Positions 1 to 64,000 of a stretch of DNA of 64,000 bases are shown piece by piece. How positions within the stretch are numbered: position 1 is the first letter of the stretch; the number at the start of each line of letters is the position of its first letter. Both the position numbers and the translations under genes were made by a program. Origin of the DNA: Methylorubrum thiocyanatum (GTDB lineage Bacteria > Pseudomonadota > Alphaproteobacteria > Rhizobiales > Beijerinckiaceae). The notes under the pieces are model-generated. The model did not search any database, was not told the origin of the DNA, and worked only from the letters and a program-made list of their open reading frames with translations. Location of the stretch: assembly GCA_014138645.1 (NCBI GenBank), contig JACJIB010000005.1, positions 419,975 through 483,974 of the forward strand, given 5' to 3'.

Positions 1-428
1 AGACTCCGGTGAAGCCGCAGGACCAGGCCGACGCGCGCGACGCGCAGGCGCCCGCTGCCCAGGACCCGGCCGTCGAGGAGGATAAGCTCCTGCGCACCGA
101 GCCGCCGCAGCATCCGGCGGCGGTCGGTGCCGGCGACGACGTACCCGAGGGCGAGAATCCGGAAGCCCGCGCCGACGCCGCCGGCACCCGGCCGAAGGGG
201 CTCGACGCCCCGCGCGAGGATCGCCCGGACGACCTGACCAAGATCAAGGGCATCGGCCCGATCAACCAGCGCCGCCTCAACGACCTCGGCATCTGGCACT
301 ACGACCAGATCGCCGCGTGGTCGCCGAAGGAGGTCGCCTGGGTGAGCGCCTATCTCGCCTTCCCCGGCCGCATCGACCGGGAGAACTGGGTGGGACAGTC
401 GGCCGATCTCGCCGGCAGCAAGGATTGA
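1..428 (+). CDS. nuoE: NADH-quinone oxidoreductase subunit E, C-terminal part (5' end outside window)
   Basis: The reading frame is open from the left edge of the window, so this is the 3' end of a gene; a GTG at 9 is internal and not a credible start. It is placed as NuoE because it lies 10 bases before nuoF in a collinear nuo operon. The ferredoxin-like catalytic part is not in the window. What is visible is a long acidic, Ala/Pro-rich linker (to about base 230) and then a compact domain with the segment [20 protein letters not shown], which looks like a helix-hairpin-helix. NuoE proteins of Rhizobiales commonly carry such a tail, whereas the E. coli protein does not. The role of the tail is unknown to me; assembly or interaction is a guess. 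Confidence 0.8.
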
Positions 429-438
429 GGAGCGGACA

Positions 439-1740
439 ATGCTCTCCGATCAGGATCGCATCTTCACCAATCTCTACGGCCAGCACTCGCCGGAGCTGGA
501 CGCCGCGAAGAAACGCGGCGCCTGGGACGGCACCAAGTTCCTGCTCGAGATGGGCCGGGACTGGATCATCGACGAGATGAAGGGCTCCGGCCTGCGCGGC
601 CGCGGCGGCGCCGGCTTCCCCACCGGCCTGAAATGGTCGTTCATGCCCAAGAAGTCCGACGGGCGCCCGCACTACCTCGTCGTCAACGCCGACGAGTCGG
701 AGCCGGGCACCTGCAAGGACCGGGAGATCATGCGGCACGATCCGCATCTCCTGATCGAGGGCTGCATGCTGGCGTCCTTCGCCATGGGTGCGCATGCCTG
801 CTACATCTACATCCGCGGCGAGTACGTGGCGGAGAAGTTCGCGCTGCAGCGCGCGGTGGACGAGGCCTACGAGGCGCGCCTCGTCGGTCCCTCCAACATC
901 CACGACTACCCCTTCGACATCTACGTCCATCACGGCGCCGGCGCCTACATCTGCGGCGAGGAGACGGCGCTCATCGAGAGCCTCGAGGGCAAGAAGGGGA
1001 TGCCGCGGCTCAAGCCGCCATTCCCGGCCAATATGGGCCTCTACGGCTGCCCCACGACGGTCAACAACGTCGAGTCGATCGCGGTGGCGGGCACGATCCT
1101 GCGCCGCGGCGGCGCGTGGTTCGCGGGCTTAGGGGGCAAGAACAACACCGGCACCAAGCTGTTCTGCGTGTCGGGCCACGTCAACAAGCCCTGCAATGTC
1201 GAGGAAGAGCTCGGTATCACCTTCCGCGAGCTGATCGACCGGCATTGCGGCGGCATGCGCGGCGGCTGGGATAACCTCCTGTGTTCCATCCCCGGCGGCT
1301 CCTCGGTGCCGCTGGTGCCGGCCGAGCAGATCATCGACGCCAAGATGGACTTCGACACCCTGCGCAACCTCGGCTCGGGCCTCGGCACCGCCGCGGTGAT
1401 CGTGCTGGACAAGTCGACCGACATCGTCGGCGCGATCGCCCGCATCTCGTACTTCTACAAGCACGAGTCTTGCGGCCAGTGCACGCCCTGCCGCGAGGGC
1501 ACCGGTTGGATGTGGCGCGTGCTCACCCGCATGGCCGCCGGCCGGGCGCAGAAGCGCGAGATCGACATGCTGCTTGAAGTCACCAAGCAGGTCGAGGGCC
1601 ACACGATCTGCGCGCTCGGCGACGCGGCGGCGTGGCCGATCCAGGGCCTGATCCGACACTTCCGGCCCGAGATCGAGAAGCGGATCGACCAGTACAGCGC
1701 CAACCCGCACATGGATGCGGTGCCGATGGCGGCGGAGTGA
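439..1740 (+). CDS. nuoF: NADH-quinone oxidoreductase subunit F (NADH- and FMN-binding)
   Basis: 433 residues, the usual length. NuoF carries FMN and the NADH site in the peripheral arm of complex I and passes electrons to cluster N3. The glycine-rich [13 protein letters not shown] segment near residue 52 is the NADH/FMN-binding loop, and [19 protein letters not shown] near 166 is the second conserved nucleotide-site motif. The [4Fe-4S] ligands are Cys345, Cys348 and Cys351 (ESCGQCTPC), with Cys391 in HTICALGD. The ATG follows a GGAGCGG ribosome-binding site, with nuoE ending 10 bases upstream. Complete and typical. Confidence 0.98.
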
Positions 1741-1774
1741 GCGCCGCCCCGATGCTCACCTTCGAGATGACCCG

Positions 1775-3841
1775 ATGACCAAAATCCTCATCGACGGCAC
1801 CGAGGTCGATGTTCCGGCCGACTACACCCTGCTCCAGGCCTGCGAGATCGCGGGCGCGGAGATCCCGCGCTTCTGCTTCCACGAGCGGCTGTCGATCGCC
1901 GGCAATTGCCGCATGTGCCTGGTCGAGCTGAAGGGCGCCCCGAAGCCCGTCGCCTCCTGCGCCTACGCGGTCAAGGATTGCCGGCCCGGCCCCAACGGCG
2001 AGCCGCCGGAAGTGCTCACCCGCTCGGGCACGACGAAGAAGGCGCGCGAGGGGGTGATGGAGTTCCTCCTCATCAACCACCCGCTCGATTGCCCGATCTG
2101 CGACCAGGGCGGCCATTGCGACCTGCAGGATCAGGCGATGGCCTACGGCGTCGATTCGACCCGCTACAGCGAGAACAAGCGGGCGGTCGAGGAGAAGTAT
2201 ATCGGCCCGCTGGTGCGCACGGCGATGAACCGCTGCATCCATTGCACCCGCTGCGTCCGCTTCCTCGCGGAAGTCGCCGGCGTGCCGGATCTCGGCGCCA
2301 TCGGCCGCGGCGAGGACATGGAGATCACCAGCTACCTCGAACAGGCGATGGGCTCGGAACTCCAGGGCAACGTCGCCGATCTCTGCCCGGTCGGCGCGCT
2401 GGTCCACCTGCCGCAGAGCTACAACGTGCGTCCCTGGGAGCTGCACAAGACCGAATCCGTCGATGTGATGGATGCGGTCGGCTCGGCGATCCGCATCGAT
2501 GCCCGCGGCCGCGAGGTGATGCAGATCGAGCCGCGCATCAACGAAGAGATCAACGAGGAGTGGATCTCCGACAAGACCCGCCACGTCGTGGACGGCCTGC
2601 GGCTGCAGCGCCTCGACCGCCCCTTCCTGCGTGAGAACGGGCGCCTGCGTCCGGCCTCCTGGGGCGAGGCGTTCTCGGCGATCGCCGCCAGGGTGAAGAG
2701 CGTGGATCCGGCGCGCGTCGGCGCGCTCGTCGGCGATCTCGCGGGCGCCGAGGAGATTTTTGCGCTCAAGCAGCTCATGGGCGCGCTCGGCGTGACGAAT
2801 CTCGACGCGCGTCAAACGGCTGAGGCGATCGATCCGGCCTGGGGCCGGGCCGCCTACACGTTTGCGCCGACCATTCCCGGCATCGAGCAGGCGGACGCGA
2901 TCCTCATCGTCGGTGCCAACCCGCGCACCGAGGCTTCGCTGCTCAACGTGCGCATCCGCAAGCGCTGGCGCATGGCCCCGGTCTCGATCGGCCTGATCCT
3001 CGATGAGCAGCCGGATCTGACCTACCCCTACACCTATCTCGGCGCCGGTACCGACACCCTCGCCTCGATCGCCAAGGGTGAGCACAGCTTCCTCGACGTC
3101 CTGAAAAAGGCCGAGCGTCCGCTCATCCTCGTCGGCGAGGGCGGGCTCGGGGCGCTCGCCGCCGCCGCCGCGCTGGCGAAGGATGTCGGCGCGGTCGCCG
3201 AGGGCTGGAACGGCTTCGGCGTGCTCAACACGGCGGCGGCCCGCGTCGGCGCCCTCGATCTCGGCTTCGTACCGGGGCAGGGCGGTCTGACCTTCACGCA
3301 GATGCTGGAGCCGGGCGCGCTCGACGTCGTGTTCAACCTCGGCGCCGACGAGCGGGTGATCGGGCCGGGCGCCTTCGTCATCTACCAGGGCACCCACGGC
3401 GATGCCGGCGCGAGCCGCGCCGACGTGATCCTGCCGGGCGCCGCCTACACCGAGAAGAGCGCGACCTACGTCAACCTCGAGGGCCGGGTGCAGATGGCCA
3501 ACCGCGCGGGCTTCCCGCCGGGCGATGCCCGCGAGGACTGGGCCATCCTGCGCGCTCTCTCCGACGTGCTCGGCAAGCGCCTGCCCTACGACTCGCTCGC
3601 CGCGCTCCGGAAGGCGATGTATGCCGAGCATCCGCATCTCGCGGCGGTCGGCCAGATCGAGCCTGCCGACGCGGCGGGCACCCTCGACACGCTCGCGGCG
3701 CTGCCGGGAGAGGGGGCCAAGGGCGCCTTCTCCTCGCCGATCGCCGACTTCTATCTCACCAACCCGATCGCCCGCGCCTCGCGGGTGCTCGCCGAGTGCT
3801 CCAGCCTCGCCCGGGGCCGCGCCCTCGAAGCGGCGGAATAA
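1775..3841 (+). CDS. nuoG: NADH-quinone oxidoreductase subunit G (iron-sulfur, molybdopterin-oxidoreductase fold)
   Basis: 688 residues from the ATG at 1775; an in-frame start at 1715 would overlap nuoF and encodes a non-conserved Arg-rich leader, so I rejected it. NuoG is the largest peripheral subunit and holds several Fe-S clusters. The N-terminal 2Fe-2S ferredoxin fold has cysteines in RFCFHERLSIAGNCRMC (about residues 30-48). A His/Cys cluster segment, LDCPICDQGGHCDLQDQ, follows near residue 107, then the paired CIHCTRC and ADLCPVGAL ligands of a [4Fe-4S] cluster. The rest is a molybdopterin-oxidoreductase-like fold without cofactor, as in other Rhizobiales NuoG. The gene lies 34 bases after nuoF and 12 before nuoH. 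Confidence 0.97.
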   Translation: MTKILIDGTEVDVPADYTLLQACEIAGAEIPRFCFHERLSIAGNCRMCLVELKGAPKPVASCAYAVKDCRPGPNGEPPEVLTRSGTTKKAREGVMEFLLINHPLDCPICDQGGHCDLQDQAMAYGVDSTRYSENKRAVEEKYIGPLVRTAMNRCIHCTRCVRFLAEVAGVPDLGAIGRGEDMEITSYLEQAMGSELQGNVADLCPVGALVHLPQSYNVRPWELHKTESVDVMDAVGSAIRIDARGREVMQIEPRINEEINEEWISDKTRHVVDGLRLQRLDRPFLRENGRLRPASWGEAFSAIAARVKSVDPARVGALVGDLAGAEEIFALKQLMGALGVTNLDARQTAEAIDPAWGRAAYTFAPTIPGIEQADAILIVGANPRTEASLLNVRIRKRWRMAPVSIGLILDEQPDLTYPYTYLGAGTDTLASIAKGEHSFLDVLKKAERPLILVGEGGLGALAAAAALAKDVGAVAEGWNGFGVLNTAAARVGALDLGFVPGQGGLTFTQMLEPGALDVVFNLGADERVIGPGAFVIYQGTHGDAGASRADVILPGAAYTEKSATYVNLEGRVQMANRAGFPPGDAREDWAILRALSDVLGKRLPYDSLAALRKAMYAEHPHLAAVGQIEPADAAGTLDTLAALPGEGAKGAFSSPIADFYLTNPIARASRVLAECSSLARGRALEAAE

Positions 3842-3853
3842 GGGACGCCCGCG

Positions 3854-4876
3854 ATGACCTTCTGGGAAGTGCTCGGCACCGTCCTCCTGATCGCCCTGAA
3901 GAGCTTCGTGCTGCTTGCGGCACTGCTCGTCTTCATCGCCTACGCGCTGCTCGCCGACCGCAAGATCTGGGCGGCGGTGCAGCTGCGCCGCGGCCCGAAC
4001 GTGGTCGGGCCCTGGGGTCTGTTCCAGTCCTTCGCCGACCTGTTGAAGTTCGTGCTGAAGGAGCCGGTGATCCCGGCGGGCGCCAACAAGGCGATCTACC
4101 TGCTAGCGCCCCTGGTCTTCGCGATGCTGGCGCTCGCCTCCTGGGCGGTGATCCCGCTCGCCGACGGCTGGGCGATCGCCGACATCAATGTCGGCATCAC
4201 CTACATCTTCGCGATCTCCTCGCTCGGCGTCTACGGCGTCATCATGGGCGGCTGGGCTTCGAACTCGAAATACGCCTTCCTCGGCGCGCTGCGCTCGGCG
4301 GCGCAGATGATCTCCTACGAGGTCTCGCTCGGCTTCGTGATCATCTGCGTGCTGCTCTGCGCCGGCTCGCTCAACCTCTCGCGCATCGTCATGGCGCAGG
4401 ACACGGCGCTCGGCCTGTTCGGCTGGTACTGGCTCTGGCTGTTTCCGATGTTCGGCGTGTTCTTCGTCTCGGCGCTCGCCGAGACCAACCGCCCGCCCTT
4501 CGACCTGCCGGAGGCCGAGTCCGAACTCGTGGCGGGCTACATGGTCGAGTATTCCTCGACGCCGTACCTGCTGTTCATGCTCGGCGAGTACGTGGCGATC
4601 ATGACCATGTGCGCGCTCGGCACGGTCCTCTTCCTCGGTGGCTGGCTCTCGCCGATCCCGTTCGTGCCCTTCACCTGGGTGCCGGGCGTGATCTGGTTCG
4701 CGCTGAAGGCGAGCTTCCTGTTCTTCATGATCGCCATGGTGAAGGCCATGGTGCCCCGCTACCGCTACGACCAGCTCATGCGGCTCGGCTGGAAGGTCTT
4801 TTTGCCCCTCTCGCTCATCTCGGTCGTGGTGGTCGCCTTCGTCCTGAAACTCACCGGCCTCGCGCCGGGCGCTTGA
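3854..4876 (+). CDS. nuoH: NADH-quinone oxidoreductase subunit H (membrane, quinone site)
   Basis: 340 residues with about eight hydrophobic helices, normal for NuoH, the membrane subunit that links the peripheral arm to the proton channel and forms part of the quinone cavity. Family motifs include [21 protein letters not shown] near residue 32 and the acidic loop [20 protein letters not shown] near residue 209, rich in the Glu/Asp residues needed for coupling. The gene sits 12 bases after nuoG and 13 before nuoI in the same operon. Nothing unusual. Confidence 0.98.
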
Positions 4877-4889
4877 GAAGGATCGCGCC

Positions 4890-5378
4890 GTGAAGCTCGA
4901 TCAGGTCGCCAGAAGCCTTCTCCTGAAGGAGTTCGTGTCGGGGTTCTTCCTCGCCATGAAATACTTCCTCAAGCCGAAGGCCACGATCAACTACCCCTTC
5001 GAGATGGGCCATCGCGGGCCGCGCTTCCGCGGAGAGCATGCGCTCCGCCGCTACCCCAACGGCGAGGAGCGCTGCATCGCCTGCAAGCTCTGCGAGGCGA
5101 TCTGCCCGGCCCAAGCCATCACCATCGAGGCGGGACCGCGCCGCAACGACGGCACGCGGCGCACCACGCGCTACGACATCGACATGGTGAAGTGCATCTA
5201 TTGCGGCATGTGCCAGGAGGCCTGCCCGGTGGATGCCATCGTCGAGGGGCCGAACTTCGAGTTCTCGGTCGAGACCCGCGAGGAGCTGCTCTACGACAAG
5301 CAGAAGCTGCTCGAGAACGGCGATCGCTGGGAGCGCGAGATCGCCCGCAACATCGCGATCGACGCGCCCTACCGCTGA
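4890..5378 (+). CDS. nuoI: NADH-quinone oxidoreductase subunit I (two [4Fe-4S] clusters)
   Basis: 162 residues, the usual length. NuoI carries clusters N6a and N6b, which bring electrons towards N2. Both 8Fe ferredoxin motifs are intact: [16 protein letters not shown] near residue 61 and [16 protein letters not shown] near residue 100. The N-terminal amphipathic stretch ([21 protein letters not shown]) matches the membrane-surface helix of alphaproteobacterial NuoI. It is followed by the only long gap of the nuo operon, 207 bases, which holds a palindromic element. Confidence 0.98.
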
Positions 5379-5420
5379 GTCGACCGGCGCGCGGTTGTGC
5401 GCCGCAAGGCCGAGTTCTAT

Positions 5421-5508
5421 AGAGCACCGTCCCGAAAGGTGGCCTCCGGCTTTCGGAAAAAGACGATGCGGAGAAAGGAGCCTAGCGCGTCCTTCTGGAC
5501 GCGCTAGA
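5421..5508. repeat. RIME-like intergenic palindromic element between nuoI and nuoJ
   Basis: Two stem-loops lie back to back. The first pairs CCGAAAG (5432-5438) with CTTTCGG (5450-5456), with an outer GCACCGTC/GACGATGC stem (5424-5431 with 5462-5469, one mismatch). The second is a perfect 11-base stem CTAGCGCGTCC/GGACGCGCTAG (5482-5492 with 5497-5507) with a TTCT loop. The GAGCAtCGTCCCGAAAgGTGG-type core resembles the Rhizobium intergenic mosaic elements I know from this order. It lies inside an operon, so if it terminated transcription nuoJ-N would need another promoter; there is no T-run after either stem, so processing or mRNA stability seems more likely. Confidence 0.7.
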
Positions 5509-5585
5509 CGGGCCGCCGCCTGCGGCCGAGGGTCCACCGAGGCAGAAGGGAGCCGCTCGACCGAGCGGCCGATGCTGAAAATCGC

Positions 5586-6206
5586 ATGACCGCAGCCGCC
5601 GCCTTCTTCTATCTCTTTGCCAGCCTCGCCGTGGCCTCGGGCTTCATGGTGATCGCTGCCAGGAACCCCGTCACCTCGGTGTTGTTCCTGATCCTCGCCT
5701 TCGTGAACGCCGCCGGGCTGTTCGTGATGATGGGCGCCGAGTTCCTGGCGATGATCCTCGTCGTCGTCTATGTCGGCGCGGTGGCGGTGCTGTTCCTCTT
5801 CGTCGTGATGATGCTCGACGTGGACTTCGCCGCGCTCCGTCAGGGCTTCCAGCGCTACCTGCCGATCGGCGGGCTGATCGGCGCGATCTTCCTGATCGAG
5901 CTGCTGCTGGTGGTGGGCACCTGGACCATCGATCCGGGCCTCGTGCAGGCGCCGCTGGGACGGGCCGCCCATGGCGAGACCGCCACCAACACCGAGGCGC
6001 TCGGCCGCGTGCTCTACACCGACTACGTCTACGCCTTCCAGATCGCCGGCTTGATTCTGCTGGTCGCGATGATCGGCGCCATCGTGCTGACCCTGCGCGA
6101 GCGCACCGGCGTGAAGCGCCAGAACATTTCCGTGCAGAACGCCCGCACCCAGACGATGGCGGTCGATACCATCAAGGTGCCCTCGCGGCAGGGCGTGGAG
6201 GTCTGA
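5586..6206 (+). CDS. nuoJ: NADH-quinone oxidoreductase subunit J (membrane)
   Basis: 206 residues with five predicted membrane helices. NuoJ is a small membrane-arm subunit of complex I. Family signatures are [16 protein letters not shown] near residue 37 and the helix with [20 protein letters not shown] near residue 59, which includes the pi-bulge helix linked to coupling. A polar C-terminal tail of about 30 residues follows the last helix. The gene restarts the operon after the palindromic element, and nuoK follows 5 bases later. Confidence 0.97.
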
Positions 6207-6211
6207 GGCCC

Positions 6212-6517
6212 ATGATCGGATTGAGCCACTATCTCACGGTTGCCGCGATCCTGTTCACGCTCGGCGTGCTCGGCATCTTCATCAACCGCAAGAACGTCAT
6301 CGTCATCCTGATGTCGGTCGAGCTGATCCTGCTTGCCGTGAACATCAACCTCGTCGCCTTCTCGACCCATCTCAACGACATCACCGGGCAGGTTTTCGCC
6401 CTGTTCGTGCTGACGGTGGCCGCGGCCGAGGCCGCGATCGGTCTGGCGATCCTGGTGGTGTTCTTCCGCAACCGCGGCTCCATCGCCGTCGAGGACGTGA
6501 GCATGATGAAGGGCTGA
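6212..6517 (+). CDS. nuoK: NADH-quinone oxidoreductase subunit K (membrane)
   Basis: 101 residues and three membrane helices, exactly the size of the family (MrpC-like). The conserved glutamates of the proton path are visible in [14 protein letters not shown] (about residue 36) and [14 protein letters not shown] (about residue 71). It begins 5 bases after nuoJ and ends 62 bases before nuoL. Confidence 0.98.
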
Positions 6518-6579
6518 CGCTCCCTCCCCGAAGAGAGCCCCGTCCCCTTCGTCCGCCTGCTGCGAGGCACGACCGACCC

Positions 6580-8709
6580 ATGTATCACGCGATCGTCTTC
6601 TTCCCGCTGATCGGCGCCCTGATCGCCGGCCTGTTCGGCCGGCTGATCGGCGCACGGATGAGCGAGCTCGTGACGACGGGCTGCCTCGCCTTCGCGGCGC
6701 TACTGTCCTGGGGCGCCTTCTTCCTCGTGACCGGCGACGGCCGCGCCGAGACCGTGCCCGTCGCGCAGTGGTTCTCGGCCGGCGACCTCGTGGTCGACTG
6801 GGCCTTCAAGGTCGACACGCTGACCGCGGTGATGCTCGTCGTCGTGACCTCGGTCTCGACGCTCGTGCACCTCTACTCCATCGGCTACATGCACGAGGAT
6901 CCGCACCGGCCGCGCTTCTTCGCCTACCTGTCGCTGTTCACCTTCGCCATGCTGATGCTGGTGACGGCCGACAACCTCGTGCAGATGTTCTTCGGCTGGG
7001 AGGGCGTCGGCCTGGCTTCCTACCTGCTGATCGGCTTCTGGTACGAGAAGCCCTCGGCCAATGCCGCGGCGATGAAGGCCTTCATCGTCAACCGCGTCGG
7101 CGATTTCGGCTTCTCGCTCGGCATCTTCCTCGTCTTCGTCCTCACCGGTTCGGTCGGCTTCGAGGCGATCTTCGCCAAGGCCCCGGAGCTGAAGGACGCG
7201 ACCTTCCACTTCCTCGGCCATGACTGGCACGCTCTGACGCTCGCCTGTCTGCTGCTGTTCATGGGCGCCATGGGCAAGTCGGCGCAGTTCCTGCTGCACA
7301 CCTGGCTCCCCGACGCCATGGAAGGCCCGACCCCGGTTTCGGCGCTGATCCACGCCGCCACCATGGTGACCGCCGGCGTGTTCATGGTCGCGCGCCTGTC
7401 GCCGCTCTTCGAGCTGGCCCCCACCGCGCTCACCGTCGTCACGGTCATCGGCGGCATCACCGCCTTCTTCGCGGCGACCGTCGGCCTCGTGCAAAACGAC
7501 ATCAAGCGGGTCATCGCCTACTCGACCTGCTCGCAGCTCGGCTACATGTTCGTCGGCCTCGGCGTCGGCGCCTACGCCACCGGCGTGTTCCACCTCTTCA
7601 CCCACGCCTTCTTCAAGGCGCTGCTGTTCCTCGGCGCCGGCTCGGTCATCCACGCGATGCACCACGAGCAGGACATGCGGAACATGGGGGGCTTACGCCG
7701 CTACATCCCCTTCACCACGGCGATGATGACGATCGGCACGATCGCGCTGATCGGCTTCCCCTTCACCTCCGGCTACTACTCCAAGGACGCGATCATCGAG
7801 GCGGCCTACATGTCCGACCGCCCCGGCCACGTTCTGGCGTTCCTCGCCACCGTGATCGCCGCGCTGATGACCTCGTTCTATTCCTGGCGCCTGTTCTTCC
7901 TCACCTTCGAGGGACCTCAGCGCTGGGTGGCCCACGGCGCCCACGGTCACGACGATCACGCGCATGACCATGCCCATGCCGCGACCGCGCACACCGCCTC
8001 GTCCCACCAAGCCGATGGCGCACCGGGGCATCACGAGGGCGTCGCTCACGACGACAAGGGCCACGACGTCGAGCCCGCCTCGCACAGCGCGATCGAGCAC
8101 CACGACGACCACGCCCACACGCCGCACGAGAGCCCGCTCGTGATGACGATCCCGCTCGCGATCCTGGCCTTCGGCGCCCTGTTCGCCGGCCTGATCTTCA
8201 AGGAGCGGTTCATCGGGCACGACATGGACAAGTTCTGGGGCCACGCGCTCCCGCACGGGTCCGGCAACGACATCATGCACAAGATCCACGACGCGCCGGG
8301 CTGGGTCGCCGCCTCGCCCTTCGTGATGCTCGTGCTCGGCTTCCTCCTGGCCTTCTGGATGTACATCCGCCGGCCCGACATGCCGCACCGCCTCGCGGAG
8401 TCTCAGCCGATCCTGTACCGCTTCCTGCTCAACAAGTGGTACTTCGACGAGATCTACGACCGGATCTTCGTGCGGCCGGCGAAGAACTTCGGCCTGTTCC
8501 TCTGGAAGGAGGGTGACGGCCGCATCATCGACGGCTTCGGTCCCAACGGCATCTCGGCCCGGGTCGTGGACATCACCCGTGGCGTGGTCCGCCTCCAGAC
8601 CGGCTACGTCTATCACTACGCCTTCGTGATGCTCGTCGGGGTCGCCGGCCTGATCACGTGGTACCTCGTCTCCGGCGTGCCGGCGGGAACGGTTGGAGGG
8701 ACCCACTGA
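6580..8709 (+). CDS. nuoL: NADH-quinone oxidoreductase subunit L with a His-rich loop (antiporter-like)
   Basis: 709 residues, longer than the roughly 613 of E. coli NuoL. It is the distal antiporter-like proton channel of complex I with the long lateral helix at its C-terminus. Motifs include [18 protein letters not shown] near residue 139 (key Glu), [20 protein letters not shown] near 240 and the Lys-bearing helices. The extra length is mostly a hydrophilic insert at about residues 448-517 with more than twenty histidines mixed with Asp, Ala and Gly, between two membrane helices. Its stop overlaps the nuoM start by one base. Confidence 0.97.
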
Positions 8710-10292
8710 TGCTCGGCCTCGGTCTTCTCTCCGGGCTCCTGATCGTTCCGCTCGCGGGCGCCGCCTTCATCCTGACCTTGGGGGAGGAGACGGCAGCCGT
8801 GAAGCGCAACGCCCGCTGGGCCGCGCTGATCACGACGGTCGTCACCTTCCTGCTCTCGCTGGTGGCCTGGGCCCGCTACGACATCGCGTCCCCGAGCTTC
8901 CAGCTCGTCGAGAGCCATGCGTGGCTTGCCGAGACGATCCGGTTCAAGCTCGGCGTCGACGGTTTCTCGATGCCGCTGATCCTGCTGACCACCTTCCTGA
9001 TGCCGTTCTGCATCGGGGCGTCGTGGCTCTCGGTCGAGAATCGGGTCAAGGAGTACTTCGTCGCCTTCCTCGTCCTCGAGACGACGATGATCGGCGTGTT
9101 CTGCGCCCTCGATCTCGTGCTGTTCTACCTGTTCTTCGAGGCAGGCCTGATCCCGATGTTCCTCATCATCGGCATCTGGGGCGGCAAGCGGCGCATCTAC
9201 GCGAGCTTCAAGTTCTTCCTCTACACCCTGCTCGGCTCGGTGCTCATGCTGCTCGCCATCATGGCGATGTACTGGGAGGCCGGCACCACCGACATCCCGA
9301 CGCTGCTGGCCCACCGCTTCCCCGTCGGCCTGCAATGGTGGCTGTGGCTCGCCTTCTTCGCGAGCTTCGCGGTGAAGATGCCGATGTGGCCGGTCCATAC
9401 CTGGCTCCCCGACGCCCACGTCGAGGCGCCGACCGCGGGTTCGGTGATCCTGGCGGGTATCCTGCTCAAGATGGGCGGCTACGGCTTCATCCGGATCTCG
9501 CTGCCGATGCTGCCGGATGCCTCCGCCTCCTTCGCGCCGCTCGTCTTCGCGCTGTCGGTGATCGCGATCATCTTCACCTCGCTTACCGCGATGATGCAGA
9601 CCGACATCAAGAAGCTGATCGCCTACTCGTCGGTGGCGCATATGGGCTTCGTGACGCTCGGCCTGTTCACCCTCAACGAGCAGGGCATCCAGGGCGCGCT
9701 GTTCCTGATGATCTCCCACGGCATCGTCTCGGGCGCGCTCTTCCTCTGCGTCGGCGTCGTCTACGACCGGATGCACACCCGCGAGATCGCCGCCTATGGC
9801 GGCCTCGTGAAGCGGATGCCGCTCTACGCCGCGGCGATGATGGTCTTCACCATGGCCAATGTCGGCCTGCCGGGCACGTCGGGCTTCGTCGGCGAGTTCC
9901 TGGCGATGATGGGCGCCTTCCGCGCCAACCCGACCGTGGCCTTCTTCTCGGTCTTCGGCATCATCCTCTCGGCCGGCTACGCGCTGTGGCTCTATGCCCG
10001 GGTGATCTACGGGAAGCTCGACAAGCCCAACCTCCAGGGCATTCTCGATCTCGATAACCGCGAGAAGATCATCATCGCGCCGCTCGTCGCGCTGACGATC
10101 TGGTACGGCGTCCACCCGGCCCCCGTGCTCGACACCTTCGCGCCCTCCACCGAGGCGCTGATGCAGAACATGCGGGCCGCGCTCGCCAATACCCAGACCG
10201 CCGAGGCCGCAGCCAAGGCCGCACAATCCGCCGCGGCGGAGAAGGCAGCCGTTCTCGCCTCCCAGAAAACCGTCGAGGCCGCCGCGCGATGA
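8709..10292 (+). CDS. nuoM: NADH-quinone oxidoreductase subunit M (antiporter-like)
   Basis: 527 residues from the ATG at 8709, which overlaps the nuoL stop (TGATG). A farther in-frame start at 8658 lies inside nuoL and is rejected. NuoM is the middle antiporter-like channel of the membrane arm. [20 protein letters not shown] near residue 139 holds the conserved Glu, and [20 protein letters not shown] near residue 229 the family signature. The last 35 residues are an Ala/Glu/Lys-rich polar tail that could form a short helix beyond the final membrane span; E. coli NuoM lacks it. Confidence 0.97.
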
Positions 10293-11728
10293 CCCCGATC
10301 CAGTCCGTCCTGCCGGCGATCACGCCGGTCCTGCCGGAGATCGTCCTGAGCATCGGCGCTCTGCTGCTCGTCCTCTACGGGGCATGGCGCGGCGAGCGCT
10401 CGTCCGAGGGCGTGAATGTCGGCGCGCTGATCCTGCTGATCTTCACCTTCTTCCTCGTCGTCTCGCAGACGGGCAACGTGACGACGCTGAACGGCGCCTT
10501 CATCGCCGACCCGTTCGCACGGGTGATGAAGGCGCTGATCCTGATCGGCTCGGCGGCGACTATCCTGCTCTCGCGCGACTACTTCCAGCGCGAGCGCATC
10601 GACCGGTTCGAGTACCCGATCCTGATCGTGCTCTGCACCATCGGTATGCTGGTGATGGCCTCGGCCAACGACCTGATCTCGCTCTATCTGGGCCTCGAAC
10701 TGCAGTCGCTCGCCGCCTACGTCATCGCCGCTTTCCATCGCGACGACGTGAAGTCCACGGAAGCCGGCCTGAAGTACTTCGTGCTCGGCGCGCTCTCCTC
10801 CGGCATGCTGCTCTACGGCGCCTCGCTGGTCTACGGCTTCACCGGCACGGTCTCCTTCCCTGGCATTGTCACGGCGCTCAACGGCCCGACGAGCTTCGGC
10901 ATCGTGCTCGGCATCGTGTTCGTGGCCGCCGGCGTCGCCTTCAAGCTCGCTGCCGTGCCGTTCCACATGTGGACGCCGGACGTCTACGAGGGCTCGCCGA
11001 CGCCGGTCACCGCCTTCTTCGGCTCCGCGCCGAAGGTCGCCGCGATGGCGATGACGGTGCGCGTCTTCATCGGCGCCTTTCCCGACGTCACCGCGGTCTG
11101 GCAGCAGATCATCGTGTTCGTCTCGATCGCCTCGATGGCGCTCGGCTCCTTCGCCGCTATCGGCCAGCGCAACATCAAGCGCCTGATGGCCTATTCCTCC
11201 ATCGGCAATGTCGGCTACGCCCTGATCGGCCTCGCCGCGGGCTCGGAGGAGGGCGTGCGCGGCGTGGTCATCTACATGGTGATCTACCTCGCCATGACGC
11301 TCGGCGCCTTCGCCGTGCTGCTGTCGCTCCGCCGCAAGGACAGGATGTTCGAGACGATCGACGACCTGTCGGGCCTCTCGCGCACCCATCCCTGGCTGGC
11401 CTTCTGCCTTGCCGCGATGATGTTCTCGCTCGCCGGCATCCCGCCGCTCGCCGGGTTCTTCGCGAAGTTCTACGTCTTCTCCGCCGCGATCCAGGCGGGT
11501 CTGGTGACGCTCGCGGTCGTCGGCGTGGTGACCTCGGTGGTCGGCGCGTTCTACTACCTGCGCCTCGTCAAGGTGATGTACTTCGATGAGGCCAAGGCCC
11601 CCTACGAGCGGATCCCGCCGGGCTCGGCCATCGTGCTCGGCGTATCGAGCGCCGTCGTGGTGCTGTTTTTCCTGATCCCGGCGCCGCTCGTCGCCGCGGC
11701 GGGCGACGCCGCGAAGTCGCTGTTCTAA
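10289..11728 (+). CDS. nuoN: NADH-quinone oxidoreductase subunit N (antiporter-like)
   Basis: 479 residues with about 14 membrane helices, the third antiporter-like subunit of complex I. The family segment [21 protein letters not shown] (near residue 131, conserved Glu) and [20 protein letters not shown] (near residue 218) are intact. The ATG overlaps the nuoM stop by four bases (ATGA), so translational coupling is likely. It is the last nuo gene; birA starts 6 bases later and is probably in the same transcript. Confidence 0.98.
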
Positions 11729-11734
11729 AGGCGG

Positions 11735-12580
11735 ATGCAGTTCCGCTTAAGCCAAGCGGCCCGGTCCGAGGGACATCGGCTCCACAGCCACGACCGGCTC
11801 GATTCGACCAACAGCGAGGCGATGCGCCTCGCTCATGGCGGCGAGGCCGGCCCGCTCTGGGTCACGACCCGGCGCCAGGAGGCGGGCCGCGGCCGCCGCG
11901 GCAACGCCTGGACCTCGCCGGAGGGCAACCTCGCCGCGAGCCTGCTGCTGCCGGTGGCGGGTGTCGCACCGGAGATGGTGGCCACGCTCGGCTTCGTTGC
12001 GGGCGTGGCGTTGGTCGATGCGATCAGGGATGCGTGCCGTCTGGACCCTTCCCCCCTCTCCCCGCAGGCAGGGGAGGGGGATGCGCTGCCGCAGGGCATT
12101 GCCGCTGCCCACGCCGCCATCCATCTGAAGTGGCCCAACGACGTCCTCGCCGACGGCCGGAAACTCGCCGGCATCCTGCTGGAGGCCGAGACGCTTCCGG
12201 GCGGGCGACGGGCCGTGGTGGTCGGGTTCGGCGTCAACGTCGCGGCGGCGCCCGAGGGTTTGCCCTATCCCGCAGCCGCACTTTCGGCTTTTTCCGCGGC
12301 GGATGCGCCGAGGTTGCTCGAATTCCTGTCGGAACGGTTTGTCGAAGCCGTCCGGATCTGGAACAAGGGGCGCGGATTCTCGAATATCCGGCGGCAGTGG
12401 CTGGAGCGCGCGGCGGGGGTAGGGGCCCCCGTGTCGGTTCGCATGGCCGAAGTCACGCTGACGGGCATCTTTGAAACGATCGACGAGGGGGGGCGGCTCG
12501 TGATCCTCGCCCCGGATGGAACCCGACGAACCGTGACGGCGGGCGAGGTGCATTTCGGACGTGCCGCGACGGCGGCCTGA
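11735..12580 (+). CDS. birA: Biotin--[acetyl-CoA-carboxylase] ligase, carrying an in-frame palindromic insert
   Basis: 281 residues. It attaches biotin to carboxylase carrier domains (acetyl-CoA, propionyl-CoA and pyruvate carboxylases). Visible motifs are the substrate loop RQEAGRGRRGNAWTSPEGN near residue 47, HLKWPNDVLADGRKLAGIL near residue 131 and VVGFGVNVAAAP. There is no N-terminal DNA-binding domain, so it is the monofunctional type. About 15 residues near 104-118 (DPSPLSPQAGEGDAL) are translated from a GC-rich palindrome and have no place in the family; the frame is kept, so the protein is probably active. It follows nuoN by 6 bases, the usual order in Rhizobiales. Confidence 0.95.
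   Translation: MQFRLSQAARSEGHRLHSHDRLDSTNSEAMRLAHGGEAGPLWVTTRRQEAGRGRRGNAWTSPEGNLAASLLLPVAGVAPEMVATLGFVAGVALVDAIRDACRLDPSPLSPQAGEGDALPQGIAAAHAAIHLKWPNDVLADGRKLAGILLEAETLPGGRRAVVVGFGVNVAAAPEGLPYPAAALSAFSAADAPRLLEFLSERFVEAVRIWNKGRGFSNIRRQWLERAAGVGAPVSVRMAEVTLTGIFETIDEGGRLVILAPDGTRRTVTAGEVHFGRAATAA
12052..12080. repeat. GC palindrome inserted within birA
   Basis: CTCCCC (12058-12063) pairs with GGGGAG (12071-12076); after a CT bulge the arms extend as CCCC/GGGG, giving an imperfect hairpin with loop GCAGGCA. The C-rich/G-rich arms around a GCAGGC loop resemble intergenic palindromes of methylobacteria. A related one (CTCCTCCCC/GGGGAGGAG) lies at 14279-14304. It adds an in-frame surface loop to BirA. 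Confidence 0.6.
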
Positions 12581-12599
12581 GACTGGATAGACGAACAAG

Positions 12600-14273
12600 A
12601 TGACGACACGGCAGGACGAACTCGTCTTCGTGCCGCTCGGCGGCGTGGGCGAGATCGGGATGAACGCGGGCCTCTACGGGATCGGACCCGAGAAGCAGCG
12701 CAAGTGGATCATGGTCGATTGCGGGATGGGGTTTGCCGGCGAGGAAGGCTTGCCCGGCATCGATCTGATGTTCCCCGACCTCACCTTCATCGAGGAGCGC
12801 AAGAAGGACCTTCTCGGCATCTTCATCACCCACGCGCACGAGGACCATATCGGCGCGATCTCGGAACTGTGGCCGCGGATCAAGGCCCCGGTCTACGCCA
12901 CGCGGTTTGCCAAGCAGTTGCTGGAGACCCGCCGCCTCTCCGAGCCCGGCGCGCCGAAGGTCGACCTGCGCGAGATCAAGCCGGGCCGGCGCGTGACGGT
13001 CGGGCCGTTCGAGATCGAGTTCGTGCCGGTGGCGCACTCGATCCCGGAATCGAACGCGGTGGCGATCCGCACCGAGCACGGCCTTGTGCTGCATACCGGT
13101 GACTGGAAGCTCGACGACACGCCGGTCGCGGGCGACTCGACCTCGCCCGAGGCCTTCACCGCGCTCGGCGACGAGGGCATCCTGGCGCTCGTCTGCGACT
13201 CGACCAACGTGCTGCGCGAGGGCCGCTCGCCGAGCGAGACCGAGGTCTCCGCAACACTGCGTAAGCTGATCGAGAACGCGCCCCACCGCGTCGCGGTGAC
13301 GACCTTCGCCTCCAACGTCGCTCGCATCCGCGCCGTGGCGGAGGCCGCCCAGGCCTGCGGCCGGCAGGTGATCGCCGTCGGACGCGCCATGGACCGGGTG
13401 ATCGATGTCGCCCGCGAGTGCGGCTATCTCGACGGTCTGCCGGATTTCCTCTCGGCCGATTCCTACTCGCACCTGCCGCGCGACAAGGTGGTCTGCCTGC
13501 TCACCGGTTCGCAGGGCGAGCCGCGGGCGGCGATGTCGCGGGTCTCGCGCCACGACCATCCGGCGATCTCGCTGACGGCCGGCGACCGGGTGATCTTCTC
13601 CTCGCGCGCCATTCCCGGCAACGAGCGCGATGTCGGAGCCATCATCAACGACCTGATCGAGGACGGCATCGAGGTCATCACCGACCGCACCGAACTCGTC
13701 CACGTCTCCGGCCATCCGCGCCGGGAGGAGATGGTGGCGATGTATTCGTGGACGCGGCCGAAGGCGGTGGTGCCGGTCCATGGCGAGGCGCTGCACCTCG
13801 ACGAGCACGCGCGCTTCGCCCGCTCGCAGGGCGTCGAGTCGGTGGTGAAGGCCCGCAACGGCGCGGTGGTCCGCCTCGCTCCGGGCAAGCCGGAGGTGGT
13901 CGAGCACGTCCGCGCCGGCCGGCTCTACAAGGACGGCAACGTCCTCATCGACTCCAAGGACCGGGCGATCCCGGAGCGGCGCAAGCTCTCGCAGACCGGC
14001 ATCGTCTCGGTGGCGCTCGCCATCGACGAGCGCGGCGAGATGGCCGGTGAGCCGGCGGTGGACATCATGGGCCTGCCCAATCGCGGGCGCGGCGGCGAGC
14101 CCTTGCTCGACACCGTGGTCGATACGGTCAACCGGACGATCAACGGCCTGTCGCGCGGCAAGATGAAGGACTCGGAGGCCGTGGAGAACGCGGTCGATCG
14201 CGCCGTGCGCTCCGCCGTCAACGAGGCCTGGGGCAAAAAGCCCGCCTGCCACGTGCAGGTGGTGGAGGTGTGA
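12600..14273 (+). CDS. rnj: Ribonuclease J
   Basis: 557 residues, the usual size. It is a metallo-beta-lactamase/beta-CASP exo- and endoribonuclease that matures rRNA and degrades mRNA; alphaproteobacteria use it alongside RNase E. The metal motif HxHxDH is His78-x-His80-x-Asp82-His83 (THAHEDHIG). Other metal ligands are in VPVAHSIPESNAVAI (near residue 141) and HTGDWKLDD, and the beta-CASP region contains LTGSQGEPRAAMSR and the histidine segment VHVSGHPRREEM. The C-terminal domain for dimerisation is present. It lies 19 bases after birA. Confidence 0.96.
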   Translation: MTTRQDELVFVPLGGVGEIGMNAGLYGIGPEKQRKWIMVDCGMGFAGEEGLPGIDLMFPDLTFIEERKKDLLGIFITHAHEDHIGAISELWPRIKAPVYATRFAKQLLETRRLSEPGAPKVDLREIKPGRRVTVGPFEIEFVPVAHSIPESNAVAIRTEHGLVLHTGDWKLDDTPVAGDSTSPEAFTALGDEGILALVCDSTNVLREGRSPSETEVSATLRKLIENAPHRVAVTTFASNVARIRAVAEAAQACGRQVIAVGRAMDRVIDVARECGYLDGLPDFLSADSYSHLPRDKVVCLLTGSQGEPRAAMSRVSRHDHPAISLTAGDRVIFSSRAIPGNERDVGAIINDLIEDGIEVITDRTELVHVSGHPRREEMVAMYSWTRPKAVVPVHGEALHLDEHARFARSQGVESVVKARNGAVVRLAPGKPEVVEHVRAGRLYKDGNVLIDSKDRAIPERRKLSQTGIVSVALAIDERGEMAGEPAVDIMGLPNRGRGGEPLLDTVVDTVNRTINGLSRGKMKDSEAVENAVDRAVRSAVNEAWGKKPACHVQVVEV

Positions 14274-14278
14274 AGCAG

Positions 14279-14304
14279 GGTCTCCTCCCCCAGGGGAGGA
14301 GACC
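14279..14304. repeat. Palindrome between rnj and mce
   Basis: GGTCTCCTCCCC pairs with GGGGAGGAGACC around a very short CA centre, an almost perfect 26-base palindrome. It lacks a T-run, so it is more likely an intergenic repeat or mRNA-end stabiliser than an intrinsic terminator. It shares the C-rich/G-rich arm type with the palindrome inside birA. Confidence 0.6.
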
Positions 14305-14327
14305 GACGGGCAGGGAGGGAAAGAACA

Positions 14328-14732
14328 ATGATCGGACGGCTCAACCACGTCGCCATCGCGGTGAAGGATCTCGACGCGGCGACCGCAATCTACCGCGACA
14401 CCCTCGGCGCCAAGGTGACCGAGCCGCTGCCGCAGCCCGAGCACGGCGTGACGGTGGTGTTCGTGGAACTGCCCAACAGCAAGGTCGAGCTGATGTCGCC
14501 CCTTGGCGAGAACTCGACCATTCAGGGCTTCGTCGACAAGAACCCGGCCGGCGGCATCCACCACGTCTGCTACGAGGTCGAGGACATCATCGCCGCCCGC
14601 GACAAGATGAAGGCGGCCGGCGCCCGCGTGCTCGGCACCGGCGAGCCGAAGATCGGTGCCCACGGCAAGCCGGTGATCTTCCTCCACCCCAAGGACTTCC
14701 TGGGAACGCTGGTGGAGCTGGAGCAGGTCTGA
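14328..14732 (+). CDS. mce: Methylmalonyl-CoA epimerase
   Basis: 134 residues of the vicinal-oxygen-chelate (glyoxalase) fold. It interconverts (2S)- and (2R)-methylmalonyl-CoA; in methylotrophs with the ethylmalonyl-CoA pathway and in propionate use it feeds methylmalonyl-CoA mutase. The metal ligands fit RLNHVAIAVKDLD (His at residue 6), GGIHHVCYEVED (His near residue 81) and a Glu near the C-terminus (TLVELEQV). The start follows a GGGAGGGA site. It lies between rnj and a DUF1467 gene, as in other Rhizobiales. Confidence 0.93.
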   Translation: MIGRLNHVAIAVKDLDAATAIYRDTLGAKVTEPLPQPEHGVTVVFVELPNSKVELMSPLGENSTIQGFVDKNPAGGIHHVCYEVEDIIAARDKMKAAGARVLGTGEPKIGAHGKPVIFLHPKDFLGTLVELEQV

Positions 14733-14860
14733 TCCGGCTTCCGCTCGATCAAAGCGGAAACCGGATCGGCGAGCCCGCGCGGCGCTTGAGCGAAGACCAG
14801 ATCCGCCATTCCCAAGGGATCAATCGGATTTGGTCTGACAGGCCCTGTTCGGCTCAAGTC

Positions 14861-14887
14861 CGGCCGGGTCTCAGCCCGGCCGTTTTT
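14861..14887 (+). terminator. Intrinsic terminator after mce
   Basis: CGGCCGGG (14861-14868) pairs with CCCGGCCG (14875-14882) around a TCTCAG loop, followed directly by TTTTT. It is an 8-base GC stem with a T-run, placed after mce and 20 bases before the DUF1467 start. An upstream hairpin GATCCGG...CCGGATC near 14732-14767 is of repeat type. Confidence 0.8.
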
Positions 14888-14906
14888 CCATGACCGTTTG
14901 CAGACG

Positions 14907-15245
14907 ATGACCCGCTCGCCCCTTCGCACCCTCACCGCCTCGACGCCCCTGACCCTCCTGACGGTGGCGGTGCTGATCGCGCTCTTCGCCACGGTGGCGG
15001 TGAAGGGCTTCGACCTGACGGTGTTCGGCGCGCTGGCGCTCTACTTCGTGCTGTGGTGGACTTTCCTGTTCGCGATCCTGCCGCTGGGCAACGCGGCCGA
15101 GGCGGATCCGCAGCGGCTGGTGCCGGGCCAGGATCCGGGAGCGCCTGCGAGCCCGCGCCTGCGCGAGAAGGCCCTGCTGACGACGGTCCTAGCGGCCGTC
15201 GCGTTCTTCGCGGCCCTGCTGATCTTCCCGCTCGCCCGGCTCTGA
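14907..15245 (+). CDS. DUF1467 family membrane protein
   Basis: 112 residues from the ATG at 14907; a TTG three codons earlier is also in frame. There are three hydrophobic segments: about residues 12-32, 36-58 (ALALYFVLWWTFLFAILPLG) and the C-terminal 25. The stretch LYFVLWWTFLFAILPLG, followed by DPGAPASPRLREKALLTT, is the DUF1467 signature. Function unknown. It regularly sits between mce and proS in alphaproteobacteria, which gives the assignment strong context. An intrinsic terminator lies just upstream, so it may have its own promoter or depend on read-through. Confidence 0.85.
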   Translation: MTRSPLRTLTASTPLTLLTVAVLIALFATVAVKGFDLTVFGALALYFVLWWTFLFAILPLGNAAEADPQRLVPGQDPGAPASPRLREKALLTTVLAAVAFFAALLIFPLARL

Positions 15246-15277
15246 CGAAGCCGCGGCACCGCACAGCTCCAAAACAA

Positions 15278-15302
15278 AAAGCAAGGCACGAGGCCTTGCT
15301 TT
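15278..15302 (+). terminator. Intrinsic terminator after the DUF1467 gene
   Basis: AAAGCAAGGC (15278-15287) pairs perfectly with GCCTTGCTTT (15293-15302) around an ACGAG loop. The A- and T-flanked 10-base stem is usable in both directions. It lies 33 bases after the DUF1467 stop. Confidence 0.8.
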
Positions 15303-15679
15303 GGATAACCGAAGTATTTCCAGCCTAATTATATCGCGCATTTCTTGCGGCGCGTTGGCTGATTGTTCCTCCCAAGACCCGGACCGTGCGCTGCCTCGTG
15401 GGCTGCGACCATCACGGCGCTGCTTATAGGAAGAAGATTTCCCTTTGTCATCAGGGGAGAGACGGTTCGCAGCGTTTTTTTGCAGGGCGCGTGGCAAACG
15501 GCTTCCGCCGGGCGCGAAGGTCGAGGCGCGTCACCGCTTCGCCGGCTTCGTTCCGCCTTATTGCAGGTCGATCCTGTGTTCGTAGGGCGCTTGTATTTTG
15601 CAGGGGCAATGTGTTGTGTGCCCTCGCATGCCGGCCTGGCTCCTCCCCGGCTGCGCCCGCCGTCTTCCAAGGTCGAACG
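15303..15679. other. Gene-free stretch before proS
   Basis: About 375 bases without a convincing gene; open frames crossing it are Arg-rich and not protein-like. It starts with an AT-richer patch (near 15310-15345) after the terminator, a reasonable place for the proS-lolCD promoter, but I see no clean -35/-10 pair. No tRNA or riboswitch pattern was recognised; a T-box would not be expected in this lineage. Confidence 0.5.
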
Positions 15680-17005
15680 ATGCGTCTCTCCCGCTACTTC
15701 CTGCCGATCCTGCGCGAGACGCCCAAGGAAGCGGAGATCGTCTCGCACCGCCTGATGCTGCGCGCCGGCATGATCCGCCAGGAGGCCGCCGGCATCTACG
15801 CGTGGCTGCCGCTGGGTCTGCGCGTCCTCAACAAGGTCTGCGACGTGATCCGCGCCGAGCAGGACCGCGCCGGCGCCGTCGAGATCCTGATGCCGACGAT
15901 CCAGGCCGCCGATCTCTGGCGTGAATCCGGCCGCTACGAGGCCTACGGCAAGGAGATGCTGCGGCTGAAGGACCGGCATGAGCGCGAGCTGCTCTACGGC
16001 CCGACGGCGGAAGAGGTCGTCACCGAGATATTCCGCGCGAGCGCCCGCTCCTACAAGGATCTGCCCAAAAACCTCTACCAGATCTCGTGGAAGTTCCGCG
16101 ACGAGGTGCGCCCGCGCTTCGGCACCATGCGCTCGCGCGAGTTCCTGATGAAGGACGGCTACTCGTTCGACCTCGATCAGGCCGCCGCGCGCCACTCCTA
16201 CAACAAGGTCTTCGTCTCTTACCTCCGCACCTTCGAGACGCTGGGCCTCCGGGCGATTCCGATGCGCGCCGATACCGGCCCCATCGGCGGCGATCTCAGC
16301 CATGAGTTCATCATCCTGGCCAAGACCGGTGAGAGCGAGGTCTTCTGCGACCGCGCCTATCTCGACATGCCGGTGCCGCCCCCGTCCGTCGATTTCGACG
16401 ACGTCGCCGGCCTGCAGGGCGTGGTCGATTCCTGGACCTCGCACTACGCCGCCACCGACGAGATGCACGACGAGGCGGTCTTCGCCGAGGTGCCGGAAGC
16501 CTCGCGCCTCTCCGCCCGCGGCATCGAAGTCGGCCACATCTTCTATTTCGGCACGAAGTACTCGACCCCGATGAAGGCGGTCGTCACCGGCCCCGACGGG
16601 CAGGAACGGCCGGTCCATATGGGATCCTACGGCATCGGCCCGAGCCGGCTCGTGGCCGCGACCATCGAGGCGAGCCATGACGAGGCCGGCATCATCTGGC
16701 CGGACGCCATCGCCCCCTTCGATGTGGCGCTGATCAACCTCAAGGTCGGTGACGCTGCGTGCGATGCCGCCTGCGCCGAGATCCAGTCGGGGCTCGAGAC
16801 CGCCGGCCTCTCGGTGCTCTACGACGACCGCGACGAGCGGCCGGGCGCCAAGTTCGCCACCGCGGATCTCATCGGCCTGCCCTGGCAGGTGATCGTCGGC
16901 CCGAAGGGTCTGGCGGAGGGCAAGATCGAGCTGAAGCGCCGCGCCAGCGGGGAGCGCGAGACCCTCGATCCCGTCGATCTTCCCGCCCGCATCCGGCGCG
17001 TCTGA
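15680..17005 (+). CDS. proS: Prolyl-tRNA synthetase (short bacterial/mitochondrial type)
   Basis: 441 residues from the ATG at 15680 ([19 protein letters not shown]), matching the short alphaproteobacterial ProS without the editing insertion domain. The upstream in-frame extension is not protein-like. The enzyme charges tRNA-Pro. Class II motifs are visible: motif 2 with the [25 protein letters not shown] segment near residues 138-160, and motif 3 in [15 protein letters not shown] near residue 314. The C-terminal anticodon-binding domain ends at RIRRV. lolC follows 12 bases later. Confidence 0.97.
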
Positions 17006-17017
17006 GGACCGGCCGCG

Positions 17018-18337
17018 ATGGCACTCGCGTTGGGCAAGGGCGGCGTCTCCTTGAGAGGCGCCCTGGAACGGCTGAAGAATGCCCGCGCGAGCGCCTCGAC
17101 GCCGCCTTTCGCCGGATTCGAGTGGATCATCGCCGGCCGCTACCTGCGCGCCCGCCGCCGGGGCGGCGGGGTCTCGGTGGTGGCCCTGTTCTCGGTGCTC
17201 GGCATCGCGGTCGGCGTGGCGACCCTCATCATCGTGCTCTCGGTGATGAACGGCTTCCGCACCGAGTTGCGCTCCAAGATCATCGGGCTCAACGGCCACG
17301 TCTTCGCCGCGCCGATCGATCGGCTCTTCACCGATTACGTCGATCTCTCGGAGCGCCTGGAAAAGGTCGCGGGCGTGCGCGCCGTCGTGCCGATGGTGCA
17401 GGGGCAGGCCTTCGCCTCCTCGCCCTATGGCGGCTCCGGCGTGCTCGTGCGCGGCGTGCGCGAATCCGACCTGCCGAAGATCCCGGCCGTCTCCGGCGCG
17501 ATCAAGAGCGGCACGCTGGAGGGCTTCGACGACGGCCAGGGCGTGGCGCTGGGCAAGCGGCTCGCCGACGCCCTCGGCCTCCAGGCGGGCGATCAGGTCA
17601 CGCTGTCGACGCCGAAGGGCGCGAGCACGCCGTTCGGCACCGCGCCGCGCACCAAGACCTACACCGTCAAGGCGATCTTCGAGATCGGCGTGACCGATTT
17701 CGACACCACCATGGCCTTCATGCCGCTGGCCGAAGCGCAGGCCTTCTTCAACCGCGACGGCGACGTCAGCGTGATCGAGATCTATCTCGACGACGCCGAC
17801 GCGGTCGGCGAGATGCGCGAGCCCCTGGAGATGGCGGCCGAGCGCCCCGTGCTGCTCACCGACTGGCGCCAGACCAACCGCACCTTCTTCGGGGCGCTCG
17901 AGGTGGAGCGGAACGTGATGTTCCTCATCCTCAACCTCATCGTCATCGTCGCGACCCTGAACATCATCTCAGGTCTTATCCTTCTCGTGCGCGACAAGTC
18001 CTCGGACATCGCGATCCTGCGCACCATGGGGGCGACGCCGGGCACGATCATGCGGGTCTTCCTCATCAACGGAGCGCTGATCGGCCTTGTCGGTACGGCG
18101 ATCGGCCTCGTCGGCGGCGTGCTGTTCACCCTCAACATCAAGCCGATCCAGCGCACCCTGTTTCCCACGGCCTGGGACCCCACCGTGCGCTTCCTCGCCG
18201 AGATCCCGGCGGAGATGAACACGAGCGAGGTCGTCATTATCGTGATCACCTCGATCCTGCTGTCGCTGGTGGCGACCCTCTATCCCTCCTGGCGCGCCGC
18301 CCGGCTCGATCCGGTGCAGGCTCTGCGCTACGGCTGA
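17018..18337 (+). CDS. lolC: Lipoprotein-releasing ABC transporter permease LolC/E type
   Basis: 439 residues. This is the inner-membrane permease of the LolCDE system, which extracts lipoproteins for transfer to LolA. There is one membrane helix near residue 52 ([22 protein letters not shown]), a large periplasmic domain to about 300, and three C-terminal helices of the FtsX/MacB type. The motif [22 protein letters not shown] follows the first helix. Alphaproteobacteria often have a single LolC/E-like permease (LolF), and no second permease gene is present here, so it may act as a homodimer. It lies between proS and lolD. Confidence 0.93.
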
Positions 18338-18351
18338 CGGAACGCCCCGAT

Positions 18352-19062
18352 ATGGCTCAGACGAATGCCGGCGGCGCTCAGCCCGTGCCGGCCCTGTTCT
18401 TCGCGGGCGTCCAACGCCGCTACGCGCAGGCCGATGGCGCGCTCGAGATCCTGCGCGGCACCGATCTGGCGATCTGGCCGGGCGAGCTGGTCGCCCTGGT
18501 GGCGCCCTCGGGGGCCGGCAAATCGACCCTGCTCCACGTCGCCGGCCTCTTAGAGCGCCCGGACGGCGGCGAGGTCTATATCGGCGGCCAGCCGACCGCC
18601 GGCATGTCGGATGCCGAGCGCACCCGTCTGCGGCGCGAGGAGATGGGCTTCGTCTACCAGTTCCACCACCTGCTGCCGGAGTTCTCGGCGCTGGAGAACG
18701 TGGTGCTGCCCCAGCTCATCCGCGGACTCGCCCGCCGGGAAGCGGAGGCGCGGGCCGCCGAACTCCTGAGCTTTCTCGGCCTCAAGGACCGCCTGCCGCA
18801 CCGCCCGGCCGAACTCTCCGGCGGCGAGCAGCAGCGCGTCGCCATCGCCCGTGCGGTGGCCAACGGCCCGCGCCTGCTGCTCGCCGACGAGCCCACCGGC
18901 AACCTCGACCCGCAGACCGCGGGCCGGGTCTTCAGCATCCTGCTCCAACTCGTGCGCGCCTCCGGCCTCGCGGCCCTGATCGCGACCCATAACATGGAGC
19001 TTGCCGCGCGCATGGACCGCCGGGTGACGATCCGCGATGGGATGATCGAGCCGTTGGCTTAG
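18352..19062 (+). CDS. lolD: Lipoprotein-releasing ABC transporter ATPase
   Basis: 236 residues from the ATG at 18352, 14 bases after lolC. It powers lipoprotein release with LolC. Walker [10 protein letters not shown] is at about 51-59, the Q-loop lies in [18 protein letters not shown], the signature [14 protein letters not shown] is near residue 155 and Walker [13 protein letters not shown] near residue 176, with the switch His in IATHNMELA. Upstream in-frame codons belong to another reading frame of lolC. Confidence 0.96.
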
Positions 19063-19080
19063 ACAAGCGGGCTTGCTATC

Positions 19081-19098
19081 GTTGTCAAATATGACAAC
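19081..19098. promoter_or_regulatory. Palindromic operator of the toxin-antitoxin pair
   Basis: GTTGTCA (19081-19087) and TGACAAC (19092-19098) form a perfect 7-base inverted repeat around AATA. It ends 9 bases before the toxin ATG, the usual place for autorepression by an XRE antitoxin. The surrounding AT-rich stretch probably also holds the -10 element. Confidence 0.65.
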
Positions 19099-19107
19099 AT
19101 CGTCCGC

Positions 19108-19455
19108 ATGGCGCGACGAACCCGCCCGATTTCATGGATCAAGGCGGCTCGGAAAGCTTTCGAGACGTTCCCGCGTGACGCGCAGGACGAGTGCCTGAGG
19201 GCCCTCACCATTGCTGCGGAGGGGGAGCGGGCGGATATCGTCAAGCCGTTGCAGGGATTGGGCTCCGGCATCTGGGAGGTCGTTTTGCGTCATCGCAACG
19301 ATGCCTTTCGGGTCGTTTACGCCGTACAGATCGATGCCGATCTATGGGTCGTGCACGCCTTTCAGAAGAAATCAATCAGTGGGATCAAGACGCCGCAGCA
19401 CGAAATCGATGTCGTGCGTGAGCGCTTGAAGCGCCTGAAGGAGGCTCTTGCATGA
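19108..19455 (+). CDS. higB: HigB/RelE-type toxin (phage-derived Gp49-like family)
   Basis: 115 residues. The sequence fits the Gp49-like (HigB/RelE superfamily) toxins, which cleave mRNA on the ribosome. Diagnostic parts are the central GLGSGIWEVVLRHRNDAFRVVY, the hydrophobic strand DLWVVHAFQKKS and the helix TPQHEIDVVRERLKRLKEAL, which carries the Lys/Arg residues of the family. The toxin gene comes first, as in higBA, and overlaps the antitoxin by four bases (ATGA). GC is lower than in neighbouring genes, in keeping with acquisition between lolD and dnaE. Target and activity are inferred. Confidence 0.85.
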   Translation: MARRTRPISWIKAARKAFETFPRDAQDECLRALTIAAEGERADIVKPLQGLGSGIWEVVLRHRNDAFRVVYAVQIDADLWVVHAFQKKSISGIKTPQHEIDVVRERLKRLKEALA

Positions 19456-19754
19456 GCGAGGACTTCGAACTCATTCGCGGAACCGGCAATGTCTTTCGTG
19501 ATCTTGACCGCGAGGATGCGGATGCCGAGCAGCTCAAGGCCCTGCTGGCCGCTCAGATCATCGCTTGTCTCGATCGGCGTCATCTGACGGGCCAGGCCGC
19601 GAGAGAGGCTACGGGAATCGCGACGGCCGACTTTTCACGAATCCGGCGGGCTAAGCTCGATCGCTTCACAGTCGATCGTCTCATGAGCATCCTCAATCGC
19701 CTTGGACAGCAGGTTGATGTCTCCGTCACGCTTCGCGAGCGGCCGGCGGCCTGA
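19452..19754 (+). CDS. higA: XRE-family antitoxin (HigA type)
   Basis: 100 residues. A helix-turn-helix of the HigA2-like (HTH_37) kind is seen at about residues 40-80: LTGQAAREATGIATADFSRI followed by LDRFTVDRLMSILNRLG. The tail QQVDVSVTLRERPAA is typical of antitoxins paired with Gp49-like toxins. It starts inside the toxin gene, so the two are translationally coupled. It probably binds the palindrome at 19081-19098 and represses the pair. Confidence 0.85.
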   Translation: MSEDFELIRGTGNVFRDLDREDADAEQLKALLAAQIIACLDRRHLTGQAAREATGIATADFSRIRRAKLDRFTVDRLMSILNRLGQQVDVSVTLRERPAA

Positions 19755-19829
19755 ACCTTCCGCTGCAAAGACACAGTAGGAGGTTTTTAACCACGATCCC
19801 GATCGGCGCCGTTCTCAGGGCTTTACACA

Positions 19830-19844
19830 GAACAAAACAGGAAC
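19830..19844. promoter_or_regulatory. LexA-type SOS box (GAAC-N7-GAAC)
   Basis: GAAC (19830-19833), seven bases AAAACAG, then GAAC (19841-19844), followed by AAAA. This is the direct-repeat site of alphaproteobacterial LexA (GTTC-N7-GTTC on the other strand), including A-rich flanks like those of known sites. It lies 32 bases before a 34-codon frame and about 340 bases before dnaE. The bare pattern is expected about once per 64 kb by chance at this GC, so the call rests on position and flanks. Confidence 0.65.
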
Positions 19845-19850
19845 AAAAAT

Positions 19851-19870
19851 CACTCCACCAACACGGAGTG
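19851..19870 (+). promoter_or_regulatory. Hairpin covering the ribosome-binding site of the 34-codon gene
   Basis: CACTCC (19851-19856) can pair with GGAGTG (19865-19870) around an 8-base loop. GGAG at 19865-19868 is the best ribosome-binding site for the ATG at 19877, so the hairpin could dampen its translation. The stem is short, so this is tentative. Confidence 0.4.
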
Positions 19871-19876
19871 GAAGCC

Positions 19877-19981
19877 ATGACCAAGCGTGTGTTCCTCACC
19901 AGCGTCGTCGAGTTCACTGCCTTCGGCCTGCTCTTCGGTGCGGTCGCGCTCTGGGCGGTAGCCTTGGCGCCGATCCATTAA
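19877..19981 (+). CDS. 34-residue single-span membrane peptide, candidate SOS-induced division inhibitor
   Basis: A short gene of 34 codons from ATG to TAA. The peptide is basic at its N-terminus (MTKR), then hydrophobic from about residue 5 to 32 with one Glu at 12, enough for one membrane span, and ends APIH. GGAG lies 8 bases before the ATG and a LexA-type box 32 bases upstream. The size, single span and SOS box resemble SidA, the 29-residue SOS-induced inhibitor of Caulobacter that acts on FtsW/FtsN. I cannot compare the sequences here, so function is inference. The alternative is a non-coding leader of dnaE, but ribosome-binding site, start and clean hydrophobic content argue for translation. 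Confidence 0.55.
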   Translation: MTKRVFLTSVVEFTAFGLLFGAVALWAVALAPIH

Positions 19982-20185
19982 TCGATCCTGTTTCGTTCCC
20001 TGCGGCGGCGGGGGATGCACAGGAAAGTGTGGCCCCTGCGCCGAAGGCGGGAAATCGACCGCCGGATCTGATGCAGGCAGGGCACGGGCGGTGGATATCC
20101 CCGGCCCATGCGCCGAAGCGCATCGACTCCGTAACCTTGAATCGGGATCCTGGCCGGCCCCGTGAGGCCGAGCAAAAAGATCCCG

Positions 20186-23707
<3,522 letters not shown>

Positions 23708-23947
23708 GGCGGTCTCGATCCCAACGCTCAGGTAACCAATCCGATGAGCTTCGCAGGATATGGGCGTGACAGCACCTGTCGTGCCTCACCGCCGCCACAG
23801 CTCGGTGATTCTGCCAAGGTAAGGTTCGGCCAAACCCAAGGTGGCGGATGGGGACTCCGGTTGGCGGAGTTCGTCCGGCTCCGCGCGGCGACCGAAGCCC
23901 TGCGATTGCCGCGGCGCCGTACAAGGCTGCCGCTGATGGAGTGTGGA

Positions 23948-24733
23948 ATGACCGGACACGGTTTGAGAATGATCGCGGCCGCCGCCCTGGTGGGGCTGGC
24001 CGGCACGGCGCAGGCGGCGCAGTGCGGCAACACCGCCGCCGGTTTCGAGGCGTGGAAGGACGAGTTCGCCGCCGAGGCCAAGGGCCGTGCGAGCCCGGCG
24101 GCGCTGGCCGCGCTCGCCAACACCTCCTACTCCACGGCGACGATCTCGGCGGATCGCGGTCAGAAGAGCTTCAAGCTCTCGCTCGACCAGTTCCTGGCCA
24201 AGCGCGGCGGCAACACCATCGTCTCCCGCGGACGCGCGCTCAAGGCGCAGAACGCGGCGCTCTTCGCCTCGATCGAGCAGCGCTACGGCGTGCCGCCGGG
24301 CCCGCTTCTGGCGATCTGGGGCATGGAGACCGGCTTCGGCGCGGTGAAGGGCAACGTCAACACCCTCTCGGCGGTGGCCACGCTCGCCTATGATTGCCGC
24401 CGCTCGGCCTACTTCACCGACCAGCTCTACGCCGCGCTCAAGCTCGTCGACAGCGGCGTGCTGACGCCTGCGACCCGCGGCGCCGCCCATGGCGAGGTCG
24501 GCCACACCCAGTTCCTGCCCAAGAACGTCCTGACCTACGGCGTCGGCGGCAGCCTCGACAGCGCCCCGAACGCGCTGAACTCCACCGCCAACTTCCTGAA
24601 GGGCCACGGCTGGCAGCGGGGCGCGGGCTACCAGCCCGGCGAGCCGAACTTCGCTGCGATCCAGGGCTGGAACGCCGCCGGCGTCTATCAGCGCGCCATC
24701 GCGCTCCTCGGCGCCCGGATCGACGGGCAGTAA
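23948..24733 (+). CDS. Lytic murein transglycosylase (MltB/SLT_2 type)
   Basis: 261 residues from the ATG at 23948, chosen because a signal peptide follows directly (LRMIAAAALVGLAGTAQAA, cleavage about residue 23); an ATG four codons earlier is possible. The enzyme cuts peptidoglycan to anhydro-muropeptides in the periplasm. The catalytic Glu lies in LLAIWGMETGFGAVKGNVNT near residue 124, and GEVGHTQFLPKNVLTYGV near residue 184 is the second MltB signature. There is no lipobox, so it is probably soluble, and no C-terminal peptidoglycan-binding domain. Unlinked to its neighbours in function. Confidence 0.9.
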   Translation: MTGHGLRMIAAAALVGLAGTAQAAQCGNTAAGFEAWKDEFAAEAKGRASPAALAALANTSYSTATISADRGQKSFKLSLDQFLAKRGGNTIVSRGRALKAQNAALFASIEQRYGVPPGPLLAIWGMETGFGAVKGNVNTLSAVATLAYDCRRSAYFTDQLYAALKLVDSGVLTPATRGAAHGEVGHTQFLPKNVLTYGVGGSLDSAPNALNSTANFLKGHGWQRGAGYQPGEPNFAAIQGWNAAGVYQRAIALLGARIDGQ

Positions 24734-24833
24734 TCCGTCCGTCACGGCGAGCGGAGCGGGCCGTCCCGCGGCGCGACCCTTCCGAAGAGGGTGGCGCTCC
24801 GGATCGCTCCGCCTCGCGCTGACGAAGGCGAGA

Positions 24834-25529
24834 CTAGGCGCAGGCCGCGCGCCGCTCGTGCAGGCGCTCGGCCACGAGGGCCTGGAGCGACCACAGGTGC
24901 CGGTCGTGGATGCCGAGCCGGGCGCAGGCCTCCACGGTGCGGAACAGGTACTCGGCGCTGGGCCCGAGATGCCCGCAGGCCGCCGCGATCCTGTCCGCGA
25001 TCTCGGCGTCGGACAGGCGGCCGGTATAGCGGTCGCTCGCCCGGTTCACCATGAAGGTCAGCGCCGTGACCGGCCCGGTTTCCGTCTCCACCCTGACCCA
25101 GCGGCCCTCGTAGCCCTTGCCCTTCATCTCCCGCCGCCAGACCGGCATCAGGGTCGCGTGCGGGTCGGTGTCGGCGAGGCGGAAGGCGACGCCGCGGCAG
25201 ACGCCGCCCCGGTCGAGCCCGAGCACGAGGCCGGGACTCTCCGGCGTGCCGCGAAACCGCCGCTGCAGCAGGCAGAAGCGGCGGTGCCAGCCCCGCAGCG
25301 TACCGAGCCGCTGCTCGGTGACGGTGAATTCCGGGCTCCACAGCAGCGAGCCGTAGGCGAACACCCACAGGCCGCCGTCGGGCGAGGCCCGCCGCGCCAG
25401 CATCGCTTCGAGTTCGGGCGCGAGGTCCTCGTCGGAGAGCAGCGTCAGCGCTGTTTCATCGTCGGGGATGGCGTCGGGATGGGCACGGGCGATGAGGTCG
25501 AGGGAAAGGGACAGGGGCGGTGGGGTCAT
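24834..25529 (-). CDS. Gamma-glutamylcyclotransferase, ChaC type
   Basis: 231 residues from the ATG at 25529; an in-frame ATG six codons upstream (25547) is the alternative. ChaC proteins release 5-oxoproline from glutathione or related gamma-glutamyl peptides in the cytoplasm. The substrate loop appears as LWVFAYGSLLWSPEF near residue 53, the following GWHRRFCLLQRRFRGTPESPG is a ChaC signature, and the catalytic Glu fits the MKGKGYEGRWVRVETE stretch. It is convergent with the transglycosylase gene. Confidence 0.9.
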   Translation of the reverse strand: MTPPPLSLSLDLIARAHPDAIPDDETALTLLSDEDLAPELEAMLARRASPDGGLWVFAYGSLLWSPEFTVTEQRLGTLRGWHRRFCLLQRRFRGTPESPGLVLGLDRGGVCRGVAFRLADTDPHATLMPVWRREMKGKGYEGRWVRVETETGPVTALTFMVNRASDRYTGRLSDAEIADRIAAACGHLGPSAEYLFRTVEACARLGIHDRHLWSLQALVAERLHERRAACA

Positions 25530-25665
25530 CGGGCCCGAACGGACCATTTTTGGGGGCGTGAGTGCAACCCGTTTCGCTCCTCCCTCGTCGTTCCGGAGCG
25601 CCGCAGGCGAATCCGGAATCCACGATGGGCCGCGACCTCCGATTTCAGCGCCGCATCACGGATGG

Positions 25666-25695
25666 ATCCCGGGTTCCGCGATGCGGCCCCGGGAT
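25666..25695. repeat. Intergenic palindrome between ChaC-like and lipoprotein genes
   Basis: ATCCCGGG (25666-25673) pairs perfectly with CCCGGGAT (25688-25695), and an inner CCGC/GCGG stem encloses GAT. It is a two-part hairpin with no T-run. The surrounding text (GGATCCCGGGTTCCGCGATGCG) looks like a dispersed intergenic repeat. Confidence 0.6.
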
Positions 25696-25758
25696 GACGG
25701 AGAAGGCATGGGCGCCGCTCTTCCCCAGACGGTCTGCCCAGAGCGGGCAACATCCGGT

Positions 25759-26151
25759 TCAGCCGGCCGCTGAGTCCAACTCCGGAAACGGCTCGCTGCG
25801 GTGCCCCTCGCAGACCTCTTCCTCCTCGCGCAGGATCGTGAGCGCGCCCGCTTCCTCGCGCAGCACCAGCTTGGGCCGTTCCGGCGTGTCGAGGCTGCGG
25901 CCCTTCATGCGGGTCGAGACGCAGTAGAGCCGGCGTCCGCCATCCTCGAACGGGCCGGCGATCCGGCTTCGCTCGAACCGCACCGGAAGCAGCGAGACCG
26001 AGCCGAACGCGACTTGGCCACGGGCGAGCGCCGCAATCCGTTCGCGCACGCTGCCCATGGGCGTGGCGGCGGAGGGCGGCGCCGCGCGCACCGAGCATCC
26101 GGCGGCGGTCACGGCCACCGCCAACACCATGCCCCCGCGCCCCCCGAGCAT
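25759..26151 (-). CDS. Putative lipoprotein of unknown function
   Basis: 130 residues from the ATG at 26151, chosen because it gives a normal lipoprotein signal: a Gly/Arg start, a hydrophobic run MVLAVAVTAAGC and a lipobox-like TAAGC with Cys19. In-frame ATGs at 26193 and 26220 give longer N-termini that would hide the signal. After the signal are a Ser/Pro/Ala linker and a mixed alpha/beta-like stretch with no family I recognise (RRLYCVSTRMKGR near the middle). It is divergent from recO. Confidence 0.6.
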   Translation of the reverse strand: MLGGRGGMVLAVAVTAAGCSVRAAPPSAATPMGSVRERIAALARGQVAFGSVSLLPVRFERSRIAGPFEDGGRRLYCVSTRMKGRSLDTPERPKLVLREEAGALTILREEEEVCEGHRSEPFPELDSAAG

Positions 26152-26279
26152 CGCCGAATCTCCTGTTGCGGGTGAAGGCGTAGCAATTTCCATCAGAGCG
26201 GGAAACGGCCCGACGCCCACATCGCGGTCCTGCGTCCGGCCCTGCTCCTGCGGGGCGAAAACATGCTTATCTCTCCCCC

Positions 26280-27020
26280 ATGCAATGGATCGACGAAGGC
26301 CTCGTGATCGGCCTGCGCAAGCACGGTGAGACCGGGGTCGTGCTCGAACTGATGACGCTGGAGCACGGGCGTCATCTCGGGCTCGTCCATGGCGGCCGCT
26401 CGCGGCGGATGCAGCCGATGCTCCAGCCCGGCAATACGCTGCGCGCGACGTGGCGGGCGCGGCTCGACGGGGCGCTCGGCTCCTACGCGGTCGAGCCCCT
26501 GACCCTGAACGCCTCGCGGCTGATGGATTCGGGCCTCGCGCTCTACGGCATCGGCCATCTCTCGACGCTGCTGCGCCTCCTGCCCGAGCGCGACCCGCAT
26601 CCGGCGCTCTACGAGGCCGCGCAGGTTCTGATCGCCCATCTCGACGAGCCCGAGATCGCCCCCGCGCTGATGGTGCGGTTCGAACTCGCCCTGCTTGCCG
26701 GGCTCGGCTTCGGCCTCGACCTGTCCCATTGTGCCGCCACGGGGGCCAACGACGCTCTGGTCTACGTCTCGCCGAAGAGCGGGCGCGCGGTCAGCGCCTC
26801 GGCGGGCGAGCCGTTCCGCGATCGCCTGCTGGCCCTGCCGCCCTTCCTGCGTGACCGCGACCAGCCCGGAAGCGGCTGGCGCACCCCCGACGCCCACGAC
26901 GTTCGGGAGGGGTTTACCTTGACGGGCTACTTCCTCGATCAGCATGTCTGGCGCCCGAGGGCGCAGGACACGCCGGAGGAGCGGGCACGATTCGTCGCAC
27001 TCGGCACTGGCCAGCGCTGA
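26280..27020 (+). CDS. recO: DNA repair protein RecO
   Basis: 246 residues. RecO loads RecA on SSB-coated single-stranded DNA in the RecFOR pathway. The N-terminal OB fold begins MQWIDEGLVIGLRKHGETGVV and contains LGLVHGGRSRRMQPMLQPGN near residue 39. The helical domain has FELALLAGLGFGLDLSHC near residue 138, where the zinc-finger cysteines of some RecO proteins are reduced to a single Cys, as in many alphaproteobacteria. It is followed 121 bases later by parC. Confidence 0.95.
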   Translation: MQWIDEGLVIGLRKHGETGVVLELMTLEHGRHLGLVHGGRSRRMQPMLQPGNTLRATWRARLDGALGSYAVEPLTLNASRLMDSGLALYGIGHLSTLLRLLPERDPHPALYEAAQVLIAHLDEPEIAPALMVRFELALLAGLGFGLDLSHCAATGANDALVYVSPKSGRAVSASAGEPFRDRLLALPPFLRDRDQPGSGWRTPDAHDVREGFTLTGYFLDQHVWRPRAQDTPEERARFVALGTGQR

Positions 27021-27024
27021 GGAT

Positions 27025-27039
27025 GTTCGTGCTATGTTC
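27025..27039. promoter_or_regulatory. LexA-type box (GTTC-N7-GTTC) upstream of parC
   Basis: GTTC (27025-27028), GTGCTAT, GTTC (27036-27039). It is 103 bases upstream of the parC ATG and 4 bases after the recO stop. Read on the other strand it is GAACATAGCACGAAC followed by AT, close to alphaproteobacterial SOS boxes. Chance occurrence cannot be excluded. Confidence 0.5.
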
Positions 27040-27141
27040 CTGCCAGTCTCACGGGAAGGCCGTGATCCGTCCTGACGGGTTGCGGGTGGGAGGCCGGTGA
27101 GCATCGGCCTTCGGACGAAAACTGACGATGTGGAGTGAGTG

Positions 27142-29388
27142 ATGGGCCAGCCCGTCCTGCCGCCGCCGGGCGACGGCATCGAGAGCGTCGAGCTGAAGAC
27201 GGCGCTGGAAGAGCGCTACTACGCCTACGCGCTCTCCACGATCATGCAGCGCGCGCTGCCCGATGCCCGCGACGGCCTCAAGCCGGTGCACCGGCGCATC
27301 CTACATGGCATGAACCTGCTGCGTCTCAACCCGACCGCGGCTTTTAAAAAGTGCGCGAAGATCGTTGGCGACGTGATGGGTGACTTCCACCCGCACGGCG
27401 ACCAGGCGATCTACGACGCGCTGGTGCGCCTCTCCCAGGATTTTGCCCAGCGCTACCCGCTGGTCGACGGCCAGGGGAATTTCGGCAACATCGACGGCGA
27501 TGGTCCGGCCGCCTACCGCTACACCGAGGCGCGGCTGACCGAGGTCGCCCGCCTCCTGCTCGACGGGATCGACGAGGACACGGTCGATTTCCGCCCCTCC
27601 TACAACGGCGAGAAGGAGGAGCCCGTCGTCCTGCCGGCGGCCTTCCCGAACCTTCTGGCCAACGGTTCGCAGGGCATCGCGGTCGGCATGGCGACCTCGA
27701 TCCCGCCGCACAACGCCGCCGAACTCTGCGACGCGGCGCTCTACCTGATCCAGAACCGCGAGGCGACGTCCGAGCAGCTCTGCACCTTCGTGCAGGGGCC
27801 GGATTTCCCGACCGGCGGCATCCTGATCGATAGCCCCGACGTGATCCGCGAGGCCTACCGCACCGGCCGCGGCGGTTTTCGCGTCCGTGCCCGCTGGGCG
27901 AAGGAGGATCTCGGCCGCGGCACCTGGAACATCGTCGTCACCGAGATTCCCTACGGCGTGCCGAAGGCGCGGCTGATCGAGAAGCTCGCCGACCTGCTTC
28001 AGGAAAAGAAGCTGCCGCTTCTCGCCGATGTGCGCGACGAATCGGCCGAGGACGTGCGCGTCGTGCTGGAGCCGCGCTCGCGCTCGGTCGATCCGGTGCT
28101 GCTCATGGAGTCGCTGTTCCGGCTCTCGGAGCTGGAAGCGCGGGTCCCGCTCAATCTCAACGTGCTCGTCGGCGGCGTCGTGCCCCGCGTCATCGGCCTC
28201 GCCGAGTGCCTGCGGGAATGGGTCGATCACCGCCGCGTCGTGCTCCAGCGCCGCTCCAGCTACCGCCTGGGCCAGATCGAGCGCCGTCTCGAAATCCTCG
28301 GCGGCTTGCTCATCGTCTATCTCGACCTCGACGAGGTGATCCGCATCATCCGCGAGGAGGACGAGCCGAAGGCCGCTCTGATGGCCCGGTTCGAACTCAC
28401 CGAGGTCCAGGCCAACGCCATCCTCGACACGCGCCTGCGCTCGCTGCGCAAGCTCGAGGAGATGGAGCTGAAGCGCGAATTCGAGGCGCTGACCCAGGAG
28501 AAGGAGGGGATCGAAGCGCTGCTGGGCTCCGAGAAGCTTCAATGGACGGAGATCACCAAGCAGATCCGCGCGGTGAAGAAGACCTTCGGACCCGAGACCA
28601 AGCTCGGCAAGCGGCGCACCACGCTCGAGAACCCGCCAGACACCGCCGGTATCGACTTCACCGCCGCCATGGTCGAGCGCGAGCCGATCACCGTGATCCT
28701 GTCCGAGAAGGGCTGGATCCGCGCGCTCAAGGGCCATGTCGCCGACCTGTCGGGGGTCACCTTCAAGGGCGACGACACGCTCAAGGTCTCTTTCCTAAGT
28801 GAGACCACAGCAAAGATCCTGCTGCTCGCCTCGAACGGCAAGGTCTTCACCATCGAGGCCTCGAAGCTGCCCGGTGGGCGCGGCTTCGGCGATCCGGTGC
28901 GGCTGATGGTCGATCTCGACGACGGCACCGAGATCGTCGCGGCTCTGCCCTACAAAGCTGACAGCAAGCTGCTGGTCGCCGGCTCGGACGGGCGCGGCTT
29001 CATCGCGCCCTCGGACGCGCTGGTCGCCAACACGCGGAAAGGAAAGGCGATCCTCGGCCTCGACGAGGGGACGAGCGCGACGTTGCTGGTGCCGGCCGAG
29101 GGCGATCACATCGCCGTCTGCTCGTCCGACAAGCTGATGCTGGTCTTCCCGGCCTCGGAGGTGACGGAACTCAGCCGCGGCAAGGGCGTGCGCCTGCAGC
29201 GCTGCCGCCAGAGCCGGCTCACGGACGCCTGCGTCTTCACGCTCGCGGACGGCCTGCCCTGGCGCGACGGCTCGGGACAGGCGCGGCTCTATCAGGTGGC
29301 CATGCTGGAGAAGTTCATGGGCCACCGGTCCGATGCCGGCGCCCTGATGACCCGCAGCTTCCCGAAATTCGAGCGGTTCGGGAAGTAG
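27142..29388 (+). CDS. parC: DNA topoisomerase IV subunit A
   Basis: 748 residues from the ATG at 27142 (a GTG lies one codon upstream). ParC with ParE decatenates chromosomes. The winged-helix part has [19 protein letters not shown] near residue 37 and the quinolone-region [19 protein letters not shown] near 84. The active-site Tyr is in [19 protein letters not shown] near residue 127, and [20 protein letters not shown] is also typical. A coiled-coil gate (about 360-490) and a C-terminal beta-pinwheel with degenerate blades follow. The lack of the GyrA-box QRRGGKG supports ParC rather than GyrA. Confidence 0.95.
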
Positions 29389-29404
29389 TTTTCGGGACTT
29401 TCGG

Positions 29405-29426
29405 GCGGTGCCTCACGGGGCACCGC
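29405..29426. terminator. Hairpin between parC and infA
   Basis: GCGGTGCC (29405-29412) pairs with GGCACCGC (29419-29426), loop TCACGG. It lies between two convergent genes. No T-run follows, so it is terminator-like at best. Confidence 0.5.
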
Positions 29427-29463
29427 TCAGCGGCTCGATCGAGCGAAGAGCCGTCCGGCGACT

Positions 29464-29739
29464 TTAGCGGCGGCGGAACTGCTGGCCGCCGCGCTGGGGC
29501 GGACGGGGACCGGAACGCTCGTCCTTGTGGCGGAACACGAGGCGGCCCTTTTCCAGATCGTAGGGCGACATCTCCACGGTGACGCGATCGCCGGCCAGGG
29601 TCTTGATGCGGTTCTTCTTCATCTTGCCGGCCGTGTAGGCGACGATCTCGTGACCCTGGTCGAGCTGCACGCGGTAGCGCGCATCCGGCAGGATCTCGAC
29701 GACCAAGCCGTCGAACTGCATCAATTCCTCTTTCGCCAT
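29464..29739 (-). CDS. infA: Translation initiation factor IF-1 with basic C-terminal tail
   Basis: 91 residues from the ATG at 29739, preceded by GGAGACAG. IF-1 is an S1/OB-fold protein that binds the ribosomal A site during initiation. [20 protein letters not shown] and [20 protein letters not shown] are its core. E. coli IF-1 is 72 residues; this one adds about 20 residues rich in Arg, Pro and Gln (ending GGQQFRRR). Such longer forms occur in Rhizobiales, sometimes as a second copy beside a standard infA; which this is cannot be told here. Confidence 0.93.
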
Positions 29740-30074
29740 GCACCTGTCTCCGGCCGGGCTGCCTGCACGGGGCGCTCCGGCAAAATCAAAAATCGGTCTG
29801 TCGTGCGAAACGCGCGGCGCTGCGGGTCCGATCCGCTGACGGAGAGGCGCGAGCGATGCCGGGCGTCGGGCGCCTTTCGCGAAACTCCCGGATCGGGGAG
29901 TCCTCCCTCCGGCCGGCGGGCGGCACGACGGGCGTTTCGCGAAGGGCACCAAGCCTGCGACTTAAGCGTCGGGGGGCCTTTGTGCAAGAATAACCGCCGC
30001 GCAAGCGCCGCTTAACCTCAACGTCGGACGGGATTTCGCGACGCGCGCGGCCTCATTGCGAACTCATCGAGGGC
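29740..30074. other. Gene-free stretch upstream of infA
   Basis: 335 bases. I see no protein-like frame, RNA gene or strong hairpin. The half next to infA must hold its promoter on the minus strand. The far end is the 3' flank of the binding-protein gene, also on the minus strand. Confidence 0.5.
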
Positions 30075-31190
30075 TCATGGCGAGACTTCGTTGCCGGCAA
30101 AGTCGAGCCGCCCATCCGGGAGCCGGCGCCACGCGGTGACCGCGAAGGGCGGCTTCACGAGGTCGCCGCTGCCATCGAACGCCACCTCGCCGAGCACGGT
30201 GCGCAGGGGAGCCCCACCGTGCAGGAAGGCCGCGACCCGGGCCGGCTCCACCGAGCGGGCGCCCTCGATCCCCTGCCGCACGACCTCCACCGCCGCGTAG
30301 GCTGGGCCGGCGAACATCTCGGCCTCCGGGCTCCGCGGCGCCTTCGCGGCGCCCTTCGGCTCGGGGAGCCGGGGCGGCGCGGACGGCACCGTCATCAGCG
30401 TGCCCTCGGCCCCGGGGACCTGTGCAAACTCCTTGTCGAGGAGGCCGTCGCTGCCGATCATCGTGGTGGTCAGCCCGGCCTCGCGCATCGCACGGATCAG
30501 CCCCGCGGCCGGGGCGGACAGGCCGCCGAAATAGAGCGCTTCGATTCCCAGTGCCCGGAGCTTGGCGACCAGGGCGGCGGTCTCGCGGTCGTCGCGGGAG
30601 ACGCCCTCGAACAGCCGCTCCTGCCCGCCGCGGGCCTTCAGCGCGCGGGCGGCCTCGTCGGCGAGGCCGCGGCCGAAGCTGGTCTTGTCGTGGACGATGG
30701 CGACCGGCTTGCCGCGGAAGCGCTCGGCGAGCAGCGTGCCGCCGAGCGTACCCTGCTGCGCGTCGCTGCCCCCGAGCCGGAACAGCAGGCCGGCCCCGCG
30801 CCGCGTCAGCGGCGCCCAGGTCGCGCCGGGGATGACCGACACGATGCCGGCCTCCTCGTAGACCGCACTCGCCGCAGCACTCGCGCCGGAGGTGAGGGGA
30901 CCGACGACGAAGCGCACGCCGCTCGAAGCGAACCGGCGGGCGACCGCCACCGCCTGTTTCGGGTCCGCGGCATCGTCCTGCACCACGAGCAGGAGCCGGC
31001 GGCCCAGTACGCCACCCGCACGGTTGATCTCGGCGACCGCCTGCTCGGCACCGAGCCGCGCCCCCTGACCGAAGCCGGCATCCGGACCGCTCAAGGGGGC
31101 CGCGAGTCCGATCTTCAGCGGCTCGGCGGCACCCGCCGGGCCCGCGAGGGCCAGGGCGAGAAGGGTTGCCAACGCGCTCCGCTTCGTCAC
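30075..31190 (-). CDS. Periplasmic substrate-binding protein, branched-chain amino acid (LivK-like) type
   Basis: 371 residues from the GTG at 31190, chosen because it directly precedes a signal peptide (KRSALATLLALALAGPAGAAE). The mature protein begins PLKIGLAAPLSGPDAGFGQGA, the hallmark of the ABC-type leucine/urea/amide binding-protein family, and keeps the two-lobe fold (VGPLTSGASAAASAVYEEAG, AIVHDKTSFGRGLADEAARA). There are no permease or ATPase genes beside it, so it is an orphan binding protein that may serve a transporter elsewhere or act as a sensor partner. The ligand is unknown. It is divergent from the XdhC-like genes. Confidence 0.85.
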   Translation of the reverse strand: MTKRSALATLLALALAGPAGAAEPLKIGLAAPLSGPDAGFGQGARLGAEQAVAEINRAGGVLGRRLLLVVQDDAADPKQAVAVARRFASSGVRFVVGPLTSGASAAASAVYEEAGIVSVIPGATWAPLTRRGAGLLFRLGGSDAQQGTLGGTLLAERFRGKPVAIVHDKTSFGRGLADEAARALKARGGQERLFEGVSRDDRETAALVAKLRALGIEALYFGGLSAPAAGLIRAMREAGLTTTMIGSDGLLDKEFAQVPGAEGTLMTVPSAPPRLPEPKGAAKAPRSPEAEMFAGPAYAAVEVVRQGIEGARSVEPARVAAFLHGGAPLRTVLGEVAFDGSGDLVKPPFAVTAWRRLPDGRLDFAGNEVSP

Positions 31191-31361
31191 ACCACGCTCC
31201 CGTCCGGCCGCCGCACCATCCCCGAATCTTGATGAGGCCCGCTCGCGGGCCTTGCAAGCGCCACCGTTGGCCGCATTGCGAAAGGGGCCGGCATGCCTAC
31301 CTCTTCCGGAACGGGACGGTCGGGGGCGGCGGAACCGAAGATTTCTTAGGACGTGTTGCCC

Positions 31362-31685
31362 ATGCTCTCCACCGAGGACGACATCCTGCGCGCCGCCGAG
31401 GGCTGGCGGCGCGAGGGGCGCGCCGTCGCGCTCGCCACCGTGATCGAGACCTGGGGCTCGGCCCCCCGCCCGGTCGGCAGCCATCTCGTCATCGACGGCG
31501 ACAGCCGCTTCCTCGGCTCGGTCTCCGGCGGCTGCGTCGAGGGTGAGGTCATCACCGAGGCGCTCGACGTGATCGAGGACGGGCGTCCGCGCACCCTGGA
31601 ATTCGGCGTCGCCGACGAGACCGCGTGGCGGGCCGGGCTCTCTTGCGGCGGCCGCATCCGCGTCTTCGTCGAACGCATCGACTGA
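31362..31685 (+). CDS. XdhC/CoxI-family protein, N-terminal-domain type
   Basis: 107 residues from the ATG at 31362 (a TTG three codons earlier is in frame). It has the XdhC_CoxI N-terminal domain only: VALATVIETWGSAPRPVGSH, then SVSGGCVEGEVITEALDV with the conserved Gly-Cys-Val-Glu, and AGLSCGGRIRVFVE. XdhC proteins bind molybdenum cofactor and help sulfurate and insert it into xanthine dehydrogenase-like enzymes. The C-terminal half normally found in XdhC is encoded by the next gene, so the protein is split. Confidence 0.88.
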   Translation: MLSTEDDILRAAEGWRREGRAVALATVIETWGSAPRPVGSHLVIDGDSRFLGSVSGGCVEGEVITEALDVIEDGRPRTLEFGVADETAWRAGLSCGGRIRVFVERID

Positions 31686-31749
31686 TCTTCCTCAAATCCT
31701 CTTCCGCTCCCATCGTGAGCGGCCCGCCTCGCATCGAACGACAGACCCC

Positions 31750-32481
31750 ATGCGCCTCGACACCCTGTCGGCCCTCAATGCGGAGCGCGCGGCGCGCCGC
31801 GCCGCCCTGATCGTCACCGATCCCGGCGACGGCAGCCAGCGCCTCGTGCGCGCCGCCGCGATCGACGCGGATCCGCTCGGCCCTCTGCTGCGCGAGCGCC
31901 TGCGCAGCGGCCGCAGCGGGCTCGCCGAGGGTCCGGATGGGCGCCCGGTCTTCGTCGCCGTCCACGCACCGCCGGTGCGCTTCGTCGTGGTGGGGGCCGT
32001 GCATATCTCCCAGGCGCTGGTGCCGCTCGCGGGCCAACTCGGCCTCGACCTCGCGGTGATCGATCCCCGCACCGCCTTCGCCAGCCCCGAGCGCTTTCCC
32101 GGCGTGCGCCTGATCGCCGAATGGCCGGACAAGGCGCTGGAAGAGATCGGCCCACTCGACGCCTACACGGCATTGGCCGCACTGACCCACGATCCCAAGA
32201 TCGACGATCCCGCCCTCGTCGCGGCCCTGCGGGCGGATTGCGCCTATATCGGCGCGCTCGGCTCGCGAAAAACCCATGCGCGCCGCGTCGAGCGTCTCAC
32301 GGCGGCGGGGTTCGACGCGGCGGCGATCGGCCGGATCCACGCGCCGATCGGGCTCGACATCGGCGCGGTCTCGCCCGCCGAGATCGCGCTGTCGATCCTC
32401 GCGCAGCTCGTCGCGACCCTGCGCAAGGGCCGCATCGAGGATCGCATCAAGGCCCCCGACGCGGCGCGGGCGGGAGCCTGA
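31750..32481 (+). CDS. XdhC-family protein, Rossmann (C-terminal) type
   Basis: 243 residues. The first about 75 are a poorly conserved domain; then PVRFVVVGAVHISQALVPLA near residue 75 opens a Rossmann fold as in XdhC C-terminal domains, followed by AALTHDPKIDDPALVAALRA, CAYIGALGSRKTHARRVERL and IHAPIGLDIGAVSPAEIALS. These are the conserved XdhC/CoxF blocks. It probably works with the N-terminal-domain protein encoded 64 bases upstream in maturing a molybdenum hydroxylase. Confidence 0.88.
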   Translation: MRLDTLSALNAERAARRAALIVTDPGDGSQRLVRAAAIDADPLGPLLRERLRSGRSGLAEGPDGRPVFVAVHAPPVRFVVVGAVHISQALVPLAGQLGLDLAVIDPRTAFASPERFPGVRLIAEWPDKALEEIGPLDAYTALAALTHDPKIDDPALVAALRADCAYIGALGSRKTHARRVERLTAAGFDAAAIGRIHAPIGLDIGAVSPAEIALSILAQLVATLRKGRIEDRIKAPDAARAGA

Positions 32482-32485
32482 TCCG

Positions 32486-33482
<997 letters not shown>

Positions 33483-33496
<14 letters not shown>

Positions 33497-34076
33497 GCCG
33501 CGCATCGGCGCTGTGATCCTCGCCGCCGGCCTCGGGTCGCGCTTCGGGCAGGCGCCGAAGATGCTCGCATCCTATGCCGGCCGGCCGATGGTGCGCCGCG
33601 CCGCCGAGGCGGCCCTGGCCTCGCGCGCCGGACCCGTCGTCGCGGTCTTGGGCGCCCATGCCGAGGCCGTGCGCGCAGCGCTCGTCGGCCTCGACCTGAT
33701 CCTGGTGGGCAACCCGGACCCCGCTGCCGGCCTCTCCGGCTCGCTGCGCCTCGGCCTCGCGGCTTTGCCGCCGGGGACGGACGCCGCGGTGGTGCTGCTC
33801 GGCGACATGCCGCGGATCGGGCCGGCGCATGTCGATGCGCTGATCGCGGCCTATGCGGGTGCCGTGCCGCGCCCGTCCGCCGTGGTGCCGGTGAGCGGCG
33901 GGCGCCGCGGTAACCCGGTGCTGCTCGACCATATCCGCCTCACCGACGACCTCGCCCGGCTCAGCGGAGACCGCGGCGCCGGGCCGATCCTCAAGGGGCG
34001 CGACGACGTGCTGGAAATCCCTGCCGACGGGGCCGTCGCCTTCGACGTCGATACGCCCGAGACCTTGGAGGGTTGA
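33483..34076 (+). CDS. mocA: Molybdenum cofactor cytidylyltransferase (MobA/MocA-like)
   Basis: 197 residues from the GTG at 33483, overlapping the previous gene by 14 bases. A nucleotidyltransferase fold begins GAVILAAGLGSRFGQAPKML, the signature of MobA/MocA. GNPDPAAGLSGSLRLGLAAL and VVLLGDMPRIGPAHVDALIA hold the metal-binding Asp, and RRGNPVLLD follows. Gly-rich LAAGLGSRFG and the setting with XdhC-like genes favour CTP transfer (molybdopterin cytosine dinucleotide for Mo hydroxylases) over GTP. No hydroxylase gene is nearby in the window. Confidence 0.85.
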
Positions 34077-34089
34077 GGCTCGCGCCGCG

Positions 34090-34251
34090 TCAGTCGCGGC
34101 GTGCGTCCCGCTTCGCCTCCGCCCGGCAGCGGTCGGAGCAGTAGCGCACCTCCTCCCAGACCCGCTCCCACTTCTTGCGCCACGTGAAGGGGCGGCCGCA
34201 CTGGGCACAGGTCTTCTGAGGAAGGTCGCCCTTGCGGCGCATCGGCGGCAT
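34090..34251 (-). CDS. DUF2256 zinc-ribbon-like small protein
   Basis: 53 residues from the ATG at 34251; a second in-frame ATG is at 34242. The protein contains [20 protein letters not shown], then [16 protein letters not shown], so two Cys-x2/3-Cys pairs fit a small zinc ribbon, and the pattern is the DUF2256 family. Function unknown. It starts 5 bases after the formyltransferase-like stop, so the two are one operon. Confidence 0.9.
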
Positions 34252-34255
34252 CGAA

Positions 34256-35122
34256 TCAGCGCCCGATCTGCCCGGCTTCGTTGAGCGGCACCGGACTCCA
34301 GCGGGTGAACTGCACGTAGCCGTCGCGGGCGGCGACGATCACGTGGCGGCGGTGGCGGTGGACCACCGTGCCGGGGGTGTGGCGGTGCGTCTCCTGCCAG
34401 CCGTCGGCGGCGGCGACGAAGACGCGGGCGCTGCCGAGCCGGGCGATGGTCTCGATCGTCCCGAAGGCGCGCACGTGCCGCAGCAGCACGGCCACGTCCT
34501 GGCGGAAGTCGAGGGTGCGGTCGGCATCGTTCACCCGCGGCCAGTAGGAGCCGTCGCCCTGCGGCTCGGCGCGGCGCCAGCGCTCCGGCAGCTCCCGCGC
34601 GATCGGCCCGAGGGCGAGGCGACGGCTGGCCATCTGGCACTTGGCGAGCAGCGTCTCGTGGGTCTCGTGGCTGCCGAGGGGGAAGATCTCCTGGGCGAGG
34701 ATGTCGCCGGTATCGAAGCCCTGCTCGGCGAGCACGTGGGCAGTCACGCCCCAGCTCTCGTAGCGGTCGAGGATCGCCTTGAAGAGCGGGTAGGGGCCCC
34801 GTCCCGTCGGCAGCGGCGAAGGGTGGAAATTCAGCGCGTAGCGTATCCGTCCGTGCCAGCCCCGCACGAGCCAGGGGTAGCCCGCCACGACGAGGGCGAT
34901 GTCGCGGCCGTACTCGCTTGCCAGCCGCTCGATGTCGTCGGGCAGGAGCCGCGAGAGCTGGATCGGGATGCGGTGGCGCCGGGCCTGCGCCACCACGACG
35001 TCGTTGTGGTCGTAGAGGCCGTCGCAGGGCCGGGTGAACAGCTTCACCGGCGTCCAGCCCGCCTCGATCAGGCCGTCGAACACGCCGCCGAGGAAGTCGA
35101 TGCCGGCGAAGGCGAATTTCAT
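34256..35122 (-). CDS. Formyltransferase-family protein (Fmt-like N-terminal and C-terminal domains)
   Basis: 288 residues. It has the formyl-transferase fold: [20 protein letters not shown] at the start, [20 protein letters not shown] near residue 96 (the catalytic Asn-x-His part as in Fmt/PurN/ArnA), and [19 protein letters not shown] near 131, where the conserved catalytic Asp sits in a DTGD motif. A C-terminal domain as in Fmt follows ([20 protein letters not shown]). It is shorter than true methionyl-tRNA formyltransferase and lies away from def, so it probably acts on another substrate, perhaps an amino-sugar or small molecule. The pairing with DUF2256 is the only context. Confidence 0.8.
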
Positions 35123-35276
35123 CGATGGCGCGTCCCGTTGCTGGCCGCGCGCCCTGCGACCTTCGGCGCGGGGCGGGGGCGGCGGCGGCCGGCTCCACGC
35201 CGCTCCGCTCCGCCTTAGCTAGTGGATTTCGGGCAGAGGCGAAATCTGCCGTCCAGAACCACGCGGCGGGGGCTTC

Positions 35277-36023
35277 ATGGAACGGGTCGTGATCTACGGG
35301 GGAACCGGCGGCATCGGCCTCGCGACGGCGCGGGCCCTGCGCGCGCGGGGCGCGGCCCTCCACCTCGTCGGCCGCGATTCGGAGCGCCTGGAGAGAGCCG
35401 CCGCCGAACTCGGCGAGACCGGTTTCACTGCGGGCGACGTCACCGACCCGGCTTTGTTTCCGCGCGTGGCGGACGAGGTCGGGGACCGCCTCGGCGGCCT
35501 CGTCTACGCCGTCGGCACGATCCAGCTCGCGCCGGTGGCCAAGCTCGACCCGGCGCGGATCGAGGCGGATTTCCGCATCAACGCGCTCGGCGCCTTCCTC
35601 GCGGTTCAGGCGGCGGTCCCCGCGCTCAAGGCCAGTGTGGCGGCCGGGGCGGGCGAGGGGAGTGCCGGCGTGGTGCTGTTCTCCACGGTCGCGGCCGCGC
35701 AGGGCTTCTCGCACCACGCCTCGGTCGCCATGGCCAAGGGAGCGGTCGAAGGGCTCGCCCTCTCGCTCGCTGCCGAACTCGCGCCCGCCATTCGGGTGAA
35801 CGTGGTCGCCCCCTCGCTCACCCGCACGCCGCTCGCCGAGTCCATCACCCGCAACGCGACGCTCGCCTCGGGCATCGCCTCCATGCACGCGCTCCAGCGC
35901 CTCGGCGAGCCCGAGGACGTCGCCGCACTCGCCGCCTTCCTCGTGAGCCCGGAGGCGGGCTACGTCACGGGGCAGGTGATCGGCGTCGATGGCGGGCGCT
36001 CCTCGCTGCGCACCAAGGGGTAG
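35277..36023 (+). CDS. Short-chain dehydrogenase/reductase family protein lacking the catalytic Tyr
   Basis: 248 residues with a Rossmann fold: VIYGGTGGIGLATARALRAR (TGxxxGIG motif) at residue 5, and AVGTIQLAPVAKLDPARIEA in place of NNAG. The SDR active site normally has Ser, Tyr-x3-Lys. Here Ser136 and Lys154 are present but the Tyr position is Val150 (SVAMAKGAVEGL). The tail AGYVTGQVIGVDGGRSSL is the usual SDR end. This belongs to an atypical SDR subgroup with HASVAMAKGAVEGL-like sequences; whether it is an active enzyme is unclear. Confidence 0.88.
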   Translation: MERVVIYGGTGGIGLATARALRARGAALHLVGRDSERLERAAAELGETGFTAGDVTDPALFPRVADEVGDRLGGLVYAVGTIQLAPVAKLDPARIEADFRINALGAFLAVQAAVPALKASVAAGAGEGSAGVVLFSTVAAAQGFSHHASVAMAKGAVEGLALSLAAELAPAIRVNVVAPSLTRTPLAESITRNATLASGIASMHALQRLGEPEDVAALAAFLVSPEAGYVTGQVIGVDGGRSSLRTKG

Positions 36024-36029
36024 GGGGCG

Positions 36030-36740
36030 TCACAGCGCGCTCCAGATCGCGAGGGCGACGTAGGGGCTCCACTGGTTGAGCGGCGTCTCGATCTGGCATC
36101 CGGCGGAGAGACGGAAGCGGTAGCCGCCCATGGCGTAGTCGGTGGCATGGAGCCCGAGGCTCCATTTCCGGTAATCGGTCCGGTCGCCGTAGACGGCGGC
36201 TTCCGGGCCGAGATAGGCGCCGAACAGGGCGGTGCCCCAGGAGAGCCGGGCATAGGCGTCGCCGCGGGCGGAGCCCAGGATCGCCGTCGCGGTCGCCAGC
36301 GTGCCCTCGCTCGGCCGCGCCCAGACCTCGCCGTGCAGCCGCAGGCCAGCCCGCAGGGGCAGCGCCTGCACACCTCCGGGTCCCGACAGCGCTTCCCAGG
36401 ATGCCTCGGGTCCGGCGAAGACCGTCACTGCTCCCCATTCCCGGATGAACTGATAGCCGCCGAGGGCCGCGCCGAGGGCGGTGAGGCGCATCAGGACCGG
36501 TCCGCGGCCTCCGCCTTCCAGCCGCACGCCGCTGCCACCCGTCACCAGGGCGACGGGACCGTCGCGGTCGAACCGGTCGAAGACGAGCTTCGTCCCGCTC
36601 GCGGAGAAGGTCGAGGCGCTGGCCTCCATGCTGCCGAACAGGACCGCCCGCACCGCCCCGTCATTCCCCCGGGCCGGATCGCAGACGAGGCCCGCGGCGA
36701 AGGCGGCGCATGCGAGCGAGCGGGTGGCACGGTTCGACAT
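36030..36740 (-). CDS. bcsS: BcsS-type cellulose biosynthesis (outer-membrane beta-barrel-like) protein
   Basis: 236 residues with an N-terminal signal peptide (SLACAAFAAGLVCDPARG). After it come repeated amphipathic strands with alternating hydrophobic residues and many aromatic/glycine turns (YQFIREWGAVTVFAGPEASW; RLHGEVWARPSEGTLATATA; YRFRLSAGCQIETPLNQWSP). The block pattern fits the BcsS family, found near cellulose genes in alphaproteobacteria. No bcsA/bcsB is in the window, so a role in cellulose export is only inferred. Convergent with the SDR gene, 6 bases apart. Confidence 0.7.
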   Translation of the reverse strand: MSNRATRSLACAAFAAGLVCDPARGNDGAVRAVLFGSMEASASTFSASGTKLVFDRFDRDGPVALVTGGSGVRLEGGGRGPVLMRLTALGAALGGYQFIREWGAVTVFAGPEASWEALSGPGGVQALPLRAGLRLHGEVWARPSEGTLATATAILGSARGDAYARLSWGTALFGAYLGPEAAVYGDRTDYRKWSLGLHATDYAMGGYRFRLSAGCQIETPLNQWSPYVALAIWSAL

Positions 36741-36991
36741 TGGAGGTCGCGCGGGATTCGATGCAATGACCTATGGTTGTCACAGCCGAGGGACGGCTTT
36801 AAGGGAAAATTTACCCGCCACAACAAGTTAATCGATAGAATTTACCTCATGAATATTTGTTGATCGATGCGGCAACCTCAGCGTCGATTGCCGCCGTGCG
36901 GCGCGGCACGCGGGGAGGGGCGGGGCCGCTTGGCGGACGGCCCGGGTTGGGCTAGAGCCGCGCTCACCGAACAATCAACGGCCGAGCCGGT

Positions 36992-37624
36992 TTGTCCTCC
37001 GCTGCACGCACTTCCGACGTTCTCACCTTGCTCGCGAGCCAGGAGAGCGAGCGGCTGACTGTCGGCGATATCGTCGCCGTGCTGCGGGACCGCGCCTTCG
37101 CGCTGCTCGTGGTTCTGCTCGGCCTGCCCAACTGCCTGCCGATGCCGCCGCCGATCCCGCTGGTCTGCGGGTTGGTGCTGCTCGTCATCGCAATTCAGAT
37201 CGTCGCCGGGATGTCGTCCCCATGGCTGCCGCGGCGGCTGCTCGACCAGTCGATCGCACGCGCGACGGTGGAGAAGGCGGTCAAGCGCGCGGTGCCGCTG
37301 CTGCAACGGCTGGAGCGCTGGTCGCGCCCGCGCCTGAGCGTGTTCGACGGCGCCCTCGGCATGCGCGGCATGGGGGTGCTGATCCTGGCGCTGGCCCTGG
37401 CGCTCATCGTGGCGCCGCCCTTCTTCGGCCAGATCCCGCTCGGGCTCGCCGTCTCGCTGATCGGCCTCGGGCTGGTGGAGCGCGACGGCTTCGTGGTGCT
37501 GATCGGCCTCGTCATCGGCGGCGTCGGCGTCGGGATCTCGATCGGCTTCGTCTACACCCTGTTCGCCAGCATCATGGGCGCCTTCGCCTGGCTCTCGCAG
37601 GCGATCCCCGGGCTCGGGCTGTAG
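36992..37624 (+). CDS. exoD: ExoD-family exopolysaccharide synthesis protein
   Basis: 210 residues from a TTG at 36992; no ATG/GTG lies nearby in frame before the conserved start. The N-terminal part LTVGDIVAVLRDRAFALLVV and the LPNCLPMPPPIPLVCGLVLL segment near residue 45 are ExoD signatures, and four hydrophobic spans follow. ExoD is needed for normal exopolysaccharide and nodule invasion in Sinorhizobium, mechanism unknown. An AT-rich patch at 36770-36870 (repeat GTTAATCGAT / GTTGATCGAT) may hold the promoter. Confidence 0.9.
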   Translation: MSSAARTSDVLTLLASQESERLTVGDIVAVLRDRAFALLVVLLGLPNCLPMPPPIPLVCGLVLLVIAIQIVAGMSSPWLPRRLLDQSIARATVEKAVKRAVPLLQRLERWSRPRLSVFDGALGMRGMGVLILALALALIVAPPFFGQIPLGLAVSLIGLGLVERDGFVVLIGLVIGGVGVGISIGFVYTLFASIMGAFAWLSQAIPGLGL

Positions 37625-37789
37625 CGCTTCCTCCAGACAGGCCGCCGGCCCTTTTCTCCTGAACCCGTGCCGTCTTAAGCCAGCCCCGTGCAGCGATCGT
37701 CCGTCGTCGGGGGCTGATCGATCGGTGTCGCGATGCGCGGCCCGCACCGCCTTCGATGAAGGGCGCCGCGCCTCGCGACGAAAGAGGGC

Positions 37790-38677
37790 CTACGCCTCCA
37801 GATGGCGCCGCCGCACGAGGCGGTGGATCAGGCCGCCGCGGGGGCCGATCAGCATCGAGACGAGATAGAGCGCGCCCGCCGACAGCACGATCGCCGGCCC
37901 GGTCGGGAGCCGGATGCCGGCGTGGTAGGACACCAGCAGCCCGGCCACGCTGGAGAGCATCGAGACCAGCATCGCCACCGGAATCAGGCCCGACAGGTCG
38001 GCGGCCCAGAAGCGGGCGGTGATCGCCGGCAGCAGCATCAGGCCGACGGCGAGGAGGGTGCCCAGCGCCTGGAAGCCGCCGACGAGGTTGACCACGACGA
38101 GGGCGAGGAAGGCCGAGTGGACCGGGCCGCCGGCGCGGCTGACCGTGCGCAGGAACAGCGGATCGACGCATTCGATCACCAGCGGACGGTAGAGCAGGGC
38201 CAGCGCGACCAGCGTCAGGCTGCTGATGCCGCCGAGCAGCGTCAGCGCGTCGTCGTCGAGCGCCAGCACGGTGCCGAACAGGATGTGCAGCAGATCGACC
38301 TGCGAGCCGCGCAGCGACACGAGGAAGACGCCGCCCGCCAGCGAGATCAGGTAGAAGGCGGCGAGACTCGCATCCTCCTTCAGCACCGTCGAGCGGGTGA
38401 CGAGCCCGGCGGCCAACGCCACCGCGAGCCCGGCGACGAGCCCGCCGAACGTCATCGCCGGCAGCGACAGCCCGGCGACGAGAAAGCCCGCCGCGGCGCC
38501 GGGCAGGATCGCGTGGCTCATCGCCTCGCTCATCAGGCTCATCCGGCGCAGCATCAGGAAGACGCCGAGCGGGGGCGCCGACAGCGACAGCGCAAGGCAG
38601 CCGGCCAGCGCCCGGCGCATGAAACCGAATTCGACGAAGGGGCCGACCAGAAGGTCAGCGAGGGCGGCGAGCGTCAC
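37790..38677 (-). CDS. znuB: Zinc/manganese-type ABC transporter permease
   Basis: 295 residues and about eight membrane helices of the ABC-3 family. Motifs such as FMLRRMSLMSEAMSHAILPG (residue 40) and GTLLAVGLMLLPAITARFWA near residue 206 are characteristic of ZnuB/MntB permeases. It overlaps the ATPase stop by four bases (ATGA). With the Fur-family gene diverging upstream, zinc is the likely substrate. No periplasmic binding protein gene is present at this locus. Confidence 0.92.
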   Translation of the reverse strand: MTLAALADLLVGPFVEFGFMRRALAGCLALSLSAPPLGVFLMLRRMSLMSEAMSHAILPGAAAGFLVAGLSLPAMTFGGLVAGLAVALAAGLVTRSTVLKEDASLAAFYLISLAGGVFLVSLRGSQVDLLHILFGTVLALDDDALTLLGGISSLTLVALALLYRPLVIECVDPLFLRTVSRAGGPVHSAFLALVVVNLVGGFQALGTLLAVGLMLLPAITARFWAADLSGLIPVAMLVSMLSSVAGLLVSYHAGIRLPTGPAIVLSAGALYLVSMLIGPRGGLIHRLVRRRHLEA

Positions 38678-39576
38678 GAGACGGCCCCGTGCGGCGCGCG
38701 GGCATGGCCGTGCGCATGGTGATGATCAGGATGGGCGTGATCGTGCCCGTGCTCATGATCGTGCGTCTCGATGGAACGATCCCCGTCCGCCGGGGGCGCA
38801 GCGTGATGCGTTTCATGGCGGCAGATCGCGGCGGCCTCGTCCCAGGCCTCCGACAGGCGCAGCGCCCGCGCCAGCACCGGAGGCGTCAGCACCTCGCGGG
38901 TCGGCCCCCAGGCGATGGGGCGGCGGGCGAGGACAAGGGTCGAGGGGAAATGCGCGCGCACCTGGGAGAGGTCGTGCAGGGCCGCGACCACCGTGCGGCC
39001 CTCGCCGTGCCAGCCGCGGATCAGCGCGAGCAGGTCGCCGGTGGTGCGCTCGTCGATGCCGGTGAAGGGCTCGTCGAGCAGGATGATCCGCGCGTCCTGC
39101 AGGATCAGCCGGGCGAACAGCGCCCGCTGGAACTGTCCGCCCGACAGCGTGCCGATGGGCCGGTCCTCGAAGCCGTTGAGTCCGACCGCCGTGAGCGCCT
39201 CGATCAGGCGGGCGCGCTGGCGGGTGAGGCTGCGCCATGCGCCCAGCGGACGCCACAGGCCCATCGCCGCGAGGTCGAGGACGCTCAGGGGAAAGCTGCG
39301 GTCGATCTCGGCCGCCTGCGGCAGGTAGGCGATGGCGCCCGAGCGCGGCCCGGACTCGACCATTCCGTCGAGGGGGGCGATTTCGCCGACGATGCCCTTC
39401 AGGAGAGTCGATTTGCCCGCACCGTTCGGCCCGACCACGGCGAGCAGGTCGCCGGGCGCGATAATTCCGTCGAGATGATGGACCGCCGGATGCCGGTCAT
39501 AGCCGAGCGTCAGGCCGCGGAACCGGATCGCGCCCGGGCGCGCCGCCTCACCCTCAGCGCTCACGCTTCCGTTCAC
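38674..39576 (-). CDS. znuC: Zinc-type ABC transporter ATPase with His-rich tail
   Basis: 300 residues from the GTG at 39576, whose GTGA overlaps the stop of the small upstream gene; a GTG at 39588 gives four more residues. Walker [15 protein letters not shown] is near residue 49, signature LSGGQFQRALFARL near residue 145, Walker B IILLDEPFTGID near residue 165, and the switch His in AALHDLSQVR. The last about 45 residues form a His/Asp tail (ETHDHEHGHDHAHPDHHHAH) able to bind zinc. Operon with znuB. Confidence 0.92.
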   Translation of the reverse strand: MNGSVSAEGEAARPGAIRFRGLTLGYDRHPAVHHLDGIIAPGDLLAVVGPNGAGKSTLLKGIVGEIAPLDGMVESGPRSGAIAYLPQAAEIDRSFPLSVLDLAAMGLWRPLGAWRSLTRQRARLIEALTAVGLNGFEDRPIGTLSGGQFQRALFARLILQDARIILLDEPFTGIDERTTGDLLALIRGWHGEGRTVVAALHDLSQVRAHFPSTLVLARRPIAWGPTREVLTPPVLARALRLSEAWDEAAAICRHETHHAAPPADGDRSIETHDHEHGHDHAHPDHHHAHGHARAPHGAVS

Positions 39577-39704
39577 GACTTGGCCCACAGGATCACCACC
39601 CAGAGCAGGCTCGACAGGACGAGGGCGGCCGCGAAGCGGAGGCCGGCTCCGCTGCGGAACAGCGAGCGGCGCGGGAAGCGGACGGTCCCGCCGGCACGGG
39701 TCAT
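39573..39704 (-). CDS. 43-residue single-span membrane peptide upstream of znuC
   Basis: 43 codons from the ATG at 39704 to a stop at 39573. It is basic at the N-terminus (MTRAGGTVRFPRRSLFRSG), then hydrophobic (LRFAAALVLSSLLWVVILWA) and ends KS. It fits an inner-membrane peptide with one span. Its stop overlaps the znuC GTG (GTGA), implying coupled translation. I do not recognise a family. A chance frame remains possible but the coupling and the hydrophobic pattern favour a gene. Confidence 0.5.
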   Translation of the reverse strand: MTRAGGTVRFPRRSLFRSGAGLRFAAALVLSSLLWVVILWAKS

Positions 39705-39819
39705 GGGATCTCCGAGGATGGACCGGCGCGGGCGGTGTCGCGGAGGCCGGGGGATGCGTGACCCGCGCCGTTGGCCGCCTCGTTGCCCGATTGCGGCCGG
39801 ACGCCTATCTTGGTGGGGC

Positions 39820-39834
39820 TGATACACTGTAACA
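39820..39834. promoter_or_regulatory. Candidate Zur operator in the znu/zur divergent region
   Basis: TGATAC (39820-39825), ACT, GTAACA (39829-39834) form an imperfect inverted repeat (5 of 6 pairs). It is the only AT-richer palindrome between the zinc-transport genes and the Fur-family gene and could be a zinc-responsive operator for both directions. A bona fide Zur box would need comparison with other methylobacterial sites. Confidence 0.4.
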
Positions 39835-39911
39835 TGGACCGAGTTCAATCGGCCCGTGCCCAGCGTCGATACCAAGCGGCTGTCACAGGTGCCGAGACCG
39901 GGGAGGTCGGG

Positions 39912-40466
39912 ATGCGCGGTCACGCGCAGCGAGAGCAGGGCCAGGAAGACGGGCACGGGCAAGAGCACGGGCATGACCATCACGGTCATGACGCATGCGG
40001 CGGGCATGGTGCGGGAGATGTGGTCGAGCGGGCCGAGCGCCTGTGCCAGACGCGGGGCCTGCAGTTCACGCGGCTGCGGCGGGACGTGCTCGCGGCGGTG
40101 GCGGCGGAGCACAAGCCGCTGGGCGCCTACGACATCGCCGAACGGATGAGCGCGCCGGGGCGCCGGGTCGCGGCCGTATCGGTCTACCGGGCGCTCGACT
40201 TCCTGACCGAGCAGGGCTTCGTCCACCGCATCTCCAGCCGCAACGCCTTCGTCTCCTGCGGGCACGATCACGGCGAGGGGGCGGGCCTCGTCTTCCTGAT
40301 CTGCCGCACCTGCGGCGGCATCGACGAGATGACGGCGCCGGCCGTCGAGAGCGCCCTCGACCAGACGCTGGCCGGGGCCGGCTTCACCCCGACGAGCCGG
40401 ATCCTGGAGGTTGAGGGCGAGTGCGGCGCCTGCCGCGGCCGCGGGGATGCAGGCGAGAACGCGTAG
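39912..40466 (+). CDS. zur: Fur-family zinc uptake regulator with His-rich N-terminus
   Basis: 184 residues from the ATG at 39912; an ATG at 39834 would overlap the candidate operator. The winged helix has TRGLQFTRLRRDVLAAVAAE and AAVSVYRALDFLTEQGFVHR, and the metal-binding core SSRNAFVSCGHDHGEGAGLV then FLICRTCGGIDEM (Cys-x2-Cys) and the C-terminal GECGACRG pair. These patterns and the divergent zinc transporter point to Zur. The N-terminal 35 residues are rich in His/Asp/Gly (DGHGQEHGHDHHGHD), unusual for Zur, and may add a zinc site. Confidence 0.9.
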   Translation: MRGHAQREQGQEDGHGQEHGHDHHGHDACGGHGAGDVVERAERLCQTRGLQFTRLRRDVLAAVAAEHKPLGAYDIAERMSAPGRRVAAVSVYRALDFLTEQGFVHRISSRNAFVSCGHDHGEGAGLVFLICRTCGGIDEMTAPAVESALDQTLAGAGFTPTSRILEVEGECGACRGRGDAGENA

Positions 40467-40487
40467 CCTCCGAGCCCCCGCCGGCGC

Positions 40488-41987
40488 TCAGAACGCGTTG
40501 CGGTAGGCCCGCGGCGAGGCGATCGTGCGGAAGAGGATGGTGATGTCGAGCCAGAGCGACCAGTTGTCGATGTAGTGCAGGTCGGCCTGGACGCGGGCCT
40601 CCATCGCCGCATCGCTCAGGGTCTCGCCGCGGAAGCCGTTGACCTGGGCCCAGCCGGTGATGCCCGGCTTCACGTTGTGGCGGCGGGCGTAGAGGGCGAT
40701 ACGGCGCTCGAAGCTACGGTCGTGGGCGAGCGCGTGCGGCCGGGGGCCGACGAGGGACATGTCGCCCCGGATCACGTTGAGGAGCTGGGGCAGCTCGTCG
40801 AGGTTGGTCCGGCGCAGAAGGGCGCCGACGCGGGTGATGCGGTCGTCGTTGCGCGAGGCCTGCCGGAAGGGCGCGTCGGGGGCGGCCTTCATGCTGCGGA
40901 ACTTGAAGACGCCGAACGCCTCCTGATTGAAGCCGTAGCGCCGCTGCCGGAAGAAGACCGGGCCGGGGCTGTCGAGCTTGATCAGCACGCCGAGCGCGAC
41001 GAACAGGGGCGCGAGCAGCAGGAGCCCGATCCCGGCCAGCGTCACGTCGAAGGCGCGCTTGAGCAGGATCTCGCCCACCGACAGCGGGCGGCGGCCGATA
41101 TTGATGCCCGACAGCCGGCCGACCCGGGCGACCTGCAGGTCGGGGAAGCGGTCCATCATCGCGCCGGGCCGCAGGTGCAGGGCGGCCGGCACCCTCAGGA
41201 AGGCGTCGATGCAGCGCTCGATGTCGGCGGCCTCGGTCCAGGGCACCAGCACGAACACGTCGTCGGGCCGCAGGAAGCGGACGACGGAGACAGCGAGGTC
41301 GAGATCCTCGGCCAGCAGCGTCTCCGCGCTCGCCGAGGCGGCGTCGGCGCGGCGCAGGTAGCTCGTGCCGACGATGCGCAGCCCCAGCGCCTCGACGTCG
41401 TTGTTGGCGTAGAAGCTCGCCACGTCCTCCTCGTAGCCGACGAGGTGGACGCGGCTGGCCGAGGGGGAGGTCGAGGTGCTGCTTCGGCGCACCAGCGCCA
41501 CCATCGCCGCCCGAACCAGGATCGTCACGGGCAGCCCGGCGAGGAAGAAGACGACGGAGGCGACGCGGGAGAAGTCCTGGGTCGTCTTCGTCGCGAAGCC
41601 GACCAGCAGGGCGATCGCCCAGGCCATGAGCCAGAGCGTCGCCCGGCGCTGCAGGTGCGGCGTCCGCGACAGGCAGCGCTCGATGCCGTACTCGCCGCGG
41701 GCGAGATTGGTCAGCACCACGATCATCGACACGAAGGCCGCCGTCTGCAGGTTCATGCTGTATGTCGGCGGAAGCCACGTGCCGTCGCCGATATAGGCGT
41801 GGTAGGCCGCATCCACCGCGAAGCCGACGGCGAAGATCGCCACGAGGTCGAGCGCCAGCAGCGAGGCCGAGAGGCCGAAGCGCAGGGCCGTGCGCCGCCG
41901 CCGCGGCAGAAGCGCGGTCCAGACCGAACGGCGCGTCCCGTCGCCGGTCAGGCGCTGGTACTGCTGAGGGGGGCGCTCGTGAAACAT
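40488..41987 (-). CDS. Undecaprenyl-phosphate sugar phosphotransferase (WbaP/ExoY type)
   Basis: 499 residues from the ATG at 41987. An N-terminal part has five membrane helices and a CoA-binding-like cytoplasmic domain ([20 protein letters not shown]). The C-terminal bacterial-sugar-transferase domain starts [20 protein letters not shown] near residue 315 and holds [48 protein letters not shown] and [16 protein letters not shown]. This initiates exopolysaccharide repeat units by placing a sugar phosphate on undecaprenyl phosphate; I infer glucose. The frame continues farther upstream without conserved content. Confidence 0.93.
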
Positions 41988-42396
41988 GTGTCTCGCGCTG
42001 TGATGCCTTGGGGCGGTGATCTGTCCCGAAGCGAGACGGTTTCGGCCGCCAAGTCCGGTTTCGCGTCTCCTTGCGCAAGCCGCGCACCGGATGCGTCCGG
42101 CACCGTTGCTGCGGCGCAAACGGACTGACATACAGCCGGCGGACGCGAGCCCGCCGGTCTTCCCCGGAACGCCAGCACCCAAGCCCGAACACAGCGCCGC
42201 GCGAGCCGAACGCGAATCAGGCCGGGGTCGATCCACGCGGGACCGGATCGGAGGCCGATCTGAGCCCAAAGATGCCATTTTTGCAAAGAAATCAGTGACG
42301 TCACGGTGCGGGCCAACGATGAGCGCACCGATTTCTCGAGCGAAGCGGCAGGGGGCCTCCGGCAGGGGCCGGAAGGCCGTCCGGACGGAGAGCGGC
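41988..42396. other. Divergent intergenic region with a 10-base palindrome
   Basis: 409 bases between the sugar transferase (minus) and the MFS gene (plus). Protein-like content is absent. A perfect palindrome GTGACGTCAC lies at 42295-42304, next to an AT-rich ATTTTTGCAAAGAAA run, about 90 bases before the MFS start. It may be an operator for either gene. Confidence 0.4.
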
Positions 42397-43704
42397 ATGA
42401 GAGCCGAAGCGGGTGAGAGTCTGGGCCTGCAGGGCCCGTCCGAGGCGATGGAGCCGGCTCAGGCTTCTGTCCCGACCTCCGGATCGGCGTCGCAGGGGCA
42501 GATGCCGGGGCCGCGTTCAGTGCCGAGATCGGGACAGGCTTCGGGGCCGGCGCTGGCGGTGCTTCTGGGCCTCAGCCTCTCGCATCTCCTCAACGATCTC
42601 GTGCAGTCGCTGCTGCCGGCGCTCTATCCCCTGCTCAAGACGGGCTTTCACCTCGATTTCGGGCAGATCGGGCTCATCACCTTCGTGTTTCAGGGGACGG
42701 CCTCGCTGCTTCAGCCGGCGGTGGGCCTCTACACCGATCGGCGCCCGCTGCCCTTCTCGCTGGCCGTCGGCATGGGGCTCTCGCTCGCCGGACTGGCTCT
42801 GCTGTCGGTGGCGTCGGCCTACGGCGCCCTGCTGGCCGCCGCGGCACTGATCGGGCTCGGCTCCGCGATCTTCCATCCCGAGGCGAGCCGGGTGGCGCGG
42901 CTCGCCTCGGGCGGGCGCTACGGCCTGGCGCAATCGGTGTTCCAGGTCGGGGGCAATGCCGGCACGGCGCTCGGGCCGCTGCTGGCCGCCTTCATCGTGG
43001 TGCCGCGCGGCCAGGGGAGCGTCGCGTGGTTCGGCCTTGCGGCGCTGGCCGGCATCCTCGTGCTGGCTGTGGTCGGCCGCTGGTACGCGGGGCAGCTTGC
43101 GGGGATGCCGCGGATCCCCCGGACGAGTTCGGGGGCTGCGGCGGGGCCGCTGAGCCGTGCCCGGGTCGTGGCGACGGTCGCGATCCTGCTGGGGCTGATC
43201 TTCTCCAAATACTTCTACATGGCGAGCTTCTCGTCCTACTACACGTTCTACTTGATCCACCGCTTCGGCGTGCCGGTGGCGCTCGCTCAAGTCTACCTGT
43301 TCGTCTTCCTCGGAGCCGTGGCGGCGGGCACGATCCTGGGTGGTCCCATCGGCGACCGATTCGGGCGCAAGCTCGTGATCTGGGTGTCGATTCTCGGCGT
43401 GCTGCCCTTCTCGCTGGCCCTGCCGCATGTGGGTCTGTTCGGGACGGTGGCGCTGTCGGTGCCGATCGGCCTGATCCTGGCCTCGGCCATGCCCGCGATC
43501 CTGGTCTATGCACAGGAATTATTGCCGGGGCGGATCGGTCTCGTCGGCGGCCTGTTCTTCGGCTTCGCCTTCGGAATGGGCGGCCTCGGCGCCGCGCTGC
43601 TCGGCGAGATGGCCGACCATGTCGGCATCGAGCGCGTCTACGATCTCTGCGCCTTCCTCCCCGCTCTCGGGCTGATGGCGGTGTTGCTGCCGCGCCTGCG
43701 GTGA
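42397..43704 (+). CDS. MFS transporter, fosmidomycin-resistance (Fsr) family
   Basis: 435 residues from the ATG at 42397, with GGACGGAG upstream; a longer in-frame extension is not protein-like. The first about 45 residues are a soluble Ser/Gly/Pro tail, then 12 membrane helices. LGLSLSHLLNDLVQSLLPAL near residue 52, TDRRPLPFSLAVGMGLSLAG and IGLGSAIFHPEASRVARLAS are typical of the Fsr family of drug-efflux pumps; IGDRFGRK is the loop between helices 8 and 9. Substrate unknown. It ends just before a strong hairpin. Confidence 0.88.
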   Translation: MRAEAGESLGLQGPSEAMEPAQASVPTSGSASQGQMPGPRSVPRSGQASGPALAVLLGLSLSHLLNDLVQSLLPALYPLLKTGFHLDFGQIGLITFVFQGTASLLQPAVGLYTDRRPLPFSLAVGMGLSLAGLALLSVASAYGALLAAAALIGLGSAIFHPEASRVARLASGGRYGLAQSVFQVGGNAGTALGPLLAAFIVVPRGQGSVAWFGLAALAGILVLAVVGRWYAGQLAGMPRIPRTSSGAAAGPLSRARVVATVAILLGLIFSKYFYMASFSSYYTFYLIHRFGVPVALAQVYLFVFLGAVAAGTILGGPIGDRFGRKLVIWVSILGVLPFSLALPHVGLFGTVALSVPIGLILASAMPAILVYAQELLPGRIGLVGGLFFGFAFGMGGLGAALLGEMADHVGIERVYDLCAFLPALGLMAVLLPRLR

Positions 43705-43708
43705 TGGA

Positions 43709-43734
43709 CCCGGCCGGATCGGGATCCGGCCGGG
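43709..43734. terminator. Palindromic terminator after the MFS gene
   Basis: CCCGGCCGGATC (43709-43720) pairs with GATCCGGCCGGG (43723-43734), a perfect 12-base inverted repeat around GG. It starts 4 bases after the MFS stop, between convergent genes. No T-run is present, so it acts as a stem without a strong tail. Confidence 0.6.
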
Positions 43735-43872
43735 ATGCGCTCACGACGACGGCAGGCGGGCGGTCACCGGGAAGAGCGCTTGGCAGATCTTCCTAATTAT
43801 GACACGCGCGCAACGGCTTGGCCGCTTTGCCGTGGATGAACCGTGCGCGACGGCCGTGCGCGGAAGGGGCGT

Positions 43873-44208
43873 TCAGGCCGCCTGCTCGTTCTCGGGCCGG
43901 GCGACCGTCTGAATCGCCTCGAAGCCCTCAAATTGCGGGTGGCCGAGATAGAGCGGCTTGGTGCCCGGCACCCGGCCATGCGCCTTGCGGAACTGCTCCG
44001 AGCGGGTCCAGGCTTCGAAATCGGCCCGCGAGCGCCAGATCGTGTGCGAGGCGTAGAGGATGTGGTCCTCCGCCTCCGGCCCCTTGAGCAGGTGGAACTC
44101 CACGAAGCCTTCCATCTCGCCCAGATGGCTGTCGCGCCCGAGCCAGACCTGCTCGAAATCCTGCGCCGAATCCTTGACCACCTTGAACCGGTTCATCGCG
44201 ATGAACAT
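43873..44208 (-). CDS. Antibiotic-biosynthesis-monooxygenase fold, heme-degrading-like
   Basis: 111 residues from the ATG at 44208 (MFIAMNRFKVVKDSAQDFEQ); MNRFKV four codons on could also be a start. The ferredoxin-like ABM fold is evident: FVEFHLLKGPEAEDHILYAS then HTIWRSRADFEAWTRSEQFR. The Asn-x-Phe start and the H-x-x-x-W pair resemble IsdG/HmuQ-type heme monooxygenases of Rhizobiales. Heme or iron genes are not adjacent, so function is inferred from fold. Confidence 0.8.
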   Translation of the reverse strand: MFIAMNRFKVVKDSAQDFEQVWLGRDSHLGEMEGFVEFHLLKGPEAEDHILYASHTIWRSRADFEAWTRSEQFRKAHGRVPGTKPLYLGHPQFEGFEAIQTVARPENEQAA

Positions 44209-44657
44209 GCCCGAACGCTCCCGATCTTCCCCTGCCGGCCACGGTGCGGCCGCTCGAATTTCATGACTCTACGTAGTTTCGCTCTTAAGCTGAAGTTGGC
44301 TCGGCACCACTGCTTGCGGTACGGCCTCGTCGCTTCAGCGAATTCGCGAGAACTCCCGCGAAGCTCCGGCAGCGGCTGCGGATTTCGCTGCAGGAACGTT
44401 GCGCGAACAGAAACCTCCCGGCAAACTGAAAACTCTCATCCGGCAACAGGTAGGCTCTTGCATTGCGTATGCACTTCATGGTGATGCTGCAGCTAGGCTA
44501 AACCACAGCGATACGGTAGCCTTCCAACGCATCTGCCCGACTTGCTCCGGTAGTAGAAGCGTTTTGGGATACCCGAAGACGCTGACAAGAGCTCAAGCGC
44601 TGTCGACCTGAGGTCCTTGGGTCGGTCCGCGACATCGAACAGGGACCGTGCCGTAAG
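44209..44657. other. Gene-poor, AT-richer stretch with a LexA-type repeat
   Basis: 449 bases with lower GC than the surroundings. Two short frames exist (44399-44611 plus, 44285-44479 minus), but neither looks conserved and no good ribosome-binding site is seen. At 44394-44408 is GAAC-GTTGCGC-GAAC, matching the GAAC-N7-GAAC pattern, though without A-rich flanks. It may be a relic of a lost gene or the control region of the XRE gene. Confidence 0.4.
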
Positions 44658-45065
44658 ATGATGCCGAAACAGACAACCGATGTCGACCGTCTCGTCGGGC
44701 TCCGGATCACCGCGCTGCGTAAAGCACGCGGCCTGAGTCAAACCGCACTCGGGACCGCCGTGGGCGTGACCTTCCAGCAGGTCCAGAAATACGAGAAGGG
44801 CCAGAACCGCGTCGGCGCCGGGCGCCTGCGCGAGATCGCCCGACTCCTCGAAGTCCCGGTCTCCGCCTTCTTCGAAGAGGGTGACGGCGCCGCTGCCCAG
44901 GAGCAGACGGAGGTGTTCGGCTTCCTGCGCGCCCACGGGGCGGTCGATCTGCTCCGCGCCTTCGCCTCGATCGAGGACGATCAGATGCGCCGGGAGGTTC
45001 TGGCCATCGTCCGCAGCGCCGCCCGCCTGGGCCGTAAGAAGGAGCCCGAGGTCCTCGACGCGTAG
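44658..45065 (+). CDS. XRE-family transcriptional regulator
   Basis: 135 residues; a second ATG is at codon 2. The N-terminal helix-turn-helix is LRKARGLSQTALGTAVGVTF followed by QQVQKYEKGQNRVGAGRLRE, as in many Rhizobiales XRE proteins of this length. After about residue 75 comes an acidic/hydrophobic C-terminal region (FGFLRAHGAVDLLRAFASIE) with no known ligand domain. Targets are unknown; the upstream AT-rich region would hold its promoter. Neighbours are unrelated. Confidence 0.85.
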   Translation: MMPKQTTDVDRLVGLRITALRKARGLSQTALGTAVGVTFQQVQKYEKGQNRVGAGRLREIARLLEVPVSAFFEEGDGAAAQEQTEVFGFLRAHGAVDLLRAFASIEDDQMRREVLAIVRSAARLGRKKEPEVLDA

Positions 45066-45148
45066 GGCCTCGTCCCGAGAGGCGTCCGAGAGGCGCCTGC
45101 CGGCTTTCGGGAATGGATGACGCGCGACCGAGGGAGCCCGCGCATCGT

Positions 45149-45166
45149 CCGGACCCTTCGGTCCGG
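45149..45166. terminator. Hairpin between the XRE gene and cobB
   Basis: CCGGACC (45149-45155) pairs perfectly with GGTCCGG (45160-45166) around CTTC, between two convergent genes. No T-run. It may serve as a bidirectional terminator for the XRE and cob operons. Confidence 0.5.
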
Positions 45167-45195
45167 CGCGCCGCCGCTTCGGCCGTGCGCAGCCC

Positions 45196-46521
45196 TTACG
45201 CGTCCGCCGTCCCGGCGATCAGGTGGAAGAAGCTGCCCGTGACGCGGCCCCGGCGATGGCCGGCGAGCCCGAGCGGCACCCCTTCCGCATCCGTCACCCG
45301 CGCGAGCGCGAGGTCGGCCTCCGGGCTCGGCGTGAGTTCGCTCGCGTAGTGGAACTCGTGCCCGACGAGGCGCGTGCCGGCGGTCCCGAGCAATCCGTCG
45401 GCCACCAGATGCGCGACACGGTAGCCGAGATGGAGCTTGCGCCGCCGGTACGAGGTCGCGACCGGCAGCAATCCGGCCATGGGGTGCGTCACCCCGTCCG
45501 CGTCCTCCAGGCTCTCGCCCAGAACCATGTAGCCGCCGCACTCGCCGTGGACCGGCCGCGTCCGCGCAAAGGCCCGCAGGCCGTCGAGGAAGCCGTGTGC
45601 GCCCGCGAGCCGGCCCGCATGCAGTTCCGGATAGCCGCCGGGCAGCCAGCAGGCATCGCATCCATTCGGCGGCGCTTCGTCGGCCAGCGGCGAGAACGGC
45701 ACGATCTCGGCGCCGGCCCCGCGCCAGCCCGCCAGCATGTGCGGGTAGAGGAAGGAGAAGGCGGCATCCCGCGCCACCGCGATCCGCTGCGCCGGCGGCC
45801 TCGGCAGGTTCTCCGCCGCGGCCGGGGATCGGCCGCCCGCCGCGGCGAGAATCGCGTCGAGATCGAGATTGGCCTCCGCGAGGTCGGCGAGCCGGTCGAG
45901 CCGGGCGTGGAGGTCGGCGGTCTCGCCGGCCTGGACGAGGCCGAGATGGCGCTCGGGCAGGACCAGCCCCGCCTCGCGCGGGAAGGCCCCGAGCACGGGC
46001 AGTCCGACCTGCGACAGGCCCGCCTCGACGAGGCGGCGGTGGCGCGGGCTCGCGACCTTGTTGAGGATCACGCCGGCGATTCCGATCCGGGAATCGTAGA
46101 TCGCGCAGCCGAGCGCGACGGCGGCGGCCGATTGCGCCGCGCCCGACACGTCGAGCACCAGCAGCACCGGCCAGCCGTAGCGCGCGGCGATGTCGGCATT
46201 CGCGCCCGTGCGGCCCTCGCCCGCGACGATGCCGTCATGCAGCCCCATCGAGCCCTCGGCCACGACCAGTTCCGCGTCGCGGGCGCTGAGGCCGGCGCAG
46301 GCGTCGAGCAGCGCGTCCGGCATGGCGAAGCTGTCGAGGTTGAGGCTGGGCGCGCCCGTCGCCGCCTCGTGGAAGGCGGGGTCGATGTAGTCGGGGCCAC
46401 ATTTGGCGCCGCGCAGGGCCACGCCCCGGCGACGCAGGGCCCGCATCAGCGCGAGCGTCACCGTGGTCTTGCCGGAGCCGGAGCGCGGCGCCGCGACGAG
46501 AAGGCCGGGGGCGGGGCTCAC
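45196..46521 (-). CDS. cobB: Cobyrinate / hydrogenobyrinate a,c-diamide synthase
   Basis: 441 residues. It amidates the a and c side chains of the corrin with glutamine and ATP. The N-terminal ATPase part has [20 protein letters not shown] (P-loop) and [20 protein letters not shown]. The C-terminal glutamine amidotransferase domain has [20 protein letters not shown] and the nucleophile Cys in [20 protein letters not shown]. The His of the triad is in GHEFHYASE. It is the last gene of the cob group and overlaps cobM by four bases. Confidence 0.95.
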
Positions 46522-47306
46522 GACGTGGCCTCGTCGGGCGCGCCGACGGCGCCGCGGGGGCGGAAGCGGCGGTCGTAATCCGGGGCGTAGAGGGCGCTCT
46601 CGCGGAAATCCGCCGGGTCGAGGGCCGGACCGACGAGAATCAGCGCGGTGCGCTCGATCTTCTCCGCCCGGACGCGGGCGGGGAGGGTGGCGAGCGTGCC
46701 CGTCAGCATACGCTCGTCAGGCCAGGTCGCGCGGAACACCACCGCGGCCGGGCAATCGGCCCCGTAGAAGGGTGTGAGATCGGCACAGGCCTGCGCGACG
46801 ACGTGGATCGACAGGTGCAGCGCCAGCGTCGCGCCGGTGGCGGCGAAGGCGGAGAGCTGTTCGCGTTCCGGCATCGGGCTCGCCCGGCCCGAGGTGCGGG
46901 TGAGGACCACCGATTGGGTCAGCCCCGGTACGGTCAGCTCCCGCCGCAGCAGGGCGGCGGCGGCGGCAAACGAGGGAACGCCCGGCGTCACCGTGTAGGG
47001 GATGCCGAGCGCGTCGAGCCGGCGGGTCTGCTCGGCCAGCGCGCTCCAGACCGAGAGGTCCCCGGAATGCAGCCGCGCCACGTCCCGGCCGGCCGCGTGC
47101 GCCCGGCCGATCTCGGCCATGATCGCGTCGAGGTCGAGGGGGGCGGTGTCGACGATGCGCGCCCCGTCCGGGCACCACGACAGGATCTCGGGCGCCACCA
47201 GCGAGCCCGCGTAGAGGCAGACGGGGCAGGCGGCGATGAGATCGCGACCGCGCACGGTGATGAGGTCGGCGGCACCCGGCCCGGCGCCGATGAAATGGAC
47301 GGTCAT
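46518..47306 (-). CDS. cobM: Precorrin-4 C11-methyltransferase
   Basis: 262 residues from the ATG at 47306; the frame continues upstream into the diguanylate cyclase region without conserved content. CobM transfers a methyl group from SAM to C11 of precorrin-4 in the aerobic pathway. The tetrapyrrole-methylase fold is clear: [20 protein letters not shown], then [40 protein letters not shown] and [20 protein letters not shown]. The last about 30 residues form a variable tail. The stop overlaps cobB (ATGA). Confidence 0.96.
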
Positions 47307-47353
47307 GAGCGCCCGCTTACAGCATCCGACCGGCGGTTGGGGAGGGGCCGGCC

Positions 47354-48445
47354 CTATGCGACCCGGACCCGATTCCGGCCAGCGGTCTTGGCGACGTACA
47401 GGGCTTGGTCGGCGCGATCGATCGCCTCGTGCAGCGATTCGCCGCCAGCACGCCGCGCGACGCCGACGCTCACGGTGACCGGGATCGCCGCCTCTCTCCA
47501 CGGCACCGGCGTGGCGCCGACCGCGTGGCGCAGGCGCTCGGCGAGATAGGCCGTCGCGTTCGGGGCATGGCCTGGAAGGACGATCCCGAATTCCTCTCCG
47601 CCGAGCCGGGCGAGGAGCGCGCCCTCGGGCAGCAGGCCGGCACTCCGCCGGGTGAACTCCCGCAGCACTGCGTCGCCGCCGGCATGCCCGAACCGGTCGT
47701 TGATCGACTTGAAGTGATCGAGATCGGCGACGATGACTCCGGCGGGGCCCGGATCGCCCTCCGCCGCGGCGGCGAGACCCTCCCGGTTCAGCGCGCCAGT
47801 GAGCGCGTCGGTCCGGGCCATCCGCCTGAGCGCGGCATGCGCGCGCTCGGCCTCCAGGGCGAGGATCGAGGTCGTCAGGACGATGGAGGAGACCTGATCG
47901 ACCACGAAGATGCCGACGATGGCGAGCCTCGCGGAGGCCTCGGGCCAGGGCAGCAGCGGCAGGCAGATCGCCAGGGCGACGGCGAGCAGGGCCCCGCCGA
48001 TCAGCCGGCGCAGGGGCGAGCGCACGGGGCCGTTCCGGAAGACGTAGAGCGCGTTGCAGGCCTCGTGCAGGGCATAGGCGATGGTGCTGCCGGTGTTGAC
48101 GGCCTCGGGGCCCGCCCCCGCCAGGGTCATCACCGCATGCGTCGCCGTGGGCAGCACGAAGATGGCGAGCATCGGCCGGGTCACCGCCGTCCGCCCGTCG
48201 AACAGCCGCAGGCCGATCCAGAACAGCGCCCCGGCCGACGACCATCCGAGCGGCGACCAGACGCTCCCGTAGGAGCCGAAATCGACGAACCACACGGACA
48301 TGCCCGCGCAGACCGCGAAGCTTGCCGCGAACAGGAGGTGATAGATCCTGGCCCGGTTCAGCAGCCCGTTGCAGAGGAAGATCGCTCCGCAGGAGGCGAA
48401 GACGAGGAAGTCCGTGAACTGAAGGGTGGGGATCGATAATCCCAT
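47354..48445 (-). CDS. Membrane-bound diguanylate cyclase (GGDEF)
   Basis: 363 residues from the ATG at 48445; the frame runs 25 codons farther upstream without a membrane-like start. Six hydrophobic segments fill residues 1-200, then a GGDEF domain: [40 protein letters not shown] and [20 protein letters not shown] with an intact GGEEF, so it should make cyclic di-GMP. The RxxD inhibitory site normally five residues before GGEEF is absent, so product inhibition is probably weak. It lies between cobM and cobE on the same strand; no sensor domain is recognised. Confidence 0.9.
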
Positions 48446-48571
48446 CGCCGATGGAGCCCTGTACCGCGGCGTCCGTCGTGGCGCAGAACCATAAAAGGTT
48501 CCCTTCGCCGGCGGGCTCAAGACGGTTTTGGGTTAGGAAAGTCTTGCCGGAGCGCGGCGAGCCGCGGGCTC

Positions 48572-48976
48572 CTAACCGCGGGCGGACTCATCCGCGGCGG
48601 CGAGGGCGCAGGTGGCGCCCGGGCTGGCGATGCGCGGCAGGAGAAGCCGCGCCTGCGGGCCGGCGCCGGCCAGGGCGGCCGCCTCCGCCACCGAGCCGAT
48701 GCCCCGGCTCGCCGTGATGCGGCTCGAGCGGGTCACCACCCGCGCATCGACGGCCCTGAGGGCCGCCGCGTCGAGCGCGATCGGGGTCAGGCCGAGGCTG
48801 GCGGCGGCGGCGTGCAGGGCCGGTGCACCGGCCCGGTCCGCGGCGGTCGCGAGGGCGGCGAGATCACCGGCGCCGAGCCCCGCCTCCATCAGAGCGCGGT
48901 GCACCAGCGCGACGATCTCCTCCGGCCGCGTGGCGGCGCGGAAGCCGACGCCGGCGACGACGCGCGGCGGGCTCAC
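48572..48976 (-). CDS. cobE: Cobalamin biosynthesis protein CobE (CbiG C-terminal type)
   Basis: 134 residues from the GTG at 48976, which overlaps the cobL stop by four bases (GTGA). An ATG at 48994 would overlap more. The fold of CbiG_C/CobE is seen in [20 protein letters not shown] at the start and [20 protein letters not shown], then [20 protein letters not shown]. CobE is needed in the aerobic cobalamin pathway but its step is not well defined. It is the second gene of the cob run. Confidence 0.88.
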
Positions 48977-50211
48977 GTCCGGGTCCAGACCCATTGCGTG
49001 ATCGGCATCGACGGGCGCCAGCCGGTGAGACCGCCGACCGGGCTCGCCTGGGCGATCGAGAGCCGGCGCAGGGCGCCGCCGGCCTCGGCGAAGGCCGCCA
49101 GAAGGGCCGCCTCGCCCTCCAGGGTGACGGCGTTGGCCACGCAGCGCCCGTCCGGCGGCAGCGCGGTCCGGCAGGCGGCGAGCAGGCCGGGCTCGGCGAC
49201 ACCGCCGCCGACGAAGACCGCCCGGGGGGAGGGGAGGGCAGGCAGGGACGCCAGCGAAGCGCCGAGGACGACCTGCACCCGGGCGCCGACGCCGAGCGCC
49301 CTCGCGTTGCGGGCGATCCGCTCGGCCCGGTCCGGGCGGCGCTCGACCGCCACGGCGCGGTTGCCGGGGTGGCGCAGGCACCACTCGATGGAGACCGAGC
49401 CGGAGCCGGCGCCGAGATCCCACAGGGTCTCGCCGGCCCGCGGGCGGAGGGCCGCCAGCGTCACCGCGCGGATCTCGGCCTTGGTGAGTTGGCCGTCATT
49501 CTCGAACCACGCATCGTCGAGGCCGGGGCTCAGCGGCACGATCCGGGCGCCGGGGGCGGCCTCCACCTCCACCGCGAGGGTGTTGAGCGCGGCGATGTCG
49601 GCGAGGGCGAAGCCGTCCGCGGCGGCGTGACGGATGCGTTCGTCGGGGCCGCCCATAGCTTCGAGCACGGTGAGCCGCGAACGGCCGAGGCCGCGCTCGG
49701 CGAGCAGGGCCGCCAGTGCGGCCGGCGTCGAACCGTCCCAGGACAGGGCGAGAATCCGGGCGCCGGGCTGCAGATGCGGCACGATCCCGAACAGGTCGCG
49801 CCCGTGCAGGGTGAGGCAGGCGGTCTCCGGCAGCGACCAGCCGAGCCGGGCCGCGGCGAGGCTGAAGGCGGAGGGTTGCGGGAAGGCGCGGATCTCGCAG
49901 GCCGGCACCAGCCGGGCGATCTCAGCGCCGATGCCGAAATGGAAGGGGTCGCCGGTGGCGAGGAGGCAGGTCGGCCGGCCGCGCCGTGCTAGGATGCCGG
50001 GATAGGCGTCCCCGATCGGGCTCGGCCAGGGCCGGGTCTCGGCGGTGAGCGGGCCCGCCAGCGCGAGATGGCGGCGGCCGCCATACACGACCTCGGCCGC
50101 GTCGAGGACGGCGGCGGCGGCGGGCGAGAGGCCCGCCCGCCCGTCCTCCCCGATGCCGACGACGGCGAGCCAGGGGGAGCGGCCCGGCTCGGAGGGAAGC
50201 GGCGCGGTCAT
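48973..50211 (-). CDS. cobL: Precorrin-6Y C5,15-methyltransferase (decarboxylating)
   Basis: 412 residues from the ATG at 50211, a fusion of CbiE and CbiT. The N-terminal methylase domain has WLAVVGIGEDGRAGLSPAAA and VYGGRRHLALAGPL, then TCLLATGDPFHFGIGAEIAR. The C-terminal SAM-dependent CbiT domain has GQLTKAEIRAVTLAALRPRA, LWDLGAGSGSVSIEWCLRHP and RAVFVGGGVAEPGLLAACRT. It catalyses two methylations and a decarboxylation in cobalamin synthesis. It is the first gene of the cob run; I found no cobalamin-riboswitch B12 box in the 208 bases upstream. Confidence 0.96.
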   Translation of the reverse strand: MTAPLPSEPGRSPWLAVVGIGEDGRAGLSPAAAAVLDAAEVVYGGRRHLALAGPLTAETRPWPSPIGDAYPGILARRGRPTCLLATGDPFHFGIGAEIARLVPACEIRAFPQPSAFSLAAARLGWSLPETACLTLHGRDLFGIVPHLQPGARILALSWDGSTPAALAALLAERGLGRSRLTVLEAMGGPDERIRHAAADGFALADIAALNTLAVEVEAAPGARIVPLSPGLDDAWFENDGQLTKAEIRAVTLAALRPRAGETLWDLGAGSGSVSIEWCLRHPGNRAVAVERRPDRAERIARNARALGVGARVQVVLGASLASLPALPSPRAVFVGGGVAEPGLLAACRTALPPDGRCVANAVTLEGEAALLAAFAEAGGALRRLSIAQASPVGGLTGWRPSMPITQWVWTRT

Positions 50212-50419
50212 GGTCCGCGCCGCCGCGTTTCTAGGTGCATGGTGGAGGACTTCGGCGTTCGGTCTCGCGAAGCCATCCGATACGCGCGCCGGCCCCAATC
50301 TGCCAGCCGGGCGATCGCGTCCGGCGCCCGCCTCCGCGGGCTCAGGCTTTCGCTCCGCTCGACGCCTCGGCAGAGATCGAGGCCGCTCGGCGCGGCGCTC
50401 GTCGCGCCGCGCCGTCGTC

Positions 50420-51712
50420 TCAGACCGCCGGACGGGCGGTCAGCGGGGCAGCCACCTCCGGCACGGCCGGTCCGGGCACGCCGAGATAGGCGCGGCGGGC
50501 GGGCTTCAGCACGAACCAGGCGAGCGCCGCCACGACGAGGTCGAGGCCGATGGCGATGCCGAAGACCGGCACCCAGCTGCCCACCGCATCGTGGATCAGG
50601 GCGGCGACCGGACCGCCGAGCAGCGAGCCCACGCCCTGCGCCATGTAGAGGAAGCCGTAATTGGTCGTGGCGTGCTTCGTCCCGAACGTGTCCGTCAGGG
50701 TCGAGGGGAACAGCGAGAAGATCTCGCCCCAGGCGAAGAAGACGACGCCCGAGAGCAGCGCGAAGGCGTAGGCGTTCTCGCGGAACATCAGCAGCAGGCC
50801 GATGGCCACCGCCTCGAGGGCGAAGGCGACCGCCATGGTGTTCTCGCGCCCCACATGGTCGGAGACCCAGCCGAAGAAGGGGCGCGTCAGGCCGTTGGTG
50901 ATGCGGTCGAAGGTCAGCGCGAAGGGGAGCGCCGCGAAGCCGAACACCATCGCGTCGGCGACGCCGAACTCCTTGGCGAAGGCGGCGAACTGCGCCACCA
51001 CCATCAGGCCGCCGGTCGACATCATCGCCATCATTGCGAACATCAGCCAGAACAGCGGGCTCCGCAGCATCTCGGCCGGGGCCACGTCGCGGGCGGCGCT
51101 CGCCACCTTGTCGGCGGGGATGGCGGGGGTCTCGCCGGCCTTCGGCGTGCGCAGGCCGAGAGCCGCGGCGACGCCGATGACGGCCATGACCGCGCCGAAC
51201 ACGAACAGCGTATGGCGATAGCCCGAGGCCGTGATCATGTCGGTGATGGGGAAGGTGGTGGCAATGGCGCCCATGCCGTAGCCCGCCGCCACGACGCCGG
51301 CCGCGAAGCCGCGCCGCTCGGGGAACCAGCGCACCATCAGCCCGACCACGCCGACATAGACGATGCCGGTGCCGAGGCCGCAGAGCAGGCCGTAGGTCGC
51401 GTAGAGGCCCCACAGCGTGTCGGTGTAGGAGGCGGCGACCCAGCCCAGGCCCGAGAGGGCGGCGCCGAGCGCGATCATGGCCTTGGCGCTGAAGCGCTCG
51501 ATCAGCCAGCCCTGCACCGGCGAGAAGAAGGTCTGGAGCACGATCAGCATCGTGAAGGCGACCTGCACGGCGGCGAGACTCGCGCCGGTGGTCGCCTGGA
51601 ACGGCTTCACGAACAGCGTCCAGACATATTGCGGGCTGGAGATCGTCATCATGACGAGGAGACCCAGGCCGAGCTGGATCCACCGCGTCCGACTAGAAAT
51701 TGTATTCATCAT
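50420..51712 (-). CDS. oxlT: MFS transporter, oxalate:formate antiporter (OxlT) family
   Basis: 430 residues and 12 membrane helices; two adjacent ATGs are possible starts. Signature segments are MMTISSPQYVWTLFVKPFQA near the start, GWLIERFSAKAMIALGAALS, then VRWFPERRGFAAGVVAAGYG and ATTNYGFLYMAQGVGSLLGG. These match OxlT proteins, which exchange oxalate for formate across the inner membrane. Methylobacteria use oxalate, but neither oxalyl-CoA decarboxylase nor formyl-CoA transferase genes lie in the window, so the substrate is inferred from family. Confidence 0.85.
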   Translation of the reverse strand: MMNTISSRTRWIQLGLGLLVMMTISSPQYVWTLFVKPFQATTGASLAAVQVAFTMLIVLQTFFSPVQGWLIERFSAKAMIALGAALSGLGWVAASYTDTLWGLYATYGLLCGLGTGIVYVGVVGLMVRWFPERRGFAAGVVAAGYGMGAIATTFPITDMITASGYRHTLFVFGAVMAVIGVAAALGLRTPKAGETPAIPADKVASAARDVAPAEMLRSPLFWLMFAMMAMMSTGGLMVVAQFAAFAKEFGVADAMVFGFAALPFALTFDRITNGLTRPFFGWVSDHVGRENTMAVAFALEAVAIGLLLMFRENAYAFALLSGVVFFAWGEIFSLFPSTLTDTFGTKHATTNYGFLYMAQGVGSLLGGPVAALIHDAVGSWVPVFGIAIGLDLVVAALAWFVLKPARRAYLGVPGPAVPEVAAPLTARPAV

Positions 51713-51764
51713 TCACTCCCATGCGGCGCGGGGGGATCCGCAAGGGACGTGCCAGGATCGAACC

Positions 51765-52610
51765 TCAGGTTCGCGCGGAGAGGAGCCAGCAGGCGGCGCC
51801 GAGGCTGACCGGCCCGCCTCCGAACTGATCCGCGAACAGATCGGTGATGCTTTTCAAGGCAGCCTCCTGCACCGCCCCGTCGCATTCGCGGAGCAGGCGC
51901 GCGATGGGACCGCGGGTCGTCGCGAAGCTGGCCGCCGCCTCGGGTGTGTCCCCGAGGCACATTGCCCGATTCAAGGGCTCACAATCGATGGCGCGAAAAC
52001 CGGCTGCCTCCAAAATGGGCACAGCCGTATCGGGCTCGGCGAACCGGAAGGGGCCCGGTGCACCGGGCTGCGGCGGCTCGACCTCGGGCAGGAGCGGGAG
52101 GACCGCCACCCGCGGGACCATGACCCAGTCGTTCTCCGCCATGCTGCGCCAGCAGAGGAAGGTCAGCCGCCCGCCCGGCGCGAGGGAGCGGCGGATGTTG
52201 GCGAAGGCGGCAACGGAATCCTCGAAGAACATCACGCCGAAGCGGGAGAGGGCGTGATCGAAACGCGTGCCGAAGGCGTGGTCCTGGGCGTCGGCCCGGA
52301 GCCATTCGATCGCGGCGGCACCCGGCGCCTCCCGGGCCGCGCGCTCCCGGCCGACAGCGAGCATCGGCTCGGACAGGTCGGCGGCGGTGACGTGGCCGTC
52401 GCGTCCGACCTGCCGCGCGGCGATCAGGGCGGTGTCGCCGGCGCCGCAGCCGATATCGAGCACGCGGGTGCCGGGTGCGAGCGCGGCGCGGTCGAACAGA
52501 GCCTCGGTGAAGGACGCGAAGGCGGTGTCGAGCGCCCGATGATGAATGGCCCAGCGCTGGCCGACCTCACCGTTCCAGTAGTCGCTCTGGTCCTTGTTCA
52601 GGGTGCTCAT
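51765..52610 (-). CDS. SAM-dependent methyltransferase (class I)
   Basis: 281 residues from the ATG at 52610. The SAM site is APGTRVLDIGCGAGDTALIA near residue 45, with an acidic residue ending strand 2 in VTAADLSEPMLAVGRERAAR, and FDHALSRFGVMFFEDSVAAF near residue 117. The family (Methyltransf_11-like, with YWNGEVGQRWAIHHRALD at the start) includes many Rhizobiales proteins of unknown substrate. It lies 11 bases after the DhaK-like gene on the same strand, so they are probably cotranscribed. Confidence 0.85.
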   Translation of the reverse strand: MSTLNKDQSDYWNGEVGQRWAIHHRALDTAFASFTEALFDRAALAPGTRVLDIGCGAGDTALIAARQVGRDGHVTAADLSEPMLAVGRERAAREAPGAAAIEWLRADAQDHAFGTRFDHALSRFGVMFFEDSVAAFANIRRSLAPGGRLTFLCWRSMAENDWVMVPRVAVLPLLPEVEPPQPGAPGPFRFAEPDTAVPILEAAGFRAIDCEPLNRAMCLGDTPEAAASFATTRGPIARLLRECDGAVQEAALKSITDLFADQFGGGPVSLGAACWLLSART

Positions 52611-52621
52611 CGTCGATCGCC

Positions 52622-54259
52622 TCACTTCGATTCCGCGGCCAGCGCCTCGAAGGCCGTCGCCACCGCGACGGCGCCAGGGTCGGGATGGCCCTTGAGGTCG
52701 CCGCTGGCGAGATAGCTGGATCGGCCGGTGCCGGCCCGCTCCATTCCGGCGGTCGCCTCGGCGCCCGCCCAGGCCGCCCGCGCCGCAGCGCCGAGGCCGG
52801 AGGCCGCCAGCGCCTCGACCGCGGGTATCGCCGCGTCGAGCATCGTGCGGCTGCCAGGGCCGGCGCCGCCGACCTCGCGCACCCGATCCAGCCCGGCGGC
52901 GCAGGCTTTCGCCCAGTCCGCATCCTCGGCGAGGGCCGAGCCGGCGGCGGCGAAGAAGATCGAGAGCAGCACGCCGCTCGACCCGCCCGCGGCGCGCCCG
53001 AGGCGCTCGCCCAGAGCGCGGCAGAGCGCGGCAGGTTCGGCCTGGGGCAGACGGTCGAGATCGGCCAGCACGGCACGTGCGCCCTCGGCGAAGGTCGAGC
53101 CTGTGTCGCCGTCCCCCACCCGCGCGTCGAGGGCGTTCAGCGCGTCCTCGGCCGCGATCAGGGCCCGGCAGACCGCCGCGATCCGCCCGGCGACGACCGC
53201 ATCCCGCGAGGGCGTCGGCGCCGGCCCGCCGGACAGCCCCTCCGGCAGCGGCCGGACGACCGCCTCGTGCAGGATCCGCGCCCGCGGCCAGGCAGCGACC
53301 GGCGTCTCGGAGAGGAGCGCCGCCTCGATGGCCTCGTCCAGCGCCAGGAAGGTGAGGGAGGCGCCGTGCATGTCGAGGGCAGTCATGACCGGGGAGGGGC
53401 CCAGCAGCAGCCGCACCCGCCCTCCGAGTTCGGTCGCGAGCACCGCCTTCGTCAGCACCTGCATCTCCAGGGCCGTGGTCGAGCCGAGATTGTTGACGAG
53501 GAGCGCGAGCCGCTCCGCCCCGGCGATGGGAGCGGGGAAACGCGCGGTCATGCGCGCGGCGAGGGCGTCGGCGCGGGGCAGGTCGATGCGCTCGATGCCG
53601 GGCTCGCCGTGGATGCCGAGGCCGAGCTCCGCCTGACCGTCCGACAGCCGCGGCACCGGCTTCGCGCCGGGGATGGTCGCGGTGGAGACGGCGATGCCGA
53701 GGGTGCGCACCGCGCCGGCCGTGCGCCGGGCGAGCGCCGCCACCTCTTCCAGAGGCGCGCCGGAGGCGGCGGCGTGGCCCGCGGCCTTGTGGACGAGGAG
53801 CGTGCCGGCAAGCCCCCGCGGCTGGGCGGCGTCCGGCAGGGCGATGTCGTCGGCAACGAGCACGGTCTCGACCCGGCGGCCGAGCGCCCGGGCGCGCTCG
53901 GCGGCGAGGCCGAAATTCAGCCGGTCGCCGGCATAGTTCTTCACGATGAGGACGCAACCGGCCTCGCCCGTCACCGCGAGGATGCCGGCGAGCACCGCGT
54001 CGACGGAGGGCGAGGCGAACACGTCGCCGCACACCGCCGCCGCGAGCAGGCCCGGCCCGACGAAGCCGGCATGGGCCGGCTCGTGCCCCGAGCCGCCGCC
54101 GGAGACGACGGCGACCCGGCCCGGCTCCGGCGCGGCCCGCAGCACGACGCGGATCTCGGGATAGCCGTCGAGCCGTGCCAGCGCCCCGCCGCTCCCCGAG
54201 ATCAGTCCGTCGATGGCGTCGGTGACGAGACCGGCGCGGTCGTTGATGAAGTGGGCCAA
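52622..54259 (-). CDS. dhaK: Dihydroxyacetone kinase (ATP-dependent, DhaK-DhaL fusion)
   Basis: 545 residues. It phosphorylates dihydroxyacetone (or glyceraldehyde) using ATP. The DhaK domain has VVSGGGSGHEPAHAGFVGPG near residue 52 and the substrate-linking His in LGLGIHGEPGIERI near residue 217. The DhaL domain has ALDARVGDGDTGSTFAEGAR near residue 381 with the Mg-ATP aspartates, and GGSSGVLLSIFFAAAGSALA. The linker is about 30 residues. Fused, so it does not need the PTS. It may serve glycerol or formaldehyde-linked sugar metabolism; no pathway partner is adjacent. Confidence 0.95.
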   Translation of the reverse strand: MAHFINDRAGLVTDAIDGLISGSGGALARLDGYPEIRVVLRAAPEPGRVAVVSGGGSGHEPAHAGFVGPGLLAAAVCGDVFASPSVDAVLAGILAVTGEAGCVLIVKNYAGDRLNFGLAAERARALGRRVETVLVADDIALPDAAQPRGLAGTLLVHKAAGHAAASGAPLEEVAALARRTAGAVRTLGIAVSTATIPGAKPVPRLSDGQAELGLGIHGEPGIERIDLPRADALAARMTARFPAPIAGAERLALLVNNLGSTTALEMQVLTKAVLATELGGRVRLLLGPSPVMTALDMHGASLTFLALDEAIEAALLSETPVAAWPRARILHEAVVRPLPEGLSGGPAPTPSRDAVVAGRIAAVCRALIAAEDALNALDARVGDGDTGSTFAEGARAVLADLDRLPQAEPAALCRALGERLGRAAGGSSGVLLSIFFAAAGSALAEDADWAKACAAGLDRVREVGGAGPGSRTMLDAAIPAVEALAASGLGAAARAAWAGAEATAGMERAGTGRSSYLASGDLKGHPDPGAVAVATAFEALAAESK

Positions 54260-54346
54260 GGCGGCTCCTCCCGATACGCCCGCTTGCCGAGCAGGCTTTT
54301 CAGAAAGCGTACCGTCCGCGGCCAGCGGAGCAAGCCGCGTCTCCGT

Positions 54347-55942
54347 TCACAGCCCCGCCGCGCCGCCATCGGAGCGCGGATCGTGGGTCGCCTCGATCCG
54401 CCCGTCCTTGGGGTAGCGCACCAGCATGCCGGCATGCCCGAGCGAGTCGATATAGGCGCCGCCCAATTCCTCGATGTCGTGGCCCATCCGCTTGAGCGCC
54501 GCGATGCAGCCCGGATCGAACCGGTCCTCGACCTTCACGCTGAGCGACTCGGCGCCCCAGGTGCGGCCGTAGAGCAGGCGCGGCGCGTCGACCGCGTCGG
54601 CCACCGGCATCCCGTAATCGGCATAGCGGGTGAAGATCTGCGCCTGGAACTGCGGCTGCCCATCCCCGCCCATGGAGCCGTAGGACATCACCCGCCCGTC
54701 GTCGAAGGCGGCCAGCGCCGGAATCAGGGTGTGGAACGGGCGCCGGCCCGGCTCCAGCGGGTTCACCGCGTTCGGATCGAGCGAGAACGACATGCCGCGG
54801 TTCTGCCAGCAGATGCCGGTGGCCGGCAGCACGGTGCCGGATCCGTACTCCCAGTAGACCGACTGGATGAAGGACACGGCCATGCCCTCATTGTCGATCG
54901 CCCCCATCCAGACGGTGTCGCCCTCGCCCGATCGGACCGGAAGGCTTGCAGCGCGGCCCATATCGATCAGCGCCGCCTCGCGATCGAGGCGCCTGGGATC
55001 GAGGAAGGCGGCAGGGTCGCCCTTGAGGCGGTCGAAATCGGTGACAAAGCGGTCGCGGATGGCGAAGGCGCGCTTCGTCGCCTCGATCAGCCCGTGATAA
55101 TGCGCGGTGCTCTCCGGCTCAGCGATGTTTAGCCGGTCGAAGAGCCCGAGGATGATCAGCGCCGCGATCCCCTGGGTGGGCGGCGGGAAGTTGTAGAGCG
55201 TGGCGTCGCGCCGCCGCAGGGTCAGGGGCGCCCGCTCCTTGGCCGCATAGGCTTCGAGATCCGCGCGGGTCACCGGTGCGCCGAGACGTTCCAGGTCGCC
55301 GGCGATCTCGCGGGCGATATCGCCGCGGTAGAAGTCGTCGAGCCCGGCATGAACGAGCTGGGCCAGGGTGTCGGCGAGCTTGGGCTGCGCCCGGATCGCG
55401 CCCGCCGCGTAGGGCTTGCCGTCGTTCAGGTAGGTCGCGGCGAAGTTCGGCGCGTCGTGGAGCGTGTCGAGTTCCTTCGGCACGTAGCGCGCCTCCGAGG
55501 CCGAGACCGGGCAGCCCTCGCGGGCGTGTCGGATCGCGTCGGCGAGGATCGCGTCGAGGGGGAGGCGGCCGCCGAAGGCGCGGGCCATGTCGAGGGCGAG
55601 GCGCCAGCCGCCGATCGTTCCGGCCACCGTCACCGCCGCGTCGGGGCCGCGGGAGGGGATCGCCTCAAGCCCCTTCTCCCGGTAGCGGGCGCGGGTGGCG
55701 AGCCGGCCGGCCGGTCCGCAGGCTTCGATGCCGCGCACGCGGCCGTTCTTCTCGCGGATCAGCCAGAAGCCGTCGCCGCCGATGCCGTTCATGTGCGGGT
55801 AGACCACCGCGATCGCGGCGGCCATGGCGGTCATCGCCTCAAGGGCGTTGCCGCCCTGCGCCAGCACGCTCTGCCCGGCCGCGGCGGCCAGTGCGTGGGG
55901 GGCGGCAACGGCCGCATGGGCGAAGACGGGCGTATCGGGCAT
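54347..55942 (-). CDS. ggt: Gamma-glutamyltransferase family protein
   Basis: 531 residues from the ATG at 55942; the frame runs farther up without conserved content. There is no evident signal peptide, so it may be cytoplasmic, unlike the classical periplasmic GGT. Family signs are GGNALEAMTAMAAAIAVVYP, then NGIGGDGFWLIREKNGRVRG and the processing/nucleophile region SGEGDTVWMGAIDNEGMAVS, where the Thr of GDT is the probable nucleophile, and the SYGSMGGDGQPQFQAQ block. It resembles the YwrD-like branch. Substrate (glutathione or another gamma-glutamyl compound) is uncertain. Confidence 0.88.
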   Translation of the reverse strand: MPDTPVFAHAAVAAPHALAAAAGQSVLAQGGNALEAMTAMAAAIAVVYPHMNGIGGDGFWLIREKNGRVRGIEACGPAGRLATRARYREKGLEAIPSRGPDAAVTVAGTIGGWRLALDMARAFGGRLPLDAILADAIRHAREGCPVSASEARYVPKELDTLHDAPNFAATYLNDGKPYAAGAIRAQPKLADTLAQLVHAGLDDFYRGDIAREIAGDLERLGAPVTRADLEAYAAKERAPLTLRRRDATLYNFPPPTQGIAALIILGLFDRLNIAEPESTAHYHGLIEATKRAFAIRDRFVTDFDRLKGDPAAFLDPRRLDREAALIDMGRAASLPVRSGEGDTVWMGAIDNEGMAVSFIQSVYWEYGSGTVLPATGICWQNRGMSFSLDPNAVNPLEPGRRPFHTLIPALAAFDDGRVMSYGSMGGDGQPQFQAQIFTRYADYGMPVADAVDAPRLLYGRTWGAESLSVKVEDRFDPGCIAALKRMGHDIEELGGAYIDSLGHAGMLVRYPKDGRIEATHDPRSDGGAAGL

Positions 55943-56224
55943 GGTCGGACTCTGACGAAACCTGAGATCGGACAAGACGGGGCCGAAGCAGGAGCAGGAC
56001 CACGCGCCGACGCGAAGGGCAACCGCCATGCTCCCGGTTCCGGCGCAAACCCGGCATTCGCCGGCCGCGCCACCGCGATCCGGACGAATCGGCAAGGCTC
56101 GCAAAGCGATATCGAGGGTGGTGGACGCGGCGCCGTTTCGCGGCTTTCGAAAAGGTTCCCGCCCGCGCTTCGCCTTTTCTCAAATGTTGCAGAAATGGAA
56201 CTGCGCGCGGGCGGGCCTGGTGAC

Positions 56225-56575
56225 ATGATCACCCTCGCGAATCGGCAGGCATCTCCGCACATGAAGCAGAACGACCGGGCGATCCTTCAGGATCGCGTGA
56301 GAACACTTGTCTTGCGCCATGCTCTGGAAGCAGCGCTTCAGCGGCTGGCTCATCTTTCCGGTGACAGCGCCGAGGAGGAATTGTTGCGGCTTGAGCATTC
56401 CATTGTCTTCGCCACGCGCCGCATCGGCGACGTGCCGGGCAATGTGCAACTCGCCGCGCTGGTCGCCGTCGAGGACGCGGTGGCGGCGGTTCGCACCGCC
56501 TTCGACACCGTGCATCAGCGCATCGAGACGGCGCCGGGCGCCAACCCCGCATCGCCGACGGCGCTTGCGGCCTGA
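56225..56575 (+). CDS. Hypothetical protein, all-alpha, function unknown
   Basis: 116 residues from the ATG at 56225; ATG at 56261 is an alternative. Content is mostly helix-forming: [20 protein letters not shown] then [20 protein letters not shown] and [20 protein letters not shown]. No family is recognised. The region before it has lower GC than its neighbours. It ends 152 bases before htpG on the same strand, too far to infer an operon. Confidence 0.5.
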
Positions 56576-56727
56576 AACGCGACACTTTCGTCGCCGCGAC
56601 ACGCAGGCGGCGATTGAATTGCCGTCTTGCCATGGGCATATCGCCCCCGCTTTTTCCGAGTGTCGCTCGCGAAAAACGCGGCCGCGCCGTTGCGGTCGCG
56701 TCGCGCGGCACTCCAACTTGCGGAGGC

Positions 56728-58614
56728 ATGCTCTTGAGCGAGACGGTAGAGCGGCACGAATTCGGTGCCGAGGTCGGGCGCCTGTTGGATCTCGTCGTCC
56801 ACGCGCTCTATTCCGACCGCGAGATTTTCTTGCGCGAGCTGGTGGCCAATGCGGCCGATGCCACCGACCGGCGCCGCTTCGAGGCGCTGACCAACGAGGC
56901 CCTGGCGCTCCCCTCCGACGCCCGGGTGCTGATCGCCCCCGACAAGGCGGCGCGCACGCTCACGATCTCCGATTCCGGCATCGGCATGAGCAAGGAGGAT
57001 CTGGCGCAGAACCTCGGCACCATCGCCCGCTCGGGCACCCGTGCCTTCTCTCAGGCGCTCGGCGAGGCCAAGGGCGGCGAAGGCGAGGATCTGCGCCCGA
57101 GCCTGATCGGCCAGTTCGGCGTCGGCTTCTACTCCGCCTTCATGGTGGCCGACCGCGTCACCGTCACCTCCCGCCGGGCGGGGGGCGAGGAGACCTGGAC
57201 CTGGGCCTCCGACGGCAAGGGCAGCTACACCCTGGAGCCCGCCTCCCGCGAGCAGGCCGGCACCGATATCGTGCTGCACCTCAAGGAGGACGCCGACGAG
57301 TATCTGGAGAGCTACCGGCTCGACCACGTCGTGCGCAAATGGGCCGACAACATCGCCGTGCCGATCGCCATCCGCGATGCGGAGGGCAAGGAGGAGGCAG
57401 CCAACCGCGGCACCGCACTCTGGCGCAAGCCCAAATCCGAGATCACCGAAGAGCAGTACAAGGAATTCTACCGCACCGTCAGCCACGGCTTCGACGAGCC
57501 CTGGGCGACCCTGCACTGGCGGGCCGAGGGTGCGCTCGAATTCACCGGCCTCCTGTTCGTGCCGAGCATGAAGCCGTTCATGCCGGTGGAGGACGACCGC
57601 CGCTCCAAGGTGCGGCTGCACGTGCGGCGCATGTTCATCACCGACGAGGCCGAGCTGCTGCCGAACTGGCTGCGCTTCGTCCACGGCGTAGTCGATACAG
57701 ACGACCTGCCGCTCAACGTCTCCCGCGAGATGCTGCAATCGACGCCGACGCTGCAGAAGATCCGCCGGGCGGTGACCACCCGCGTCATCAACGAGCTGTC
57801 GAACCGCTCGAAGAACACGGACAAGGCGGACGACTACCAGAAGTTCTTCGAGAATTTCGGCTCGGTGCTGAAGGAAGGCATCTACGAGGATTTCGAGCGC
57901 CGCGCCGAGATCGCACCGCTGCTGCGCTTCCGCTCGTCGACGGAAGGTGGCTGGACCTCGCTGCCGGATTACGTGTCCCGGATGAAGCCGGAACAGGAGG
58001 CGATCTACTACCTCGTCGCCGACGACGTGGAGGCGCTCAAGAACTCCGCCCAGCTCGAAGGATTCCGCGCCCGCGGTGTCGAGGTGCTGCTGCTCTCCGA
58101 CCATGTCGATGCGTTCTGGCCGGAGCAGCTGAGCAAGTTCGAGGACAAGCCCCTGCGCTCGGTCACCCAGGGCTCGGCCGATCTCGCCAAGCTCAAGCCG
58201 GAGGGTGAGGCGGCCGAGGATGCACCCGCGCTCGACCGGCTCGTGGCTGCCCTCAAGCTCGCGCTGGAGCCCGATGTCTCCGACGTGCGGGTCACCGACC
58301 GTCTCGTGGACAGCGCCGTGGTGCTCGCCGCTTCCGGCATGGGACCGGACCTGCAGATGCAGCGTCTGCTGCGCCGGGCCGGCCGCGGCTTCGGCGGCTC
58401 CGCGCCGATCCTGGAGATCAACCCGCGCCACGCCCTGATCCGGTCGCTCAACGACCGGGCCGAGGCCGGCGAGGATCTGAAGGCGGAGGCCGGCACGTTG
58501 CTCGACCTCGCCCGCGTCCAGGACGGCGACACGCCGCGCGATCCGGTGGCCTTCGCCCGCGCGGTCGCGGCGGCGCTGGCGGGCACCGTCGCGAAGCCGG
58601 CCGAGTCGGCTTGA
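56728..58614 (+). CDS. htpG: Molecular chaperone HtpG (Hsp90)
   Basis: 628 residues from the ATG at 56728, with GGAGG 3 bases upstream. HtpG is the bacterial Hsp90. The ATPase domain has [20 protein letters not shown], then [20 protein letters not shown] and [20 protein letters not shown], and [20 protein letters not shown]. The middle domain with [13 protein letters not shown] follows, and the C-terminal dimer domain is complete. A sequence-specific RpoH promoter could not be picked out. Confidence 0.97.
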
Positions 58615-58636
58615 GAGAAGGGCGGGATGCGGACGA

Positions 58637-58855
58637 TCAGATCCGCGTCCCGTCATCCCGCGGGGGCGAGCCGCAACGGAAGCGGGCCACGCGCCAGCGG
58701 TCGCCATGGGCGTTCTGCCACGCCGCCATCTGCGGCTGGGCCACCGACAGGCATTGTTGCGGGGTGACGATATCCTCGTTGAAGCGGTGAACCCGCATGA
58801 CGCAATGGGTGGGGTTCGCGACCATGCAGGTCAGGAAATAGAGGCCGTAGAGCAT
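58637..58855 (-). CDS. Small conserved hypothetical protein
   Basis: 72 residues. It begins MLYGLYFLTCMVANPTHCVM, then the conserved-looking NEDIVTPQQCLSVAQPQMAA and WRVARFRCGSPPRDDG. The pattern (a Cys-rich small protein with PQQC and WRxARxxC) is familiar from unnamed Rhizobiales proteins. No function assigned. Convergent with htpG. Confidence 0.7.
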   Translation of the reverse strand: MLYGLYFLTCMVANPTHCVMRVHRFNEDIVTPQQCLSVAQPQMAAWQNAHGDRWRVARFRCGSPPRDDGTRI

Positions 58856-59089
58856 GCGTGGAGGCTCCGTGGTGGCGTGGGTCTCTCCTCCCTAGGGCCG
58901 CTTCTTGATCTGCCGGTCTGCGTCATCGCAACGAGCGTGCCGGAAGTTCCCGCACGACGTGCACGGAGCGCCTGTGGCACTTGCGTGCAACGCCCGATCG
59001 CCTCCAGCGCCGGATCCTCGGCCGGACCACGATCCGGCCCGGATCGGCGGCGTTGACAGCCCTCGGCGATCCGCGCCAACACCGGCGTC

Positions 59090-59389
59090 ATGGCCTCCGA
59101 TTTCTCGCCCGACCCGCAGACCGCCCGCCTCGATCGCCGGGTGACCTGGGGCGTGATCGCCCTCGTGGCCGCGACCGTCCTGATCGGCGCGCTGGCGCCG
59201 CGCGTCGGCCACCACGGGGCGCCGGCCAAGGGCCCGGCATCGGACCCGGCGCAGGATCGGAGCTGCACCGAGTGGGGCGACGGCTGCAAGGTCTGCCGCC
59301 GCATCGGCGAGGACGTGGCCTGCTCGCTGCCGGGCATCGCCTGCACGCCCGGTCCAGTCGCCTGCCTGCGCTCCGCCGGAGAACCGTGA
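59090..59389 (+). CDS. Hypothetical single-span, Cys-rich membrane protein
   Basis: 99 residues. One hydrophobic helix at about residues 19-37 (VTWGVIALVAATVLIGALA) is followed by a polar part with six cysteines, in CTEWGDGCKVCRRIGEDVAC then LPGIACTPGPVACLRS. The Cys part is probably periplasmic and disulfide-bonded. No family recognised. It ends 23 bases before gluQ and may share its transcript. Confidence 0.65.
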   Translation: MASDFSPDPQTARLDRRVTWGVIALVAATVLIGALAPRVGHHGAPAKGPASDPAQDRSCTEWGDGCKVCRRIGEDVACSLPGIACTPGPVACLRSAGEP

Positions 59390-59412
59390 CGGGGCGCGCT
59401 CCGCGAGCGACG

Positions 59413-60327
59413 ATGGCCGGCCCGCCTGACACGACGATGCGGGGATCGGGGCCGGTGCTCCGTTTCGCGCCGAGCCCGAACGGCCGCCTGCATCTCGGCC
59501 ACGCCTATTCCGCGCTCCTGAACGCCCGCATCGCCGAACGATGGGGCGGGCGCCTGCTCCTGCGCATCGAGGACATCGATCTCGGCCGCACCCGGCCCGA
59601 ATTCGTGGCGGGCATCCGGGCCGACCTCGACTGGCTCGGTCTCCGCTTCGAGGCGCCGGTCCGCCGCCAGTCCGAGCATTTTGCGGACTATGCCGCCGCG
59701 CGCGAGGCGCTGGCGCAGGACGGTTTGCTCTACCCCTGCTTCTGCTCGCGCGGGCAGATCGCGGACGAGGTCGCGGCCCGCGCGGCGCGCGGCGCGGCGG
59801 TGCCGCGCGATCCCGACGGAGCGCCGCTCTATCCCGGTACCTGCCGCCACCTGTCGGTCGAGGAAGCGAAGGCTCGCCGCGAGCAAGGCGCGCCGCATAC
59901 CTGGCGCCTCGACATGCCGGCGGCGCTGCGGTCCCTTTCCGAGCCTCCCGTCATCCGCCGCTTCTCCCCTGAGGACGGCGCCCTGGAGACCGTCGCTGCC
60001 GATCCCGGCCGCTGGGGCGACGCGGTGATCGTGCGGCGCGACGTGCCGACGAGCTACCATCTCTCGGTGGTCTGCGACGACGCGGTGCAGGGGATCACCC
60101 ATGTCGTGCGCGGGCAGGATCTGGAGGCGGCCACCGACCTGCACGCCCTGCTTCAGCGGCTCCTGCACCTTCCCGCGCCGGCCTATCACCACCACACGTT
60201 GCTTCGGACGGCGGACGGCGAGAAGCTCGCCAAATCGAAGGGCTCCGAGGCGCTGGCCGACCTGCGCGCCCGTGGCGTCAAAGCGGAAGTTGTGCGTGCA
60301 GGGCTCGGATTCCGAACCTTCGGTTGA
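59413..60327 (+). CDS. gluQ: Glutamyl-Q tRNA(Asp) synthetase
   Basis: 304 residues from the ATG at 59413; there is no anticodon-binding domain, which separates it from GltX. It attaches glutamate to the queuosine of tRNA-Asp. The HIGH-like motif is HLGH in RFAPSPNGRLHLGHAYSALL, the KMSKS-like motif KLAKSK in HHTLLRTADGEKLAKSKGSE. Zinc ligands fit CFCSRGQ near residue 112 plus CRH. The in-frame upstream part is not conserved. Confidence 0.95.
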   Translation: MAGPPDTTMRGSGPVLRFAPSPNGRLHLGHAYSALLNARIAERWGGRLLLRIEDIDLGRTRPEFVAGIRADLDWLGLRFEAPVRRQSEHFADYAAAREALAQDGLLYPCFCSRGQIADEVAARAARGAAVPRDPDGAPLYPGTCRHLSVEEAKARREQGAPHTWRLDMPAALRSLSEPPVIRRFSPEDGALETVAADPGRWGDAVIVRRDVPTSYHLSVVCDDAVQGITHVVRGQDLEAATDLHALLQRLLHLPAPAYHHHTLLRTADGEKLAKSKGSEALADLRARGVKAEVVRAGLGFRTFG

Positions 60328-60412
60328 TCCTGCGTCTCACCGGGGCTTGTGCCGTGTCGTCCCTTCGGGAATCCGTGACGTGCGGCGAGCGACCGTATGG
60401 GGGCCAGGCACG

Positions 60413-60907
60413 ATGCGACCGCTTCGCGCGATCCTGACTTTGTCGGCCTGGGCGCTCGCCGCACCCGCCCTCGCGCAGGAAGCCGATCAGGCCGCTCTGT
60501 CGGCGAAGGACAGGGCGACGATCGAGACCTGTCTGGCGGGTCAGCAGACGCTCCACAACCGGCGGGCCTGCATCGGCCGGGTGTCGGGCCCCTGCCGGGA
60601 TACCCCCGACGGCTCCAGCACGATGGGCATGATGGCCTGTTTCGATCGTGAGAACACGGCCTGGGACACGCTTTTGAACCGCACCTATCGCGAGGCGATG
60701 GCGGCCTTCGACGAGGGCGGCAAGGCCTACCTCAAGGGCGTCCAGCAGACATGGCTGAAGTTTCGCGCCCAGGCCTGTGAATGGCCGGGCCGGGTCTATC
60801 CGGGCGGCACAATCGGCGGTCCGCTCTCAGGGGAATGCTCGATGGAGCAGACGGCCCTGCGAGCCCTCGATCTGATGGAGATCCGGGACGCGCTCGAGCC
60901 GCGGTAA
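60413..60907 (+). CDS. LprI-family (DUF1311) periplasmic protein
   Basis: 164 residues from the ATG at 60413, with a signal peptide (LRAILTLSAWALAAPALAQE). The mature part has cysteines in IETCLAGQQTLHNRRACIGR and CRDTPDG, then the LprI signature: CFDRENTAWDTLLNRTYREA, LKGVQQTWLKFRAQACEWPG and CSMEQTALRALDLMEIRDAL. Mycobacterial LprI inhibits lysozyme, which suggests but does not prove that role here. It is convergent with the M23 peptidase gene, 30 bases away. Confidence 0.85.
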   Translation: MRPLRAILTLSAWALAAPALAQEADQAALSAKDRATIETCLAGQQTLHNRRACIGRVSGPCRDTPDGSSTMGMMACFDRENTAWDTLLNRTYREAMAAFDEGGKAYLKGVQQTWLKFRAQACEWPGRVYPGGTIGGPLSGECSMEQTALRALDLMEIRDALEPR

Positions 60908-60909
60908 GG

Positions 60910-60930
60910 GCGGCAGCGCTCGGCTGCCGC
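60910..60930. terminator. Hairpin between two convergent genes
   Basis: GCGGCAGC (60910-60917) pairs with GCTGCCGC (60923-60930) around GCTCG. It fills most of the 30-base gap between the LprI-type gene and the peptidase gene and can serve both. No T-run. Confidence 0.55.
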
Positions 60931-60937
60931 AGCCCTC

Positions 60938-63037
60938 TCAGCGCATCGCGTCACGCTGCGCCATCGCCGTGGCGGTCTTCGATTTCTGCATCGTTGCCTC
61001 GGTCTGGTCGCGCTGGCGCTTGAACTCCGCGAGCAGGCGCCCGTCGAGTTCGCGCCCGCGCGGCACGCGGATCTTCATCGGATCGACGAAATGGCCGTTG
61101 ATGATCACCTCGTAGTGCAGGTGCGCGCCGGTGGAGAGGCCGGTCGAGCCGACATAGCCGATCACCTGCCCCTGCCGGACACGGGTGCCGGCGCTGATCC
61201 CGCGGGCGAAGCGGGACATGTGGTTGTAGGTCGTGACGTAGCCGTTGATGTGCTGCACCTCGACCCGGCGGCCGTAGCCCGAATCCCATTCGGCCTTGAT
61301 GACCGTGCCGTTGCCGGCGGCGACGATCGGCGTGCCGATCGGGTTGGCCCAGTCGACGCCGGTATGCAGCTTGGCATAGCCGAGGATCGGGTGGCGCCGG
61401 TAGCCGAAGCCCGAGCGCATGATGCCGTCGGCGATGGGCTTGCGGATCAGGAACTTCTTGAGCGAGCGGCCCTGCTCGTCGAGATAGTCGATCGAGCCGT
61501 CGTCGGGGGACTGGAAGCGGTAGACCTTGCGCGACTCGCCCCCGAGATTGAGCGCGGCGTAGAGCAGTTCCGGCCGATCGGAGGCGCCGGGTCCGGCCTC
61601 CTCGTCGTAGGTGTAGAACAGGTCGATGCCATCGCCCGACGAGATGCGGCGCTGGAAGTCGATGTCGTAGCTGAAGATCCGGACGATGTCCTCGATCGTT
61701 GCCCTCGGCACGTCGTGGCGCGCGCCGGTCTCGTAGAGGCTCTGATAGAGCCTCGGACCGCTGCCCTCGTCCTCCTCATCGTCGTCCGGCGCCTCGGTCT
61801 GCGCCTGTTCCCGGGTCCGGCCCCGCGACTCGTCCACGGGTGGGGCGACCGGCACGAAGGCGCCGTGATCGTTGATCGCCGCGATCGCCTGGACGCCGCT
61901 CTCGCCGAACAGAACCACCCGCGTCACCTGCCGCCCGTCGCCGGGCTTCGGGCCGGGCGCGACCTGGACGCGGAACTGCTGACCCTCCGACAGGGCCGTG
62001 ACCTTGGCTCGGCCGCCGAGCGCCGTCACGATGCCGGCGATCGCCGGATCGGACGCGAGCCCCGTCGCCTTGAGCGCGCCGTCGAGGGTCTCGCCGCGCT
62101 TGAGCGCGAGGTCGCGTTCCTCGACGAGGGGCGCTTCGCCGGGGCGCAACTCCACCTTGGCGAGTTTCGTCACGTTCTCGGGGACGACGAGCACCTCGAT
62201 CGACTTGAACGGGCTGTTGTCCTCGCCGAGCTTGCCTTTGCCGTTTCCCTGGGCGCTGCCGTCGCCGAAGCCGGTGAAGGCCGAGCCCTGCTGCAGGGTG
62301 CGCGAGAGCAGGATCTGCGGCGCCAGCGGCAGCGCGGTGCGGCGTCCGGCCTCGGCTGCGAGACGGCGCTCCTCCTCGATCTGCGCGGTCACGTCCTCGT
62401 CCGAGAGCGCGGGCGCGCCGGGATCGACGGCGATCTCGGCAAGGTCGCGCTTGACCACCGTCACCTCGGCCCCCGGCGCGTCCGCCGCTCCGGGATCGGG
62501 GGCGCGCTCCTGCGGCTCGTCGGAGACGAACTTCATCGGATCGAAGCGCGGGATGTCGCTGGCGAACACGCCGGTCGTCATCGAAAGGTTGGACGAGATC
62601 CGGACGAAAGGCCGGACCTTGATGATCTCCCGGTCGCCGAGCCGCACCGTCACCGGGGTGCGGAAGCTCTGCTTGGCCGAGGCGATCATGAGGTTGCGCA
62701 CCAGACGATCGCCCTTTTGTGCGGAGGCGATGCCGGGCTCCTCGACGGCCGGAAGCTGCGTCTGCGGGCGCGGGCCGAGATTGGGGCGGTCCGACACGGC
62801 GGCGAGCGACCCCTCGCCCTGGAGCGAGACATGGATCGCCGCGCCCATCAGGAGGACGCCGGTGATGCCGGTCAGCGCGCTCGCGCAGAGCCAGCGCAGA
62901 TTGACGTCGCGGCGGTCGATCTGGCGGGCATCCGCGCCCAGGAGGTTGAGCGGCGGCTCCACGCCCCGCGGGAATGTCGGCGGGCGCTGCTGCGCCGTCG
63001 CGGCCGTTCCCCCGATCTTCAGTCGCTCGCGCGTCAC
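60938..63037 (-). CDS. M23-family peptidoglycan endopeptidase, large
   Basis: 699 residues from the GTG at 63037, with an AGAGGAAG site before it; the frame extends farther without conserved content. One membrane helix near residue 55 (ASALTGITGVLLMGAAIHVS) anchors it, the long middle part is low-complexity and acidic in places, and there is a LysM/OapA-like segment near residue 360. The C-terminal LytM domain is complete: GFGYRRHPILGYAKLHTGVD (zinc His and Asp) near residue 553 and STGAHLHYEVIINGHFVDPM with the catalytic HLH. It cuts peptide crosslinks in cell growth or division. Position just before the rRNA operon is incidental. Confidence 0.92.
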   Translation of the reverse strand: MTRERLKIGGTAATAQQRPPTFPRGVEPPLNLLGADARQIDRRDVNLRWLCASALTGITGVLLMGAAIHVSLQGEGSLAAVSDRPNLGPRPQTQLPAVEEPGIASAQKGDRLVRNLMIASAKQSFRTPVTVRLGDREIIKVRPFVRISSNLSMTTGVFASDIPRFDPMKFVSDEPQERAPDPGAADAPGAEVTVVKRDLAEIAVDPGAPALSDEDVTAQIEEERRLAAEAGRRTALPLAPQILLSRTLQQGSAFTGFGDGSAQGNGKGKLGEDNSPFKSIEVLVVPENVTKLAKVELRPGEAPLVEERDLALKRGETLDGALKATGLASDPAIAGIVTALGGRAKVTALSEGQQFRVQVAPGPKPGDGRQVTRVVLFGESGVQAIAAINDHGAFVPVAPPVDESRGRTREQAQTEAPDDDEEDEGSGPRLYQSLYETGARHDVPRATIEDIVRIFSYDIDFQRRISSGDGIDLFYTYDEEAGPGASDRPELLYAALNLGGESRKVYRFQSPDDGSIDYLDEQGRSLKKFLIRKPIADGIMRSGFGYRRHPILGYAKLHTGVDWANPIGTPIVAAGNGTVIKAEWDSGYGRRVEVQHINGYVTTYNHMSRFARGISAGTRVRQGQVIGYVGSTGLSTGAHLHYEVIINGHFVDPMKIRVPRGRELDGRLLAEFKRQRDQTEATMQKSKTATAMAQRDAMR

Positions 63038-63474
63038 GGACTTCCTCTGCGTCGGCGCTTCGGACCGGATTTCGCCGCTCCGTCCTACCAGACTCGCGCA
63101 TCGCGAGCGACACGGGACTTCGAAGCACGAAGGGCGGCCAACTGCACCGATGTCCGAGCCCAGCATGTCCAGATTGAGGCGATGCAGGGCCCGCCGCCGG
63201 TGCGCCCGCGGCGGGGCTGTCGCACGGCCGTGATCTTGGCATGATCGGATGCGGAACTTTTTTCGCGATGGCCGTTGACGCCGGACCGGCAACCCCATAA
63301 ATGCTGCCTCACCGACGGGGCGCCGCGGTCCACCACTGGGTGGCCGAGAGCTTCGACGGTCTTCGGGATTGTCGGTGGAGCGGAGCTGATCCGGGTGACT
63401 GGATCGGGCGATCGCTGTCCTTCTCGTCTCGGGGTGTTGGTCGTCTCCGGCGCTGTGGCGCTTTCGCGGGGCGG
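63038..63474. other. Gene-free stretch before the rRNA promoter
   Basis: 437 bases. Open frames crossing it are not protein-like. The left part contains the promoter of the M23 peptidase gene on the minus strand, and the right part precedes the rRNA promoter. A T-rich GGAACTTTTTTCGCG patch at about 63251-63265 may mark an upstream element. No RNA gene seen. Confidence 0.5.
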
Positions 63475-63502
63475 TTGACAGGACGGTTCGCCGGCTCTAG
63501 AT
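63475..63502 (+). promoter_or_regulatory. rRNA operon promoter
   Basis: A consensus -35 TTGACA (63475-63480) and CTAGAT (63497-63502) separated by 16 bases, about 325 bases before 16S rRNA. The -10 is close to forms seen in alphaproteobacterial rRNA promoters. The spacing of 16 is normal to slightly short. Confidence 0.7.
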
Positions 63503-63632
63503 GCCGCGGACCGCTGGCGGCGGACTTCGATCCGGCCGCGGACTTCATCGCTGAGGGTGGGCTGTGTGGGCCGGGCAACCGGGCTGTCGGCGCGTCTTCG
63601 GTGGAGGGTTTGACTCCTCGGGGTCGGCTCGC

Positions 63633-63645
63633 TGCTCTTTGACAA
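63633..63645 (+). promoter_or_regulatory. rRNA antitermination boxA
   Basis: TGCTCTTTGACAA differs from the E. coli boxA core TGCTCTTTAACAA by one base. It is 180 bases upstream of 16S rRNA in the leader, where NusB/NusE bind for antitermination. Confidence 0.8.
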
Positions 63646-63694
63646 GTGAATCATCGAGAAAGAGAAACGTGGGCGGCTTGTTCATGTCCTTGCG

Positions 63695-63712
63695 GGTTCG
63701 AGCAATCGAACC
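63695..63712 (+). other. Leader hairpin with GCAA tetraloop
   Basis: GGTTCGA (63695-63701) pairs with TCGAACC (63706-63712) around a GCAA loop, a GNRA-type tetraloop. It lies between boxA and 16S rRNA in the leader transcript and may be part of a processing or folding structure. Confidence 0.5.
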
Positions 63713-63824
63713 GTGAGAGATGAAGCTGACCTTCGTTTCGGAAAGCTCACCGACCTGGAGCGGAAACGCTTGGGGTTGGGTGTGAGCACTCCGTTTATGT
63801 TGTGATCAGCTGAGATCAACTCTT

Positions 63825-64000
63825 CAACTTGAGAGTTTGATCCTGGCTCAGAGCGAACGCTGGCGGCAGGCTTAACACATGCAAGTCGAACGGGCACCTT
63901 CGGGTGTCAGTGGCAGACGGGTGAGTAACACGTGGGAACGTGCCCTTCGGTTCGGAATAACTCAGGGAAACTTGAGCTAATACCGGATACGCCCTTATGG
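63825..64000 (+). rRNA. rrs: 16S ribosomal RNA, first 176 bases (3' part outside window)
   Basis: Starts at 63825 by alignment with E. coli position 1. Universal GAGAGTTTGATCCTGGCTCAG region (63831-63851), AACGCTGGCGGCAGGC and ACACATGCAAGTCGAACGGG follow, and the V1 loop is short (CACCTTCGGGTGTCA). ACGGGTGAGTAACACGTGGG and TAATACCGGATACGCC agree with 16S of Methylobacterium. The gene continues past the right edge. Confidence 0.97.

Follow-up and report, generated by a model that had tools for sequence, protein, structure and literature searches.

A conserved micropeptide gene upstream of dnaE in Methylorubrum thiocyanatum, its SOS-type promoter, and its proposed relationship to Caulobacter SidA

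Operator, promoter, and micropeptide frame

The window, that is, the whole 64,000-nucleotide stretch of Methylorubrum thiocyanatum DNA that was analyzed, contains upstream of dnaE an open reading frame (ORF) of 34 codons that is carried without annotation. The features of the locus are as follows.

19822..19827 (+), -35-like hexamer TTTACA, opening a promoter-like pair that spans 19822 to 19850
19830..19844 (+), LexA-type operator GAACAAAACAGGAAC, occupying the promoter spacer; GAAC-N7-GAAC in 37/37 same-genus genomes
19845..19850 (+), -10-like hexamer AAAAAT, 17 nt after TTTACA
19851..19870 (+), hairpin CACTCC...GGAGTG, able to mask the ribosome-binding site; not uniform in relatives
19865..19868 (+), GGAG ribosome-binding site, 8 nt 5' of the ATG, read from the sequence
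19877..19981 (+), 34-residue micropeptide with a predicted single span, proposed SidA orthologue; ATG at 19877, TAA at 19979 to 19981
20186..23707 (+), dnaE, DNA polymerase III alpha subunit; Pfam PF02811, PF07733, and PF17657

The operator is separated by 32 nt from the micropeptide ATG, and 204 nt lie between the micropeptide stop codon and the ATG of dnaE. The only promoter-like site in 19700 to 20250 was TTTACA-N17-AAAAAT (mean of 0.1 in shuffles), an arrangement that, from its sequence, would place a LexA-type operator within the micropeptide promoter, where LexA may bind. The promoter geometry was alike throughout Methylobacterium, with a best score of 7 to 9 out of 12 in 37/37 genomes (scores of at least 7 were obtained in 248/1,850 shuffles), and in other families it reached up to 11/12 (TTGACA-N17-CATAAT), with several loci at just 5 to 7. 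Three occurrences of GAAC-N7-GAAC were counted in the window, where 1.06 would be expected, and 141 genome-wide (5.6 Mb), where the reversed pattern gave 83. Therefore, the bare box is weak on its own, as an earlier note on this DNA had cautioned in giving a chance rate of about one per 64 kb.

The hydropathy maximum of the micropeptide was 2.19 over 18 residues, compared with 2.09 for SidA, and an AlphaFold2 single-sequence model gave one helix over residues 2 to 30 with a mean pLDDT of 94. The product is predicted to be a very short single-span membrane protein. The box, the 32-nt distance, the 34-codon frame, the GGAG site, and the single span, all of which the earlier note had described, were confirmed by the coordinates, the hydropathy, and the modeled helix. 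Its further proposal, a hairpin that hides the ribosome-binding site, held for the window (z of -3.2 against mononucleotide shuffles) but not uniformly for the 37 genomes, where z was below -1 in 17/37 with a mean of -0.87, and the CACTCC/GGAGTG-type stem was confined to close relatives; the hairpin was hence rejected as a uniform feature of the family. On the minus strand, one or more terminator-like repeats lie under the ribosome-binding site. Between lolD and the micropeptide lies a toxin-antitoxin pair, comprising genes for a Gp49/HigB-like toxin and an HTH_37 antitoxin (PF05973 and PF13744; window 19108 to 19754).

Elsewhere in this genome, 14 box regions were chosen from the genome-wide occurrences, mostly for A/T-rich spacers, and recognized SOS-type genes (imuA, radA, and ssb) were located beside the box in 3 of them. 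The imuA match, with an E value of 1e-12, was below the curated cutoff, and radA was identified from the submitted fragment. The box upstream of lexA is GAACAGGAGAGGAAC, and that upstream of recA, GAACAAAACAGGTAC, is one change away from the box of the micropeptide. A second GAAC-N7-GAAC in the window, GAACATAGCACGAAC at 27025 to 27039 (-), lies about 100 nt before the gene for topoisomerase IV subunit A (PF00521), and SOS control of decatenation through this site is possible from its sequence and position. In region L264 (1185 to 1951), the box GAACATAACAGGAAC precedes an ORF of 246 residues with no Pfam match, a candidate for a new SOS gene. About 16 kb separate two similar ORFs (L266 and L268; G000:C5, ~345 to 362 kb), each of which starts 140 to 165 nt from a GAACATA-type box; that of L266 had no NCBIfam match, and the pair is perhaps a duplicated SOS-linked gene or a prophage remnant.

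Conservation, coding selection, and linkage to dnaE

The peptide was searched for in 61 genomes, comprising its own, 36 of the same genus, and 24 of other genera. It was found in all 37 same-genus genomes with E values of 6.4e-6 or better, and other genera gave five matches, all at noise level (E, 0.86 to 1.44). GAAC-N7-GAAC was located 5' of the ORF in each of the 37, and two more same-genus genomes from the order-wide search likewise carried both. Because the box and the ORF were kept in 37/37 genomes, the finding stands above chance. Selection was analyzed on the 34-codon frame across the same 37 genomes, giving a pN/pS of 0.455 in frame, compared with 1.03 and 1.77 when the frame was shifted, and a median Ka/Ks of 0.30. 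Third codon positions were the most variable, and the stop codons were mixed (17 TAG, 12 TAA, and 8 TGA). Therefore, it appeared that the frame is a translated gene under selection at the protein level. Two genomes (G018 and G021) lack a start codon at codon 1, and both have an in-frame ATG a few codons upstream. It is nearly certain that the micropeptide gene is genuine and conserved and that its promoter is of the SOS type.

The neighboring dnaE genes were located by tblastn. In 32/37 same-genus genomes, dnaE was found on the strand of the peptide, beginning 203 to 337 nt beyond the peptide start, and in one more (G013) the contig ends too early to show dnaE. In the other four (G008, G003, G033, and G004), the box and the peptide were kept and dnaE was absent within 1.5 kb. 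In G008, dnaE was not found in the 6 kb read, and lolD was located 2.4 kb upstream of the peptide on the same strand; lolD was also upstream in the other genomes where it was observed. It is probable that dnaE departed while the peptide and the box stayed put. The nearest named record was that of M. bullatum, with 83% over 99% of dnaE. Neither the peptide nor the box was present in the 1.5 kb before its dnaE; the gene in front of dnaE resembled an ABC transporter gene on visual inspection, and this locus may represent the other half of the dnaE relocation. As a separate observation (L287, 937 to 3030), the peptide gene of G008 is convergent with a pair of MotA/ExbB-like and OmpA-domain genes.

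The Caulobacter sidA locus and counterparts in other families

For Caulobacter, PopZ was used as the bait, giving 80 loci of named records, mostly Caulobacter and Phenylobacterium, of which 26 were used; the dnaE locus was obtained from 25/26 genomes. An ORF of 29 to 30 residues was found directly before dnaE in all 25, with an exact GAAC-N7-GAAC 5' of it in 13 and GAAC-N7-GAAT in 22. In C. vibrioides OR37, the order was an inosine-uridine nucleoside hydrolase gene, an ORF of 29 residues, and dnaE. SidA is 29 residues long (PMC4211646), its locus tag is CCNA_02004 (PMC11034885), and CCNA_02005 is a nucleoside hydrolase (PMC3667746). Since this length and this adjacency agree with the order in OR37, the ORF before dnaE is sidA by place and length, rather than by comparison with the deposited SidA sequence. 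Whether Caulobacter sidA adjoins dnaE, a point raised by the earlier note, was thereby answered in the affirmative. The SidA trait of lying directly upstream of dnaE was observed in the window, in 32/37 same-genus genomes, and in 25/25 Caulobacter/Phenylobacterium dnaE loci.

The order was sampled using the N terminus of the window DnaE as the query against 40 genomes, each of another family; dnaE was found in 39, and 29 loci were used. In 15/29 loci, the 450 nt upstream of dnaE contained a sense GAAC-N7-GAAC, compared with at most 1/29 for 11 scrambled motifs, at most 2/29 for other spacers (2 to 14), and 2/29 for the antisense box; in the other 14, no exact sense box was found within that distance. 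An ORF of 24 to 43 residues with a hydrophobic span followed the box in 13/15, and adding L075, where the box is located further up, brought the number to 14/29. The conservation of frame and box that the earlier note had proposed to check, both in relatives and before dnaE in other Rhizobiales, was observed within the genus and in about half of the other-family loci. In Sinorhizobium sp. K101 and Shinella sp. PSBB067, a box, a Shine-Dalgarno sequence, and an ORF of 28 residues precede dnaE, with the K101 peptide being MADFVRDLAAFASMSLFIVSISVIALGL. In L049, the exact box is 1 nt before the ATG and an upstream GAAC-N7-GTAC variant is the likelier operator, and in L074 an internal ATG was taken (32 residues), where the start could give 40 or 43. 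Two of the 15 loci with the box, L072 and L078, had no clear peptide. In these two and in L079, a sense box precedes dnaE and no clear small ORF is present; in all three, the SOS target may be dnaE itself, or the peptide may have been lost.

Beyond the order, 57 genomes of the class were sampled, with dnaE in 47 and 29 loci used. The sense box was found in 3/29 and the antisense box in 4/29, so the motif count is uninformative elsewhere in the class. Each of the three loci with a sense box (L107, L121, and L124) had an ORF, that of L124 (38 residues, 13 nt after the box) being excluded from the profile. Profile matches in four class loci (L132, L140, L142, and L156) and in another genus of the window's family (L141) had both the box and the ORF. 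When 297 genomes of the order were searched with the profile, strong matches came solely from the same genus (6/6), with a best E value outside the genus of 0.007, and position was therefore used in place of the profile search. Four peptides searched against NCBIfam and Pfam matched no curated family at E values up to 10. For the window peptide, PADLOC gave no match, PHROGs gave weak ones (E, 0.06 to 0.12), and tblastn gave none against plasmids and a single weak one against phages (E, 10), in two records of one phage.

The direct profile match between the Methylobacterium peptides and SidA was noise (hhalign E, 0.12), and HMM scores were similar to those of controls; neither method detected direct homology. 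The Rhizobiales peptides found by position appear, at the sequence level, to bridge the two. After removal of L044, L049, and L055, which had been found by profile, the bridge of 16 position-found peptides obtained scores of 23.4 with the Methylobacterium set and 18.9 with the SidA set, compared with maxima of 15.8 and 15.3 for column-shuffled bridges (200 shuffles each, 0/200 reaching the real scores). With the three profile-found peptides included, the medians were reached by 0/241 transmembrane-like controls, cleared of homologues, and by 0/1,200 or 0/1,000 residue shuffles; without them, they were reached by 1/1,200 and 1/1,000 residue shuffles. The SidA side is the weaker half, with a bridge-to-SidA hhalign probability of ~52 to 55%. 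In the reverse search, the Methylobacterium profile singled out the bridge peptides (median of 5.5; 0/241 controls and 12/760 shuffles), and the SidA profile did not (median of 1.0 bit; 25/241 controls as high). The shared core, assigned by eye, consists of a charged residue close to the N terminus followed by small and aromatic helix positions (e.g., KDxAALxALxLF and VEFTAFGLLF).

Proposed function and comparison with known systems

The window micropeptide is likely to be the Methylobacterium orthologue of SidA and, as such, would be a LexA-repressed brake on FtsW and FtsN. The earlier note had suggested a functional homologue or analogue of SidA beside dnaE, a proposal supported by the conservation and by the ORFs found before dnaE throughout the Caulobacter/Phenylobacterium loci. 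SidA leaves Z rings undisturbed, makes contact with both FtsW and FtsN, and is proposed to keep FtsW/I/N in an inactive form (PMC4211646), and Caulobacter ΔlexA cells filament because sidA is on, whereas ΔlexA ΔsidA cells do not (PMC12700426). Given orthology, the window peptide should act likewise upon LexA cleavage. In undamaged cells, LexA bound to GAACAAAACAGGAAC, in the spacer of the -35/-10 pair, would block the promoter. RecA-triggered cleavage of LexA would free it, and the peptide would then be produced, probably together with the downstream dnaE, with which, judging from the layout, it is perhaps cotranscribed. The peptide would insert in the inner membrane and would keep the FtsW/FtsI/FtsN septal synthase inactive until repair is finished.

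An SOS peptide of the TisB/DinQ kind would instead depolarize the inner membrane and slow growth without binding the divisome. Size, single span, and LexA control suit both kinds, and the minus-strand repeats under the ribosome-binding site are such as an antisense RNA might have; however, no Rfam match was found in 15000 to 24000 and no promoter-like minus-strand site in 19700 to 20250, while position and the profile bridge point to SidA, and this explanation is considered unlikely. It is quite improbable that the window peptide is a member of the SidA family whose target has shifted elsewhere in the envelope, e.g., to the elongation or polar growth machinery: the C-terminal half and the length are unlike those of SidA and direct similarity is undetectable, but the promoter, the charged N-terminal end, the helix, and the locus are similar across families.

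The frame could also be an upstream ORF (uORF) or leader that modulates dnaE through its own translation, in which case the SOS promoter would in fact be that of dnaE. In addition to the position of dnaE as the next gene in most same-genus genomes, dnaE is among the LexA targets in Caulobacter and in an alphaproteobacterial analysis (PMC3323433), and uORF roles have been suggested for small ORFs (sORFs) in 5' untranslated regions (5'-UTRs), with sORF25 singled out as noteworthy (PMC10117765). The constant linkage to dnaE expected of a leader was not found, however. The retention of the peptide and the box in 4/37 genomes with no dnaE within 1.5 kb argues against a mere dnaE leader, as do the amino-acid-level selection on the peptide and the 204 nt separating it from dnaE, and this reading is held to be very unlikely. 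A chance ORF beside a chance box has in its favor the expected frequency of the box alone, and it is strongly opposed by the 37/37 conservation with purifying selection, leaving a negligible probability. The SidA orthologue is the preferred reading.

A broader interpretation, taken jointly, is moderately favored: rather than having been invented in Caulobacter, SidA would be an ancient checkpoint gene of the alphaproteobacteria with a tie to dnaE, with one LexA promoter that arrests division and can raise the replicative polymerase. The LexA site credited to dnaE would be the micropeptide's first, sORF25 of Sinorhizobium meliloti would be the same gene, and the peptide would have diverged past direct recognition, staying in place in one Methylobacterium clade when dnaE moved. 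To our knowledge, the division inhibitors of the SOS response have generally been presented as proteins that are unrelated to one another and specific to their lineages. In the open-access titles and abstract openings searched, no SidA homologue outside Caulobacter was reported, nor any link of sORF25 or of the LexA-dnaE connection to SidA. If the interpretation is true, one micropeptide checkpoint would be common to many Rhizobiales and Caulobacterales, perhaps further, and the damage checkpoint may have arisen earlier, and may occur more broadly, than has been supposed, its family having been overlooked because each copy has just 24 to 43 codons. This would account for the LexA sites at dnaE and for a reported sORF of unknown role, and the SidA-FtsW question could then be approached through dozens of natural variants, each set against its own FtsW.

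Among known systems, TisB of Escherichia coli is an SOS-induced short single-span peptide, and DinQ of the same species is described likewise. Both are under antisense RNA control and are said to act on the membrane, whereas no Rfam RNA was found at the window locus, and the two were set apart by description. The Gram-positive YneA, SosA, and ChiZ resemble the proposed peptide as small SOS-induced membrane division inhibitors but, compared by description, are larger, some with LysM domains (PMC13396833). Low-confidence AlphaFold 3 models place these three and SidA on TM7 of FtsW, SidA on the opposite face (PMC13396833). The S. meliloti sORF25, one of 48 novel sORFs, is a small ORF in the dnaE1 5'-UTR and is likened by position alone; the account of it in PMC10117765 proposes a possible uORF function and names no SOS link. 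SidA of Caulobacter crescentus (CCNA_02004) differs from the window peptide in length (29 versus 34 residues), in giving no direct sequence match, and in its upstream neighbor, a nucleoside hydrolase gene in C. vibrioides OR37 and lolD with the toxin-antitoxin pair in the window. In both cases, the arrangement is that of an SOS-regulated, single-span inner membrane micropeptide directly upstream of dnaE (PMC4211646 for the function of SidA), by observation for the position and by prediction for the window peptide's regulation and membrane span.
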